Positions 1 through 64,000 of a DNA stretch of 64,000 nt are shown in pieces. A model generated the notes under the pieces. That model saw only the letters and a program-made list of their open reading frames with translations. It made no database searches and was not told the DNA's origin. The DNA comes from Chitinophaga pinensis (GTDB lineage: Bacteria; Pseudomonadota; Gammaproteobacteria; Burkholderiales; Burkholderiaceae_C). The DNA lies in the NCBI GenBank assembly GCA_943326015.2, contig CALPRQ020000003.1, forward strand, positions 62,001 to 126,000. The letters are read 5' to 3'. Every line of letters begins with the position of its first letter. Position 1 is the first letter of the stretch. A program made the position numbers and the translations under genes.

Positions 1-115
1 TGATTGGAGTTGAAGGTATGTCACAGGATGTCAAGCCAACCGGCGTCACCGGTCCAACTTGACAGCTGCACTTGGATGTTCAACCTCATGGACACCTCCA
101 GGATACTGTACGACA

Positions 116-124
116 TTGCTAACA
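116..124 (+). repeat. TTGCTAACA direct repeat, upstream copy
   Basis: First of two identical 9-base copies; the other is at 230-238. The offset is exactly 114 bases, a multiple of three. It ends in ACA, like the ACA motifs thought to allow template jumping in DRT2 RNAs. The reading frame across it is Leu-Leu-Thr in both copies. Confidence 0.75.
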
Positions 125-229
125 CGCGTGGCTAGGTGGCGTTTTGTACGCTGCTCGATGGTGATGATTAGTCATCAGTTAAGCCGGGGAGAGTACCAAC
201 GATTGCCACGGTCTTATCTCTTCCCGGTT
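116..229 (+). other. Putative neo repeat unit: 38-codon stop-free template
   Basis: Read in the frame starting at 116, this 114-base unit encodes 38 residues, beginning LLTRVARWRF and ending SYLFPV. Joined end to end it re-enters the same frame with no stop, so a concatemeric cDNA would encode an endless repeat protein. The other two forward frames have stops (TAA at 120-122, TAG at 132-134). All three reverse frames have stops as well (complements of CTA at 119 and 132, and TCA at 172). In-frame ATG codons at 158 and 164 could start translation. In the genome the frame is open from 14 to 244. The function is inferred from DRT2; length, phase and openness are seen. Confidence 0.6.
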
Positions 230-238
230 TTGCTAACA
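230..238 (+). repeat. TTGCTAACA direct repeat, downstream copy
   Basis: Second identical copy, immediately after the long hairpin 181-230 and 17 bases before the RT start codon. It is the likely 3' limit of the reverse-transcribed template if the DRT2 model holds. Confidence 0.75.
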
Positions 239-254
239 GCAGGGTAGGTTTTCG

Positions 255-1532
255 GTGACAGCAGATCCTCCGAAATGGTTCAGACAGCGTCGGTATCTCC
301 ACTTTGACGAACCGCTCAGTTTACCGAAGGCTGCAGCTTTAGTCAAAAATCCAATATCTGTTGCTACGCATGCGTTCTGGCCGCTTTTAAGATTCACAAT
401 CCAGACATCAAAGATCAAGCACGATAAGGCTGCCAAAGAATTGAAGCAGCATGCAAAAGACCGGGTAATATCGTATGCTGCGCATAGCGACTCGCAGATC
501 TTCGCATACTACTGTGAATTGCTATCAAAGTTATATGAATATGAGATCAAGGCTCGTGGCCTGACCGATGTAGTCTTGGCTTTTCGGTCACTCGGCAAGA
601 GCAACATCGACTTCGCGAAAGATGCCTTCGACGAGATTCGGTCAAGATACGAGTGCGTGGCAGTTGCGCTAGATGTAACCAAATTCTTCGACACGATTAA
701 CCATGCTCAGCTGAAAGTTCACTGGAAAAATCTACTCGGCGTGAGCGAGTTACCTCCCGATCACTTTGCGGTCTTTCGAGCGCTGACTCGTTATGCTGCT
801 GCGGAGCGGGATGAGGTCTTTGCTGCACTGGGGATCTCACTCAACAACCCCAGGGCTGATCGCCGCAGGCTTTGCGAGCCGACCGAGTTCAGATCGCTAG
901 TGCGGGCCAATAATCTCGTTAGGCGGAATCCTAACGCTTCCGGCATACCTCAAGGAACTGCAATCAGCGCGATGCTGTCAAACCTCTATATGCTGGATTT
1001 CGACATTGCTGCCCTATCCTTCGCCAACGCTAGTGGCGGTCGGTATATGCGCTATTGCGACGATATGCTATTCATCATGCCAAAAGGCATGACCTCCGCC
1101 ATTGAATCATTCGCCGATACACAAATCAGGCGCATGAAGCTTGAGATAAATTTAGACAAAACGGATCGGTGCAATTTTACGACATCATCAGGAATACTGA
1201 CGAGCGATAAGCCGCTACAGTATCTAGGTTTCTTGTTTGATGGGCAACGCGTGATCATCCGCTCGGCGGCTTTTGCCAAGTTCTCTAATCGCATGAAGCG
1301 CGGCGTGAGTCTTGCGAAGCAAACAATGCGCAGCCGCAATAAGGCTCGGGTTCAGTTGGGGGCTGAAGAGCATAAGCTTTACCTAAAGAAGCTGTACGCT
1401 CGTTACTCGCATCTAGGCAAGCGTAATTTTGTTCGCTACGGCTACAATGCCTCGTACATTATGAAATCCTCAGCTATTCGACGCCAACTTCGCCCTCTCT
1501 GGGACCGGTTGCAGCAGGCGATCAGCAAGTAG
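255..1532 (+). CDS. Antiviral reverse transcriptase, DRT2-like
   Basis: A 425-residue reverse transcriptase with no extra enzymatic domain. Motif A is ALDVTKFFD (about 138-146). Motif B is GIPQGTAISAMLSNLYM (230-246). The catalytic motif C is YCDD (267-270). Motif D-like LEINLDKTD and a YLGF segment follow. The N-terminus, with KWFRQRRYLHFDEPL, resembles defence-associated 'unknown group' RTs rather than retron or group II intron RTs, and no maturase domain is seen. Size, single-gene layout and a structured upstream RNA fit DRT2 (UG2). The start is GTG at 255, preceded by a GGGTAGG stretch at 242-248. GC is well below that of the core genes, suggesting transfer. Family assignment is by recognition, not a search; DRT2 versus another UG clade is the main uncertainty. 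Confidence 0.8.
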   Translation: MTADPPKWFRQRRYLHFDEPLSLPKAAALVKNPISVATHAFWPLLRFTIQTSKIKHDKAAKELKQHAKDRVISYAAHSDSQIFAYYCELLSKLYEYEIKARGLTDVVLAFRSLGKSNIDFAKDAFDEIRSRYECVAVALDVTKFFDTINHAQLKVHWKNLLGVSELPPDHFAVFRALTRYAAAERDEVFAALGISLNNPRADRRRLCEPTEFRSLVRANNLVRRNPNASGIPQGTAISAMLSNLYMLDFDIAALSFANASGGRYMRYCDDMLFIMPKGMTSAIESFADTQIRRMKLEINLDKTDRCNFTTSSGILTSDKPLQYLGFLFDGQRVIIRSAAFAKFSNRMKRGVSLAKQTMRSRNKARVQLGAEEHKLYLKKLYARYSHLGKRNFVRYGYNASYIMKSSAIRRQLRPLWDRLQQAISK

Positions 1533-1853
1533 CCGAAAGGGCGGATTAAAATCTGAAGTGGCGCATCGTAATGTAAGCCAATGTCGCCGCAGCCCAGAAC
1601 CTACCGCTAACTCCACCCCGAAGACCGCGTGAGACTCTAGCCAGCCTCAAGCAGCGGAACTGCAGGGGGGGGGGGTGAAATTGCGAACGTATTCGGTCAC
1701 TCAGCCAGTACCAGGAGCCTTGAGCTGCGCCATAACGCATGTGCTGGTGAATACGGAAATGCTACAGCCCAGCACTCCTGCGAGCGTCGGCGCGAGCAGT
1801 CCCGGCACTTGCGTAAACTGCACGACGACGCTCTTTTTCGCCATTTGAATAAA
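1533..1853. other. Gene-poor spacer with an 11-G homopolymer
   Basis: About 320 bases between the RT and the first AT-rich gene. It contains a run of 11 G at 1665-1675. A 47-codon minus-strand reading frame (1701-1844, starting MAKKSVVVQF) has no recognisable relative and no clear ribosome binding site. No RNA gene or terminator with a T-tract was recognised. Confidence 0.5.
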
Positions 1854-2123
1854 ATGAAATATTTGGTATTTTTCTTTATAGTTTTTTTCTCATCGCTCGC
1901 TTTTTCTCAAAATAAAAATTGCGTAGCGCTATCAAATTTGGTATACGATATTTCAAAAGCAAGAGATAATGGAGTTCCAAAATCCGCCATGGAAGCTGGG
2001 ATTGACAGAAACATTCATGATATGGAAATGAAAGCATTCTCCATAACAATGATCAACATAATTTATAGAGAAAATCATGACGGCGAGGCACTAAGACGTG
2101 CAGTCTTAAAAAATTGCAAGTAA
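1854..2123 (+). CDS. Small secreted protein, paralogue of the next gene
   Basis: An 89-residue protein with a clear signal peptide (MKYLVFFFIVFFSSLAFSQ). The mature part has one cysteine near each end and the pattern C-x(11)-IxxxRDxGxPK ... IIYxE ... KxC. The same pattern occurs in the product of 2199-2510, so the two are diverged tandem duplicates. Start ATG 1854 is chosen because the signal peptide begins there; an in-frame upstream extension adds an unlikely polar leader. The function is unknown. Two-cysteine secreted proteins with an RD-G motif recur in proteobacterial islands. Codon use is very AT-rich, unlike the flanking chromosome. Confidence 0.65.
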   Translation: MKYLVFFFIVFFSSLAFSQNKNCVALSNLVYDISKARDNGVPKSAMEAGIDRNIHDMEMKAFSITMINIIYRENHDGEALRRAVLKNCK

Positions 2124-2198
2124 TTACACATCCAAATCTATAGCTGTTAAAAATTTCCACGCATCACAACAAATCAATCAACCACGACACTAAAAAAG

Positions 2199-2510
2199 AT
2201 GAAAAAATTCAGACTTCTTATTATTTTTACTTCGGTCTTTTTCTCTTTTTCAGTTAAGTCTTCAACTATAGAATTGTGCAATGCTCGTGGAACTTTGATG
2301 GCATCAATTGCAGCAGAGCGAGACAAAGGCACACCCAAACGCAATGTCGTTGACTTACTTTATAAGCATTACGGGGAAAGCGGAGTTAAAAGAAAAACAA
2401 TTAACGAATATGCCAGTATAGTTTACTCAGAACGAAGCGTCCCACCCAGTGGATTTTACTCCATTGGAAAAATGTCTTGCTTAGACGAATTTGGCTTAAT
2501 CAAATACTAA
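2199..2510 (+). CDS. Small secreted protein, second paralogue
   Basis: A 103-residue protein with an N-terminal signal peptide (MKKFRLLIIFTSVFFSFSV). The mature part has LCNARGTLMASIAAERDKGTPK, later IVYSERSVPPS and a C-terminal KMSC, matching the spaced motifs of the upstream gene. Both genes read the same way with 75 bases between them and share strong AT bias. It probably acts in the periplasm or outside the cell, with the two cysteines forming a disulphide; this is inferred from the signal peptide. No enzymatic motif is visible and no function is assigned. Confidence 0.65.
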   Translation: MKKFRLLIIFTSVFFSFSVKSSTIELCNARGTLMASIAAERDKGTPKRNVVDLLYKHYGESGVKRKTINEYASIVYSERSVPPSGFYSIGKMSCLDEFGLIKY

Positions 2511-2799
2511 CCCCAAATAATTATTTGGGTAGAATTTATTAAGCAGAACACTTAGTCGTGTTACCCACGAACAAGATCAACGCTCGAATGCTTTCCTCAG
2601 ATGCACTCAAGGCGCTGCGCAGTCATGGGTGCAGGCGCATGAGCACGAGATCAAGGCGGACTGATGGAGAAGGCTGCAGATTTCATGCAGTCACTGACCA
2701 GCAACTCGGAGCGGGTGAAGTTCTATTTCAATCATGATTCAGTATTTTACGCCGCATGATTAGGTTAATGATTGCCATCTGAATAGTAGACAGTAATTC
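2511..2799. other. Spacer, possibly with a decayed reading frame
   Basis: No intact gene. Around 2610-2655 one forward frame reads AQSWVQAHEHEIKAD and then stops. This weakly recalls the C-terminal helix of small DUF4160-type proteins, but neighbouring frames are broken. It could be a gene remnant or chance. Confidence 0.3.
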
Positions 2800-3267
2800 T
2801 CATTTTTGCCGCGATCTTGAGAAGCGCTGAAACGCAGGAAATGCGGAACGCTCAATCCCAACTCGTTGATAAAAACCATCTAAGAACTCAAGGTACTCTC
2901 GCACTGCAGAATCACTTGCTACGCGGGAAAATTGATACTCGAAAAACTCCATCTCACGCTTGGATATTATCTTCTGATCATGCATCTCACAAACTAGATC
3001 TATAAGGGTCAGTAGTCGATCGACTTTCCTCTCGAGCGATGACCCATGAAAATTGCGATCGTATTCAAACTCAGAGTACTCAATAAGGTAGAACGCCTCA
3101 GCAACAGCATCATCAGTTCTCAGTTGCATATAAAGATCTTTGAGAAATGTGGCCCGCTGCGCCTTGGCGCTGGCTTTTAATTGTCTAAAGGCTGCAAAAA
3201 CACCGCCGGTGGTAACGCACAGCAGAACCATATTGATCAAGTCAGCAACCGAGAAAACATCAAACAT
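2800..3267 (-). CDS. Small membrane-anchored hypothetical protein
   Basis: A 155-residue protein. Residues about 8-28 form one transmembrane helix (LINMVLLCVTTGGVFAAF). The rest is a charged helical cytoplasmic region, including ERKVDRLLTLIDLVCEMHD. The layout resembles DUF4760-like single-span proteins common in mobile and defence regions, but no catalytic residues are visible. It is transcribed opposite to the RT and the secreted pair and toward them. Its GC is intermediate to low. It could be an unrelated cargo gene or an effector; nothing in the sequence decides. Confidence 0.6.
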   Translation of the reverse strand: MFDVFSVADLINMVLLCVTTGGVFAAFRQLKASAKAQRATFLKDLYMQLRTDDAVAEAFYLIEYSEFEYDRNFHGSSLERKVDRLLTLIDLVCEMHDQKIISKREMEFFEYQFSRVASDSAVREYLEFLDGFYQRVGIERSAFPAFQRFSRSRQK

Positions 3268-3410
3268 CTATGACACCAAAAATTAATATAAAATACAAAA
3301 CTCAGAATTTAATGAAGATAATCTGCCACTTCAACTGCACAAACTGAGTAAACGTGCGACCACTTGACGACTCACGTAGACGATCTAGTCTTCCACCAAT
3401 CTCCCAATGC

Positions 3411-3445
3411 AAAAAAGCCACCTGACACCGCAGCATCAGATGGCT
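3411..3445 (-). terminator. Rho-independent terminator of aceA
   Basis: On the minus strand a 10-bp stem with one mismatch (3436-3445 with 3416-3425) and a 10-base loop is followed by six T (complement of 3411-3416). It lies 40 bases past the aceA stop codon. Confidence 0.85.
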
Positions 3446-3484
3446 TCTTGGTCCAGGCACCCTCTCGGATGCCTCAAAGACAGA

Positions 3485-4804
3485 TCAGTGGAACTGCTCT
3501 TCTTCGGTCGAACCGGTCAGGGCCTTGACCGAGGACGAACCGCCCTGGATCACGGTGGTGACGTCGTCGAAGTAGCCGGTACCGACTTCCTGCTGGTGCG
3601 ACACGAAGGTGTAGCCTTGCTCGCGGGCGGCGAATTCCGGCTCCTGCACCATCTCGACGTAGTGCTTCATGCCTTCGCCGCCAGCGTAGGCCTTGGCGAA
3701 CTTGAAGGTGTTGTACCAGTTGACGTGGATGCCAGCCAGGGTGATGAACTGGTACTTGTAGCCCAGCGCCGACAGCTCTTCCTGGAAGGAGGCGATCTGC
3801 GAGTCGTTGAGGTTCTTCTTCCAGTTGAAGGACGGCGAGCAGTTGTAGGACAGCAGCTTGCCCGGGCAGGCAGCCAGCACGGCTTGGGCGAATTCGCGGG
3901 CGAAGCCGATGTCCGGCACGCCGGTTTCGCACCAGACGAGGTCAGCGTAGGGGGCGTAGGCGACGCCGCGGGAGATCGACTGCTCCAGACCGTTCTTGAC
4001 GCGGAAGAAGCCTTCCTGGGTGCGCTCGCCGGTGAGGAACGGCTTGTCGTTCTCGTCGTAGTCGGAGGTGATCAGGTTGGCGGCTTCGGCATCGGTACGG
4101 GCCAGGATCAGCGTCGGAACGCCCAGCACGTCGGCGGCGAAACGAGCGGAGATCAGCTTTTCACAGGCTTCGCGGGTCGGAACCAGCACCTTGCCACCCA
4201 TGTGGCCGCACTTCTTGGCGGCGGCCAGCTGGTCTTCGAAGTGCACGCCAGCGGCACCGGAGACGATCATGTTCTTCATCAGCTCGAAGGCGTTCAGAAC
4301 GCCACCGAAACCGGCTTCCGCGTCAGCCACGATCGGCAGGAAGTAGTCGATGAAGCCTTCGTCGCCCGGGTTGATGCCACGCGACCACTGGATCTCGTCA
4401 GCACGCTTGAAGGTGTTGTTGATGCGGCGCACCATGGTCGGGACCGAGTCGTAGGCGTAGAGCGACTGGTCGGGGTACATGGTTTCGGAGGTGTTGCCGT
4501 CAGCGGCGACCTGCCAGCCCGACAGGTACACGGCTTCCAGGCCAGCCTTGGCCTGCTGCATCGCCTGGCCGGCGGTGATGGCGCCGAAGGCGTTGACGTA
4601 GCCCTTCTTGGCGCCGCCGTTGACCTTGTCCCAGAGGACCTTGGCGCCGCGCTGGGCCAGGGTGTACTCGGGCTGCAGGCTGCCGCGCAGGCGCACCACG
4701 TCGGCGGCGCTGTAGCCGCGCTTGACGCCATTCCAGCGCGGGTTGGTGGCCCAGTCCTTTTCGAGGGCTTCGATCTGTTGCTGACGGCTCAGGTTTTGGC
4801 TCAT
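3485..4804 (-). CDS. aceA: Isocitrate lyase
   Basis: A 439-residue enzyme that cleaves isocitrate to glyoxylate and succinate, the first glyoxylate-shunt step, allowing growth on acetate or fatty acids. The catalytic signature KKCGHMGGK lies at about 197-205, with the active Cys at 199. The substrate-binding [13 protein letters not shown] segment is present further on. Length matches the compact bacterial class. ATG at 4804 has AGGAG 8 bases upstream. It is monocistronic: a terminator follows, and an AT-rich regulatory region separates it from divergent ribE. No malate synthase gene is nearby. Confidence 0.97.
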
Positions 4805-4890
4805 GGATCACTCCTAGGGGGTTGATGTTTCGGATCGGTTGGCGACCAGTCCTGCTGCTGCTTTTCTGGTGCCGTTGGATTCATTCTAAG

Positions 4891-4902
4891 TCTTCTATAA
4901 GA
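4891..4902. promoter_or_regulatory. Operator-like motif TCTTCTATAAGA
   Basis: Inverted half-sites TCTT/AAGA around a 4-base centre, 87 bases upstream of the aceA start codon. A second copy lies exactly 30 bases away, on the same helix face. The bound protein is unknown. Confidence 0.45.
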
Positions 4903-4920
4903 GTTAAGACACATCTTATG

Positions 4921-4932
4921 TCTTATACAAGA
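4921..4932. promoter_or_regulatory. Operator-like motif TCTTATACAAGA
   Basis: Second TCTT-N4-AAGA copy, embedded in the longer palindrome GTCTTATACAAGAC (4920-4933). Its tandem spacing with 4891-4902 suggests cooperative binding of an aceA regulator. This is inference. Confidence 0.45.
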
Positions 4933-5057
4933 CTTTTTTTAATTTGTTTAAAATCAACAAGTTATACACATAATACCGCAATATAAAAACAAAAATCATT
5001 ATTCGATAAATGATGTCAACCCGTCATCGCACATTATTCCACAATACGAAATTCATT

Positions 5058-5072
5058 TTTTGCGATGCAAAA
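5058..5072. promoter_or_regulatory. Palindrome TTTTGC-N3-GCAAAA
   Basis: Perfect 6-bp inverted repeat around GAT in the aceA/ribE gap. TTGC/GCAA palindromes are typical of the ScfR/RamB-type regulators of short-chain fatty acid and glyoxylate genes, so it may serve aceA. It could instead belong to the ribE promoter. Confidence 0.4.
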
Positions 5073-5150
5073 CAGCGTCGGAACCACCGTGCGGATCACG
5101 ATATCCGGGTCTGGTGACAAGTCGGTGGCTTTCTCTGCGAAAATGGCGGG

Positions 5151-5783
5151 ATGTTTACCGGCATCATTACAGGCGTGGGGCGCATCGTCGCTGTCCAGCC
5201 GCTCGGCAGTTCTTCACAACATGGCAAGCGCCTCAGCGTCGAGGCGCCCGCGGGCTACCTCGACGACGTGGGTCTTGGCGACAGCATCGCGCTCAATGGC
5301 GCGTGCATGACCGTGACCAGCTTCGACCCGGCAGCGGGCCGCTTCACGATCGACATCTCGGCCGAATCGCTGGACAAGACCGCCGGCCTCGACCGCGAAG
5401 GCCCGATCAACATGGAGAAGGCACTGCGCGCGCATGACCGCCTGGGCGGCCACATCGTCTCGGGCCATGTCGATGGCATCGGCAGCGTGGCCCGCTTCGA
5501 GCAGGTCGGCGAAAGCTGGGAGCTCTGCATCCTGGCGCCGGGCGCGCTGGGCAAGTACCTGGCCTACAAGGGCTCGATCACCGTCAACGGGGTGAGCCTG
5601 ACCGTCAACCGCATCGCCGACCTGACGGACGGCTGCGAGGTCAGCATCAACCTGATTCCGCACACGGTGGAGAACACCGCCCTGGGCAGCCTGCAGGCCG
5701 GCTCGAAGGTGAACCTGGAAATCGACCTGATCGCGCGCTATGTCGAGCGCATGTTGAGCGGCAGCGCCGCCGAGAAAGTTTGA
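5151..5783 (+). CDS. ribE: Riboflavin synthase (alpha chain)
   Basis: A 210-residue enzyme that dismutates two 6,7-dimethyl-8-ribityllumazines into riboflavin and a pyrimidinedione. It has the two tandem lumazine-binding barrels of the family. The first starts [12 protein letters not shown] with LNGACMTV. The second has [12 protein letters not shown] and [11 protein letters not shown]. It is first in the run ribE-ribBA-ribH-nusB. Its TGA overlaps the ribBA ATG by one base, implying translational coupling. The gene name ribC is used for the same enzyme in some genomes. Confidence 0.96.
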
Positions 5784-6916
5784 TGATGAACCAAGCCCTC
5801 ACGCCCGTGGCGATCTCGCCCGTCGAGGAAATCGTCGCCGAAATGAAGGCCGGCCGGATCGTGATCCTGGTCGATGAGGAAGACCGCGAGAACGAGGGTG
5901 ACCTGGTGCTGGCGGCCGACCATGTGACGCCCGAGGCGATCAACTTCATGGCCAAGTTCGGCCGCGGCCTGATCTGCCTGACGCTGACGCGCGAACGCTG
6001 CGAATACCTCAAGCTGCCGCCGATGGCCGCGCGCAACGGCACCGTCTACAGCACCGCCTTCACGGTCTCGATCGAGGCGGCCGAGGGCGTGACGACCGGC
6101 ATCTCGGCCGCCGACCGCGCCCGCACGATCCAGGTCGCCGTGGCCAAGGCCAGCCAGCCGACCGATCTGGTCCAGCCCGGCCATGTCTTTCCGCTGCAGG
6201 CGGTCGATGGCGGCGTGCTGATGCGCGCCGGCCACACCGAAGCCGGTTGCGACCTGGCGGCGATGGCCGGCTGCTCGCCGGCTTCCGTGATCTGCGAGAT
6301 CATGAACGACGACGGCACCATGGCACGCCTGCCCGACCTGCAGCTGTTTGCGGCCGAGCACGGACTCAAGATCGGCACCATCGCCGACCTGATCCAGTAC
6401 CGCAGCGCCAACGAGTCGCTGGTGCGCCAGATCAGCAGCCGCCCGCTCGACACCGCCTTCGGCGAGTTCACGGCGCACGCCTTCCGCGACGGCCCGAGCG
6501 GTTCGCTGCATCTGGCACTGGTGAAGGGCCAATGGACAGCCGACGACAGCATCCCTGTGCGCGTGCACGAGCCGCTGTCGGTGCTCGACGCGCTTGAGGT
6601 CGGACGCGCCATGCACTCCTGGACACTGGAAACCAGCCTGCGCCATATCGCCGAACAGGGCCAGGGTATCGCGGTGCTGCTCAACTGCGGCGAGACCGCC
6701 GACCAGTTGCTGGCTCAGTTCGAGGGAACGGCACGTTCGGCGCAGGCGCCCGAGCGCGGTCGCATGGATCTGCGCACCTACGGCATCGGCGCCCAGATCC
6801 TGCGCGAATGCGGCGTGAACAAGATGCAGTTGCTCGGCACGCCGCGCCGCATGCCCAGCATGGCGGGCTACGGGCTGGAAGTGACCGGCTTTATCAGCAA
6901 GACTGAGGAAAATTGA
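5783..6916 (+). CDS. ribBA: DHBP synthase fused to a degenerate GTP cyclohydrolase II-like domain
   Basis: The N-terminal half (to about residue 205) is 3,4-dihydroxy-2-butanone-4-phosphate synthase: it has [12 protein letters not shown] and [10 protein letters not shown] and converts ribulose-5-phosphate to the four-carbon riboflavin precursor. The C-terminal half has the RibA fold ([26 protein letters not shown]). However, the zinc-binding cysteines that should follow RVH are absent, the region reading [17 protein letters not shown]. This half is therefore probably not an active cyclohydrolase, a pattern known in betaproteobacteria. Start ATG 5783 overlaps the ribE stop; ATG 5786 is an equal alternative. 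A separate ribA is expected elsewhere. Confidence 0.93.
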
Positions 6917-6918
6917 TT

Positions 6919-7389
6919 ATGTTGGGTGCAGAAAAAGGCAAGGCCGTCAACCAGGACGGCAGCAAGTTGCGGATCGGTATCGTGCAGGCGCGCTTCAACC
7001 AGGGCATCACCAATGCGCTGGCCGAGGCCTGCGTGGGCGAGCTCAAGGCGCTGGGCGTGAGCGAGGACAACATCGTGCACGTGACGGTGGCAGGCGCGCT
7101 GGAAGTGCCTTGCGCGCTGCAGGCAATGGCCGAGAGCGAGCGCTTCGACGCGCTGGTGGCGCTGGGCTGCGTGATCCGCGGCGAGACCTACCATTTCGAG
7201 CTGGTCTGCAACGAGTCGGCAGCCGGCATCACGCGCGTGGCGCTGGACTACGGCCTGCCGATCGCCAACGCGATCATCACCACCGAAAACCTGTCCCAGG
7301 CGGTCGCCCGTCAGGACGAGAAAGGCCGCGATGCGGCGCAGGTTGCCGTCGAGATGGCGCACCTGGTCAGCGAGCTGAATCCCGCATGA
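6919..7389 (+). CDS. ribH: 6,7-dimethyl-8-ribityllumazine synthase
   Basis: A 156-residue lumazine synthase that joins the RibB product to the pyrimidine intermediate. Diagnostic parts are [31 protein letters not shown] (with the catalytic His) and the late [11 protein letters not shown] 6919 is chosen because GAGGAA lies 8 bases upstream; an in-frame TTG at 6913 is less likely. It overlaps nusB through an ATGA junction. The product feeds ribE, three genes upstream in the same transcript. Confidence 0.96.
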
Positions 7390-7874
7390 ACGACACGAAC
7401 GACACCAAGCCCCGCCCCCACAAGAAGGCCACCGAGAAGTCCGGTCGCAGCCGCGCGCGCGAGTTCGCGCTGCAGGCGCTGTACCAGCACCTGGTCGGCC
7501 GCAACGACTCCGCCGCGATCGACGCCTTCACGCGCGACCTGTCCGGCTTCAGCAAGGCCGACAGCGCGCACTACGATGCGCTGCTGCACGGCTGCATCGC
7601 CGAGGCCGAGGCGCTCGACGCGGCCATCACGCCGCTGCTCGACCGCAGCCTGGCCGAGATCTCGCCGGTCGAGCGCGCCGTGCTCTGGATCGGTGCCTAC
7701 GAGTTCACCCACTGCGTGGACGTGCCCTGGCGCGTCGTGATCAACGAGTGCGTCGAGCTGGCCAAGTCCTTCGGCGGCACCGATGGCCACAAGTATGTCA
7801 ACGGCGTGCTGAACCAGCTCGCGACCCAGCTGCGCCCCGAGGAAGTCACGCGCGACCCGGCCCGCAAGCCCTGA
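7386..7874 (+). CDS. nusB: Transcription antitermination factor NusB
   Basis: A 162-residue all-helical RNA-binding protein that, with NusE (S10), binds boxA of rRNA operons to prevent premature termination. Typical elements are [12 protein letters not shown] near the N-terminus, [16 protein letters not shown] and [15 protein letters not shown]...KYVNGVL near the C-terminus. The start codon sits in the ATGA overlap with ribH, the usual linkage in proteobacteria. A 30-residue polar extension before the fold is longer than in E. coli. Confidence 0.96.
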
Positions 7875-7878
7875 GCGC

Positions 7879-8999
<1,121 letters not shown>

Positions 9000-9020
9000 C
9001 GGACAGAACTGGAGCCAGCC

Positions 9021-9458
9021 ATGCCCGTAGTTTCCGCCCGCAAAGGCCGCCGCACCAAGAACGAAATCAACATGGTCCCGTTCATCGACGTGATGCTGGT
9101 GCTGCTGATCATCTTCATGGTGACGGCACCCATGCTCACGCCGAGCCAGATCGACCTGCCCAGCGTGGGCCAGGCCGACCGCCAGCCCGACCGTTTCGTG
9201 CAGGTGATCGTCGACAAGGACGCGGCGCTCAAGGTCAGGGACGGCGGCTCGAACCAGAGCGCCACCAGCGTCGGGCTGGCCGAGCTGGTCGAGCGGGTGC
9301 GCGAGCTGCAGGGGCCGGCCGAGCCCGGCCAGGGTGCGGTGCCGGTCGTCATCAGTGCCGACAAGAACGTCAAGTACGAGACGGTGGTGCAGGTGATGGA
9401 CAAGTTGCAGCGCGCTGGCATCCAGCGCGTGGGCCTGTCGGTCCAGCAGCAGCCCTGA
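9021..9458 (+). CDS. tolR: Tol-Pal system protein TolR
   Basis: A 145-residue ExbD/TolR-family protein. A short cytoplasmic tail (KGRRTKNEINMVPFIDVMLVLLIIFMVTAPML) contains the essential transmembrane Asp, followed by a periplasmic domain ending VGLSVQQQP. It works with TolQ as the proton-driven stator. It lies 21 bases after tolQ with GGAGCC before the start. Confidence 0.95.
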   Translation: MPVVSARKGRRTKNEINMVPFIDVMLVLLIIFMVTAPMLTPSQIDLPSVGQADRQPDRFVQVIVDKDAALKVRDGGSNQSATSVGLAELVERVRELQGPAEPGQGAVPVVISADKNVKYETVVQVMDKLQRAGIQRVGLSVQQQP

Positions 9459-9471
9459 TAGCGCATATGGC

Positions 9472-10656
9472 ATGAAACTCTCGGCTGACCCACTGGATTT
9501 CAGCCCGCCGCGCAACGCACGCTGGCGCGGCCCGCTGCTGCTTGCGCTGTTCGTGCATGGACTGCTGATCATCGCGCTGACCTGGGGCGTGAACTGGCAG
9601 CAGGACGCGCCGGCCGCCGCCGTGTCGGCCGAGCTGTGGGCCGCCTTGCCAGCCGCCGCCGCGCCGTCGGCGGTCGAACGCGAGCCGGTCACCCCGCCAC
9701 CGCCCGAGCCGAAACCGGAACCCGTCCCCCTGCCGCCGCCAATGGTCAAGCCATTGGTGGCGAAGGCGGTCGAAAAACCGGCGCCGAAAGTGGATGCCGG
9801 CCCGAGCGAAGCGCAGATCGCGCTGCAGCGCAAGAAGGCAGAGGCAGAACGCCACCAGCAGGAGCTTGAGCGCCAGCACGAACTCGAACTGAAGAAGAGG
9901 GAAGCGCTCAAGAAAAAGGACGAGCTCCGGAAGAAGGAAGAAGCCCGCAAAGAGGCGGAGCGCAAGCAAGCAGAGCGCGAAAAGGCCGAGAAAGCCAAGC
10001 AAGACAAGCTCAAGCAGGAGAAGCTTGCCGCCGAGCAGCGCGAGGCCGAGCAAAAGGCCGCCAGGAAGCGCGATCAGGCCAAGCAGGACGAAGTGCGCAA
10101 GAAGCGCGAGGAACAAGCTGCGCAGGAAAAGGCCGAGCAGGCGGCGAAGGACAAGGCCGCCAAGGAAAAGGCGGCCAAGGAGAAAGCCGCCCGGGACAAG
10201 GCCACGGCCACACAGGTCGAGGCCGACCGCAAGAAGCAGCTGGCACGCATGATGGGTCAGGCCGGCGACAGCGGCGACGCCAGCAGCAAGGGCAGTGGAA
10301 CAGGCGGATCGTCGGGCGGCAGCGCGGGCGGATCGGGCAATGGCAGCGGCGGTGCGGGTGGATCGGGCTCCGGTGCGGGTGGCGGCGGCGCATCGGCCGG
10401 CTACGCGGCCAAGGTGGCGGCGCGCATCAAGACCTTCTACAACGCGCCCGAGCAGTTTCCGGCCAACCTGACCGCCGAGGCCGAGATCAGGACCCTGCCC
10501 GACGGCACCATCCTGAGCCAGCGCCTGCTCAAGTCCAGCGGCAACCCGGTCTTCGACGAAACCGTGCTGCGCGCGATCGACCGCGCCGGCCGGCTACCCA
10601 AGGACGAGAACGGCCGCATGCCCGACACGACCTTCGTGATCAAGTTCCGGCCCTGA
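9472..10656 (+). CDS. tolA: Cell envelope integrity protein TolA
   Basis: A 394-residue protein that links inner and outer membrane in the Tol-Pal system. It has one N-terminal transmembrane helix (about 18-37) and a proline-rich stretch. A long Lys/Glu/Ala-rich helical domain II (about 120-255) includes the repeat AAKEKAAKEKAA. A Gly/Ser-rich linker (about 265-305) precedes a TonB/TolA C-terminal domain with LPDGTILSQRLLKSSGNPVFDE. TolB and Pal genes do not follow, which is unusual because the cluster normally continues with them. Confidence 0.94.
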   Translation: MKLSADPLDFSPPRNARWRGPLLLALFVHGLLIIALTWGVNWQQDAPAAAVSAELWAALPAAAAPSAVEREPVTPPPPEPKPEPVPLPPPMVKPLVAKAVEKPAPKVDAGPSEAQIALQRKKAEAERHQQELERQHELELKKREALKKKDELRKKEEARKEAERKQAEREKAEKAKQDKLKQEKLAAEQREAEQKAARKRDQAKQDEVRKKREEQAAQEKAEQAAKDKAAKEKAAKEKAARDKATATQVEADRKKQLARMMGQAGDSGDASSKGSGTGGSSGGSAGGSGNGSGGAGGSGSGAGGGGASAGYAAKVAARIKTFYNAPEQFPANLTAEAEIRTLPDGTILSQRLLKSSGNPVFDETVLRAIDRAGRLPKDENGRMPDTTFVIKFRP

Positions 10657-10668
10657 GCCTGACCACAG

Positions 10669-12852
10669 ATGGCGCACGACCACTGGATCACGGGCTGGCA
10701 GCGGGCACGCAACCATGAAGGCTTCACGCGTGGCATGCAGGCCCTGCTGGCGCTTGGCTGCGTGCTCGCGCTGGGCTGGCAGCAGGACTGGCAGGACGAA
10801 TTGATGCCGGTGGTGCTAGGCGTGATGGCCTGCGCCTTCACCGAGACCGATGACGCCTGGCGCGGGCGTCTCAAGACGCTGCTGCTGGCGCTGAGCAGCT
10901 TCAGCCTGATGATGACGGCAGTCTGGCTCACCTTGCCATGGCCGGCGCTGCTGGCCGCCGTGCTGGCGCTGTCGGCCTTCGCGCTCACGATGCTGGGCGC
11001 CCTGGGCGAACGCTACCGGGCGCTCGCCTTCGGCTCGCTGGTGCTGTTCATCTACTCGGCCTTGTCGGCCAGAAGCCACCGGGAACAGGCGTTCGAGCTC
11101 GCGCCCTATCTGCTCGGTGGCGCGATTTGGTACGGCCTGGTGTCACTGCTGTGGGCTGCGGCCTGGCCCAAGCCGACGGTCCGCTATCGACTGTCGCTGC
11201 TCTATGCCCTGCTGGGCGAATACCTGCGGCTCAAGGCCCGGCTGCTGGAGCCGGTGCGAGGCGTGGACCGCCAGCGCCGCCGGCTGGAACTCGCGCTGCA
11301 CAACGGCCGCGTGGTCGATGCGCTCAATGCCGCCAAGGAGAGCCTGTTCAGCCGGATCGCTGGCGGCGAACCACCGGCCTGGCTCAGCGAGGCCATGCAC
11401 CAGTACCTGGCGGCGCAGGACATCCACGAACGTACCAGCAGCTCGCACGAGAGCTACACCCTGCTGGCCGATGCCTTCGCGCGCTCGGACGCACTCTACC
11501 GCTGCCAGCGCGTGCTCAGCGTGCTGGGCGAACAGGCGCTCAAGTTCGCGCAGGCGATCCGTGAGCGCACGCCGCCGCGCCACGAGGGCCAGACCGCGCG
11601 GGCGATCGAGGACATGCAGGCCGCCATCGCCTACCTGGAGGCGAGCCGTTCGCCCTGCCCCGCGCCGCGTCCCATGCAGGCGCTGCACGCCCTGGGCGAC
11701 AACCTGACCGGGCTGGCCAGGGTCTTCGCCAGCGCGCTGCGCGGCGGCGCGGCACCCGACCTGTCGCTGGTCGATCATCAGGTGCACAGCCTGGGCGAGG
11801 CCTGGCGCCTCATCCGCGCCCAGCTCAAGCTGCATTCCGCCCTGATGCGTCACGCCTTGCGCCTGAGCCTGGTGCTGCTGACGGCGTTCGGCGTCATGCA
11901 AGCGACCCATGACCCGCATGGCTACTGGATCGTGCTGACCGTGGTGTTTGCCAGCCAGCCACAATACGCGGCGACGCTCAGCCGGGTCGGCCTGCGCGCA
12001 CTCGGAACGGTGTTCGGCCTGGTGATGGGCTGGGCGCTGATCCGGCTCTTTCCGGGGCCGCTGCTGCAGGCCGTCTGCATGGTGCTGGCCGGGGCGCTCT
12101 TCATCGGCAAGCGCATGACCGATATCCGGATCGCGACCGGTGCCATGACCACGCTGGTGCTGCTGAGCTTTCACCAGATGGGCATGTCGCAGGGCGTGAT
12201 CCCGGCGCGCCTGCTCGACACCGCGATCGGCAGCGTGATCGCCGGCCTGGGAGCCTGGCTGATCCTGCCCAACTGGCAGGCGCGGCACTGGCCCCGGCTG
12301 GCGGCCCAGACCCTGCGCGCCCAGGCCGGCTACCTGCACGCGATCCTGGATCAATACCGCGAAGGCAAGCAGGACCACCTGGCCTACCGGCAGGCGCGGC
12401 GCCACGCACACAACGCGGAAGCCGCGCTGTGCAACGCCTATGCCGCGATGCGCAAGGAACCCGAAGGCAAACGGCTGAACATGACGGCCAGCGCCCGCTT
12501 CCTGGTGCTGACGCATATGCTGCAGAACTACCTGTCGGCGCTGGGCGCGCACCGGGGCGAACTGGAAGCCGGCGCGCTGGATGAGTCGAGCCGACAGATG
12601 GCCGATCGGCTGCAGCAAGGGCTGGAGCGGCTGGCCCAGCGGCTCGAAACGGGACACAGGATAGGTGAAGTGACGTCTGGGCAACAGCCGGCGCAGGCCG
12701 TTGCAGAGCAGCCGCTGATGCCCGAGCCCCGTTCAGCGACGGCCGAGCCGGTCAGCCTGCTGCAGGCCCAGCTCGACCTGGCCAGCCGGCTGCTGCCCGA
12801 ACTCGAGCAGCAGGCGCCGCTGCTGCGCCGGACGCGCCAGACCGGCCCCTAG
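10669..12852 (+). CDS. FUSC-family (YccS/YhfK-like) inner-membrane protein
   Basis: A 727-residue protein with two blocks of hydrophobic helices, at about 25-160 and 380-525, each followed by a cytoplasmic helical region. The second block has the FUSC pattern HGYWIVLTVVFASQPQYAATLSR and RALGTVFGLVMGWAL. Relatives include YccS and the aromatic-acid efflux protein AaeB; the substrate is unknown. It sits 12 bases after tolA, where tolB would be expected, probably in the same transcript. It converges on dnaE. Confidence 0.88.
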   Translation: MAHDHWITGWQRARNHEGFTRGMQALLALGCVLALGWQQDWQDELMPVVLGVMACAFTETDDAWRGRLKTLLLALSSFSLMMTAVWLTLPWPALLAAVLALSAFALTMLGALGERYRALAFGSLVLFIYSALSARSHREQAFELAPYLLGGAIWYGLVSLLWAAAWPKPTVRYRLSLLYALLGEYLRLKARLLEPVRGVDRQRRRLELALHNGRVVDALNAAKESLFSRIAGGEPPAWLSEAMHQYLAAQDIHERTSSSHESYTLLADAFARSDALYRCQRVLSVLGEQALKFAQAIRERTPPRHEGQTARAIEDMQAAIAYLEASRSPCPAPRPMQALHALGDNLTGLARVFASALRGGAAPDLSLVDHQVHSLGEAWRLIRAQLKLHSALMRHALRLSLVLLTAFGVMQATHDPHGYWIVLTVVFASQPQYAATLSRVGLRALGTVFGLVMGWALIRLFPGPLLQAVCMVLAGALFIGKRMTDIRIATGAMTTLVLLSFHQMGMSQGVIPARLLDTAIGSVIAGLGAWLILPNWQARHWPRLAAQTLRAQAGYLHAILDQYREGKQDHLAYRQARRHAHNAEAALCNAYAAMRKEPEGKRLNMTASARFLVLTHMLQNYLSALGAHRGELEAGALDESSRQMADRLQQGLERLAQRLETGHRIGEVTSGQQPAQAVAEQPLMPEPRSATAEPVSLLQAQLDLASRLLPELEQQAPLLRRTRQTGP

Positions 12853-12903
12853 CCGATCCGCAGCAGGCGCCAGCCGGGAGTCGCCGGCACGCGGCCGGCC
12901 TTG

Positions 12904-15900
12904 TCAGTCGTAGGCGATCTCGGCGCGCCGATCCTGGGCCTGCGCCATCCAGGCCGCCAGCGCCGCGTCGTCCGGGAAGAACAGCGCGCGCTCGCCGAGC
13001 TGGACCTCGCAGCGAGCCGTTGGCCGCGTCACCTCCAGCCGCACCGGCAGGCCGCGCACCAGCTCGCCCTGCTCGCCCATCTCGCGCTGGGGCGGGAACT
13101 CGCGCAGCAGGGCCGCGATGTCGGGCGCCCGCTCGCCGACGCGCACGCGCAGGAACTTGCCGAAGCGACAGCGCGCCGCGCCCAGGTCCCACAGCGCCTG
13201 CACCTTGAGCCGCAGCCCGCCCGAGAAGCGGTCGGGCTGGGCCAGCACCTGGGCGATCACGAGCTCGTCGTCCTTGAGCAGCGACTTGTTGGCGTTGATC
13301 AGCGCCTCGTCGGCGGTGGCTTCGAGCGTGCCGGTCTTGTCGTCGAGCTTGAAGATCGCGACCTTGCCGCGCTGACCATTGATGATGCGCAGGTCATTGA
13401 CGATGCCGGCGACCAAAACGGGATCGCGGCTGTCGACCACGCGCTCGATCGGCGTGCGGGCGAAGCGGCGCACCTCGCGCTCGACCTCGTCGAACAGGTG
13501 GCCCGAGAGGTAGAAGCCGATCGCGGTCTTCTCGTAGGTCAGGCGCTCCTTGATGCCCCAGTGCAGGCGCTCGGCCAGCTCGGGCTCCTGCGTGCTGGCG
13601 CCCTGGCTGTCGTCGCCGAAGGTGTCAAACAGGCCGCCCTGGTTGGCGTTGGCGATCTGGGCGTTGGCATAGTCGAAGGCCCGTTCGACCGAGGCCAGCA
13701 GCGCGGCCCGGTTCAGGTTCATGGCGTCGAAGGCGCCGGCCTTGATCAGCGCCTCGACCGTGCGCTTGTTCATGCGGCTGCGGTCAACCCGGGCGCAGAA
13801 ATCGAACAGGCTGCTGAACGGACCGACGGTATCGCCCTTGGGACCGACGCCGCGGCCTTCGCGCGCGGCCACGATGGCCTCGATCGCCTGCTGGCCGGTG
13901 CCCTTGACCGCGCCCAGGCCGTAGCGGATCACCTGGTCGCTGACCGGCTCGAAGCGGTAGCTGCCACGGTTGACATCGGGCGCCTCGAACTGGATGCCGA
14001 ACCGGTTGGCGTCCTCGTACAACACCTTGAGCTTGTCGGTGTCGTCCATTTCGATCGTGAGGTTGGCGCAGAAGAACTCCGCCGTGAAATGGACCTTGAG
14101 CCAGCCGGTGTGATAGGCCAGCAGCGAGTAGGCAGCCGCGTGCGACTTGTTGAAGCCGTAGCCCGCGAACTTCTCCATCAGGTCGAACACCTCGTCGGCC
14201 TTCTCCTGGCTGATGCCCTTCTCGGCGGCGCCCTGGCGGAAGATGACGCGGTGCTCGGCCATCTCCTCGGGCTTCTTCTTGCCCATGGCTCGGCGCAGCA
14301 TGTCGGCGCCGCCCAGGCTGTAGCCTCCCAGCACCTGGGCCGTCTGCATCACCTGCTCCTGGTAGACCATGATGCCGTAGGTCTCGGCCAGCACCGGCTC
14401 GACCAGCGGATGCGGGTACTCGACCACTTCGCGGCCATGCTTGCGCGCGACGAAGCTCGGGATCAGGTCCATCGGGCCGGGGCGATAGAGCGCGTTGAGC
14501 GCGATCAGGTCCTCCAGCCGGCTGGGCTTGGCGTCGCGCAACATGCCCTGCATGCCGCGGCTTTCGAACTGGAACACCGCCTCGGTCTTGCCGTCGGAGA
14601 ACAGCTGGTAGGTCTTGCGGTCGTCGAGCGGGATGTTCTCGAAGGCAAAACCCTGCTGCGCCGGATGGCGGCGCAGGATGAACTCGCGCGCCAGCTCCAG
14701 GATGGTCAGCGTGGCCAGGCCCAGGAAGTCGAACTTGACCAGGCCGACCGATTCGACGTCGTCCTTGTCGTACTGGCTGACCGCCGATTCGCTGCCGGGC
14801 TGCTGATAGAGCGGGCAGAAGTCGGTCAACTTGCCGGGCGCGATCAGCACGCCGCCGGCATGCATGCCGATGTTGCGCGTCATGCCTTCGAGCTTCTGCG
14901 CCAGCTCGATCAGCTGCCTGACCTCGTCCTCCTTCTGGATCCGGTCGGCCAGCACCGGCTCCATCGCGATCGCGTAGTTGTTCTTGTCGCCCGGCTTGGG
15001 CGGGTCGGGCGGATACTGCAGCGTGACCGACATGCCCGGCTTGTTCGGGATCAGCTTGGAGATGCCGTCGCAGAAGCCATAGGCGAAGTCGAGCACCCGG
15101 CCCACGTCGCGGATCGCCGCGCGCGCGGCCATGGTGCCGAAGGTGGCGATCTGGCTCACCGCGTCCTTGCCGTACTTGTCCTTGACATAGTCGATCACGC
15201 GGTCGCGGTTGGTCTGGCAGAAGTCGATGTCGAAGTCGGGCATCGACACCCGCTCCGGGTTCAGGAAGCGCTCGAACAGCAGGTTGTATTGCAGCGGGTC
15301 GAGGTCGGTGATGAGCAGCGCGTAGGCCACCAGCGAGCCGGCACCGGAACCCCGGCCGGGACCGACCGGGCAGCCGTTTTCCTTGGCCCACTGGATGAAG
15401 TCGCCCACGATCAGGAAATAGCCCGGGAAACCCATCTTCAGGATGGTGTTGAGCTCGAACTCCAGCCGCTCGACGTAGCGCGGGCGTTCCGCATTGCGCC
15501 TGGCCTCGTCGGGGAACAGGTGGCGCAGCCGGCCTTCCAGCCCCTCGTGCGAGACATGGCGGAAGTAATCGTCGACCGACATGACCACGCCGTTGACCGG
15601 CGGAATCGGGAAATTGGGCAGCTGCGGCCTGCCCAGCACCAGCGTCAGGTTGCAGCGGCGCGCGATCTCGACGCTGTTGGCCAGCGCCGAGGGCAGATCG
15701 GCGAACAGCGTGGCCATCTCGGCGGCCGACTTGAAATACTGCTCGCGCGTGAACTTGCGCACCCGGCGCTGGTTGCCCAGGATCTCGCCCTCCGAGATGC
15801 AGACCCGGGCCTCGTGCGCCTCGTAGTCGTCGCGCCCCTGGAACTGCACCGGATGGGTCGCGACCACCGGCAGCTTGAGACGGGCGGCCAGCTGCACGGC

Positions 15901-16467
15901 GCCGACCACCTGGCGCTCGTCGTCGGGACGGCCGGCACGCTGCAGTTCGAGGTAGAAGCGGTGCGGGAAGGCGGCGGCCAGCTGCAGCGCGACGTCGGCT
16001 GCGCGGGCCTCGTCGCCCGCCAGCAGCGCCAGCCCGACCGGGCCGCTGTGCGCGCCCGACAGCAGGATCAGGCCTTCGGACAGCTCCTGCAGCCATTCCC
16101 AATGGACGGCGGCCTGATCGCGCAAGCTGTTGCGGGTCCAGGCGCGCGCCAGCAGCTCGCACAGGTTGAGGTAGCCCTGGTGGCTCTGCACCAGCAGCAG
16201 CATCCTGGGCAGGCTTTGCTGCTGCACCGAGGCGCCGGGCGCTGCCTCGGGGCCCAGGCCGTGCAGGAAGACCTCGGCGCCCAGCACCGGCTTGACGCCA
16301 GCGCCGCGCGCGGCCTTGTAGAACTTGATGGCGCCGAACAGGTTGGACAGGTCGGTCAGGCCCAGGGCGGGCTGGCCGTCGGCGGCAGCCGCCTCGACGA
16401 CCTCGTCGATGCGGATGGTGCCGTCGACGACGGAGAACTCGGAATGCAGGCGCAGGTGGACGAACAT
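12904..16467 (-). CDS. dnaE: DNA polymerase III alpha subunit
   Basis: A 1187-residue replicative polymerase. The N-terminal PHP domain begins MFVHLRLHSEFSVVDG. The palm has the catalytic aspartates in PDFDIDF (about 408-414), preceded by GPGRGSGAGSLVAYAL. The thumb/fingers and helix-hairpin-helix regions follow, including GYGFNKSHAAAYSLLAYHTGWLK. The OB fold is near IERVVDSRDPVLVAGIV. The start is placed at ATG 16467 because the fold begins there; the upstream in-frame extension is Pro/Ala-rich and unlike the family. Length is close to the E. coli enzyme. Confidence 0.97.
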   Translation of the reverse strand: MFVHLRLHSEFSVVDGTIRIDEVVEAAAADGQPALGLTDLSNLFGAIKFYKAARGAGVKPVLGAEVFLHGLGPEAAPGASVQQQSLPRMLLLVQSHQGYLNLCELLARAWTRNSLRDQAAVHWEWLQELSEGLILLSGAHSGPVGLALLAGDEARAADVALQLAAAFPHRFYLELQRAGRPDDERQVVGAVQLAARLKLPVVATHPVQFQGRDDYEAHEARVCISEGEILGNQRRVRKFTREQYFKSAAEMATLFADLPSALANSVEIARRCNLTLVLGRPQLPNFPIPPVNGVVMSVDDYFRHVSHEGLEGRLRHLFPDEARRNAERPRYVERLEFELNTILKMGFPGYFLIVGDFIQWAKENGCPVGPGRGSGAGSLVAYALLITDLDPLQYNLLFERFLNPERVSMPDFDIDFCQTNRDRVIDYVKDKYGKDAVSQIATFGTMAARAAIRDVGRVLDFAYGFCDGISKLIPNKPGMSVTLQYPPDPPKPGDKNNYAIAMEPVLADRIQKEDEVRQLIELAQKLEGMTRNIGMHAGGVLIAPGKLTDFCPLYQQPGSESAVSQYDKDDVESVGLVKFDFLGLATLTILELAREFILRRHPAQQGFAFENIPLDDRKTYQLFSDGKTEAVFQFESRGMQGMLRDAKPSRLEDLIALNALYRPGPMDLIPSFVARKHGREVVEYPHPLVEPVLAETYGIMVYQEQVMQTAQVLGGYSLGGADMLRRAMGKKKPEEMAEHRVIFRQGAAEKGISQEKADEVFDLMEKFAGYGFNKSHAAAYSLLAYHTGWLKVHFTAEFFCANLTIEMDDTDKLKVLYEDANRFGIQFEAPDVNRGSYRFEPVSDQVIRYGLGAVKGTGQQAIEAIVAAREGRGVGPKGDTVGPFSSLFDFCARVDRSRMNKRTVEALIKAGAFDAMNLNRAALLASVERAFDYANAQIANANQGGLFDTFGDDSQGASTQEPELAERLHWGIKERLTYEKTAIGFYLSGHLFDEVEREVRRFARTPIERVVDSRDPVLVAGIVNDLRIINGQRGKVAIFKLDDKTGTLEATADEALINANKSLLKDDELVIAQVLAQPDRFSGGLRLKVQALWDLGAARCRFGKFLRVRVGERAPDIAALLREFPPQREMGEQGELVRGLPVRLEVTRPTARCEVQLGERALFFPDDAALAAWMAQAQDRRAEIAYD

Positions 16468-16507
16468 CCCGGGATTGTAGGTGGGCGGCCCGCCGGCTGC
16501 CGCCGGA

Positions 16508-17062
16508 TCAGCCCTTGAACTTGGCGGCCACTGCGGCCACGCGGGCGCCGTAGCGCTCGGCGGTTTCGAGGTCGCCGGACGGGATCTGGTCGGCACCCGC
16601 ATCGGAGGCACATTGCACCATCAGGCCGACCGAGCCGCCCAGGTGGTTGACGTCGGCGCGGCTGGAGGCCGTGCTGTTGGCCGGCAGCAGCCCCAGGCTG
16701 ACCCAGAGGCCGCCCTGCTGGCAGGCCAGTGTCTGGAGCTGGATCAGGCAGGCGCCCTTGTCGCCGTTGAGGCTGGCGCTGCAGGTGAAGCCGCCAAACA
16801 CCTTGTCCTGCCAGGTGCGGCCGAACCAGGCCTTGGACGATGCGTCGGCGAACTTCTTGAACTGCCAGCTCGGGCCGCCCATGTAGGTCGGCGTGCCGAA
16901 GATGATCGCGTCAGCAGCGGCCAGAGCCTCCCAGCCGCCTTCGGCCAGGTTGCCGTCGGCATCGATCGCCAGCAGCTCGGCGTCCGCGCCACGCGCCACC
17001 TGCTGCGCCACGCGCTGGGTGTGACCATAACCCGAGTGATAAACCACGACTACATTTGCCAT
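16508..17062 (-). CDS. Flavodoxin-family NAD(P)H:quinone oxidoreductase (WrbA-like)
   Basis: A 184-residue flavodoxin-fold protein. The N-terminus VVVVYHSGYGHTQRVAQQVA is the FMN phosphate loop. GTPTYMGGPSWQFKKFAD and FTCSASLNGDK are the other flavin contacts. It probably reduces quinones by two electrons in the cytoplasm. ATG 17062 has AAGGAG just upstream; the longer frame upstream is ignored. It lies between dnaE and pirin on the same strand. Confidence 0.88.
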   Translation of the reverse strand: MANVVVVYHSGYGHTQRVAQQVARGADAELLAIDADGNLAEGGWEALAAADAIIFGTPTYMGGPSWQFKKFADASSKAWFGRTWQDKVFGGFTCSASLNGDKGACLIQLQTLACQQGGLWVSLGLLPANSTASSRADVNHLGGSVGLMVQCASDAGADQIPSGDLETAERYGARVAAVAAKFKG

Positions 17063-17153
17063 TCTTGAACTCCTTGGAACAAAGGCGCCAGCGGCGCCGG
17101 GAAAAAACCGCCCTGCTGATCGGGGCGTGCGAAATCTTTGCAGCTTGCCCGAC

Positions 17154-17855
17154 TCAGGGCGCAAGGTCAAACACCAGCACCTCGGCGTCCGCGCCCTGCT
17201 CCAGTCGCAGCAGCGCCTCGTCGGCCAGCAGCGCGGCATCACCGGCCTGCAGCAGCCGGCCATTGACGCTCAGGCTGCCGCGCACCAGGAACACATAGGC
17301 CTTGCGCGTCGGATCGAGCGCGAGTTCGGCAGTTTCTGCGCCGTCGAACAGCCCGGCATGGAGGCTGGCATCGGCATGGATCGTCACCGAGCCCTGCGCC
17401 CCGTCACGCGAGGCCAGCAGGCAGAGCCGGCCGCGCTTGTCGGCATCGGCGAAGGCCTTCTGCTCGTAGCCGGGCGCGATGCCGGTCTGCTGCGGCTCGA
17501 TCCAGATCTGCAGGAAATGCGTGACCTGGTCGGGCGCGTGGTTGAACTCGCTGTGGCGCACCCCGCTGCCGGCACTCATGCGCTGGACTTCGCCGGGCAC
17601 TATGGTCTGGACATTGCCCAGGCTGTCCCGGTGTGCGAGCCGGCCCGCCATCACGTAGCTGACGATCTCCATGTCGAGGTGGCTGTGGGTGCCGAAACCG
17701 GTGCCGGGCGCGATGCGGTCCTCGTTGATGACGCGCAGATTACCCCAGCCCATGTGCTGGGGGTCGTGGTAGCCGGCAAAGGAGAAGGAGTGGAAGCTTT
17801 TCAGCCAGCCGTGGTCGGCATAGCCTCGTTCCCGTGACTGGCGTAGCGTGATCAT
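17154..17855 (-). CDS. Pirin-family protein (YhhW-like)
   Basis: A 233-residue bicupin. The metal-binding cupin motif is GFGTHSHLDMEIVSYVMAG, with later GVRHSEFNHAP supplying more ligands. YhhW relatives show quercetin 2,3-dioxygenase activity in vitro; the physiological role is unsettled. The gene diverges from a LysR regulator across a 121-base gap, the classical layout for regulation by that protein. Confidence 0.9.
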   Translation of the reverse strand: MITLRQSRERGYADHGWLKSFHSFSFAGYHDPQHMGWGNLRVINEDRIAPGTGFGTHSHLDMEIVSYVMAGRLAHRDSLGNVQTIVPGEVQRMSAGSGVRHSEFNHAPDQVTHFLQIWIEPQQTGIAPGYEQKAFADADKRGRLCLLASRDGAQGSVTIHADASLHAGLFDGAETAELALDPTRKAYVFLVRGSLSVNGRLLQAGDAALLADEALLRLEQGADAEVLVFDLAP

Positions 17856-17976
17856 GATGCGGTGGTGCTCCGGTTGCTGTCTGGATGTGATGGAAGGACT
17901 TTAGGGCCAGACCCCAGGCTGGGCGGCGCAGCGTTTTGCCGGCACAATGCAAAAAATTTGAACGGATCACGCCGAC

Positions 17977-18915
17977 ATGCAGCGACAACTGGCCGCCCTC
18001 TCGCCCGAAAACCTGCACCTGATCGCCACCGTCGCGCGCAGCGGCAGCATGGCGGCGGCCGCGCGCGAGCTCGGACTGGTACCGAGTTCGCTGACCTACC
18101 GGGTGCGCCAGGTCGAGGACGCGCTCGACGTGCTGGTGTTCGACCGCAGCTCGCGGCGCGCCCGCCTGACGCCGGCCGGCAGCGAGCTGCTGCGCGCCGG
18201 CGAACATCTGCTGCGCGAGCTCGATGCGGTCGCGCAACGGGTGCGTCGGGTCGCCACCGGCTGGGAGCCCGAGCTCACGATCGCGGCCGATGCCCTGATC
18301 GCGCGCACCACCTTGTTCGAGCTCTGCGAGGCCTTCTACGCGCTGGGCGCACCGACCCGGCTGCGGCTGCGGGCCGAAACCCTGTCGGGCACCTGGGAGG
18401 CCTTGCTCAACGGCCAGGCCGACCTCGCACTCGGCGTGCCGACCGACCTCGCGCCCAGCGGCGGTCTGAGCCTGGAGGCCATGGGCTCGGTCGAGTTCGT
18501 GTTCGCGGTGGCCCCGCATCACCCGCTCGCGGCAATGCCTGAACCGCTGAGCACCGAGGCCATCCAGGGCCATCGCGCCGTGGCGGCGGCCGACTCCTCG
18601 CAACGCGGACGCGGCGTCACGGTCAACCTGCTGCCGGGCCAGGACGTGCTGACCGTGCCGACCATGCAATACAAGCTCGAGGCGCAGCTGCGCGGCCTGG
18701 GCTGCGGCTGGCTGCCGCTGCCGCTGGCACGGCCCTATCTGGATGCCGGACGCCTGGTGTCCAAGGCGGTGAGGCAGCCGCCCCGCACCCTGCGCGTCGG
18801 CTATGTCTGGCGCAGCGGCAGCGGCGCGCCGGAAGGCCGCGCACTGGGCTGGTGGCTGGAGCAACTGCGCCAGCCCCGGACCCGGACCGCGCTGCTGGAA
18901 AACCACCACCAGTAA
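17977..18915 (+). CDS. LysR-family transcriptional regulator
   Basis: A 312-residue regulator. The N-terminal winged helix-turn-helix includes SGSMAAAARELGLVPSSLTYRVRQVEDAL, followed by FDRSSRRARLTPAG. A substrate-binding-like effector domain fills the rest. It resembles the YafC-type group. Divergence from pirin suggests it controls that gene. A stretch with T-N11-A character lies in the shared 121-base gap but no box is called with confidence. Confidence 0.9.
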   Translation: MQRQLAALSPENLHLIATVARSGSMAAAARELGLVPSSLTYRVRQVEDALDVLVFDRSSRRARLTPAGSELLRAGEHLLRELDAVAQRVRRVATGWEPELTIAADALIARTTLFELCEAFYALGAPTRLRLRAETLSGTWEALLNGQADLALGVPTDLAPSGGLSLEAMGSVEFVFAVAPHHPLAAMPEPLSTEAIQGHRAVAAADSSQRGRGVTVNLLPGQDVLTVPTMQYKLEAQLRGLGCGWLPLPLARPYLDAGRLVSKAVRQPPRTLRVGYVWRSGSGAPEGRALGWWLEQLRQPRTRTALLENHHQ

Positions 18916-18973
18916 GATAGCGGCCGGCTCATCTGGCGCGCTATTCTCCGCGCCTCCCGAACAAGGTCCCAGA

Positions 18974-21766
18974 GTGAAGAACGACCAAGCCCCCTTCGAG
19001 GCAGATCCCGCCAGCCTCACGCTGGCCAAGCCGGACTGGCAACGGCTGTTCGAGCAGGCCCAGTTCGGCCTGTCGGTGAGCTGCGCGCAGACCAACCGCT
19101 TCATCGAGGTCAATGCGAACTTCGCAAGCCAGCATGGCTACCGCCCCGAGGAACTCAGGGGCCAGCCGGTCACTACCGTCTATGCGCCCGAGGAACATGC
19201 CGCGCTCTTCGAGCAACTGCGCGAAATCGACCGCTGCGGACAAGGCCGGTTCGAGAGCGTTCATGTGCGCCAGGACGGCAGCCGCTTTCCCGTGGTGATG
19301 AAGATCACCACGCTGTTCGACGAACAGGGCCGGCCGACGATGCGCATGGCCTACTCGTCCGACATCAGCCAGCGCAAGGCCATCGAGGCCAGGCTCGAAC
19401 TGCTGTCCCAGGTGGTCGAGCAGAGTCCGCAGGCCATCGTCATCACCGATCTCGACTCGCGCATCGAGTACATCAACGAGGCCTTCGTGCGCGACACCGG
19501 CTACAGCCGCGAGGAAGCGATCAACCACAACGCCAACCTGGTCAGCTCGGGCCGCACGCCACCCGAACGCTACATCGAGATGTGGGACGCCCTGTGCGCG
19601 GGCAAGGCCTGCAAGGGCGAGTTCTACAACCGGCGCAAGGACGGCAGCGGGTACACGATCTCGGCCGTGCTCAGCCCGCTGCGCAACGCCAAGGGCGAGA
19701 TCACCCACTACGCCTCGATCAATGACGACATCACCGAGCGCAAGCGCATCGCTGGCGAGCTCGACAAGCACCGCGCGCGCCTGGAGGAGATGGTCGCGCA
19801 GCGCACGCGCGAGCTCAGGCAGGCCAAGCTCGCGGCCGAACGCGCCAACGAGGCCAAGTCCGACTTCCTGACCACGATGAGCCACGAGATGCGCACGCCG
19901 ATGAACGGCGTGGTCGGCTCGGTCGAGGTCCTGACCCAGTCCAAGCTGTCCACCGAACAGCAGGAGCTCGCCGAGACGATCCGGGACTCGGCGCTGGGAC
20001 TGCTGCAGATCATCGACGACATCCTCGACCTCTCCAAGATCGAGGCCGGCCGCATGGAACTCGACCAGGCACCGCTGCAAATCGAGCCGCTCGCCGAGAG
20101 CATCTGCGATGCGCTCGGGCCGATGGCACAGGACCGCAACGTCACGCTCGACCTCTACACCGCACCGAACCTGCCGTTCGAGATCGTCAGCGACATGATG
20201 CGGCTGCGCCAGATCCTCAACAACCTGCTCGGCAACGCGATCAAGTTCTCGGCCAGCTCGCGGCGGCGCGGCCATGTCTCGCTGCGCGTCGAAACCGAGG
20301 GCGGGGACATGCTGAGGCTGCAGGTATCGGACAACGGCATCGGCATCAGCGCCGAGCACCAGGCCCGCCTGTTCCAGCCCTTTACCCAGGCCGAGAGCTC
20401 GACCACGCGCCGCTTCGGTGGCACCGGACTCGGGCTGTCGATCTGCATGCGGCTGGTCACGCTGCTGGGCGGACGCATCACCTTGAGCAGCGAGAAAGGC
20501 CGGGGCACGACCTTCGTCGTCTACCTGCCGCTGCACGTGGCCAGCCGCACGGGCAACGCTGCGCAGGCCACTCCCGATCTGCAAGGGATCACCTGCCTGC
20601 TCGGGACCCGGCAGGCGCAGCGCCAGCAGGACTGGAGCGACTACCTGCGCCACGCCGGTGCCAGCGTGCGGGTGCTCGCCGAGAGCGAGATGGGAACGAT
20701 TCCGGCTCCAGGAAGCGGCCAGGGTACGGCCGTGCTCGTCGTCGACGAAAGCATCGCAGCCGCCGAAACGCTGGCCTGGACCGACGCCAGCCTGCCACTG
20801 GTGCGAGTGGGCGGTGGCAAGGGACGCAACCCGCAGCGCGACGAGGCGGGCCAGGTGCGGCTGGACGGCCAGGCCATGCACCGCCTGGCCTTGCTGCGGG
20901 CAGTCGAACTCGCGCCCAGGCGCCAGCAGCTGGCCGACAGCGCTGGCGTCAACAGACGCCAACCCGAGCCACCAGCGGCAATCCCCGCAGCGTCAACCAA
21001 GCCCAGGCCGCTGATCCTGGTCGCGGAGGACAATGTCATCAACCGCAAGGTGGCCAAGCATCAACTCGACCTGCTCGGCTATGACTGCGATCTGGCCGAG
21101 AACGGCCTGGTGGCGCTGCAGAAATGGCGCGAGAAGGGTCCCGCCTACGCCTTGCTGCTGACCGACCTGCAGATGCCCGAGATGGACGGCAACCAGCTCG
21201 CGGTCACGATCCGTCAGGAGGAAAACCCGCAGTCGCGGCTGCCGATCATCACGCTGAGCGCCAATGTGCTCGACAGGAAAGCCGCGCATTGGCATGAGCT
21301 CGGGGTGGACGACTACCTGAGCAAGCCGGTGCCGCTGGAGTCGCTCGGCGAGAAGCTCGCGCACTGGATCAGGCCCGTCAATGACGCGTCCACGGCTTGC
21401 GGCACCCGCGAGCCCGCCCTGCTCGACGTGAAGGTGCTCGCGAAGCTGGTCGGCGACGACCCCGATCTGATCCAGGAGCTCCTGCACCACTACCGCATCC
21501 TGCTGCAGAAAGCCGCCGGCGAAGTCCGGCGCCATGGCACCGGTGCCGACTGGCATGCCGTCGCGGCCGTGGCGCACAAGCTCAAATCCTCGTCCTACTC
21601 GGTCGGCGCGCTCGCGCTGGGCCAGTGCTGCGAGGCGCTGGAACGGGCCGGCCTGCAAGGTGACGCGCCGGCGGGGCAGCAGGCGCTGAAGGTCTTCGAT
21701 GCGCTGTGGCCACGCGTGTTCGGTGCTCTGGAGCCAGATATTGCGCGTGGGGAGAGCTTGACATGA
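18974..21766 (+). CDS. Hybrid sensor histidine kinase (PAS-PAS-HisKA-HATPase-REC-HPt)
   Basis: A 930-residue soluble hybrid kinase. Two PAS domains (about 20-255) are followed by HisKA with MSHEMRTPMNG (His near 302). HATPase follows with DNGIGIS and GGTGLGLSI (about 453-495). A divergent middle segment leads to a receiver with LILVAEDN and the Asp in LTDLQMPE (about 728). The C-terminal HPt has AHKLKSSS (His near 867). No transmembrane helix is seen, so it is probably cytoplasmic. GTG 18974 is preferred as start, 58 bases after the LysR gene. The stop overlaps the next response regulator (ATGA), its probable partner. The signal is unknown. Confidence 0.9.
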   Translation: MKNDQAPFEADPASLTLAKPDWQRLFEQAQFGLSVSCAQTNRFIEVNANFASQHGYRPEELRGQPVTTVYAPEEHAALFEQLREIDRCGQGRFESVHVRQDGSRFPVVMKITTLFDEQGRPTMRMAYSSDISQRKAIEARLELLSQVVEQSPQAIVITDLDSRIEYINEAFVRDTGYSREEAINHNANLVSSGRTPPERYIEMWDALCAGKACKGEFYNRRKDGSGYTISAVLSPLRNAKGEITHYASINDDITERKRIAGELDKHRARLEEMVAQRTRELRQAKLAAERANEAKSDFLTTMSHEMRTPMNGVVGSVEVLTQSKLSTEQQELAETIRDSALGLLQIIDDILDLSKIEAGRMELDQAPLQIEPLAESICDALGPMAQDRNVTLDLYTAPNLPFEIVSDMMRLRQILNNLLGNAIKFSASSRRRGHVSLRVETEGGDMLRLQVSDNGIGISAEHQARLFQPFTQAESSTTRRFGGTGLGLSICMRLVTLLGGRITLSSEKGRGTTFVVYLPLHVASRTGNAAQATPDLQGITCLLGTRQAQRQQDWSDYLRHAGASVRVLAESEMGTIPAPGSGQGTAVLVVDESIAAAETLAWTDASLPLVRVGGGKGRNPQRDEAGQVRLDGQAMHRLALLRAVELAPRRQQLADSAGVNRRQPEPPAAIPAASTKPRPLILVAEDNVINRKVAKHQLDLLGYDCDLAENGLVALQKWREKGPAYALLLTDLQMPEMDGNQLAVTIRQEENPQSRLPIITLSANVLDRKAAHWHELGVDDYLSKPVPLESLGEKLAHWIRPVNDASTACGTREPALLDVKVLAKLVGDDPDLIQELLHHYRILLQKAAGEVRRHGTGADWHAVAAVAHKLKSSSYSVGALALGQCCEALERAGLQGDAPAGQQALKVFDALWPRVFGALEPDIARGESLT

Positions 21767-22632
21767 ACTCACGCAATGCCACCATCCTCGTCGCCAGCGA
21801 CTCGGTGATCGAGGCCAGGCAGGTCCAGGACCTGCTGCTCGAAGACTTCGACCAGGTCATGGTCTCGGCGCTGCCCGAACACCATGTGCGTGATTTCGAA
21901 CAACACAAGCCCAGCATGCTGGTGCTCGCGTTCAGGGAGCTCGAGCGCGCCGAGAGCTATTACCTGGGGCTGTACCAACGCAGCCGGCTGGCACCGGCGC
22001 TGCCACACCGCACCCTGGTTCTGTGCCACAAGGACGAGGTCAGGCGCTGCTACGAGCTGTGCCGCAAGGAATACTTCGACGACTACGCACTGTTCTGGCC
22101 CGTGGCCTACGACAGATTCCGCCTGCCGATGTCGGTCCTGCTCGCGCTGCGGGCGATGGAAGGACGCCAGGCCGAAGCGGCCCTGACAGCGAGCTACGAC
22201 GGAAAGATCGTGCGGCTGCCGGACCGACCGCCGCTGCTGCTCGCCGATCCGGCTGGCAAGGAGATGCCGCGCAAGACCATCCTGATCGTCGATGACGACG
22301 CCTTCCAATGCAAGCTGCTCGGCAAGCTGCTGGCCGACCTGGACTGCGAGCTGTGCTTCGTGATGACCGGCGAGGAAGTCCTGTCCTGGGTGAGCAAGAC
22401 CCCGCCCAGCCTGATCCTGGTGGACATCATGCTGCCGGGAATCAACGGCTTCGAGGTCACGCACCAGCTCAAGTCCAACCCGGCGCTGGCGCAGATCCCG
22501 GTCATCATGATCACCGGCAACAGCGACCGGCTGGCGGTGGCCAAGAGCCTCAAGGCCGGCGCGATCGACTTCGTCGTCAAGCCCTTCAACCGCGAGATCC
22601 TGCGCAAGAAAGTCGAGAAATTCCTCGACTGA
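21763..22632 (+). CDS. Response regulator with a degenerate and an intact receiver domain
   Basis: A 289-residue protein. The C-terminal half is an intact receiver: TILIVDDD (about 172), phospho-acceptor Asp in LILVDIMLPG (about 219) and Lys in FVVKPF. The N-terminal half has a receiver-like outline (ATILVASDS ... ALFWPVAYDRF). At the phospho-site position it reads SMLVLAFREL, with no Asp, so it is probably a pseudo-receiver. There is no DNA-binding or enzymatic output domain, suggesting protein-protein signalling. It is coupled to the upstream hybrid kinase by ATGA overlap. Confidence 0.85.
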   Translation: MNSRNATILVASDSVIEARQVQDLLLEDFDQVMVSALPEHHVRDFEQHKPSMLVLAFRELERAESYYLGLYQRSRLAPALPHRTLVLCHKDEVRRCYELCRKEYFDDYALFWPVAYDRFRLPMSVLLALRAMEGRQAEAALTASYDGKIVRLPDRPPLLLADPAGKEMPRKTILIVDDDAFQCKLLGKLLADLDCELCFVMTGEEVLSWVSKTPPSLILVDIMLPGINGFEVTHQLKSNPALAQIPVIMITGNSDRLAVAKSLKAGAIDFVVKPFNREILRKKVEKFLD

Positions 22633-22684
22633 AAGCCCTGCCCGCGGCATGCTGTCCTTCAACGCCAACCACTGGAATCACGAC

Positions 22685-23773
22685 ATGAGCAAGTCCTCCC
22701 TCCCCGCCCTTGAATCGGAGCGCCAAGCCCGGCAATGCGCCGTGATCGGAGCCGGCATCGCCGGCGTCAGCTGCGCGCTGCAGCTGGCCCAGGCCGGCTG
22801 GCGCGTGACGCTGCTCGACAAGAGCCGCGGCTGGGGTGGCCGCATGGCCACGCGCAAGACCGAGTTCGGCGGCTTCGACCATGGCGCGCAGTACTTCACG
22901 GTGCGCGACGCCCGTTTCGAGCGCGCGCTGGCGGCGCATTCCGGCCTGGTCCAGCCCTGGGCGCCCGAGACCATGCGCGTGCTCGACCAGGAGGGGCTGG
23001 CACTGGCCCCGTCGCCCGCGCCACTGGAGACCCACTGGGTCGCCACCCCCGGCATGAGCGCGCTGGCGCGGGGGCTGGGCAAGCCACTGGCCGACGGCAG
23101 CCTGGGCGCCAGCGTCCAGCTGGGCACGCGCGTGACCCGCATCGAGCGCGACGCCATCCACCCCGAGCAATGGCAACTGCGCTGCGAGGGGGCCGAGGGC
23201 GCACAGCAGGTGCTGGGCGGCTTCGACCGGGTCGTGCTGGCGGTGCCGCAGCCGCAGGCACTCGACCTGCTGCAGACCTCGCAACTGGCGCCCGCGTTCC
23301 AGCAGGCGATTGCCGGCGTCGAGGTCGCGCCCTGCTGGACGCTGATGCTGGCCTTCCCGCAGGCCATGCAGCCAGGCCTGGACCAGTTTGGCCCGCAGTG
23401 GAACGCCGCCCGCAGCCAGCACCACCGCGTGCGCTGGTTGGCGCGCGAAAGCAGCAAGCCCGGCCGTACCCCCATCGAGCGCTGGACCGTGCAGGCCAGC
23501 CCCGAATGGTCGGCCGAGCATGTGAACGATGACGCCGAGCGCATCAGCGCCAAGCTGCTCAAGGGTTTTGCCGAGATCACCGGCATCCACGCCGAACCCA
23601 GTCACGCGGTCGCGCACCGTTGGCTCTATGCCCAGACCCGCAAACCGCTGGGCCAGCCCTATCTGGCCGATGCCGATCTGGGCCTGGCGCTGTGCGGCGA
23701 CTGGTGCCTGGGCCACCGGGTCGAGGACGGTTTCGTCTCCGGGCTGGAACTGGGCCTGCAGCTGGCGGCATGA
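22685..23773 (+). CDS. Renalase-like NAD(P)/FAD-dependent oxidoreductase
   Basis: About 362 residues. The N-terminal Rossmann motif [20 protein letters not shown], then [14 protein letters not shown] and [15 protein letters not shown], identify the COG3380 group of amine-oxidase-like FAD proteins. The C-terminal [20 protein letters not shown] is the second FAD contact. The substrate is unknown. ATG 22685 places the Rossmann strand at the usual distance; ATG 22649 would add 12 residues and lacks a better ribosome site. It overlaps gluQ by ATGA. Confidence 0.85.
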
Positions 23774-24681
23774 GCGGCTACCGGGGACGCTTCGCGCCCT
23801 CGCCGACCGGCCTGCTGCACGCCGGCTCGCTGGTCGCGGCGCTCGCGAGCTGGCTCGATGCACGCGCCCAGGGTGGGGCCTGGCTGGTGCGGATCGAGGA
23901 TGTCGACCTGCCGCGCTGCCCGCTTGGTGCGGCCGACGAGATCCTGCGCCAGCTGGCCGCCTGTGGCTTGGTCAGCGATGAGATGCCGCTCTGGCAGTCG
24001 CAGCGTGGCAATCGCTACCAGGCCGCACTTGAGCGGCTGATCGAGCGTGGCTGGGCCTACCCCTGCGGCTGCACGCGCAAGGACATCGCGCAGGCGCTGG
24101 CCTTGCGCGGCGACACACGCGCGCGCCACGGCGAGCTGGTCTATCCCGGCAACTGCCGGCCCGCCAACGGCGGGCTCAAGGGAAAGCCAGCGCGCGCCTG
24201 GCGGCTGGACATCGCCACCGTCAGCGCCGATCTGGGCCTGCCCGCCGTGCTGCACTGGAGCGACCGGCGACTCGGCGCGCAGCAGCAGGATGTGGGATCG
24301 GAAGTCGGCGACTTCGTGCTGCGGCGCGCCGACGGGCTCTGGGCCTACCAGCTCGCGGTAGTGGTCGACGATGCCGAGCAGGGCATCACCGATATCGTGC
24401 GCGGCGCGGACCTGGCCGACAACAGCGCGCGCCAGATCCTGCTGCAGCAGGCGCTGGGCTACCCGAGGCCGCGCTATCTGCACACGCCGCTGGTCTGTGG
24501 CGCCAACGGCGAAAAACTCTCGAAGCAGAATGGCGCGGCGGCCGTGGACCTGTCCGATCCGCTGGCCGCGCTGGAGGCGGCGGCAGGCTTGCTGGGCCTG
24601 TCGGCGCGGGCCGGAGCGACCCGTCAGTCACTTGAGCGTTGGACCCGGGAATGGGCGGGTCTCTACAATTCCGTTCCGTGA
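23770..24681 (+). CDS. gluQ: Glutamyl-Q tRNA(Asp) synthetase
   Basis: A 303-residue truncated GluRS catalytic core that attaches glutamate to queuosine at the wobble base of tRNA(Asp) without needing tRNA for activation. The class I motif is [16 protein letters not shown]. The zinc site is YPCGCTRKD with a later cysteine in YPGNCRP. The KMSKS-type motif is EKLSKQNGA. The anticodon-binding domain of GluRS is absent, as expected. It starts in ATGA overlap with the upstream FAD gene and ends in overlap with trmB. Confidence 0.94.
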
Positions 24682-25457
24682 ACACCGAAAACAACGCCTC
24701 CCCCACCGACCTGCCGACCGCCGACGCTCAAGCGAGCGAGAGCGGCGCCCAGGCACCGGCCCATGTGGCCCACCCCAAGACCATCAAGAGCTACGTCAAG
24801 CGCGCCGGCCGCACCACGACCGGCCAGGCCAAGGCCTTCGAGGACCTGGGTCCCAGGTTCCTGCTCAAGTACACCGCGCAGCCGCTCGATGCCCAGGCCG
24901 CCTTCGGCCGCCCGGGCCAGCTGATCCTGGAGATCGGCTTCGGCATGGGCGAGGCGACCGCGCATATCGCGCGCGTGCGCCCGGACGACAACTTCCTGTG
25001 CTGCGAGGTGCACGAGCCCGGCGTCGGCGCGCTGCTCAAGCGCATCGGCGAACAGGAGCTCGGCAATATCCGCATCCTGCAGCATGACGCGGTCGAGGTG
25101 ATCGACCAGATGCTGACCGAGGGCTGCCTGGACGGCATCCACATCTTCTTCCCCGATCCCTGGCACAAGAAGAAGCACAACAAGCGCCGCCTGATCCAGT
25201 CGCCCTTCGTCGCCAAGCTGGTGGGCCGGCTCAAACCTGGCGGCTACCTGCACTGCGCGACCGACTGGCAGCCCTATGCCGAGCAGATGCTCGAAGTGCT
25301 GAGCGCCGAGCCGCAACTGGCCAATACGGCCCAGGACGCCGGCCTGCAAGGCTATGCGCCCAAGCCCGACTACCGCCCGCTGACCAAGTTCGAGAACCGC
25401 GGCCTGCGGCTGGGCCATGGCGTCTGGGACCTGGTGTTCCGTCGCGTCGCCGCCTGA
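24678..25457 (+). CDS. trmB: tRNA (guanine-N7)-methyltransferase
   Basis: A 259-residue SAM-dependent enzyme that methylates G46 of tRNA. SAM motif I is [17 protein letters not shown]. The family signature [19 protein letters not shown] is intact, and the C-terminal [17 protein letters not shown] is typical. Start GTG 24678 overlaps the gluQ stop (GTGA) and gives a 50-residue polar leader before the fold. It is followed after 19 bases by ribD. Confidence 0.95.
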
Positions 25458-25476
25458 TGCGGCTGGATTCCGCGCG

Positions 25477-26658
25477 ATGAACGACACCCCAACCCTGAGC
25501 AGTCTGGGCGAGCTGGGCGACCTGCTGGCCCTCGACGCGCTGGCCGCGCAGGCCACCGGCCTGTCCGAGCCCAATCCGCGCGTCGCCTGCCGGCTGCTGC
25601 TGGCCGATGGCCGGGTTTTCGAGGGCCATACCCAGCAGGCCGGCGGCCCGCATGCCGAGGTGATGGCGCTGCGCGCCGCGCAGGCAGCCGGCGCCGACAC
25701 CCAAGGCGCGACCGCCATCGTGACGCTGGAGCCCTGCAGCCACCACGGCCGCACCCCGCCCTGCTGCGACGCGCTGATCGCGGCCGGCGTGGCACGGGTG
25801 ATCGTCGCGCTGGCGGACCCGAATCCGCTGGTCGGCGGCCAAGGCATCGCACGGCTGCGCGCCGCCGGGATCGCAGTCGAACTGCTGCCGACCGAGCACC
25901 CGCTGGCCGTCGCCAGCCGCGAACGCAACATCGGCTTCCTGAGCCGGATGGTGCGTGGCCTGCCCTGGGTGCGCATGAAGATGGCGGCCTCGCTCGACGG
26001 CACCACCGCGCTGGCCAACGGCGCGAGCCAGTGGATCACCGCCGAAGCCGCACGCCGCGACGGCCATGGCTGGCGCAAGCGCGCCGGCGCGATCCTGACC
26101 GGCATCGGCACCGTGCTGGAGGACGACCCGCGCCTGGATGTGCGGCTGGTCGAGACCGCGCATCAGCCGCTGCGCGTGGTGGTCGATTCCAGGCTCGAGA
26201 TCGCGCTGGACGCCAGGATCATCGCGCCACCCGGCGAACTGCTGGTCTACACCGCCTGCGACCCTGAGGCGACCCGGGACAAACGCGCCGCACTGGCTGA
26301 GCGGGGCGTGACCGTCATCGACTGTCCCGGCCCGCTGCGACCCGGCTCGCAGGCCAAGGTCGATCTGCCCGGTCTGCTGCAGGATCTGGCAAGACGCGGT
26401 GTCAACGAGCTGCATGTCGAGGCCGGCCACAAGCTCAACGGCAGCCTGCTGCGCGAGGGCCTGGTCGACGAGCTGCTGCTGTATCTGGCGCCCAGGCTGC
26501 TTGGCCCCGGCATGGGGCTGGCGAACATCGGCCCGCTGACCGAGCTGGCGCAAGGCACCGAGCTCGAATTCGTCGAGGCGACGCCGGTCGGCCGCGACCT
26601 GCGCGTGCGCGCCCGCGTACCGGGCCGCTTCGACGGGCCGGATTCGACGCAGCACTGA
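25477..26658 (+). CDS. ribD: Bifunctional riboflavin deaminase/reductase RibD
   Basis: A 393-residue enzyme for the second and third steps of the riboflavin pathway. The N-terminal cytidine-deaminase-like zinc site is HAEVMAL with PCSHHGRTPPCCDAL. The C-terminal DHFR-like reductase has MKMAASLDGTTALANGASQWIT and GIGTVLEDDPRLDVR. It stands apart from the ribE-ribBA-ribH cluster by about 18 kb, grouped with tRNA modification genes. ATG 25477 is chosen by fold position. Confidence 0.95.
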   Translation: MNDTPTLSSLGELGDLLALDALAAQATGLSEPNPRVACRLLLADGRVFEGHTQQAGGPHAEVMALRAAQAAGADTQGATAIVTLEPCSHHGRTPPCCDALIAAGVARVIVALADPNPLVGGQGIARLRAAGIAVELLPTEHPLAVASRERNIGFLSRMVRGLPWVRMKMAASLDGTTALANGASQWITAEAARRDGHGWRKRAGAILTGIGTVLEDDPRLDVRLVETAHQPLRVVVDSRLEIALDARIIAPPGELLVYTACDPEATRDKRAALAERGVTVIDCPGPLRPGSQAKVDLPGLLQDLARRGVNELHVEAGHKLNGSLLREGLVDELLLYLAPRLLGPGMGLANIGPLTELAQGTELEFVEATPVGRDLRVRARVPGRFDGPDSTQH

Positions 26659-26699
26659 AAGCCTGCCCACCGCCTGCAACGCCTCCTGACGCTACACCC

Positions 26700-27638
26700 A
26701 TGGCCCATGTCCCGAAGAACCCCGCGATCGCGATGCGCGACGGCGTCTCGCCGAGCTGCGTCGCGCTGCCGCGCATGAAGGCGCCGCCCTGGCCGACCCT
26801 GCTCGACTACCTGACCGAACGGCTGGCAGCGGTCAGCCGGGCCGAATGGCAGCAGCGCATGGAGGCCGGCGAGGTCGTGGGCGAAGACGGCCAGCCGCTG
26901 AGCGCCTCCCAGCCCTACGAGAACGGCGCGCGCGCCTACTACTGGCGCAGCCTGCCCGACGAGCCTGAGATCCCGTATTACGAGTCGGTGGTGTTCCAGG
27001 ATGACTACCTGGTCGTGGCCGACAAGCCGCATTTCCTGCCGGTGACGCCGGGCGGACGCTATGTGCAGCAGACCCTGCTGGTGCGGCTCAAGAAGGCGCT
27101 CGGCCTGCCCAACCTGAGCCCGCTGCACCGGATCGACCGCGAGACCGCCGGCCTGGTGGTCTTCAGCGTACGGCCGCAGGACCGCGACGCCTACCAGCGC
27201 CTGTTCCGCGAGCGCCTGATCGACAAGACCTACGAGGCGATCGCCCCTGCCTGCGATCGGCCGGACTGGCCGCATGTCCGGCGCAGCCATATCCTGGAAC
27301 AGGAGGACGCCTTCTACAAGATGCGCGAGGCGCTACCGCACGAGGGATTGAGCAACAACAGCGAGACGCAGATCGAGCCGATCGAGCAGCGCGGCGCCTG
27401 GGCGCGTTACCGCCTATCGCCGGTGACAGGCAAGCGGCACCAGCTGCGGGTGCACATGAACGCGCTCGGGCTGCCGCTGCTGGGCGACCAGTTCTACCCG
27501 CGGGTATTGCGCCGACCGGGCGAACGGGAAGACTACGCCGAACCGCTGCGCCTGCTGGCGCGGGCGATGGCGTTCGACGATCCCGTCACGGGCCAGCGCA
27601 GGCAATTCGAGAGCCGGCTCGAACTCGGCTGGCCCTGA
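26700..27638 (+). CDS. RluA-family pseudouridine synthase
   Basis: A 312-residue synthase with the catalytic motif HRIDRETAG (Asp of the RluA family), GKRHQLRVHM and LLGDQFYP. An N-terminal S4-like segment (LLDYLTERLAAVSRAEWQQRMEAGEVV) precedes the catalytic core. The exact site (23S rRNA or tRNA) cannot be read; it resembles RluA/RluC-like stand-alone enzymes. It ends nine bases before the convergent small winged-helix gene. Confidence 0.9.
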   Translation: MAHVPKNPAIAMRDGVSPSCVALPRMKAPPWPTLLDYLTERLAAVSRAEWQQRMEAGEVVGEDGQPLSASQPYENGARAYYWRSLPDEPEIPYYESVVFQDDYLVVADKPHFLPVTPGGRYVQQTLLVRLKKALGLPNLSPLHRIDRETAGLVVFSVRPQDRDAYQRLFRERLIDKTYEAIAPACDRPDWPHVRRSHILEQEDAFYKMREALPHEGLSNNSETQIEPIEQRGAWARYRLSPVTGKRHQLRVHMNALGLPLLGDQFYPRVLRRPGEREDYAEPLRLLARAMAFDDPVTGQRRQFESRLELGWP

Positions 27639-27647
27639 GCGCCCGCC

Positions 27648-27977
27648 TCAACGCTGGGCTTCCAGCATGCAGCGGCCCATGCGGGAGAAATAGTCCTCGG
27701 TCTGGCTGGTGGCCTGGACATATTTGATCCGGCTGTCCACCAGGTCCGGGTCCAGCTCGATCAGGCCCTTGAGGCGCAGCGTCTTGAGGCGCCGGTGCAC
27801 GGTGCTGGGCGAGATGCTCGGGAACATGTGCATCGCCTCCATCACGGTAATGCGCTTGCCCGCATGCCAGGCCACGGCCATGGCATTGAGCATGCGCTCC
27901 TCGACCGCGTCCATGACGGGGAATCCCGGCGTCTGGCGCAAGGCCTCGACGAGGCTCAGAAAACGTTGGTAACTCAT
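27648..27977 (-). CDS. Small winged-helix DNA-binding protein
   Basis: A 109-residue protein with a helix-turn-helix or winged-helix core (ITVMEAMHMFPSISPSTVHRRLKTLRLKGLIEL), resembling MarR/Lrp-type N-terminal domains without an effector domain. ATG 27977 has a strong AGGAGG 11 bases upstream; the in-frame extension to 28292 lacks such support. Targets are unknown. It reads away from alaS. Confidence 0.75.
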   Translation of the reverse strand: MSYQRFLSLVEALRQTPGFPVMDAVEERMLNAMAVAWHAGKRITVMEAMHMFPSISPSTVHRRLKTLRLKGLIELDPDLVDSRIKYVQATSQTEDYFSRMGRCMLEAQR

Positions 27978-28107
27978 GGTGTTCACTCCTCCTGGACAGA
28001 TCGGGCTGGATTTCGGTACGCTTTTTGCGCCTCGACCATTTGTCAGCGATTTGAACAGGATAACAAGGAAAAGTTCATCGTGCACGAAAAATCGTAAGCA
28101 CAAGTGA

Positions 28108-28163
28108 AGAGAGGCGCCCACGGCACCTCTCTGCTGGTCAAACCGGCAGGCCCTGACGGGCCT
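28108..28163 (-). terminator. Probable termination region downstream of alaS
   Basis: Two adjacent stem-loops follow the alaS stop: AGGCCC/GGGCCT with loop TGAC (28148-28163) and a 7-bp stem AGAGAGG/CCTCTCT (28108-28114/28126-28132). Neither is followed by a strong T-tract, so the assignment is moderate. Confidence 0.5.
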
Positions 28164-28167
28164 TGGC

Positions 28168-30804
<2,637 letters not shown>

Positions 30805-31007
30805 GGTCGGCAGCGCCAGCGGCGCGTCGCGGAGTGGAGGTTGATCGACAAAGGCTGCCGGCCGGAGCCGGTAGCGAACTCTTCATTTTAAGGCCGGGCG
30901 CGCATCGTTCGAGCAATCCCCCCCGCCGGCGCCGGCTAGGCCGTCGGCTAACATATGAAGCAGACCGGCGCCCGCCGCTGCGGCGGCCCGCCACCACCGG
31001 ACATTCC

Positions 31008-32477
31008 ATGCGCATCCCCCACCTGATCAACGGCCAGGCAGTCGCCGGCCGCGAGCATTTCGAGAGCCTCAACCCCGCCAACCAGCAGCTACTGGCCGAG
31101 GTCGCAGCCGGCACCCAGGCCGATATCGACGCCGCTGTCCAGGCCGCCCGGGCGGCCTTCCCGGCCTGGGCCGCCACGCCGGCCGCGCAACGCGCCCGGA
31201 TCATGCACCGGCTCGGTGAGCTGATCGCGCGCGACCAGGCCGAACTGGCCCGGATCGAGACCGCCGACTGCGGCCAGGTGATCGCGCAGACCGGAGCGAA
31301 CCTGGTGCCGCGCGCGGCCGACAGCTTTCACCACCACGCCGAGCTGTGCACGCGCATGGACGGCCAGACCTTCAGCACGCCAACGCATCTCAACTACACA
31401 CTGCTGCAGCCGGTCGGTGTCTGCGCGCTGGTCGCGCCATGGAACGTGCCGCTGCTGACCGCCAGCGCCAAGGTCGCGCCCTGCCTGGCCTACGGCAACA
31501 CCGCGGTGCTCAAGCCCAGCGAGCTCAGCCCGCTGACGGCCGCGCGCCTGGGCGAGCTCGCGCTCGAAGCGGGCTTGCCGCCCGGCGTGCTCAACATCGT
31601 GCAGGGCAAGGGTCGCGAGGCCGGTGCAGCGCTGGTGGCGCACCCCGACGTGCGGCTGGTGTCCTTCACCGGGTCGACCGCGACCGGCAACGCGATCGTG
31701 CGCAACGCCGGGCTGAAGAAATACAGCATGGAGCTCGGAGGAAAAAGCCCCTTCATCGTGTTCGAGGATGCCGACTTCGAGCGCGCGCTCGACGCGGCGC
31801 TGGTGATGATCTTCAGCATCAACGGCGAGCGCTGCACCGCCGGCAGCCGGATCCTGGTGCAGCAGTCCATTTTCGACGAGTTCGCACGCCGCTTCGTCGA
31901 GCGCGCCCGGCGCATCCCGGTCGGCGATCCGATGGACCCTGAAACCGTGATCGGCCCGATGGTCAGCCAGGGCCATCTGGCGCGGGTGCGCGGCTACATC
32001 GAGCTCGGCCTGCAGGAAGGCGCGTCGCTGCTGTGCGGCGGCGTGGACCGCCCCGACTACGCGCCCGAGGTTGCCGCCGCAGTGCGCGACGGCAACTTCG
32101 TCTGGCCGACCGTGTTCGCCGATGTCAGGCCGGACATGCGCATCATGCGCGAGGAGATCTTCGGCCCGGTCGCCTGCCTGCTGCCGTTCCGCGACGAGGC
32201 GGATGCGATCGCGCTGGCCAACGACAGCCCCTACGGCCTGGCCAGCTATGTCTGGAGCGAGAACGCCGGCCGCGCGCACCGGGTCGCCGCAGCGCTGGAG
32301 GCCGGCGTCTGCTACGTCAACAGCCAGAGCGCACGCGACCCGCGCCCGCCGTTTGGCGGCGTCAAGGCCAGCGGCCTGGGGCGCGACGGCGGCCACTGGA
32401 GCCTGGAGACCTTCACCGAGCCCAAGAACGTCTCGATCAGCTACGGCCGGCACGCGATTCCGCGCTGGGGGCTCTGA
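31008..32477 (+). CDS. Aldehyde dehydrogenase, HpaE-like
   Basis: A 489-residue NAD-dependent ALDH. The general base is in MELGGKSP and the catalytic Cys in NGERCTAGS; the cofactor loop FTGSTATG is present. Overall sequence resembles 5-carboxymethyl-2-hydroxymuconate semialdehyde dehydrogenase of homoprotocatechuate degradation. None of the other hpa genes are nearby, so the substrate is uncertain. ATG 31008 is the family start. It diverges from alaS and converges on the nitronate monooxygenase gene. Confidence 0.85.
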   Translation: MRIPHLINGQAVAGREHFESLNPANQQLLAEVAAGTQADIDAAVQAARAAFPAWAATPAAQRARIMHRLGELIARDQAELARIETADCGQVIAQTGANLVPRAADSFHHHAELCTRMDGQTFSTPTHLNYTLLQPVGVCALVAPWNVPLLTASAKVAPCLAYGNTAVLKPSELSPLTAARLGELALEAGLPPGVLNIVQGKGREAGAALVAHPDVRLVSFTGSTATGNAIVRNAGLKKYSMELGGKSPFIVFEDADFERALDAALVMIFSINGERCTAGSRILVQQSIFDEFARRFVERARRIPVGDPMDPETVIGPMVSQGHLARVRGYIELGLQEGASLLCGGVDRPDYAPEVAAAVRDGNFVWPTVFADVRPDMRIMREEIFGPVACLLPFRDEADAIALANDSPYGLASYVWSENAGRAHRVAAALEAGVCYVNSQSARDPRPPFGGVKASGLGRDGGHWSLETFTEPKNVSISYGRHAIPRWGL

Positions 32478-32502
32478 GCGGCACGCAGGTCACGCATCAA
32501 GC

Positions 32503-32529
32503 CGGCGCCGGCACAGACAGCCGGCGCCG
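32503..32529. terminator. GC-only 10-bp hairpin between convergent genes
   Basis: CGGCGCCGGC and GCCGGCGCCG form a perfect 10-bp stem with a 7-base loop, midway between the convergent ALDH and nitronate monooxygenase genes. There is no T-tract; it is probably a bidirectional transcription barrier. Confidence 0.5.
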
Positions 32530-32556
32530 ATCAAGCTCCGCCACGGTCCGGCGGTC

Positions 32557-33630
32557 TCAGCCGCGCCAGCCCTCGGCCAGCGCGAGCGTCAGCTCGGCCG
32601 CCGGCATGGCGCATGCCAACGAGGCCGCCTGGCCGGCCCACAGCGGCGTGAAATCATCGCGCCCCTGCGCCTCGGCCCAGGCGCGCAGCGGGGCCAGGTG
32701 CGTGGTCGCGAGCGGAAACGCCGGTGCCTGACTGCTGATGCAGCCGCCCGAGTTGCCAGCAGCGCCGAGCGCGCGCATGGCGCGGTTCACGATGCCGCGC
32801 GCCGGCCGGCCGGTGAAGACATTGGTCAACGCGGTGTGCGCAGCCGCATCCGACTGCAGCGCCGCCCGGTGCAGCGCGCTGGTGCGTGCCTCGGGGCAAA
32901 GCAGATAGGCGGTGCCGACCTGCACCCCCGCCGCGCCCAGCGCGCGCGCCGCCGCGACGCCGGCCGCGTCCGCGATGCCGCCAGCCGCGATCACCGGCAG
33001 CTCGACCGCGCGCACGACCTGCGGCAGCAAGGCGAAAGTCCCGAGCTGGGTCGTGAGGTCTTCATGCAGGAAGATGCCGCGATGGCCGCCCGCTTCCAGC
33101 CCCTGCGCGATGATGGCGTCGGCGCCATGGGCCTGCAGCCACAGCGCTTCCTCGACCGTGGTGGCGCTGGCCAGCACCCGGGAGCCCCAGGACTTGACGC
33201 GCGCCAGCAGCTCAGGCGCCGGCAGGCCGAAGTGAAAGCTCACCACCGGCGGGCGGAACGGCTCGACCCAATCGGCCACCGCCGCATCGAAAGGCGCGCG
33301 CGCCGCGATGGCCGGCCCTTCGGGAGCAGGGAGTCCGGCCTCGGCATAAAGTGGCGCCAGCGCCGCGCGCCAGCACGCCTCGCGCTGCGCATCAGCCTGC
33401 GGCGGCTGGTGACAGAAGAAGTTGACGTTCCAGGGGCCTTTGGCCTCGCGGTGCAGGACTTCGAGCTCGGCGCGCAGTTGCGGCGGATTCAGCGTTGCGG
33501 CGGGCAAAGAGCCCAGCCCGCCGGCGTTCGTGACAGCCAGCGCCAGCGCGCTGTCCTGCGAACCGGCCATCGGCGCCTGGATGACGGGCAGGCGCAGCCC
33601 GAGCAGATCTTGCAGAGTGGATTTCGACAT
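32557..33630 (-). CDS. Nitronate monooxygenase
   Basis: A 357-residue FMN-binding TIM-barrel protein of the 2-nitropropane dioxygenase family. PVIQAPMAG begins the barrel, SFHFGLP follows, and the class I signature AIIAQGLEAGGHRG holds the active His. PVIAAGGIADAAGVAAARALGAAGVQVGTAYL binds the FMN phosphate. It oxidises alkyl nitronates, detoxifying propionate-3-nitronate. It diverges from folA across 75 bases. Confidence 0.92.
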   Translation of the reverse strand: MSKSTLQDLLGLRLPVIQAPMAGSQDSALALAVTNAGGLGSLPAATLNPPQLRAELEVLHREAKGPWNVNFFCHQPPQADAQREACWRAALAPLYAEAGLPAPEGPAIAARAPFDAAVADWVEPFRPPVVSFHFGLPAPELLARVKSWGSRVLASATTVEEALWLQAHGADAIIAQGLEAGGHRGIFLHEDLTTQLGTFALLPQVVRAVELPVIAAGGIADAAGVAAARALGAAGVQVGTAYLLCPEARTSALHRAALQSDAAAHTALTNVFTGRPARGIVNRAMRALGAAGNSGGCISSQAPAFPLATTHLAPLRAWAEAQGRDDFTPLWAGQAASLACAMPAAELTLALAEGWRG

Positions 33631-33705
33631 GACCCGATGCTAGCGCGTTCAGGCTGGCGCCAGGCTTGCCCCGCAAGCGCGGGGCGCCATGGGACAATCG
33701 CCGCC

Positions 33706-34212
33706 ATGCGACTGAACCTGATTTACGCCCGCGCCGCCAACGGCGTCATCGGCAAGGACAACACCATGCCCTGGCACCTGCCGGAAGACCTCGCCCATTT
33801 CAGGCGCCTGACGCAGGGCTGCCCGGTCATCATGGGCCGCAAGACCTGGGAATCGCTGCCGGCCAGGTTCCGCCCGCTGCCGGGACGGCTCAACATCGTG
33901 CTGACGCGCGACGCCGCCACCGCCACCCAGCTGCAGGCCGAGGGCGCGCTGGCGCTGGCTGGGCTGGAACAGGCGCTGGCGCATTGCGCCGCGCTGCCCG
34001 AGGCGCCGGCCGAACTCTGGGTCATGGGCGGCGCGCAGATCTACGCGCAGGCGCTGCCGCTGGCGCAGCGCGTCATCGTGACCGAGATCACGCGCGACTA
34101 CGAGGGCGACGCCTACGCGCCGGAGCTGGGTACCGAGTGGCGCGAGACCGCGCGCGAGTCCCATGTCGCGGCCAGCGGCCTGGGCTACGACTTCGCGAGC
34201 TACGAGCGCTGA
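33706..34212 (+). CDS. folA: Dihydrofolate reductase
   Basis: A 168-residue enzyme that reduces dihydrofolate with NADPH for one-carbon metabolism. It has LIYARAANGVIGKDNTMPWHLPEDLAHFRRLT with the catalytic acidic residue, then GRKTWESLP and WVMGGAQIYAQAL. ATG 33706 is the family start. It stands alone; thyA is not adjacent. It converges on a chemoreceptor gene. Confidence 0.97.
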   Translation: MRLNLIYARAANGVIGKDNTMPWHLPEDLAHFRRLTQGCPVIMGRKTWESLPARFRPLPGRLNIVLTRDAATATQLQAEGALALAGLEQALAHCAALPEAPAELWVMGGAQIYAQALPLAQRVIVTEITRDYEGDAYAPELGTEWRETARESHVAASGLGYDFASYER

Positions 34213-34255
34213 ATCGGCTGAACCGGGGTCGGGCTCAGGCGCCCGACAACCCGAT

Positions 34256-36220
34256 TCAACCGACAGAGCCCAGCGGTACGCGCTGCTCGCCGAGCTGGAA
34301 TTGCCGCACCGCGAGCGCGAGCTGTTCGGCCTGCTCGCCCAGACTCCTGGCGGCGGCGGTGGACTGTTCCACCAGCGCGGCGTTCTGCTGCGTCATCTGG
34401 TCGAGATGGGTCATCGCGCCGTTGACCTGACTGATGCCCGCGCTCTGCTCGACGGCAGCGTTCGAGATGTCGCCAATGATGCCGCTGACGCGCTGGACCG
34501 AATTGACGATTTCGCTCATGGTCAGACCCGCGTCGCTCACCAGGCGCGAACCGCCATCGACCTTCTCGACGCTGCTGCCGATCAGGCGCTTGATCTCGCG
34601 CGCGGCGGTGGCACTGCGCCCGGCCAGGCTTCGGACCTCGGAGGCCACCACGGCGAAACCCCGACCGGACTCACCGGCGCGCGCCGCCTCGACCGCGGCG
34701 TTGAGCGCGAGGATGTTGGTCTGGAAAGCGATGCCATCGATCACGCCGATGATGTCGCTGATCTGGCGCGAGCTGGCGTTGATCTCGTCCATGGTGCTGA
34801 CCACCTGGTGGACCACGGCGCCACCGCGCGCCGCCACTTCGGCCGCCGCGGTCGCCATCTGGTTGGCCTGGCGGGCCGAATCGGCCGAATGCCGCACGGT
34901 CTCGGTCAGCTCGCCCAGGCTCGACGCGGTTTGCTGCAGGTCGTCGGCGGCCTGCTCGGTCCGGTGGCTCAGGTCCAGGTTGCCGGTGGCGATCTGGCTG
35001 CTGGCCGTGGTGATCGAATCGACCGCGTCGCGTATGCCCGACAGCGTCTGGGTCAGCTGCTGGCGCATGACCTCGACCACCCGGATCAGGGCGCCGATTT
35101 CGTCGCGCTGCTGGCTTTGCATCGGGTGGGTCAGGTCTCCCTGGGCCACGGCGTTGACCGCCAGACTGAGCTGCGCCAGCGGGAGCGCAACCCAGCGCCG
35201 GATCAGCCAGAACAGCCCGACGCCCAGCACCAGCGCGCCACCGCCCAGCAAGACCCAGAGCATGGCCATGACACCCCAGTGCCGCTGCATGGCCTCGGCC
35301 TCGGACAGGTCGGCCACCACCCACCAGCCGGTAGCCGGGTTGCGCTGCATCTGCAGCAAGCGCCCGCTGGACTTGCCATCGAGCAGCGAGGTCGCGTCAC
35401 GGACCACGCCATCGGGCGCGTCCCGCAGCGAGGCCAGCAAGGCCGCCGCGCCGGGCAGCAGATCGGCGACCTGGCCGCCCTTGGCGCTCGGATGGATCAC
35501 GAAGCTGGCTTCGGCCAGATTCTTCTTCGGATCGATCACCAGCAGGCCGCCGGTCTCGAAGAAGCGGGTCTCGAGCACGGTCTTTTCCGTCGCCGCCTCG
35601 AATGCCGTCATGTCGAAGCCGATGAACAGCGCGCCGATCGGCTGGCCGTGCGCGCCCTGGATCGGCTCGTAGTGCGTCATGTAGGGCCTGCCGAACAGGA
35701 CGGCGCGCCCGGTATAGGGCTTGCCCTGCTGCAGCAGGGCGTAGGCCGGATGGGTGCGCGCCAGCACCGTGCCGACCGCGCGCGCACCCTGATCGTTCTT
35801 GAGCGAGGTGGTGATGCGCAGGAAATCGTCGCCCCGGCGGCCGAACACGGTCGCCACCCCGCCGGTGACCTGCTGGAAACCATCCACCGCCGCGAAATCG
35901 TTGCTCAGCGAGCGCCCGGCTTGACGCAAGTCGCCGCTCTGGGCATCGTGCGCGAAGTCGGAGCCGAAGGCCTGCTTGAACACCATGAACGAGCGCTGCG
36001 CCAAACCGCGCGAGGTCAGGTCCATCGTCTCGATGGTCTCGACCTTGCCCTGGGTCTGGGCACTGATCCAGCGCACGATGTTCTGGCGCTCGTTGTCGGT
36101 GACCATGAAGCTGACCAGCAGACTGATGACCAGCAGCACGCAGGACATGCCGACGCCACCGATCACGGACACCTTGCGGGCGATCGAACCGCCGCCCGCC
36201 TCAGGACCGGAATGGGTCAT
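34256..36220 (-). CDS. Methyl-accepting chemotaxis protein with a periplasmic Cache domain
   Basis: A 654-residue receptor with two transmembrane helices (about 20-40 and 310-335). The large periplasmic region, with GKPYTGRAVLFGRPYMTHYEPI and IGALFIGFDM, matches Cache_3/Cache_2 sensors. A HAMP domain and a cytoplasmic signalling domain follow. The hairpin tip reads IGVIDGIAFQTNILALNAAVEAARAGESGRGFAVVASEVR. The ligand is unknown. Its start overlaps the end of nadC by 4 bases, an unrelated partner. Confidence 0.93.
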   Translation of the reverse strand: MTHSGPEAGGGSIARKVSVIGGVGMSCVLLVISLLVSFMVTDNERQNIVRWISAQTQGKVETIETMDLTSRGLAQRSFMVFKQAFGSDFAHDAQSGDLRQAGRSLSNDFAAVDGFQQVTGGVATVFGRRGDDFLRITTSLKNDQGARAVGTVLARTHPAYALLQQGKPYTGRAVLFGRPYMTHYEPIQGAHGQPIGALFIGFDMTAFEAATEKTVLETRFFETGGLLVIDPKKNLAEASFVIHPSAKGGQVADLLPGAAALLASLRDAPDGVVRDATSLLDGKSSGRLLQMQRNPATGWWVVADLSEAEAMQRHWGVMAMLWVLLGGGALVLGVGLFWLIRRWVALPLAQLSLAVNAVAQGDLTHPMQSQQRDEIGALIRVVEVMRQQLTQTLSGIRDAVDSITTASSQIATGNLDLSHRTEQAADDLQQTASSLGELTETVRHSADSARQANQMATAAAEVAARGGAVVHQVVSTMDEINASSRQISDIIGVIDGIAFQTNILALNAAVEAARAGESGRGFAVVASEVRSLAGRSATAAREIKRLIGSSVEKVDGGSRLVSDAGLTMSEIVNSVQRVSGIIGDISNAAVEQSAGISQVNGAMTHLDQMTQQNAALVEQSTAAARSLGEQAEQLALAVRQFQLGEQRVPLGSVG

Positions 36221-37086
36221 GCAGGCAGCACCCGCTCGACCGGCTTGTCCTGGAAGCGCATCGAGAAATCGACCGCCTGCACATCCTTGATCAGCGCGCC
36301 GACCGAGATCCGGTCAACGCCGGTCTCGGCGAGCTGGCGCAACCCGTCGAAGGTCACGCCACCCGAGATTTCCAGGCTGATGCGCCCATCGGCCAGCGCC
36401 ACCGCTTGCTTGAGCGTGTCGAGGTCCATGTTGTCGAGCAGCACCATCTTGACGCCGGCGTCGAGCGCCTCCTGCAGCTGCTTCAAGGTCTCGACCTCGA
36501 CCTGGATGAAGCTGGCGCGGTCGGCGAAGGCCTCGGCCGCACGCAGTGCGTGGGTGATGCCACCAGCCGCCGCGATGTGGTTTTCCTTGATCAGGATCGC
36601 GTCATACAGGCCCATGCGGTGGTTCTTGCCGCCGCCGCAGCGCACGGCGTACTTCTCGGCCACGCGCAGACCGGGAATGGTCTTGCGGGTATCGAGGATG
36701 GCGGCGCGCGTGCCTTCGACTTCCTTGACGTACCTGGCAGTCTTGGTCGCGACCGCGCTGAGCGTCTGCATGAAGTTCAGGCAGCTGCGCTCGGCGGTCA
36801 GCAGGTCGCGCGCGCGGCCGGTGATCTCGACGATCTTCTGGCCCGGCTCGCAGCGGCCGCCCTCGTCCACCAGCCAGTTGACCTGCGCGCCCGGCGCCAG
36901 CTGACGTAGCACTTCGTCGACCCAGGGCCGGCCGCAGATGACCGCCGCTTCACGGCAGATGATGGTCGCGGTGGCCATGCGCTCGGCTGGCACCAGTTGG
37001 GCGGTCAGGTCACCGCTGCCGACATCCTCGGCCAGCGCGCGTTTCACATCATCGGCCACTTGGGCCGCCAGGTCGTAGTCGCTCAT
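36217..37086 (-). CDS. nadC: Nicotinate-nucleotide pyrophosphorylase (quinolinate phosphoribosyltransferase)
   Basis: A 289-residue enzyme that turns quinolinate and PRPP into nicotinate mononucleotide in de novo NAD synthesis. Motifs include EDVGSGDLTAQLVP, ERSCLNFMQTLSAVATKT, DTRKTIPGLRVAEKYAVRCGG and HRMGLYDAILIKENH. The C-terminal LEISGGVTFDGLRQLAETGVDRISVGAL closes the barrel. nadA and nadB are not adjacent. Confidence 0.96.
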   Translation of the reverse strand: MSDYDLAAQVADDVKRALAEDVGSGDLTAQLVPAERMATATIICREAAVICGRPWVDEVLRQLAPGAQVNWLVDEGGRCEPGQKIVEITGRARDLLTAERSCLNFMQTLSAVATKTARYVKEVEGTRAAILDTRKTIPGLRVAEKYAVRCGGGKNHRMGLYDAILIKENHIAAAGGITHALRAAEAFADRASFIQVEVETLKQLQEALDAGVKMVLLDNMDLDTLKQAVALADGRISLEISGGVTFDGLRQLAETGVDRISVGALIKDVQAVDFSMRFQDKPVERVLPA

Positions 37087-37217
37087 GGGTATTTTTCCTT
37101 GTGCGCGGCCGCCTGCGCGACAAGCCGCTGAAGGGCATGATGATACGCCCAGCCCCAGCAGGTGTTCAGGCCCGCATCCTCCTCGCTGCGCTTATCATCC
37201 TGCGAGAATCGTTTCCC

Positions 37218-37439
37218 ATGAAATTCGGATTCCTTCGGTTCTGGCGGCGCGGCCCCAGCAGCGGGCTACCGCCTGAAATCGAGCAAGCCCGCGCGCTGAT
37301 CCGGGCGGTCGATCACGGCGGCCTGCCACTGAACCCGGCCAGGGTGAACGCCATCGCACGCGACCTGGGGCTGGAGGTGTCCCGCCATGCGCCGGTCGAG
37401 CAGACCGTGGAACGGATCCGCGCCTGCCTGCTGCGCTGA
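37218..37439 (+). CDS. Small hypothetical protein next to the IscB element
   Basis: A 73-residue basic protein (starting MKFGFLRFWRRGP) with no recognised domain. The helical C-terminal half has EIEQARALIRAVDHGGLPLNPARVNAIARDLGLEV. ATG 37218 lies 131 bases from divergent nadC and 8 bases after a weak GAGAA. Its coding quality is plausible but not certain. It ends about 80 bases before the left end of the IscB element. Confidence 0.5.
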   Translation: MKFGFLRFWRRGPSSGLPPEIEQARALIRAVDHGGLPLNPARVNAIARDLGLEVSRHAPVEQTVERIRACLLR

Positions 37440-37514
37440 ACAGCCGCCACGCACCTGGGTCAGGACCCAGGCCCCAACCCTGACCGCTGGAAACGATAGA
37501 ACTCCCTGATTCCG

Positions 37515-37725
37515 AAAGCATTCCTGATCGTCAACTACCCCGCCCTGAAGGACGGAGCTTGAGGGGAGCAATATCTGCAAGGCTGGGATCATGCAGGCGA
37601 AAGGTAAAACGCCGAAGGTCCTGGCCGCCGTGCTTTGCCGCACGGGAGCCGGTGATGGACATTCCCGAGGGGAGCCCTGTCGCGAGACAGGCGTCACCAG
37701 GCCCGTAAGGGCAGAAAGATTTTGT
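37515..37725 (+). ncRNA. Omega-RNA (guide scaffold) of IscB
   Basis: The roughly 200 bases directly upstream of iscB are highly structured. The left-end hairpin is at 37540-37555 and CGTGC/GCACG at 37629-37644. An outer GGTGA/TCACC pairing encloses CCTGTC-GCGA-GACAGG (37676-37691). Finally GCCC-GTAA-GGGC (37701-37712) lies 14 bases before the iscB start. Two of the loops are GNRA tetraloops. Position, length and the terminal GCCC hairpin match known omega-RNAs. The guide would be the bases just outside the left end, around 37500-37530; the exact 5' end cannot be read. Confidence 0.75.
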
Positions 37726-39111
37726 GTGTCAGTGTTCGTCTTGGATCGTCGGGGGCAACCCCTGATGCCGTGCAGCGAAAAGCGGGCACGGCTGCTGCTG
37801 GAGCGCGGCAGGGCTCGCCTGCATCGCGTCGCCCCCTTCGTCATTCGTCTCATCGACCGCGAAGCGGACCGCTGCACCTTGCAGCCGCTGCGCGTCAAAC
37901 TCGATCCGGGCAGCCGCACCACGGGACTGGCCCTGGTGCGCGAGACCGAATCGGTCGAACCCGACACCGGCGAAGTCCTCCCCAGCGCTGCCGTGCTGCA
38001 ACTGCTCGAACTCGCGCATCGGGGTCATGCCATCTCCGACGCCCTCACGGCTCGTCGCGCCATGCGCCGCCGCCGTCGCGGCCAGTTGCGCTACCGCGCG
38101 CCACGCTTCCTGAACCGGCGCAAGCCGAAAGGCTGGCTGGCGCCCTCGCTGCAACACCGCGTCAACACCAGCCTGTCCTGGGTCCAGCGGCTCCAGCGCT
38201 GGGCACCCGTCACCGCCCTCTCCAGCGAACTGGTGCGTTTCGACCTGCAAGCCATCGAGAACCCGGAAATCTCAGGCGTCGAGTACCAGCAAGGCACGCT
38301 CGCCGGCTACGAAGCCCGGCAATATCTGCTCGAAAAGTGGGACCGCACTTGCGCCTACTGCGGTGCCCAGAACGTGCCGCTGCAAGTCGAGCACATCCAG
38401 CCTCGCGCCCGGGGCGGCTCCGACCGCGTGAGCAACCTCACGCTGGCCTGCGCCTGCTGCAACCAGAAGAAAGGCGCCCAGCCGATCGAATCGTTCCTGG
38501 CGCAAGACCCGCAGCGCTTGCGCCGCATCCTGGCGCAAGCCCGACAACCGCTGAAGGATGCCGCTGCCGTCAACGCCACCCGCTGGGCACTGGCCCAAGC
38601 CCTGCAAGCCACCGGCCTGCCCGTCGAACTGGCTTCGGGCGGACGCACGAAGTTCAACCGCGCCCGGCTCGGCATCCCCAAGACCCATGCGCTGGATGCC
38701 GCCTGTGTCGGCACCCTGGCCGCCATCGCCCATTGGCAGCGACCCACGCTCATGATCAAGGCGACCGGACGCGGCCGCTACCAGCGCACCCGCCTCAACC
38801 AGTTCGGCTTCCCCCGTGGCTACCTGATGCTAACCAAGCGCGTCAAAGGTTTCGGGACTGGCGATCTGGTCCAGGCCACCGTCCCCACCGGCAAGAAAGT
38901 CGGTTGCTACATCGGCCGGGTCGCCGTGCGGGCCAGCGGCAGCTTCAACATCCAGACCGGCTCCCAAGTCGTCCAAGGCATTGCGTACCGCCATTGCCGC
39001 CTCATCCAGCGCGGTGACGGCTACGGCTATTCACAACTACAGAGCTTTACGAGAAAGGATGCGGGAGAGGGTCGTGCCAAGCGCACGACGCGCTCTGCCT
39101 CCCCGGCCTGA
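37726..39111 (+). CDS. iscB: IscB RNA-guided nuclease (Cas9 ancestor family)
   Basis: A 461-residue protein with the IscB order. The PLMP domain has VFVLDRRGQPLMP (3-15). RuvC-I is KLDPGSRTTGLAL (catalytic Asp near 60). An arginine-rich bridge helix reads RRAMRRRRRGQLRYRAPRF. RuvC-II includes SSELVRFDLQAIENPEISG. HNH is CAYCGAQ...LQVEHIQPRARGG...CNQKKGA (about 209-250). RuvC-III is HALDAACVG (near 322). All catalytic residues appear intact. Start GTG 37726 is chosen because the PLMP domain begins there; the longer frame would run through the omega-RNA. It is expected to cut DNA matching the omega-RNA guide, protecting or re-inserting its element. Its stop lies inside the right-end hairpin. 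Confidence 0.93.
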   Translation: MSVFVLDRRGQPLMPCSEKRARLLLERGRARLHRVAPFVIRLIDREADRCTLQPLRVKLDPGSRTTGLALVRETESVEPDTGEVLPSAAVLQLLELAHRGHAISDALTARRAMRRRRRGQLRYRAPRFLNRRKPKGWLAPSLQHRVNTSLSWVQRLQRWAPVTALSSELVRFDLQAIENPEISGVEYQQGTLAGYEARQYLLEKWDRTCAYCGAQNVPLQVEHIQPRARGGSDRVSNLTLACACCNQKKGAQPIESFLAQDPQRLRRILAQARQPLKDAAAVNATRWALAQALQATGLPVELASGGRTKFNRARLGIPKTHALDAACVGTLAAIAHWQRPTLMIKATGRGRYQRTRLNQFGFPRGYLMLTKRVKGFGTGDLVQATVPTGKKVGCYIGRVAVRASGSFNIQTGSQVVQGIAYRHCRLIQRGDGYGYSQLQSFTRKDAGEGRAKRTTRSASPA

Positions 39112-39136
39112 AGGCCGAGGTTTCCCGCGCAATTTG

Positions 39137-39916
39137 ATGAAAATAGCCACCTGGAACGTCAACTCCCTGAGCGTGCGCCTGCCCCAGGTGCTGGACTGGC
39201 TCGCGGACAACCCGGTCGACCTGCTCGCGCTGCAGGAGCTCAAGCTGACCGACGACAAGTTCCCGGCCGACGCCTTCGCGCAGGCTGGCTACCAGGCGGC
39301 CTGGTTCGGCCAGAAGACCTACAACGGCGTGGCGCTGATCGCGCGCGGCGAGCCGCGTGACATCGTGCGCAACATCCCTGGCCATGCCGACGAGCAGGCG
39401 CGCGTGATCGCCGCCACCTTCGACACGCCGCAAGGCCTGCTGCGCGTGGTCAACGGCTATTTCGTCAACGGCCAGGCCCCCGAGAGCGAGAAGTTCGGCT
39501 ACAAGATGCAGTGGCTGGACGCGCTGCGCGAATGGCTGCGCGGCGAGCTGGCGCAACACCCCAGGCTGGTGCTGCTGGGCGATTTCAACATCGCGCCCGA
39601 GGACCGCGACAGCCACGACCCCGAGGGCCTGCGCGAGACCATCCACCACACGACGGCCGAACGCAGGCAGTTCCGCGAACTGCTCGAACTCGGCCTGACC
39701 GATGCCTACCGGCTGTTCGAGCAGCCGCCCAGGAGTTATTCCTGGTGGGACTACCGCATGCTGGGCTTCCAGAAGAACCGCGGCCTGCGCATCGACCATG
39801 TGCTGGTCAGCGAGGCGCTCAAGGGCTCGGTCAGCGCCTGCACCATAGACCGCGCACCGCGCAAATGGCCCAAGCCGAGCGACCATGCGCCGGTGGTGGT
39901 GACGCTGGAGCTCTGA
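39137..39916 (+). CDS. xth: Exodeoxyribonuclease III
   Basis: A 259-residue AP endonuclease/3'-5' exonuclease of base excision repair. Motifs are MKIATWNVNSL, LLALQELKL, the Tyr region YNGVALIARG, LLGDFNIAPEDRD and RGLRIDHVLVS with the terminal SDHAPVVV. ATG 39137 is the family start. The IscB element ends immediately upstream, so no ribosome binding site of ordinary strength is present (CCCGCGCAATTTG precedes ATG). Expression may depend on the element. Confidence 0.96.
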   Translation: MKIATWNVNSLSVRLPQVLDWLADNPVDLLALQELKLTDDKFPADAFAQAGYQAAWFGQKTYNGVALIARGEPRDIVRNIPGHADEQARVIAATFDTPQGLLRVVNGYFVNGQAPESEKFGYKMQWLDALREWLRGELAQHPRLVLLGDFNIAPEDRDSHDPEGLRETIHHTTAERRQFRELLELGLTDAYRLFEQPPRSYSWWDYRMLGFQKNRGLRIDHVLVSEALKGSVSACTIDRAPRKWPKPSDHAPVVVTLEL

Positions 39917-39944
39917 TGGATCAGGGCCGAAGATGCGCCGCGCA

Positions 39945-40029
39945 GGCAGAGGGCGAGATGGGGCTGGCGGCCGATTTGCCGGCCGCGCAGCGGACGGATG
40001 AGGCTGACGGCCCCACCTCGCCCTCTGCC
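39945..40029. terminator. Nested inverted repeat between convergent xth and ntrC
   Basis: Outer arms 39945-39964 and 40010-40029 pair over 20 bp with a single A/C mismatch. Inside, GCGGCCG/CGGCCGC (39967-39973/39980-39986) forms a second perfect stem. It probably stops transcription from both sides. No T-tract is seen. Confidence 0.6.
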
Positions 40030-40043
40030 AACCACGGCCCACC

Positions 40044-40067
40044 CAAGTCAAGTCAAGTCAAGCCAAG
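40044..40067. repeat. Short tandem repeat of CAAGT
   Basis: Three perfect CAAGT copies, then CAAGC and CAAG, just past the ntrC stop codon. A five-base unit outside coding sequence; it may vary in copy number between strains. Confidence 0.6.
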
Positions 40068-40071
40068 AGCC

Positions 40072-41598
<1,527 letters not shown>

Positions 41599-41638
41599 GC
41601 GCGTTGTCTCTTGGTTCGGTCTGCCCCCCTTTCCAACC

Positions 41639-42730
41639 TCAAGGCAGGGGGATCAGCAGCTTGAAGTCGGTCCGGCCCGGCACGCTGTCGCACTCGATCA
41701 AGCCCTGATGCTGCTGCACGAAGGTCTGCGCCAGGTTGAGTCCCAGGCCGGAGCCACCATCCTTGCCCGACACCAGCGGGTAGAAGATGCGGTCCTTGAT
41801 CTCGTCGGGCACGCCGGGCCCGTTGTCGATCACATGCAATTCCAGTGCCAGCTTGTAGCGCTGCTTGCCGAAAGTGATCTGGCGCGCCACCCGGGTGCGC
41901 AGCACGATCTCGGCATCGCCCTGCTCGATGCGCCGCTCCAGTGCGTGGGCGGCGTTGTGCACGATGTTGAGCAGGGCCTGGATCAACTGCTCGCGGTCGC
42001 CACGGAACTCGGGGATCGAGGTGTCGTAGTCGCGCACCACCGTGAGGCCGCGCGGAAACTCGGCCAGCACCAGCGCGCGCACACGCTCGCAGACCTCATG
42101 GATGTTGACGTCGCCGACCACGCGCGCGCGCCGGTGCGGTGCCAGCAGCCGGTCCACCAGCACCTGCAGCCGGTCGGCCTCGTGGATGATGACCTGCGCG
42201 TACTCGATCAGCTCGCGCGAGTCGAGCTCCATCTGCAGCAACTGGGCCGCGCCGCGGATGCCGCCGAGCGGGTTCTTGATCTCGTGCGCCAGGTTGCGGA
42301 TCAGCTCCTTGTTGGCCTGCGCCTGCTCGAGCAGGCGTTCCTCGCGTTCCATGCGCGCCTGCTGCTCCAGCGGCAGCAGCTCGACCAGGAAGCGCCCCGC
42401 CTCCTCCATCTGGGCCAGCAGCAGGTGGACCTGCAGCGGCTCATGCCCGGGCCGGCGGATGCGGTCGTCATAGCGGATCAGCGCGTATTCGTTGCCGCCG
42501 GCGCTGGCCAACGCGTTCTGCAGCAGCTCGGGCGCCTCGAACCAGTCGCACAGGGACAGGCCAGCGATGGTGCGGCGCGAGACACCCAGCGTGTCTTCCA
42601 GCGCGGCGTTGGACCACAGCACCATCCCGTTGGCATCGATGACGGCTACCAGGGTCGCGAGCAGGTCCAGCGCCTGGTAGCGCTGTCCGACAGCGGCACG
42701 GCGGGCGGTCTTGGGCTGGGCCGCCGTCAT
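41639..42730 (-). CDS. ntrB: Nitrogen regulation sensor kinase NtrB (NR(II))
   Basis: A 363-residue cytoplasmic histidine kinase/phosphatase. An N-terminal PAS domain is followed by the phospho-acceptor NLAHEIKNPLGGIRGAAQLL. The ATP-binding part has ALLNIVHNAAHAL, VIDNGPGVPDEIKDRIFYPLVSGKDGGSGLGLNLAQ. It phosphorylates NtrC and is controlled by PII proteins. Its start overlaps the end of the periplasmic-protein gene by ATGA, so the two may be co-translated. Confidence 0.95.
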   Translation of the reverse strand: MTAAQPKTARRAAVGQRYQALDLLATLVAVIDANGMVLWSNAALEDTLGVSRRTIAGLSLCDWFEAPELLQNALASAGGNEYALIRYDDRIRRPGHEPLQVHLLLAQMEEAGRFLVELLPLEQQARMEREERLLEQAQANKELIRNLAHEIKNPLGGIRGAAQLLQMELDSRELIEYAQVIIHEADRLQVLVDRLLAPHRRARVVGDVNIHEVCERVRALVLAEFPRGLTVVRDYDTSIPEFRGDREQLIQALLNIVHNAAHALERRIEQGDAEIVLRTRVARQITFGKQRYKLALELHVIDNGPGVPDEIKDRIFYPLVSGKDGGSGLGLNLAQTFVQQHQGLIECDSVPGRTDFKLLIPLP

Positions 42731-43296
42731 TTCTTGTCGGGGGCTGGTGCCGAGCGGCCCAGCTCGCGCCGGATGGCGGCCAGATCGGCTTCGGCACGAC
42801 CGACCTGATCCTTGAGCGCGGCCGTGCGCTGCTGGTGCAGCGGGGGATTGCGCAGTTCCTCGGGGCGCGGCTCGGGGTCGCCGTCGCGGTATTCCTGGCG
42901 CAGCTCGGCCAGCCTGGCCTCGGCCTTGCGCAGCTCGGCTTGCAGGATGGCGCGCGCATCGGTGTCGCGGGCACGCTGTTCGGCGCCGTCGACGCGCTCG
43001 CTCTCGTTGCGCGCGGTCTGGCCACCGCCACCGCCACCGCCACCGGCCCGGGCCGGGCTGGATGCGCTGGATGCGCTGGATGTCGGCCTGGCGCCGGCTT
43101 GGGGCTTGAGGCCCTCGATCACGGTCAGGTTGCCCCCCTCGACCGGCTTGCAGCCGCGCGCCTTGGCATCGCCCGGCTGGTTGGTGTACTCGTTGCCGCA
43201 GCGCCAGATCTTGTCGCTGGCCGCCGTGGCGGGCAGCGCCAGCGCGGCCAGCAGGGCCAGCGCGATCCGGCGGTGGGAAATATCCAGAATCTGCAT
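42727..43296 (-). CDS. Periplasmic protein with coiled coil, between glnA and ntrB
   Basis: A 189-residue protein with a signal peptide (RRIALALLAALALPATAAS). A short domain with two cysteines (IWRCGNEYTNQPGDAKARGCKPVEGG) resembles DUF4124-type regions. A poly-Gly stretch of eight residues then precedes a charged coiled coil (about 120-175). The function is unknown. Its place inside the glnA-ntrB-ntrC run is found in related Burkholderiales, but no nitrogen role is evident. Confidence 0.75.
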   Translation of the reverse strand: MQILDISHRRIALALLAALALPATAASDKIWRCGNEYTNQPGDAKARGCKPVEGGNLTVIEGLKPQAGARPTSSASSASSPARAGGGGGGGGQTARNESERVDGAEQRARDTDARAILQAELRKAEARLAELRQEYRDGDPEPRPEELRNPPLHQQRTAALKDQVGRAEADLAAIRRELGRSAPAPDKK

Positions 43297-43394
43297 CGCT
43301 TTCTCCGGGGCCGCTCAGCTCGCCCCGCCTCCTCGGCCTTCAGTATCGCGTAAATCCTGCCTCGGCCAGGCGCAGGAGGCCGCTGCAGCGGCCG

Positions 43395-43424
43395 AAAAAA
43401 AGGGACGGCAAGCCGTCCCTTTTC
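43395..43424 (-). terminator. Terminator of glnA
   Basis: Perfect stem AAAGGGACGGC/GCCGTCCCTTT (43399-43409/43412-43422) with a two-base AA centre. On the minus strand seven T follow (complement of 43395-43401). It lies about 20 bases past the glnA stop. With A and T tracts on both sides it can act in both directions. Confidence 0.9.
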
Positions 43425-43444
43425 TCAAGGCTGCAATCCGGGGA

Positions 43445-44860
43445 TCACAGGCTGAAGTACATGTCGTACTCGACCGGCGACACCTCGATGCGCGAGCGGG
43501 TGACTTCGGTCATCTTGAGCTCGATGTAGGCATCGATCCAGGCGTCGGTGAAGACACCGCCCTTGGTCAGGAAGGCGCGGTCCTGGTCCAGGCAGTCCAG
43601 GGCCTGATCCAGGCTGTGGCAGACGGTCGGGACCAGCTTGTCCTCTTCCGGCGGCAGATGGTACAGATCCTTGGTGGCGGCTTCGCCCGGGTGGATCTTG
43701 TTCTCGATGCCGTCCAGACCCGCCATCAGCAGGGCGGCGAAGCCCAGGTAGGGGTTGCACAGCGGATCGGGGAAACGGGCTTCGACGCGGCGGGCCTTGT
43801 CGGAGGCGACGTTCGGGATGCGGATCGAGGCCGAGCGGTTCTTGGCCGAGTAGGCCAGCTTGACCGGGGCTTCGAAGTGCGGCACCAGGCGCTTGTACGA
43901 GTTGGTACCCGGGTTGGTGATCGCGTTCAGGGCACGGGCGTGCTTGATGATGCCGCCGATGTAGTACAGGGCGGTATCGGACAGGCCGGCGTAGCCGTTG
44001 CCGGCGAACAGGTTCTTGCCGTCCTTCCAGATCGACTGGTGCACGTGCATGCCGGAGCCGTTGTCGCCAGCGTAGGGCTTGGGCATGAAGGTGGCGGTCT
44101 TGCCGTAGGCGTTGGCCACGTTCTGGATCACGTACTTCTGCAGCAGGGTCCAGTCGGCGCGCTCGACCAGGGTCGAGAACTTGGTGCCGATTTCGCACTG
44201 GCCGGCGCCGGCCACTTCGTGGTGGTGCACCTCGACCGGCACGCCGACGGCTTCCAGGATCTGGACCATCTCGTTGCGCATGTCGATGGTGCTGTCAACC
44301 GGAGCGACCGGGAAGTAGCCGCCCTTGACGCGGTTGCGGTGGCCGCGGTTGCCGCCTTCGAGCTTGGTGCCGCTGTTCCACGGCGCTTCGTAGTCGTCGA
44401 TCGCGTAGAAGGTGTTGTTCGGCTCGGTGCTCCAGCGCACCTCGTCGAACAGGAAGAACTCGGGTTCCGGACCGAAGAAGGCGGTGTCACCGATGCCGGA
44501 AGCCTTCAGGTAGGTCTCGGCACGCTTGGCGATCGAGCGCGGGTCGCGTTCGTAGGCCTTGCCGTCGGTCGGCTCGATCACGTCACAGACCAGCACCAGG
44601 GTGGTTTCTTCGACGAAGGGGTCGATGAAGGCGGTGCTGGCATCCGGAGCCATCAGCATGTCGGACGCTTCGATGCCCTTCCAGCCCGCGATCGAGGAAC
44701 CGTCGAAGGCCTGGCCTTCTTCGAACTTCTCTTCATCGAACTGGGAAATGGGCACGGTGATGTGCTGCCACTTGCCACGGGTGTCGGTGAAACGGAAATC
44801 AACGAACTTGACGTCGTTGTCCTTCACCATTTGCATCACGTCTGCGACGGTCTTGGCCAT
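43445..44860 (-). CDS. glnA: Glutamine synthetase type I
   Basis: A 471-residue dodecameric enzyme that assimilates ammonia into glutamine. Signatures are [61 protein letters not shown] and NRSASIRIP. The adenylylation Tyr lies in [10 protein letters not shown], so control by GlnE is expected. ATG 44860 has AGGAG 9 bases upstream; the longer frame is not coding. A sigma-54 promoter lies 55 bases before the start. Confidence 0.97.
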
Positions 44861-44914
44861 CAGAAATCTCCTGGTCGGGAAAGAAAGGGATGAAATGTGT
44901 TGTCTTGATTCTAA

Positions 44915-44930
44915 GCAGAAACCGTGCCAG
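44915..44930 (-). promoter_or_regulatory. Sigma-54 promoter of glnA
   Basis: On the minus strand TGGCACGGTTTCTGCT has GG and GC exactly 12 bases apart and matches the -24/-12 consensus TGGCACG-N4-TTGC at nearly every position. The transcription start is expected near 44904. Confidence 0.88.
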
Positions 44931-45046
44931 CTTGAACTCAATGCATTCAAGGCCGCACGGACCCTGCCCAGCAACACCCGCTATTGTGCCTGTTCGCCGG
45001 GGGCGACGGCGCGCATTATCGGGTCTGGCACGGTTGCGCGTCAAAA

Positions 45047-45062
45047 ACACCAAATTAGTGCA
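45047..45062. promoter_or_regulatory. NtrC binding site (enhancer) for glnA
   Basis: ACACCAAATTAGTGCA, read on the minus strand as TGCACTAATTTGGTGT, closely fits the NtrC palindrome TGCACC-N5-GGTGCA. It lies about 145-160 bases upstream of the predicted glnA start site. Confidence 0.75.
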
Positions 45063-45069
45063 TGCATCG

Positions 45070-45084
45070 TTTCAAATTGGTGCA
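45070..45084. promoter_or_regulatory. Second, weaker NtrC-like site
   Basis: A strong TTGGTGCA half-site (45077-45084) with a poor partner half, next to the better site at 45047-45062. A further CGCACCA half-site is at 45093-45099, inside the end of the neighbouring gene. Confidence 0.5.
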
Positions 45085-45085
45085 A

Positions 45086-45919
45086 TCAGTCACGCACCAT
45101 TTCAGGGCCAAGCCTGGCACCCGCCTGATGCAGACCAGCCAGCAAGTCGGCGTAGGCCGCATCGGCCGCGCCAGTCTCGCCCTTGACGCCAAGCTCGATG
45201 TGACGGCCCCACTCGGGGTGGTCGACGCTGGGCAGGCTGAACACCTTGATGCCGGCATGCGCGGCCTCGATCGCCTCCATCAGCGGCGTGAGCGTCGCCT
45301 CGATGGCGCCGAACACGATCACCGAACGCTCGCGCCGCTGCTGGCGCGCGAACAGGTGGGCATAGCGCTGGTCCAGCACCCACTCGATCATGGGCCAGGC
45401 CATGACCGGGAAGCCCGGCACGAAATGCACCGCGCCCTGCCCCGCACCGGCGCAGCTGAAGCCCGGGATCTTGTTGTAGGGGTTGGGGATGAGGGTCGCG
45501 CCCTGCGGGAACACGCCCATGTTGAGGCGGTGCAGGTTGTCGGGACGGTCGGGCTGCCAGAGCTGGCCCTGCTCGCGCGCGACATCCTGCATGCGCTCCT
45601 CGATCAGCACCTTGGCTTGCGGGTGCAGCTCCAGCTCGACGCCCAGCGCCGCCGCCGCGCACTGGCGGGTGTGGTCGTCGGGCGTCGCGCCGATGCCGCC
45701 GCAGCTGAACACGATGTCGCCGCTGGCGAAGGCCTCGCGCAGCGCCGCGGTGATGCGCGGGCGGTCGTCGCCGACGATGCGCACCCAGGACAGGCTCAAG
45801 CCCCGCTCGGCCAGCCGGGCGATGACCTGGGGCAGGTGCTTGTCGGCGCGCTTGCCCGAGAGGATCTCGTCGCCCACGATGATGAGGCCGAAAGCGGGCG
45901 CGTTGCGATCAGTGGTCAT
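45086..45919 (-). CDS. CinA/MoaB-like molybdopterin-binding domain protein
   Basis: A 277-residue protein. The N-terminal part matches the MoCF/CinA nucleotide-binding domain: GLIIVGDEILSGKRADKH, VRIVGDDRPRI and VFSCGGIGATPDDHT. The longer C-terminal half is shared by the competence/damage-inducible protein A family. The nicotinamide-deamidase domain of full CinA is absent. ATG 45919 overlaps the upstream EI24 gene by 4 bases. The biochemical role is unproven. Confidence 0.82.
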   Translation of the reverse strand: MTTDRNAPAFGLIIVGDEILSGKRADKHLPQVIARLAERGLSLSWVRIVGDDRPRITAALREAFASGDIVFSCGGIGATPDDHTRQCAAAALGVELELHPQAKVLIEERMQDVAREQGQLWQPDRPDNLHRLNMGVFPQGATLIPNPYNKIPGFSCAGAGQGAVHFVPGFPVMAWPMIEWVLDQRYAHLFARQQRRERSVIVFGAIEATLTPLMEAIEAAHAGIKVFSLPSVDHPEWGRHIELGVKGETGAADAAYADLLAGLHQAGARLGPEMVRD

Positions 45920-46764
45920 GGCAGAGGTTGGAACGGTTGATGATCCGGGCCGGATGGCCCAGACGGTACAGCGGCGGCACGCAGGTGCGCCAATGCGGCC
46001 AGCAGGTAATGCGCGAACCAGAGCGAGGAAAAGGCGAACACCAGCGCATAGACCCAGACCGCCAGCGGCACCAGCAGTGGCGCCATCGCGATGAACATGG
46101 CGCCCGAGGCCCACAGCAGGCTGGGCGCGGCGCCCAGCAGGCCGCAGACCAGTCCCATGAGCCACAGGCTGGAGCGGTGCCTGGCCAGCAGTTCAGTGCG
46201 CTCGACCCGGTCGGCGTGCTCGGCCAGCGCATCGAAGGCGAAGACACGGTAGCTCAGCCAGCCCCAGACCAGGGGCGGCAGCAGCAGCGCCAGCGGTGGC
46301 ACCAGCCACAGCGGCAGCGAGGCCAGCAGCACCAGCAAGGCCAGCAGGGTGGAGCCGGTCGACCAGAGCAGGCTGTCGAAAAAGCCCGCGCCCTGGCGGC
46401 GCTCCAGGTGGGCGAAGCGCCGCAGCCCGACCAGCTTGACCATGGCCGGCGTCATGAACAGGCCGACCAGCAGCAGCGCCAGCAGCACCAGCAAGGGGGT
46501 GGCCAGCGCCAGCAGCAGCAGCGGTGCCAGCACGCTGGCGAGCGAACCCAGGCCGGCGTGGTCCAGCCAGGCATGCAGCGGCGACAGCAGCGACCAGCTG
46601 TCGAGCCAGGCGTTGAGCCCGGCCTGCGCCGGATACCAGAAGTAGTAGCCGAGCGCAAAGACGCCGGCCGCCATCAGCAGCACGGGCAGCAGCGACAGCA
46701 GCACCACGCGCGGATGCAGGCAGTAGGCCAGCGCGCGCCAGCAGGAGTCAAGCAGCAGGCTCAT
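45916..46764 (-). CDS. EI24-domain (CysZ-like) membrane protein
   Basis: A 282-residue polytopic inner-membrane protein with about six hydrophobic segments, including LLALATPLLVLLALLLVGLF and WLVPPLALLLPPLVWGWLSYRVFAFDAL. The latter is the EI24/CysZ signature region. CysZ imports sulphate, but these longer betaproteobacterial versions are not characterised. It is coupled by overlap to the CinA-like gene downstream. Confidence 0.82.
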   Translation of the reverse strand: MSLLLDSCWRALAYCLHPRVVLLSLLPVLLMAAGVFALGYYFWYPAQAGLNAWLDSWSLLSPLHAWLDHAGLGSLASVLAPLLLLALATPLLVLLALLLVGLFMTPAMVKLVGLRRFAHLERRQGAGFFDSLLWSTGSTLLALLVLLASLPLWLVPPLALLLPPLVWGWLSYRVFAFDALAEHADRVERTELLARHRSSLWLMGLVCGLLGAAPSLLWASGAMFIAMAPLLVPLAVWVYALVFAFSSLWFAHYLLAALAHLRAAAVPSGPSGPDHQPFQPLP

Positions 46765-46791
46765 GCGGATTGCACGTCGGCGGGGCAGGAA

Positions 46792-47526
46792 TCAGCGGCG
46801 CGCCGCGATGAGACCGGCAACCTCGGCCGCCGTCAGCCAGCGCCACTGGCCGGGTGCGAGGTCGCCCGGCAGGTCGATGTCGCCGATGCGGCTGCGGTGC
46901 AGCGCCTCGACCCGGTTGCTGACGGCCGCGACCATGCGCTTGACCTGGTGGTACTTGCCCTCGGTCAGGGTCAGCTCCAGGGTGTGCTCATCGAGCGCGC
47001 GGCAGGCCGAGGCCTTGACCGGCTTGGGATCGTCCTCCAGCACCACGCCGGCGAGCAGCTTGTCGACCATCACCTGGGTGACCGGATGCTTGCAGGTCGC
47101 GAGATAGACCTTGGGCACATGGTGGCGCGGCGAGGACAGGCGGTGGATGAACTTGCCGTCGTCGGACAGCAGCAGCAGGCCGGTGGTGTCCTGATCGAGC
47201 CGGCCGACCGCCTGCACCCCGCTGGCCGCACCCGAAGGCCGCGAGCGCAGCGGCGCCGGCAGCAGGGTGTAGATGCTGGGCCAGGCGCCGGGCTTTTGCG
47301 AGCACTCGTGCCCGGTCGGCTTGTGCAGCATCAAATAGGCATGCTCGTGGTAAGCCCAGGCCTTGCCCTGGATCGTGAATTCGAGGCCCTCGGGCTCGAA
47401 ATCGGCAGTCGCATCAGTGCAGAGCTGGGCCGGATGGCCGACCGCGACATGGCCTTGCTGGATCAGGCCGCAGCAGACGCGTCGCGTGCCAAAGCCCTGG
47501 GAATAGAGAATTTCTTGCAGTTGCAT
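46792..47526 (-). CDS. rsuA: 16S rRNA pseudouridine(516) synthase RsuA-like
   Basis: A 244-residue synthase. The N-terminal S4 domain (LQEILYSQGFGTRRVCCGLIQQGHVAV) binds RNA. The catalytic motif is VGRLDQDTTGLLLLSDDG, with the active Asp in GRLDQDT. LTEGKYHQVKRM and ALHRSRIGDIDLPGDLAPGQWRWLT complete the RsuA family pattern. It probably modifies U516 of 16S rRNA; RsuA versus RluE/F is judged by similarity only. Confidence 0.88.
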   Translation of the reverse strand: MQLQEILYSQGFGTRRVCCGLIQQGHVAVGHPAQLCTDATADFEPEGLEFTIQGKAWAYHEHAYLMLHKPTGHECSQKPGAWPSIYTLLPAPLRSRPSGAASGVQAVGRLDQDTTGLLLLSDDGKFIHRLSSPRHHVPKVYLATCKHPVTQVMVDKLLAGVVLEDDPKPVKASACRALDEHTLELTLTEGKYHQVKRMVAAVSNRVEALHRSRIGDIDLPGDLAPGQWRWLTAAEVAGLIAARR

Positions 47527-47535
47527 GGGGAGTGA

Positions 47536-48819
47536 TTAAAGCAGGGCCGCGCGTTTCCAGGCCGCCTGGGCCGCGTCGGCATCGCCGCGCCGTTCGGCCA
47601 GGCGGGCCAGACCGCGCCAGCAGCGGCGGGCCAGTTCGGGATCGGACAATTGCGCACTGGCCTGGCCGAGCAGGCTGGCGGCCTTGCCCCAGAGCTGACG
47701 CTGCAGGTAAGCCTGGCCGGCGAGGTATTGCAGGCCGGCGTCGCCAGGCTGGCGCTGCTGAGCCTGCTCGATCTGCGCCAGCCAGTCCGCGCCCAGGCCG
47801 GGCAGCAGCGACTCCAGGCACAGCAGCAGTCGGCGGCGCAGCGCGTCGTCCATGGCCGGGTAGCCGGCCCAGGCCGATTGCAGGCAGTCGTCCAGCCAGC
47901 GCGGGACGCCTGGGGCGGCGCCCACCGCCTGGACATCGGCACCGTCCCCGAGCTGCCGCCATTGCTCAAGCGTTGCCAGCGCGAGCTCGGGGACAGCCCG
48001 TTCGGCGGAATCGAGCGCACGCCAGGCCTGCTGCAGCGCCGCCGGATCGCGCGCGGCGCGCAGGCGGTCCAGCACCAGGCCGCGCAACAGGCTGCGTGAG
48101 GCCTGCGCGCTGTAGGAGCGGTGCTTGGTCAGCAGACGCACCAGTTCGATCGCCTCGGCATGATCCTGTTGCAGCCTGGCCAGGCGCAAGCGCAGGCGCA
48201 ACGACCGGATGCGGCGCGCCACGCCCTGTGGCAGGCTGCCCAGCCAGTGCGCGGCGGCGGCGCCGTCCTGCTGCTCCAGGGCCCAGGCGGCGGCACGCAA
48301 CTGCAGGCTGGCACGGGCCTCGCCGCCCTGACTGACCGCCGGACTGGCCAGCGCGGCGGCCAGCGCGCGATCACGCTCGTCGAAGTTGCGCAGCTGGTGC
48401 GCGCTTTCAGCCGCCAGCAGATGGGCCAGCAGCTGCGCCTGCTCGCGGCCGGGGAAATGGTGGGCGCCAAGCTGGCCGAGCTGGGCCAGCGCCTGCCGCG
48501 CGGCCGACTGGGCCCGCACGTAGCGGCCGGCGTACTGCTGAGCCAGCGCCTCCAGCACCGAGGCCTGGGCCGAACGCTCCAGCTGGTGGGTACGCCAGCG
48601 CTGCGCCTGCTGTGGCAGGCTGCGCAGCAGCGCCAGTGCGCGCAAGGCGGCATGGAACAGCCCGAACAGCAGCAGCAAGCCGAACAGCACCAGGTTGAGC
48701 GACAGATCGACCCGGTAGGGATGCCAGAACAGCGTCACGTTGGCATCGTTGGAGCCGACCAGCAGCGCCAGCGCGATCGCGGCCGCCGCCAGGCCCAGGA
48801 ACCAGAACACGCCTTTCAT
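47536..48819 (-). CDS. hemY: Haem biosynthesis-associated TPR protein HemY
   Basis: A 427-residue inner-membrane protein. Two N-terminal transmembrane helices (about 4-22 and 40-60) precede the HemY_N region (VTLFWHPYRVDLSLNLVLFGLLLLFGLFHAALRAL). The rest is helical TPR-like repeats. It is distinct from Bacillus HemY (protoporphyrinogen oxidase). The proteobacterial protein follows hemX in hem clusters, as here, and its exact role is unresolved. Confidence 0.9.
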   Translation of the reverse strand: MKGVFWFLGLAAAAIALALLVGSNDANVTLFWHPYRVDLSLNLVLFGLLLLFGLFHAALRALALLRSLPQQAQRWRTHQLERSAQASVLEALAQQYAGRYVRAQSAARQALAQLGQLGAHHFPGREQAQLLAHLLAAESAHQLRNFDERDRALAAALASPAVSQGGEARASLQLRAAAWALEQQDGAAAAHWLGSLPQGVARRIRSLRLRLRLARLQQDHAEAIELVRLLTKHRSYSAQASRSLLRGLVLDRLRAARDPAALQQAWRALDSAERAVPELALATLEQWRQLGDGADVQAVGAAPGVPRWLDDCLQSAWAGYPAMDDALRRRLLLCLESLLPGLGADWLAQIEQAQQRQPGDAGLQYLAGQAYLQRQLWGKAASLLGQASAQLSDPELARRCWRGLARLAERRGDADAAQAAWKRAALL

Positions 48820-48830
48820 TGCGATCCCTT

Positions 48831-50000
48831 TCAGCGTCCGCCGGCGGCAGCGGCCAGCGCCGCCAGCGCGTCGTCGGGACGGGGCAGGTCGTTCTGGCGC
48901 AGGTCGCGCTGCAGGCCCTGCAGGGCATCGCGCGCCTGCTGGGTCGACTTGGCCTGGCCATCGAAGTAACGCTCCAGCATCGCGTCAACCGCGAGCAGAT
49001 CGGACGAGGCCTGACCCGGCTGACGGGCCAGCAGACCCAGCCGGCCGTTGAGCAGCTTGAGCTTGGCGTTCTCGCGCAGGAAGAATTCCTGGTCGGGCGC
49101 GAGCAGCGCGGCCTCGGGCCGATCGACCCGGTGCACCCGCACCAGCTCGCTGCCGCGCGCGCTGATGGCCGCCCAGGCACGGGCGGACCAGCCCTGCCAC
49201 CAGGACTGCAGGCGCTGCCAAGCCGAAGCCCCTGCGGCGGTATCGACTGCGGCTTCAACGCTGGCAGGCGCGCCGACGGGCTGCGGTTCGGCGCTGGCGG
49301 ATCGCTCGCCGGGTTGACCTGCCGCCGCCGCATTGAGCAGCGGCAGCTCGTCGACGAGACGGACCAGTTCGTCGACCCGCCCCGCGAGCGCGGGCAGATC
49401 GACCAGGGACGCGGCGCGGATGCGCTCGATGTCGCGCTCGATCGCGCGCTGCACCGGATTGAGGCGAGGCTGGGCCGCGCGCGCGATGCGCTGGTCGGCC
49501 GACTGCAGCGCCGAGATCAGCGGCTGCACGCTGCCGGTCAGCGCGGACTGCTGCTGCGCCAGCTGCAGCGCGGATTCGAGGTCCTGCACCAGGCTGTCGT
49601 CACGGGTGCGCGACACCGTCAGCATCAGCTCCTCGAGCTGGCTGCGCTGCAGGCTGACCTCGGACAGCCTGAGCTCGGCCACGCCCAGCCTGACCTGCAG
49701 CTCCTGCACCAGGGACTCGGCACGCGCGGACTGCTCGCGCACCTCGGTCACTGAAGCGACGGTATCGGTGCTGCGGCGCGCGAGCTCCTTGCGCGCCGAC
49801 TGCAACTGCAGCCAGAGCAGGGTGCTGCCGCCCAGCGCGAGCAGCGCCAGGCCCAGCGCGATGCGGGGCAGCAGCTGGCCCCGGGCTGGCTGGACCGGCT
49901 GTGCGGGTGCCGGGGAGACCGGCGGCGCAGCGGCAGCAAAGGCAGCGGATGCGGGCGCAGCTGGGCTGCCTGCGGAGGATGGGGGATCGGTGTCGGCCAT
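48831..50000 (-). CDS. hemX: HemX-like uroporphyrinogen-III C-methyltransferase-family protein
   Basis: A 389-residue protein. It has a Pro/Ala-rich cytoplasmic N-terminus and one transmembrane helix (about 45-65). A coiled coil (about 70-135) and a conserved C-terminal helical domain (QEFFLRENAKLKLLNGRLGLLARQ) follow. Despite the family name no SAM-binding methyltransferase motif is visible. ATG 50000 begins just two bases from the hemD stop. It is part of hemC-hemD-hemX-hemY and probably scaffolds haem enzymes at the membrane. Confidence 0.88.
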   Translation of the reverse strand: MADTDPPSSAGSPAAPASAAFAAAAPPVSPAPAQPVQPARGQLLPRIALGLALLALGGSTLLWLQLQSARKELARRSTDTVASVTEVREQSARAESLVQELQVRLGVAELRLSEVSLQRSQLEELMLTVSRTRDDSLVQDLESALQLAQQQSALTGSVQPLISALQSADQRIARAAQPRLNPVQRAIERDIERIRAASLVDLPALAGRVDELVRLVDELPLLNAAAAGQPGERSASAEPQPVGAPASVEAAVDTAAGASAWQRLQSWWQGWSARAWAAISARGSELVRVHRVDRPEAALLAPDQEFFLRENAKLKLLNGRLGLLARQPGQASSDLLAVDAMLERYFDGQAKSTQQARDALQGLQRDLRQNDLPRPDDALAALAAAAGGR

Positions 50001-50002
50001 GG

Positions 50003-50827
50003 TCACGGCATCGATTCTAGGTTGATCAGGACATCGGCGAGCGCCGGCCGGCTGCTGTGCAAGGTGCCGAAGCCCAGCCGGGCAGCCGCTTGGGCGATGC
50101 GCGGGTGGGTCGCCAGCGCGCGCGACTGCGACCAGTCGGCCTCCGGCAGCAGGTCGCGCAGGTAGTCGATCGCCTCGGAGCTGCTCAGCAGCCAGACGCT
50201 GCCGTCGCGGCTGGCGGCCCGGGCCAGCTCGCGCTGCTGCGCGGTCCAGGCCGGAGCGCGGCGGCGGTAGGCCACGCACCAGTCCACGCTGCCGCCTTGG
50301 GCGCGGCACTGGTTGGCGAGCCAGTCGCGGCCATTGCCCTGCGGGCTGGCGACGGCCGCGGCGGCTTCGGTCTGGCCACGCACGATCAGCAGTCGGTGAC
50401 CGGAGACGACCTGGGGGTCGACCACGTGCCAGAGCGATTCGGAGTCGTATTGGTCAGCATCGGCGTCAGGCTGGTCGATGCGGTCGGCCGGCACGCCGAC
50501 AGCCAGCAGCGCGCGCGCGGTGGCGGGACCCGGGGCCCAGCAGCGCGGCCTACCGCCCTGCCCGGCCGCCGTTGTGTCGCCTGCATCGGCTTGCGTGGCA
50601 GGCGGCCAAGGCTGCTCGGCGAAGAACTGCGTCACGGCAGGCGCGCTGACGAACATCAAGGCATCGTAGTCCGCCAGGCGGGCGCGCGCCTGGCGCAAGG
50701 GCAGCGGGTCGGCGGCAGGCGCGATCTCGATCAGGGGCAATGCCAGGGCCTCCCAGCCCTGGCGCTGCAGGGCCGACACCCAGCGCTGGGCCTCGCCCGC
50801 CGGCCGGGTGACGACCGCGCGCTTCAT
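50003..50827 (-). CDS. hemD: Uroporphyrinogen-III synthase
   Basis: A 274-residue enzyme that closes hydroxymethylbilane into uroporphyrinogen III with inversion of ring D. Sequence is poorly conserved in this family. The frame [34 protein letters not shown], the hinge with [12 protein letters not shown] and [14 protein letters not shown] are recognisable. It overlaps hemC by 4 bases and directly precedes hemX. Confidence 0.92.
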
Positions 50828-51795
50828 GCCGCGACGGAGCCGGTCGCACCGCCCTGGCGCAGCAGATCAACGACCTGGCGCCCCAGCGCCTCGGCCTGCT
50901 CCAGGCTGCTCACTGCCGCCTCGGCCTGCACCCGCACCAGCGCAATGCGGCCGTCCGGGTCACCCCAGGCGGCGTCCAGCCGCAATGCCGATGCCAGCGG
51001 CTCGCCCTGCCAGGCGGCGAAGGCGGCCAGCGGCATCGAACAGCTGCCGCCCATGCCGCGGCTGACCGCGCGTTCGGCGGCGACCGCCAGCCAGCTCGGC
51101 TGGTGCGCCAGCGGCGCCAACGCGGCCGTGACCTCGGGGCGGCTGGCGCGCACCTCGATGCCAAGCGCGCCCTGGCCGGCGGCCGGCAGCATCTCGGCCG
51201 GATCGAAGACCTGGCGGATGCGCGACTCCAGACCCAGGCGCTTGAGGCCGGCAGCGGCCAGCACGATGGCGCTGTACTGCCCTTCGTCGAGCTTGCGCAG
51301 CCGGGTGTCGAGGTTGCCGCGCAGCGGCTCGATCCTGACGTCGGCGCGCCCCAGGCGCTCAAGCGCGGCGCGCAGCAGCACGACGCGACGCAGGCTGGAG
51401 GTGCCGACCACGGCATCCGGCGGCAGGTCTGCCAGACCGGCGCAGGAGGACGAGACCCAGGCGTCGCGCGGGTCCTCGCGCTCCATCACGCAAGCCAGCT
51501 CGAAGCCCGCGGGCAGTTCCATCGGCACGTCTTTCAGCGAATGCACCGCCAGGTCGGCCCGACCTTCTTCGAGCGCAACTTCAAGCTCCTTGACGAACAA
51601 GCCCTTGCCGCCGACCTTGCTGAGCGCGCGGTCCAGGATCTGGTCGCCCTGGGTCGTCATGCCGAGCAGCTCGACCGCATGGCCCTGGGCGCGCAACAGG
51701 GACTGGACATGTTCGGCCTGCCACAGCGCCAGGCGGCTTTCACGGGTGGCGATGGTCAACTGGAGGGCGCAAGGGGTCTGGCTCACGATGGGCAA
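50824..51795 (-). CDS. hemC: Hydroxymethylbilane synthase (porphobilinogen deaminase)
   Basis: A 323-residue enzyme that polymerises four porphobilinogens. Motifs are [49 protein letters not shown] and GTSSLRR. The dipyrromethane cofactor Cys is in [13 protein letters not shown]. It is the first gene of the hemCDXY run; the intergenic gap to divergent argH (51796-51922) must hold both promoters. Confidence 0.96.
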
Positions 51796-51922
51796 ATCCG
51801 AAAATCTATGGAATCTTGGGATGCTAGCACGCCACCCCGTGCAAACAGTCCGGCTGTCAGCCCGATAAAATCCGCCCTTTTAGCCCATCACTCAACGGGG
51901 GCCAACCGCTCCCGCGCACGCC

Positions 51923-53374
<1,452 letters not shown>

Positions 53375-53375
53375 C

Positions 53376-53415
53376 TGGCCTGAGACTGAGGCCTGTTCGG
53401 TCGGCGCTCAGGCCA
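53376..53415. terminator. Inverted repeat between convergent argH and the cyclase gene
   Basis: TGGCCTGAG (53376-53384) and CTCAGGCCA (53407-53415) form a perfect 9-bp stem with a 22-base loop, between two convergent genes. No T-tract. Confidence 0.45.
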
Positions 53416-53434
53416 ACCGGGTCAGTCGCGTGGA

Positions 53435-54775
53435 TCAGCCGGGCTGGCCCGACTCATCCCAGCCCGGCGCCAGCTCGACCCGGTTGCGGCCCTTGTTCTT
53501 CGCGACGTAGAGCGCCCCGTCGGCACGGGCCAGCCAGCGCTCCAGCCCCGGCTGGCGTGGCTCGAAGCCGGCAATGCCAAAGCTCGCGCTGTAGTTCAGC
53601 ACCCCGTCGCCGATCGACACCATGCTGCTGGCGATCGACTGCCGGACACGCTCGGCGACCTGGGCCGCACCCTGCACACCGGTGCCCGGCAGCAGCAGCA
53701 CGAACTCCTCGCCGCCGATGCGGGCCACCACGTCCAGCTCCCGCAGCTGGGCCGACACCACGCGCGCGAAATCACGCAGCACGGCATCCCCGACGGAGTG
53801 GCCGTGGCTGTCGTTGATGGACTTGAAGTGGTCCAGATCGACCGCCACCAGCGACAGCGGCAGGTCGAAGCGGCGGGCGCGCTGGATCTCGACCCGGGCC
53901 AGCTCGGTGAAGGCGCGCCGATTCAGCAGTCCGGTCAGGGGGTCGGTACGGGCCGCGAGCTCGGCGGCCTCCTTCTGCTGGCGCAGCGCTTCGGTGGCTT
54001 CCCGCACCCGCTGCTGCAGCAGCGCCTCGTTGGAGGCCAGGCCGGCGGCCATGGTGTTGATCCCCTCCGCCAGCGGGCTCAACACGCCGGCCGCGTCTGC
54101 ATCGACCCGCGAGACCAGCACGCCACGGCGCAGCTGCTCGACCACCGCGCTGATCCGGACCAGGGGCCGGGTCACGCTCGAAGCGATCAGGACCGACAGC
54201 AGGCCCGCGAACAACAGGCCGCTGCCCACGGCGACCAGGGCCCATTCCAGCAAGTCGCGGCGCTGGCGCTGCAGTACCCCCAGTTCGAGCTCGACCAGGG
54301 CATAGCCCAGCAGACGCCGGCCATCCGCCGCCAGCGGAGCCGGCAGCGGCTCGCTGAAGGGGTCCGATTCGACCAGCACGGTCGACCAGATCGGCGCCAG
54401 GGCCAGCAGACGATCGCCCACCACCTGGGACTGCCCGGATTCAACGGCCGGCAGCTGTGAGCCCTGCGTGGAGCGGCCGGCCGAAGCGAGCCGACCGCCC
54501 ACGGTGGACCAGATCGACACCGCCGCGACATGGGCGCCCGAGGCGCGCACGCCTTCGGCCAGCCGCTGCAAGGAAACCGCGCTGCCCGCGAACAGCGGAA
54601 ACTCGGCGGCAATCGCGACCTGGCGCGCCGTGCCCAGGGCGTTTTCGTGCAGGGCCTCGGTCAGCACCTGATCATGCCGTTGCAGAAAGCCCTGCAATAG
54701 CACGACGATGGCCAGGATGGCCGGCAGACTGGCGGCCAGGAACAGCCGCATGCGGATACCGAACAGGGTCTTCAT
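53435..54775 (-). CDS. Membrane diguanylate cyclase (HAMP-GGDEF)
   Basis: A 446-residue sensor. The N-terminal transmembrane helix (about 10-27), a periplasmic domain, a second helix (about 175-198), HAMP and a short coiled coil are followed by GGDEF. The active-site motif reads RIGGEEFVLLLPG, a functional GGEEF form. TDPLTGLLNRRAF begins the domain. It should make cyclic di-GMP in response to a periplasmic cue. It overlaps the upstream substrate-binding-protein gene by ATGA, so that protein probably supplies the cue. Third gene of the TonB-receptor operon. Confidence 0.92.
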   Translation of the reverse strand: MKTLFGIRMRLFLAASLPAILAIVVLLQGFLQRHDQVLTEALHENALGTARQVAIAAEFPLFAGSAVSLQRLAEGVRASGAHVAAVSIWSTVGGRLASAGRSTQGSQLPAVESGQSQVVGDRLLALAPIWSTVLVESDPFSEPLPAPLAADGRRLLGYALVELELGVLQRQRRDLLEWALVAVGSGLLFAGLLSVLIASSVTRPLVRISAVVEQLRRGVLVSRVDADAAGVLSPLAEGINTMAAGLASNEALLQQRVREATEALRQQKEAAELAARTDPLTGLLNRRAFTELARVEIQRARRFDLPLSLVAVDLDHFKSINDSHGHSVGDAVLRDFARVVSAQLRELDVVARIGGEEFVLLLPGTGVQGAAQVAERVRQSIASSMVSIGDGVLNYSASFGIAGFEPRQPGLERWLARADGALYVAKNKGRNRVELAPGWDESGQPG

Positions 54776-55737
54776 CGTGCGGACTCCTGCTGCTTGAGCG
54801 CCAGCACCAGCGCCTCCTGGGTGGGAAGGGAGATATCCAGCGAACGGGCCACCTGCTCATTGAGGGCAACCGCATAGCCCTCGGCCAGACTCGGTGTGGG
54901 CAGGCCGCGGCCGGCCTGCCACTGACGCAGCGCGCCCGCGACCTGCTGTCCGATGACGGCTGGCTCCGTGTGCAAGGCAAGCAAGGCACCGGCCCGGACA
55001 TGGGCGGCCGAATAGCTGACCACGGGTATGCGCTGGCGGTAGGCAGCCAACAGGATGTTGTGCATGTTGGTGGCGGAATAGACCCGCTTGTCGGGCATGG
55101 CCAGCAGCAGGTCGGAGTCGTCGAACAGACCGCGCAAGGCTGGGTAGAGGCCCTTGTCGCCGCTCAGGACCGTCTGCTCCACCAGCGTGAAGCCGCGCGT
55201 GGACAGCGCCCGTGCCAGCGCGGGCCGGGCCGCGAGGGAATCCGGCCCGAACAGCACGCCGACGCGGCGGCGCTCGGGCAGAACCAGCTGCAGCAGCCGT
55301 GCGATACGCGCGACGGGCTGATCCAGGAAGACGGCCGATGTCAGTCCCTGCTCCCTGGCGACTGGCGCCGGGTAGCTGGCCTGCGGCAGCAGCGCGGCCA
55401 GCAGGGGCACGCGCGCCAGCGCCGGGCTGACCAGCGCGCGCTCGATCGCCTCGAGGTAGGCACCCGCGCCCAGAGTCACGATCAGCTGGGGCAGCGGTCC
55501 GCCAGCCAGCGGCAGCTCGGACCAGGTCGCTACGCGCCAGTTCAGCGGCGCGCGGGATTCACGCGCCCAGGCCTGCTGCAAGGCCTGGGCGGTCTCGGCA
55601 TGGACACCGCCAGCGGCCGAGCAGACGACCCAGACCTCGGCGTCCGCCGCCAGCGCCGGCCAGCAGGCCAAGCCCGCGCCGCAGGCTCCGGCCAGCAGCG
55701 TCAACAGGCAATGGCGGCGCAGAATGTCCAGTTTCAG
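54772..55737 (-). CDS. Periplasmic ABC-type substrate-binding protein (COG2984-like), probable CTG start
   Basis: About 321 residues if begun at CTG 55737, which overlaps the receptor stop as CTGA. That start gives a complete signal peptide (KLDILRRHCLLTLLAGACGAGLACWPALA). The next standard start, TTG 55704, would lose the charged N-region. No ATG or GTG is available. The mature part resembles PF04392 (tryptophan/tyrosine-type ABC substrate-binding) proteins: VGVLFGPDS, DLLLAMPDKRVYS and PVVSYSAAHVRAGALLAL. No permease or ATPase is adjacent, so it probably serves as a sensor protein for the membrane cyclase. Confidence 0.8.
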   Translation of the reverse strand: MKLDILRRHCLLTLLAGACGAGLACWPALAADAEVWVVCSAAGGVHAETAQALQQAWARESRAPLNWRVATWSELPLAGGPLPQLIVTLGAGAYLEAIERALVSPALARVPLLAALLPQASYPAPVAREQGLTSAVFLDQPVARIARLLQLVLPERRRVGVLFGPDSLAARPALARALSTRGFTLVEQTVLSGDKGLYPALRGLFDDSDLLLAMPDKRVYSATNMHNILLAAYRQRIPVVSYSAAHVRAGALLALHTEPAVIGQQVAGALRQWQAGRGLPTPSLAEGYAVALNEQVARSLDISLPTQEALVLALKQQESAR

Positions 55738-57749
55738 TGCTCCAACCTGAGGGTGAGGAAGGCGCGGCGCTGGAATTGATAGCTCACATTGCCATCGACC
55801 TGGTCGCCATTGATTGCCTGCACCGTGAGCGCCGCCTCGGCCTTGCTGCTGCCGATGCGCCAGCGCTGTGCCAGTCGCAGATCGATCCGGCTGAGCCCTG
55901 GAATCTGCTGTGCGACCTGATGCCAGGTCATCGCACCGCGCTCATACCAGAGCAGAGTGAAATCGCGCCCCCCGGGCAAAGACTGGAACCAGGCCAGCGT
56001 GTCGACCCGGGCCGGCGGCTGATTTTCACCAGCCTGGGCAGGATCTGCCCACTCAAGCTGGCTGAAGTTCTGCTGCCACTGCAGCCGGCTCCCTTCACGT
56101 AATGTCCAGTTCAGCTGATATTCGAGCCCACGCACGGTTATGGCATGGCGGTTGTCCAGATAGGACTTCGGCGTGTTCGGAACGGGCCACATGGGAAGGC
56201 TCGGGTCGGGTTTGAGCGGATAGTCCGGGTTGTCCCTGAGGCCGACCATGTCCGTGACGCGCTCGCGGTAGGCCCGCACATCGACTGTCAGCCGCAAGGG
56301 CCTGATGTTGCCCAGGTAGGAGATTTCCTGGCTCTGCAATCTCTCGGGTTGGATGTCCGGATTGCCAGGCAAGTTACGCCGCAGCTGCAGACCCTGCAGG
56401 TTGTAGTAACGCATGTCACCTGCAACTTCGAGCAGGGTGTTGGTGCGCAGCGACCGGTTGACACCGAAGCGCAGCGTATGGTCAGGCGTGAAGTGATGGT
56501 TGAACATCAGCCGGGGCGCAACATAGCTGCCGATCCGACTGTGATCGCCCAGGAAGACACCCGCGTTGGCTGTCCAGCGCTCGGTCGGACGCCATTCGAG
56601 ATGACCGAAGGCCCGGCTCTCGTGATAGCCGACCGGCTCGTGGCGGGTAAAGAGTGGCCAGGACTCCGCCTGCTCGACCTTCCAGCCCAGGCCCCAGACC
56701 GCGCGCAGCCCGGCGCCCAGACCAAGCTGATGCTGGAGCTCCAGGTTGCTGCGGCGTGCGCTGCCACTGTAGTCGAGCACGCCGATATCCTTGACCAGTT
56801 TGCCGCCCAGCAAATAAGCGTAGGGAATCGTAGTCAGGTCGTTGTAGTGCTCGTTCGTGAAATCGGCGATGATCTGCAGCTCGGAATCGGCCGCTAGCTG
56901 ATACTGCCAGCGTCCCTGCAGATACCAGTCATGCCACTGCACGTCACGCGGCGGATCCTTGGGGTTGTCGGCCCGGCCGGCCTGCAGTTCGCTCACACCG
57001 GCGCGCAACATCAGGTTCTGGTCGGCAGCCGGCCTGACATCAGCACGCCAGTCCAGCAGGCGCAGCCGCCGGTCGTCGAAGGCCCCGGCATAACCGCTGT
57101 CCTCGCGCTGCGCGACCGAAAGCCGCTGTGCGGCATCACCATCTCCCCAGCCCAGGCTGGCGCGTGCATCGCTCAAACCACCCGAACCCGTGTTGATCTG
57201 TACCTCCTGCCCCAGGCTGTCGGCGGCATGGCGGGTCACGATGTTGATGACACCAAACATGGCATTGGCGCCATAGGCGGCCGAGTTGGCGCCGCGGAGC
57301 ACCTCGATCCGCTCGATGTCCTCGATCTGCACGGCCATCATGCCGCGCTGCGTGTCACCCAGAAAATAGGAAGAATAAACCGAGCGGCCGTCGATGAAGA
57401 CCAGGTTGTGCACCCCGTATTCGTCCAGTGGCGCGTGATAGGCCGCTGTGGGAAAAGCGCCATTGATGCCCCCCACCAGATAGCCCGGCACCAGCCGCAG
57501 CAGCTCCGCCACGTCGCGCGCACCGCTGCGCCGGATAGTCTCGCGGTCGAGCACGGTCATCGAGCCCGGCACGTCGTGCAGCGACTGCTGCAGCCGGCTG
57601 GCCGTCAGCACCACCGGGACCTCGGCCAGGTAGTCGTCCTCGGTCAGGGACTGGGCCTGGGCTGCGCCAGCCACGGCTGCCAGCAGCACCAGCACGGCCC
57701 AGATCTTCGGACGCTGCCAGCTGACGGTATCTTTCCATTCATCTTTCAT
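55734..57749 (-). CDS. TonB-dependent outer-membrane receptor
   Basis: A 671-residue receptor. After a signal peptide (about 16-33) the plug domain has VLTASRLQQSLHDVPGSMTVLDRETIRRSGARDVAELLRLVPGY and IEVLRGANSAAYGANAMFGVINIVT. The beta-barrel ends with aromatic-poor LTLRLEH. It resembles the BtuB/vitamin-type and siderophore receptors without a clear substrate. First gene of an operon with a binding protein and a diguanylate cyclase. Confidence 0.9.
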   Translation of the reverse strand: MKDEWKDTVSWQRPKIWAVLVLLAAVAGAAQAQSLTEDDYLAEVPVVLTASRLQQSLHDVPGSMTVLDRETIRRSGARDVAELLRLVPGYLVGGINGAFPTAAYHAPLDEYGVHNLVFIDGRSVYSSYFLGDTQRGMMAVQIEDIERIEVLRGANSAAYGANAMFGVINIVTRHAADSLGQEVQINTGSGGLSDARASLGWGDGDAAQRLSVAQREDSGYAGAFDDRRLRLLDWRADVRPAADQNLMLRAGVSELQAGRADNPKDPPRDVQWHDWYLQGRWQYQLAADSELQIIADFTNEHYNDLTTIPYAYLLGGKLVKDIGVLDYSGSARRSNLELQHQLGLGAGLRAVWGLGWKVEQAESWPLFTRHEPVGYHESRAFGHLEWRPTERWTANAGVFLGDHSRIGSYVAPRLMFNHHFTPDHTLRFGVNRSLRTNTLLEVAGDMRYYNLQGLQLRRNLPGNPDIQPERLQSQEISYLGNIRPLRLTVDVRAYRERVTDMVGLRDNPDYPLKPDPSLPMWPVPNTPKSYLDNRHAITVRGLEYQLNWTLREGSRLQWQQNFSQLEWADPAQAGENQPPARVDTLAWFQSLPGGRDFTLLWYERGAMTWHQVAQQIPGLSRIDLRLAQRWRIGSSKAEAALTVQAINGDQVDGNVSYQFQRRAFLTLRLEH

Positions 57750-57884
57750 GGGATGGGATTATCCCAAGATTGCATCCTAGGACATCCTGCATGATGCCAG
57801 ACCGCCCCCCAAGTCATGGAAAATCCCTGGACTGTTCCCAGTCCCATTCCAAACCACCCGGTCCAGACCCGCGGCCCCAGCAAG

Positions 57885-58733
<849 letters not shown>

Positions 58734-58778
58734 TCGCTGCCGACACCCCCTTCCGCAAACCCGCCCCGGAGGCACGAC

Positions 58779-59399
58779 ATGAGCGCGATCACGACCCCCG
58801 TCACCCTGGAAGGCCGGCACGCCCGGCTCTTGCCGCTGTCACAAGAGCACCACGACGATCTGGTCAATGCGGTCCGCGACGGCGAGCTCTGGCGACTCTG
58901 GTACACCGCGATCCCGACGCCAGAGAACATGGCGATCGAGATCGAGCGCCGCCTCGGCCTGCACGCCAGGGGTAGCATGCTGCCGTTTGCCGTGATTGCG
59001 ACCGAAGGGCCGCTGGCGGGCCGCGCCGTCGGCATGACGAGCTACATGAACATCGATTCCGCCAATCGCCGGGTCGAGATCGGCTCGACCTGGTACCGGC
59101 AGGCGGTCCAGCGCAGCGGCGTCAACACGAGTTGCAAGCGCGCGCTGCTGGCGCATGCCTTCGACCAGCTGGACTGCATCGCGGTCGAGTTCCGCACCCA
59201 CTGGTTCAACCAGGCCAGCCGACGCGGCATCGAGCGTCTGGGCGCCAAGCTTGATGGCGTGCTGCGCAACCACCAGATCAACCCGCATCCCGATGCGGCG
59301 GGCTCGTTGCGCGACACCTGCGTCTACAGCATCATCGACAGCGAATGGCCGGCGGTGCGCGCCCACCTCGACCACCAGCTCGACAAGTCCCGGGCCTGA
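58779..59399 (+). CDS. GNAT-family N-acetyltransferase
   Basis: A 206-residue acetyltransferase of the RimJ/RimL-like type: LEGRHARLLPLSQEHHDDL at the start, GMTSYMNIDSANRRVEIGSTWY in the core and FNQASRRGIERLGAKLDGVLRNH near the acetyl-CoA site. The substrate is unknown. It separates the MoxR and VWA genes, an unusual interruption, and lies only four bases before the VWA start. Confidence 0.87.
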   Translation: MSAITTPVTLEGRHARLLPLSQEHHDDLVNAVRDGELWRLWYTAIPTPENMAIEIERRLGLHARGSMLPFAVIATEGPLAGRAVGMTSYMNIDSANRRVEIGSTWYRQAVQRSGVNTSCKRALLAHAFDQLDCIAVEFRTHWFNQASRRGIERLGAKLDGVLRNHQINPHPDAAGSLRDTCVYSIIDSEWPAVRAHLDHQLDKSRA

Positions 59400-59403
59400 T
59401 CTC

Positions 59404-60588
59404 ATGCTGATCGACTTCTTCTACTCGCTGCGGGCGGCCAAGCTGCCGGTCTCGGTCAAGGAGCTGCTGACGCTGCTCGAATGCCTGCAGGCCGATGTGG
59501 TCGGCCCGCGCTCCGAGGCCTGCACGCTGGACGACTTCTACTTCCTGGCGCGCATCGTGCTGGTCAAGGACGAGAAGCATTTCGACCGCTTCGACCGCGC
59601 CTTCGGCGCCTATTTCCACGGCGTCGAGCAGCGGGCGGACTTCAGCCGCGAGATTCCGGCCGACTGGCTGCGGCAGGAGATCGAGCACCTGCTGTCGGCC
59701 GAGCAGAAGGCCAACGCGCCCAAGCTGGACTGGGACGAGCTGATGGAGACGCTCCAAAAAAGGCTGGAGGAGCAGAAGGAAAAACACGCTGGCGGCAACA
59801 AGTGGATCGGCACCGGCGGCACCAGCCCGTTCGGCCATGGCGGCCACAACCCGCAGGGCATCCGGATCGGCGGTCAGAGCCGCAACCGCAGCGCGGTCAA
59901 GGTCTGGGAGCAGCGCGCCTACCGCGACTACGACGACAGCCAGGAGCTCGGCACGCGCAACATCAAGCTGGCGCTGCGCCGACTGCGCCAGTTCGCGCGC
60001 AGCGGCAACGAGCTGGAGCTCGACCTGCCCGGCACGATCCGGGCGACCGCGGCCAACGCGGGCTGGCTGGACCTGCGCATGGTCCCCGAGCGGCACAACA
60101 GCGTCAAGGTGCTGCTGCTGATGGATGTCGGCGGCAGCATGGACGACCATGTGAAGCAGGTCGAGGAGCTGTTCTCGGCCGCCAGGAACGAGTTCAAGCA
60201 CCTCGAGTTCTACTATTTCCACAACTGCGTCTACGACCACCTGTGGCGCCACAACCAACGCCGCCATGCCGAGCGCTTCGACACCTGGGACGTGATCCGC
60301 AAGTACCAGCAGGACTACAAGCTGGTCTTCGTCGGCGACGCCACCATGAGCCCGTACGAGATCCTGCAGCCGCACGGCAGCATCGAGTACAACAATCCCG
60401 AGCCCGGCGCCGAATGGCTGCAGCGCCTGACCGACGCCTTCCCGCATTGCGCCTGGATCAATCCGGAGCCGCAGGGCGTCTGGCAGTACCGCCAGAGCGT
60501 GGACATGATCCGCCAGCTGATGGGCGGACGGATGTACCCGCTGACACTGCAGGGCCTGGAGCAGGCAATGCGCCAGCTGATGAAGTGA
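59404..60588 (+). CDS. VWA-domain (CoxE-like) protein
   Basis: A 394-residue protein. A helical N-terminal region (FFYSLRAAKLPVSVKELLTLLECL) is typical of CoxE-like partners of MoxR. The VWA domain has a MIDAS-type motif written LLLMDVGGSMDDHV, with Gly in place of the first Ser. A later KLVFVGDATMSPYE supplies another metal-site Asp. A glycine-rich linker lies near residue 135-160. It probably works with the MoxR ATPase two genes upstream. Confidence 0.88.
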   Translation: MLIDFFYSLRAAKLPVSVKELLTLLECLQADVVGPRSEACTLDDFYFLARIVLVKDEKHFDRFDRAFGAYFHGVEQRADFSREIPADWLRQEIEHLLSAEQKANAPKLDWDELMETLQKRLEEQKEKHAGGNKWIGTGGTSPFGHGGHNPQGIRIGGQSRNRSAVKVWEQRAYRDYDDSQELGTRNIKLALRRLRQFARSGNELELDLPGTIRATAANAGWLDLRMVPERHNSVKVLLLMDVGGSMDDHVKQVEELFSAARNEFKHLEFYYFHNCVYDHLWRHNQRRHAERFDTWDVIRKYQQDYKLVFVGDATMSPYEILQPHGSIEYNNPEPGAEWLQRLTDAFPHCAWINPEPQGVWQYRQSVDMIRQLMGGRMYPLTLQGLEQAMRQLMK

Positions 60589-60626
60589 GTCTGGCGAGCG
60601 ACCGGCAGCATGCCGGCGCGCCAACC

Positions 60627-60642
60627 GTTCGATTTTCCGAAC
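60627..60642. promoter_or_regulatory. Proposed DctD site 1 upstream of dctA
   Basis: GTTCGATTTTCCGAAC matches the palindrome GTTCGG-N4-CCGAAC at 11 of 12 positions. It is about 140 bases before the predicted dctA start site, a normal enhancer distance. Confidence 0.65.
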
Positions 60643-60658
60643 GATGTGGCAGGCCAGG

Positions 60659-60674
60659 ACACGGATTCCCGAAC
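60659..60674. promoter_or_regulatory. Proposed DctD site 2 upstream of dctA
   Basis: ACACGGATTCCCGAAC has a perfect CCGAAC right half and a partial left half. It lies 32 bases from site 1, about three helical turns, as for tandem activator sites. Confidence 0.5.
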
Positions 60675-60747
60675 GCCAGCCCGATGACAGGAAAATTTTT
60701 CCTATCCAGATCAATGACTTGAGACTCCTTTCATGCGCCATGCCAGG

Positions 60748-60763
60748 TGGCACGAAAGCTGCG
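60748..60763 (+). promoter_or_regulatory. Sigma-54 promoter of dctA
   Basis: TGGCACGAAAGCTGCG matches the -24/-12 consensus with GG and GC exactly 12 bases apart. The start site is expected near 60774, leaving a leader of about 93 bases before the dctA ATG. Confidence 0.85.
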
Positions 60764-60866
60764 ATTGAAAGGGGCAAACCGGTCCGGACAGGCACAGCCC
60801 TGCTGGCGCCGGCCCACCCTCGATCACAAGCACCGCCCTGCCCCGGGCGGCCAAGGAGTCAAACCC

Positions 60867-62168
60867 ATGAAAATGAACAAGCTCACGACCTGGATCGTGC
60901 TGGCCCTGCTGGCCGGCATCGGGGTCGGCTATCTTTGCCACGCGCTGGCGCCCGACGCAGCGGCCGCCAAGGAGATCGCCGGCTACTTCTCGATCCTGAC
61001 CGACATCTTCCTGCGCATGATCAAGATGATCATCGCGCCGCTGGTGCTGGGCACGCTGGTCGCCGGTCTGGCCGGCATGGGCGACGGCAAGGCGGTCGGG
61101 CGCATCGGTGGCCGGGCGCTGGGCTGGTTCCTGGGCGCCTCGCTGTGCTCGCTGCTGATCGGCCTGGTGATGGCCAACCTGCTGCGCCCGGGCGACGCGA
61201 TCTCGCTGCCGCTGCCCGACGTCAGCGCGACGACCGACCTCAAGACCTCGTCGCTGAATCTGAAGAACTTCATCACCCATGTGTTCCCGAAGAGCATCTT
61301 CGAGTCGATGGCCAACAACGAGATCCTGCAGATCCTGATCTTCGCGCTGTTCTTCGGCATCGCGCTGGGCAAGCTGCACGACAAGACCGCGGTCGGCCTG
61401 GTCAAGACCTGCGAGGAAATCGTGCACGTGATGCTGCAGGTCACCGACTACGTGATGCGCTTCGCGCCGGTCGGCGTGTTCGCGGCAGTGGCCTCGGTCA
61501 TCACCATCCACGGCCTGGGCGTGCTGCAGGTCTACGGCAAGTACATGGCCTATTTCTACCTGTCGCTGGGCATCTTGTGGCTGGTGCTGATCACCGCCGG
61601 CTACATGGTGCTGGGCAAGGACGTGTTCCGCCTGATCAAGCTGATCCGCGGCCCGATGCTGATCGGCTTCTCGACCGCCAGCAGCGAGTCGGCCTACCCC
61701 AAGCTGATGGAGCAGCTGGAGAAGTTCGGCATCAAGGACCGCATCACCGGCTTCGTGCTGCCGCTGGGCTACTCGTTCAACCTCGACGGCTCGATGCTCA
61801 ACACGGCCTTCGTCTCGCTGTTCATCGCCCAGGCCTACGGCATCGAGATGCCGATCGGCCAGCAGATCACGATGCTGCTGGTGCTGATGGTCTCGTCCAA
61901 GGGCATCGCCGGCGTGCCGCGCGCCTCGCTGGTCGTGATCGCCGCCGTGCTGCCGATGTTCAACCTGCCCGAGGCCGGCCTGCTGCTGATCCTGGGCATC
62001 GACCATTTCCTCGACATGGCACGCACCGTCACCAACGTGCTGGGCAACTCGATCGCCACCGCGGTGGTCGCCAAGTGGGAGAATGCGATCGAGCCGGTCA
62101 GCGCCGAGCTGGCCGAATCCGACGCGGTGCTGCCGCTGCCGGCCGAGGCCGCAAAACTGGCCGCCTGA
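60867..62168 (+). CDS. dctA: C4-dicarboxylate transporter DctA
   Basis: A 433-residue proton/sodium symporter of the glutamate transporter family for succinate, fumarate and malate. Signatures include MIKMIIAPLVLGTLVAGLAGMGD, the serine-rich SSESAYPKLMEQLEKFG hairpin loop and YSFNLDGSMLNTAFVSLFIAQ. ATG 60867 has AGGAG 8 bases upstream. A sigma-54 promoter, two palindromic sites upstream, and dctB about 1.2 kb downstream indicate DctB/DctD control. Confidence 0.96.
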   Translation: MKMNKLTTWIVLALLAGIGVGYLCHALAPDAAAAKEIAGYFSILTDIFLRMIKMIIAPLVLGTLVAGLAGMGDGKAVGRIGGRALGWFLGASLCSLLIGLVMANLLRPGDAISLPLPDVSATTDLKTSSLNLKNFITHVFPKSIFESMANNEILQILIFALFFGIALGKLHDKTAVGLVKTCEEIVHVMLQVTDYVMRFAPVGVFAAVASVITIHGLGVLQVYGKYMAYFYLSLGILWLVLITAGYMVLGKDVFRLIKLIRGPMLIGFSTASSESAYPKLMEQLEKFGIKDRITGFVLPLGYSFNLDGSMLNTAFVSLFIAQAYGIEMPIGQQITMLLVLMVSSKGIAGVPRASLVVIAAVLPMFNLPEAGLLLILGIDHFLDMARTVTNVLGNSIATAVVAKWENAIEPVSAELAESDAVLPLPAEAAKLAA

Positions 62169-62171
62169 GCC

Positions 62172-62537
62172 ATGGCCACGGCCAGCGCCCCCACCATGAT
62201 CGCCTTGTTCCTCAAATGCCTGCTGGGGGCGCTGGCCGTGCTGCTGATCGCCTGGCTGTCCAAGGCACGCAGCTTCTACATCGCGGGGCTGGTGCCGCTG
62301 TTTCCCACCTTCGCGCTGATCGCGCACGCGATGGTCGGCAGCGAGCGGGGCGGCGGGGCGCTGCGCAGCACCGCGCTGTTCGGGCTGTGCGCCCTGCTAC
62401 CTTATGCCGTCTATCTGCTGGTCGTATTCTGGCTCAGCCTGCGCTGGAGCCTGGTCGCCACGTTGACGGCTGCCACCTTGGCCTGGGTGGTGAGTGCGGT
62501 CGCCTTGCTGCTGGCCTGGAACCGCTGGGCCAGCTGA
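62172..62537 (+). CDS. GlpM-family membrane protein
   Basis: A 121-residue protein with four hydrophobic helices (ALFLKCLLGALAVLLIAWLS ... WSLVATLTAATLAWVVSAVALLLAW), matching GlpM-like proteins first noted in Pseudomonas. The molecular function is unknown. It starts four bases after the dctA stop and is probably co-transcribed. Confidence 0.78.
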   Translation: MATASAPTMIALFLKCLLGALAVLLIAWLSKARSFYIAGLVPLFPTFALIAHAMVGSERGGGALRSTALFGLCALLPYAVYLLVVFWLSLRWSLVATLTAATLAWVVSAVALLLAWNRWAS

Positions 62538-62603
62538 AGGTCGCGGACTGGCATCCTTGCCATGACCCGACCTGACCCTTCCTGACTTTCGCACTGGTTT
62601 TTC

Positions 62604-63365
62604 ATGGAATTCAACTTCTTGTTGCTCGGCAGCGCCGCCTTCTTCGCCGGCCTGGTCGATGCCGTGGTCGGTGGCGGCGGTCTGATCCAGATCCCGGTGC
62701 TGCTGTCGCAGTTTCCCCAGACCGCGATCCCGACGCTGTTCGGCACCAACAAGCTGGCGAGCATCGCGGGCACCGCTTCGGCGCTGTGGCGCTATGCCCG
62801 CACCGTCTCGATTCCCTGGGCCGTGGTACTGCCGGCCACGCTGGCGGCGCTGCTGGGCGCCTGGCTGGGCGCCGCCGTCACGGCCTGGCTGCCACGCGAG
62901 GCGATGCGGCCGCTGGTGCTGTTCATGCTGGTCGCGGTCGCGGTCTATACCTTCTGGCGCAAGGATTTCGGCCATGTCGAGACGCGCGCGCTGGAGCCGG
63001 CAGACCGCTGGCGCGCCATCCTGCTCGGGCTGGTGATCGGCTTCTACGACGGCCTGTTCGGGCCGGGCACCGGCAGCTTCCTGATCTTCGGCTTCGTGCG
63101 CCTGTTCGGCATGGACTTCATCCGGGCATCGGCCAGCGCCAAGGTGATCAACGCCGCGACCAACCTGTCGGCGATCGCGTTTTTCGCCAGCCATTTCCCG
63201 CTGCTGTGGGGCGTGGCCCTGCTGATGGCGGCCTGCAATCTGGCCGGTGCCCAGGTCGGCACCGCGCTGGCGCTGCGCCGCGGCACCGGCTTCGTGCGCC
63301 AGGCCTTCTTGCTGGTGGTCGCGCTGCTGATCGCCAAGCTGGGCTGGGACATGCTGGCTGGCTGA
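62604..63365 (+). CDS. TauE/SafE-family membrane permease (TSUP)
   Basis: A 253-residue permease with about seven helices. The first family repeat is AAFFAGLVDAVVGGGGLIQIPVLL and the second is GLVIGFYDGLFGPGTGSFLIFGFVR. Members export or import small organosulphur or organic anions. The substrate cannot be told; the dctA neighbourhood does not decide it. A 66-base gap separates it from the GlpM-like gene. Confidence 0.9.
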   Translation: MEFNFLLLGSAAFFAGLVDAVVGGGGLIQIPVLLSQFPQTAIPTLFGTNKLASIAGTASALWRYARTVSIPWAVVLPATLAALLGAWLGAAVTAWLPREAMRPLVLFMLVAVAVYTFWRKDFGHVETRALEPADRWRAILLGLVIGFYDGLFGPGTGSFLIFGFVRLFGMDFIRASASAKVINAATNLSAIAFFASHFPLLWGVALLMAACNLAGAQVGTALALRRGTGFVRQAFLLVVALLIAKLGWDMLAG

Positions 63366-63385
63366 GCGGCAGCGCTTCAGGCATC

Positions 63386-63401
63386 ATTCGGAAAACCGAA
63401 C
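63386..63401. promoter_or_regulatory. Proposed DctD site at dctB
   Basis: ATTCGGAAAACCGAAC fits GTTCGG-N4-CCGAAC at 11 of 12 positions. It ends four bases before the dctB ATG, so binding could block dctB expression (autorepression). Confidence 0.6.
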
Positions 63402-63405
63402 GCCC

Positions 63406-64000
63406 ATGCCATCTCGCCAGCACCTGCTCCGCCTCACCCTACTGCTGCTGGGTTTTGCTGCCCTGATCGCCGCCACCAGCCTGCTCGCCTTCCGTCTCAG
63501 CCTGGCGCTGGGCCTGAGCGAGCTACAGCTCACCGGACGGCACCGGCTCGACCTGTACGCCAGCAGCCTGGAGCGCGAGATCGACAAGTACGCCTATTTC
63601 TCGACCACGCTGGGACTGGAGCGCGATGTGCTGCAGCTGCTGGCCGCCCCCAGGCCGGAGCGGACGGCCCAGGTGAACCAGTACCTGGAACAGCTCAACG
63701 AGCGCGCCGGCACACTGGCTATCTACGTGCTCGACCGCCAGGGCCAGGTCGTGGCCAGCAGCAACTGGCGCCGGCCCGACAGCTTCCTCGGCGAGGACCT
63801 GTCGTTCCGGCCCTATTTCCGCCAGGCGCTGGAGACCGGCAGCGGCCGCATCTTCGGCATCGGCACGACCCGCGGCGAGCCGGGCTACTACCTGGCCTCG
63901 GCGCTGGGCAACGGTCAGGGCACGCTGGGCGTCGCGGTGGTCAAGGTCGGGCTGCAACAGCTGGAGAAATCCTGGGCCACCGTCGAGGCCCCGACGCTGG
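63406..64000 (+). CDS. dctB: C4-dicarboxylate sensor kinase DctB, 5' part
   Basis: Partial: 198 codons to the window edge. After a short N-terminus and a transmembrane helix (about 7-35), the periplasmic double-Cache sensor begins. ASSNWRRPDSFLGEDLSFRPYFRQALETGSGRIFGIGTTRGEPGYYLA is the DctB dicarboxylate-binding region. The kinase domains lie outside the window. DctD is expected to follow. No good ribosome site is visible, as the upstream bases are occupied by the palindrome at 63386-63401. Confidence 0.9.
   Translation, partial: MPSRQHLLRLTLLLLGFAALIAATSLLAFRLSLALGLSELQLTGRHRLDLYASSLEREIDKYAYFSTTLGLERDVLQLLAAPRPERTAQVNQYLEQLNERAGTLAIYVLDRQGQVVASSNWRRPDSFLGEDLSFRPYFRQALETGSGRIFGIGTTRGEPGYYLASALGNGQGTLGVAVVKVGLQQLEKSWATVEAPTL

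Follow-up and report, generated by a model that had tools for sequence, protein, structure and literature searches.

We find that the window (the whole 64-kb stretch of DNA analysed here) begins with what is, with a probability of about 0.92, a complete DRT2 system, in which the putative template at positions 23-121 would be copied by template jumping into an endless antisense gene for a 33-residue repeat protein, Neo. Judged by its sequence, the locus is a DRT2 phage-defence system of known kind: it combines a Drt2 (UG2) family reverse transcriptase (RT) with an intact active site, an upstream noncoding RNA (ncRNA) with a pseudoknotted scaffold, an ACA-bracketed template, a stop-free antisense frame whose length is a multiple of three (3n), and a predicted promoter that exists only at the junction of successive repeats. 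The preliminary description of this DNA had called the RT DRT2-like, and profile searches agree, the PADLOC Drt2 models scoring 626 (PDLC02173) and 498 bits, compared with 88 bits for the best other family, RT_UG17, and the NCBIfam Drt2 model NF041746 scoring 563.5 bits against a cut-off of 390. RT residues 4-424 match three distinct PDB chains (453, 453 and 446 bits), two of them named Drt2 and one RNA-dependent DNA polymerase; we take 9c0i to be the Klebsiella DRT2 enzyme. Residues D140, D269 and D270 are invariant across 12 aligned RTs, that of the window among them, and both the DDD triad and the YCDD motif are intact.

The elements of the locus are collected in Table 1. Upstream of the RT gene, the Rfam model RT-12 (RF03016) matches end to end; the model describes the 3' scaffold from UAACA on only, with template and 5' handle lying outside it, and, given that it starts with UAACA, whose last three bases correspond to the second ACA motif, it covers the 3' part of the RNA. 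From its position and fold, we infer that RT-12 corresponds to the 3' scaffold described in published work on the DRT2 RNA. The whole ncRNA would be roughly 245-250 nt long (about window -9 to 238) and be followed by the RT gene; the hidden gene of the locus thus described sits partly at the window's edge, and the other strand of the handle (about window -6 to 0; 7994-8000 of L002, the window's locus) precedes base 1 of the window. Among the five loci that share a 99-nt template, the handle comprises seven pairs, five of which have changed on both sides, and all of its cells (100%) remain paired; the closing stem is likewise 100% paired and the buttress 90%, while the closing stem and the pseudoknot are uninformative in this set because they are invariant. 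A wider alignment of 14 loci (A2, from which L030 was excluded because its contig begins at ACA-1) shows the pseudoknot paired in 14/14 with two covarying pairs, and the tower, in which eight pairs have changed on both sides, paired in 92.8% of cells; pairing is lower where the alignment is poor, i.e. 58.2% for the handle, 64.3% for the closing stem and 43.4% for the buttress. The fold of the whole RNA has a z-score of -2.35 relative to shuffled sequences, 5 of 200 of which fold as well.

Table 1. Elements of the DRT2 locus, in window coordinates.
Feature	Position	Strand	Basis or remark
5' handle hairpin, 3' part	1-15	+	stem CTTCAAC/GTTGAAG
Predicted template-closing stem, 5' strand	18-22	+	ATGTC pairs with GACAT at 112-116
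ACA-1, template 5' end, predicted jump donor	23-25	+	homology with PMC12039810 and PMC11100668
Predicted template, 99 nt	23-121	-	concatenated reverse complement is the predicted neo, 33 codons, MRLNIQVQLSSWTGDAGWLDILLAMSYSILEVS, stop-free across the junction
-35 element TTGACA of the predicted junction promoter	29-34	-	
Predicted neo start codon ATG	87-89	-	
GGAGG, ribosome-site-like, before the neo ATG	95-99	-	
-10 element TACAGT	105-110	-	17-base spacing from the -35 arises only at the predicted junction
Predicted primer-binding site	115-119	+	counterpart of Klebsiella bases 142-146, placed by homology (PMC12039810; PMC12596737)
TTGCTAACA, copy 1	116-124	+	part of predicted primer site, template end and ACA-2
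RT-12 RNA (RF03016), 3' scaffold	120-236	+	72 bits, gathering score 44.2; contains nearly all of the 114-base unit
ACA-2, predicted jump acceptor	122-124	+	RT-12 positions 3-5
Scaffold pseudoknot	128-132/205-209	+	
Scaffold buttress	136-141/149-154	+	
Scaffold small hairpin	162-165/171-174	+	
Scaffold tower	184-193/218-227	+	
TTGCTAACA, copy 2	230-238	+	tower base 3' strand and beyond; repeat not conserved
RT ORF, DRT2 reverse transcriptase, 425 aa, YCDD	255-1532	+	profile searches, RT alignment, PDB chain matches

The conspicuous structure next to the RT gene is a different one from the predicted template. As the preliminary description stated, TTGCTAACA occurs twice with starts 114 bases apart, and it is absent elsewhere in the 64-kb window on both strands; equally, the 114-base unit that it delimits (116-229) has one sense frame without stops round the circle (LLTRVARWRFVRCSMVMISHQLSRGEYQRLPRSYLFPV) and stops in the five other frames. 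The same description cautioned that chance was not negligible, and rightly so: among 3000 dinucleotide shuffles of bases 1-254, 153 contain a directly repeated 9-mer whose copies are at least 60 bases apart and 29 contain one that is also spaced by 3n and has an open sense frame, and shuffling the unit itself leaves a sense frame open in 1435 of 3000 cases, so that the repeat does not clearly exceed chance. Reading this unit as the template for a sense-coded 38-residue repeat has in its favor the exact 9-mer pair, the 3n spacing and the single open sense frame, as well as the overlap of the first copy with the predicted jump site; yet the unit coincides with the RT-12 scaffold, with its conserved stems and pseudoknot, and the published neo gene is antisense to the ncRNA and lies upstream of the scaffold part (PMC12039810), unlike the sense-strand Neo proposed. 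The proposed check on relatives, namely that the unit should stay 3n and stop-free, also failed: among 18 loci (window included, the unit being placed by RT-12 coordinates) its length varies between 108 and 134 bases and is a multiple of three in 7, a sense frame is open in 4, and the identical 9-mer pair exists in the window alone. We therefore regard this reading as almost certainly wrong with respect to the template, whereas the template-jumping, endless-ORF anatomy and a Neo length unlike that of Klebsiella, both part of the original proposal, do stand. One edge of the unit is in fact a predicted jump site, given that the first copy covers part of the predicted primer site and ACA-2. The second copy was also considered as a functional partner of the first and rejected, the two copies differing in 17/17 relatives.

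Most likely, the endless gene hidden at this locus consists of a repeated stretch of 33 codons, which is read from the opposite strand and lies immediately upstream of the unit discussed above. In order to place the template we applied a rule that is blind to reading frame, whereby the best upstream match to ACA-N3-TGTCAA with at most one mismatch marks its start and the unit ends before RT-12 position 3 (L019 has two ACA-1 candidates within one mismatch, of which the exact one was used). When applied to the loci with a gathering-level RT-12 match, i.e. seven, with the window among them as L002, plus eight from a second scan, the rule yields units that are 3n and antisense-open across the junction in 15/15 cases, which are not 15 independent tests because the loci are related. 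Their lengths are 99 nt in five, 111 nt in two, 117 nt in seven and 132 nt in one. A -10-like hexamer stands 17 bases from the -35 across the junction in all 15 (TATAAT in nine, TACAGT in four including the window, TACAAT and TATAGT in one each), the -35 itself being TTGACA in 13 and TGGACA in two; the TACAGT of the window is two bases off TATAAT. RT-12 positions 3-5 read ACA in 13 of the 15, ATA in L019 and GCA in L030. Gathering-level matches were lacking in the scanned loci L005, L017, L021, L022, L026, L034, L035 and L036, and the scan left out L006-L011, L033 and L037-L106. One antisense frame of the concatenated 99-nt template is open in the window, and the openness of that frame by itself says little, as it recurs in 1829 of 3000 shuffles of this template; a sense frame is open as well in 12 of the 15 templates. 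Were the ACA at window 62-64 used instead of ACA-1, the unit would be 60 nt, likewise 3n and antisense-open, but with AAGTGC where the -35 should be. The case for the predicted template rests on its length, the junction promoter, the motif positions and the RNA fold together, plus the published experiments on homologues.

The loci with 99-nt templates (the window, L003, L013, L014 and L015) are the shortest template group among the loci studied here, with 33 codons. Compared with the window, the other four have near-identical junction regions and RTs that are 63-75% identical, and they differ from it at 7 to 21 template bases and 4 to 9 Neo amino acids; the predicted Neo is MRLNIQVQLSSWTGDAGWLDILLAMSYSILEVS in the window, MKLNIQVELSSLTGEAGWLDILLAMSYSILEVS in L013, MKLNIQVQLSSLTGGAGWLDILLAMSYNFLEFT in L003, MRLRFQVQWSSWIGMAGWLDILLTMSYSYLETT in L014 and MRLRFQVQWSSLPGMAGWLDILLAMSYSYLETT in L015. 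In a tree of 25 RTs these five loci form one group (100/100), several deeper forks being unsettled; of the 20 RTs outside the group, 12 have a measured template, none of 99 nt. Variable sites fall on the three codon positions in the ratio 11/9/9, without third-position bias, and this absence speaks for the notion that the cDNA repeats of the group act as DNA or RNA without any Neo protein. Such a role is nonetheless highly improbable in view of several observations: the five templates align without indels at a fixed length of 99 while the buttress loop has indels across the same loci, the neo frame alone lacks stops in all five templates, its codon differences include the fewest replacements (80) and the most silent changes (36) of the six frames, a ribosome-site-like GGAGG and an ATG are present in the window, and Klebsiella defence is abolished by stop codons and kept with synonymous changes (PMC12039810). 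Fewer amino-acid changes than under a random null (P<0.05) are seen in 7 of 10 pairs, which are non-independent, and not in the other three.

A Neo protein made by template jumping thus remains our preferred reading, and its steps would be as follows. The RT would bind the 5' handle and the RT-12 scaffold, prime at 115-119 and extend the cDNA as far as 23, and the terminal TGT synthesized on ACA-1 (23-25) would re-anneal to ACA-2 (122-124), giving rise to tandem 99-base repeats. Once double-stranded, these repeats would carry TTGACA-17-TACAGT at each junction and could drive an antisense mRNA with GGAGG and ATG, to be translated into a stop-free 33-residue repeat protein, expected to arrest the growth of the infected cell. 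Whereas the RT family, the RNA fold, the motif positions and the 3n stop-free antisense frame kept in relatives are observed features, the priming, jumping, phage induction, expression, translation and toxicity that we envisage are presumed from published homologues. In those systems, neo is antisense to the ncRNA, the template is ACA-flanked and 3n, and the promoter spans the junction (PMC12039810; PMC11100668). The Klebsiella pneumoniae system, compared with the window by way of its published descriptions (PMC12039810; PMC11100668), has an RT of the same family and the same length of 425 aa with D140/D269/D270 numbering, a 5' handle, a two-ACA template, a pseudoknotted 3' scaffold, a junction promoter and an antisense 3n neo; it differs in that its template is 120 nt (40 codons) rather than 99 nt (33 codons), in the Neo sequence and in the -10, which is TACAGT in the window. 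Similarly, the E. coli drt2 loci L023 and L025 and the viral-contig loci L027-L029, L031 and L032 share the RT-12 scaffold and a 3n antisense-open template with the window, but the latter is 117 nt and codes for another Neo sequence (ETLYNV...).

These findings add to DRT2 a group of five loci whose predicted Neo has 33 codons, and they bear on the minimum length of the Neo repeat because that is shorter than the templates named in the text of PMC12039810, which gives 120 nt, mostly 117 nt and several of 111 or 129 nt, 99 not being named. PMC11100668 maps Neo over a larger DRT2 tree and notes that its annotation is harder in divergent clades. A 99-nt class was not found in titles or abstract openings on DRT2 and Neo, and may already be published, for example in that larger tree. 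Our findings also carry a practical warning, namely that in these DRT2 loci the conspicuous structure adjoining the RT is the scaffold, and that the hidden gene is to be sought upstream, on the other strand.

Of three loci that were measured below the RT-12 gathering score (L004, L016 and L020), one fits the template rule, L004 having an antisense-open unit of 132 nt, and two, both divergent DRT2-like loci, are apparently 3n+1. The predicted template of L016 (G687:C4, 1223-1355) is 133 nt long and has no endless frame; in L020 (Nitratidesulfovibrio vulgaris DP4 plasmid pDVUL01) the rule finds no ACA-1, and a looser one finds an ACT/ACT pair delimiting 145 nt at 2680-2824, the second ACT lying about 11 bases before the start of RT-12. 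Both loci have TTGACA-17-TATAAT across the predicted junction. A 3n+1 template would shift the frame at each turn, such that Neo would end after one or two junctions, and the antisense ORFs do so: that of L016 (AGGAG, then ATG; 69 aa) crosses one junction and stops, and that of L020 (AGGAGG, then GTG for 99 aa or the next ATG for 97 aa) crosses two and stops. It is conceivable, though in our estimation unlikely, that the 3n rule of neo has exceptions, in which case the Neo of L016 and L020 would have a set length (69 and 97 aa) and the window would belong to an endless branch. Fixed-length Neo, decay and a misplaced jump point are the candidate readings of these two templates. Avoidance of stop triplets over the three antisense frames was not seen (four triplets in L020 and nine in L016; fractions of 0.32 and 0.95, respectively, of 4000 shuffles have as few). 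No close relatives of L016 beyond itself were found in four genomes of its genus, nor any in viral contigs, and its plasmid matches are all under 60% identity; close relatives of L020 were likewise not found in the search made to test the 3n+1 lead.

The looser finder accepts any repeated trinucleotide together with TGTCAA and ATTATA with one mismatch, and its matches in L017 and L020 are to be taken as leads only because it also fires in 6 of 78 background windows; it had no match in L016 and L030, whose two trinucleotides are not the same, or in L021, L022, L026, L034, L035, L036 and L005. In L017 (G526, oriented 1193-1318), whose Rfam matches are weak ones to RT-8 and RT-1 and not to RT-12, this lead consists of a GTA/GTA pair round a 126-nt antisense-open unit, the product of which (...LDSLLEMIYY...) is similar to Neo at the junction.

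Searches with the window RT matched 3 of 399 genomes sampled from the family at E<=1e-60 and, at E<=1e-80, 4 of 399 sampled from the order and 2 of 369 sampled from the class, each count including the window's own genome; the RT-12 search of the phylum sample (378 genomes) found that genome alone. In viral contigs, close relatives were not found with either the window RT alone or the template pattern; a search with the RT alignment retrieved 80 loci, nine of which were scanned for RT-12 (L027-L032 and L034-L036), and seven of those matched. Within the sister genome G245, the locus is missing as part of a stretch that spans window -253 to 3410, homology breaking off at L002 7746 and restarting at 11411, G245 having some 2.8 kb of different sequence in between; the loci of other sister genomes end before the right-hand flank. 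One ORF of the replacement in G245 (L112 5686-8492) weakly resembles SIR2, at 25.8 bits against a cut-off of 24.5, and this may be a site where defence genes swap. The absence from one sister genome might also be taken as a sign that the locus is a relic, its parts present in a system that no longer works; this is very unlikely, however, considering that the RT is full length with YCDD intact and that ACA-1, ACA-2, the promoter parts, the stems and the open antisense frame are all there. The variable stretch also contains two small + strand ORFs with signal-like N-termini (window 1854-2123 and 2199-2510), for which there was no Pfam match at E<=0.1 and no NCBIfam match at E<=0.01. Between the RT and these ORFs lies a run of ten G (gggggggggg, window 1666-1675), possibly a slippery or assembly-sensitive spot.
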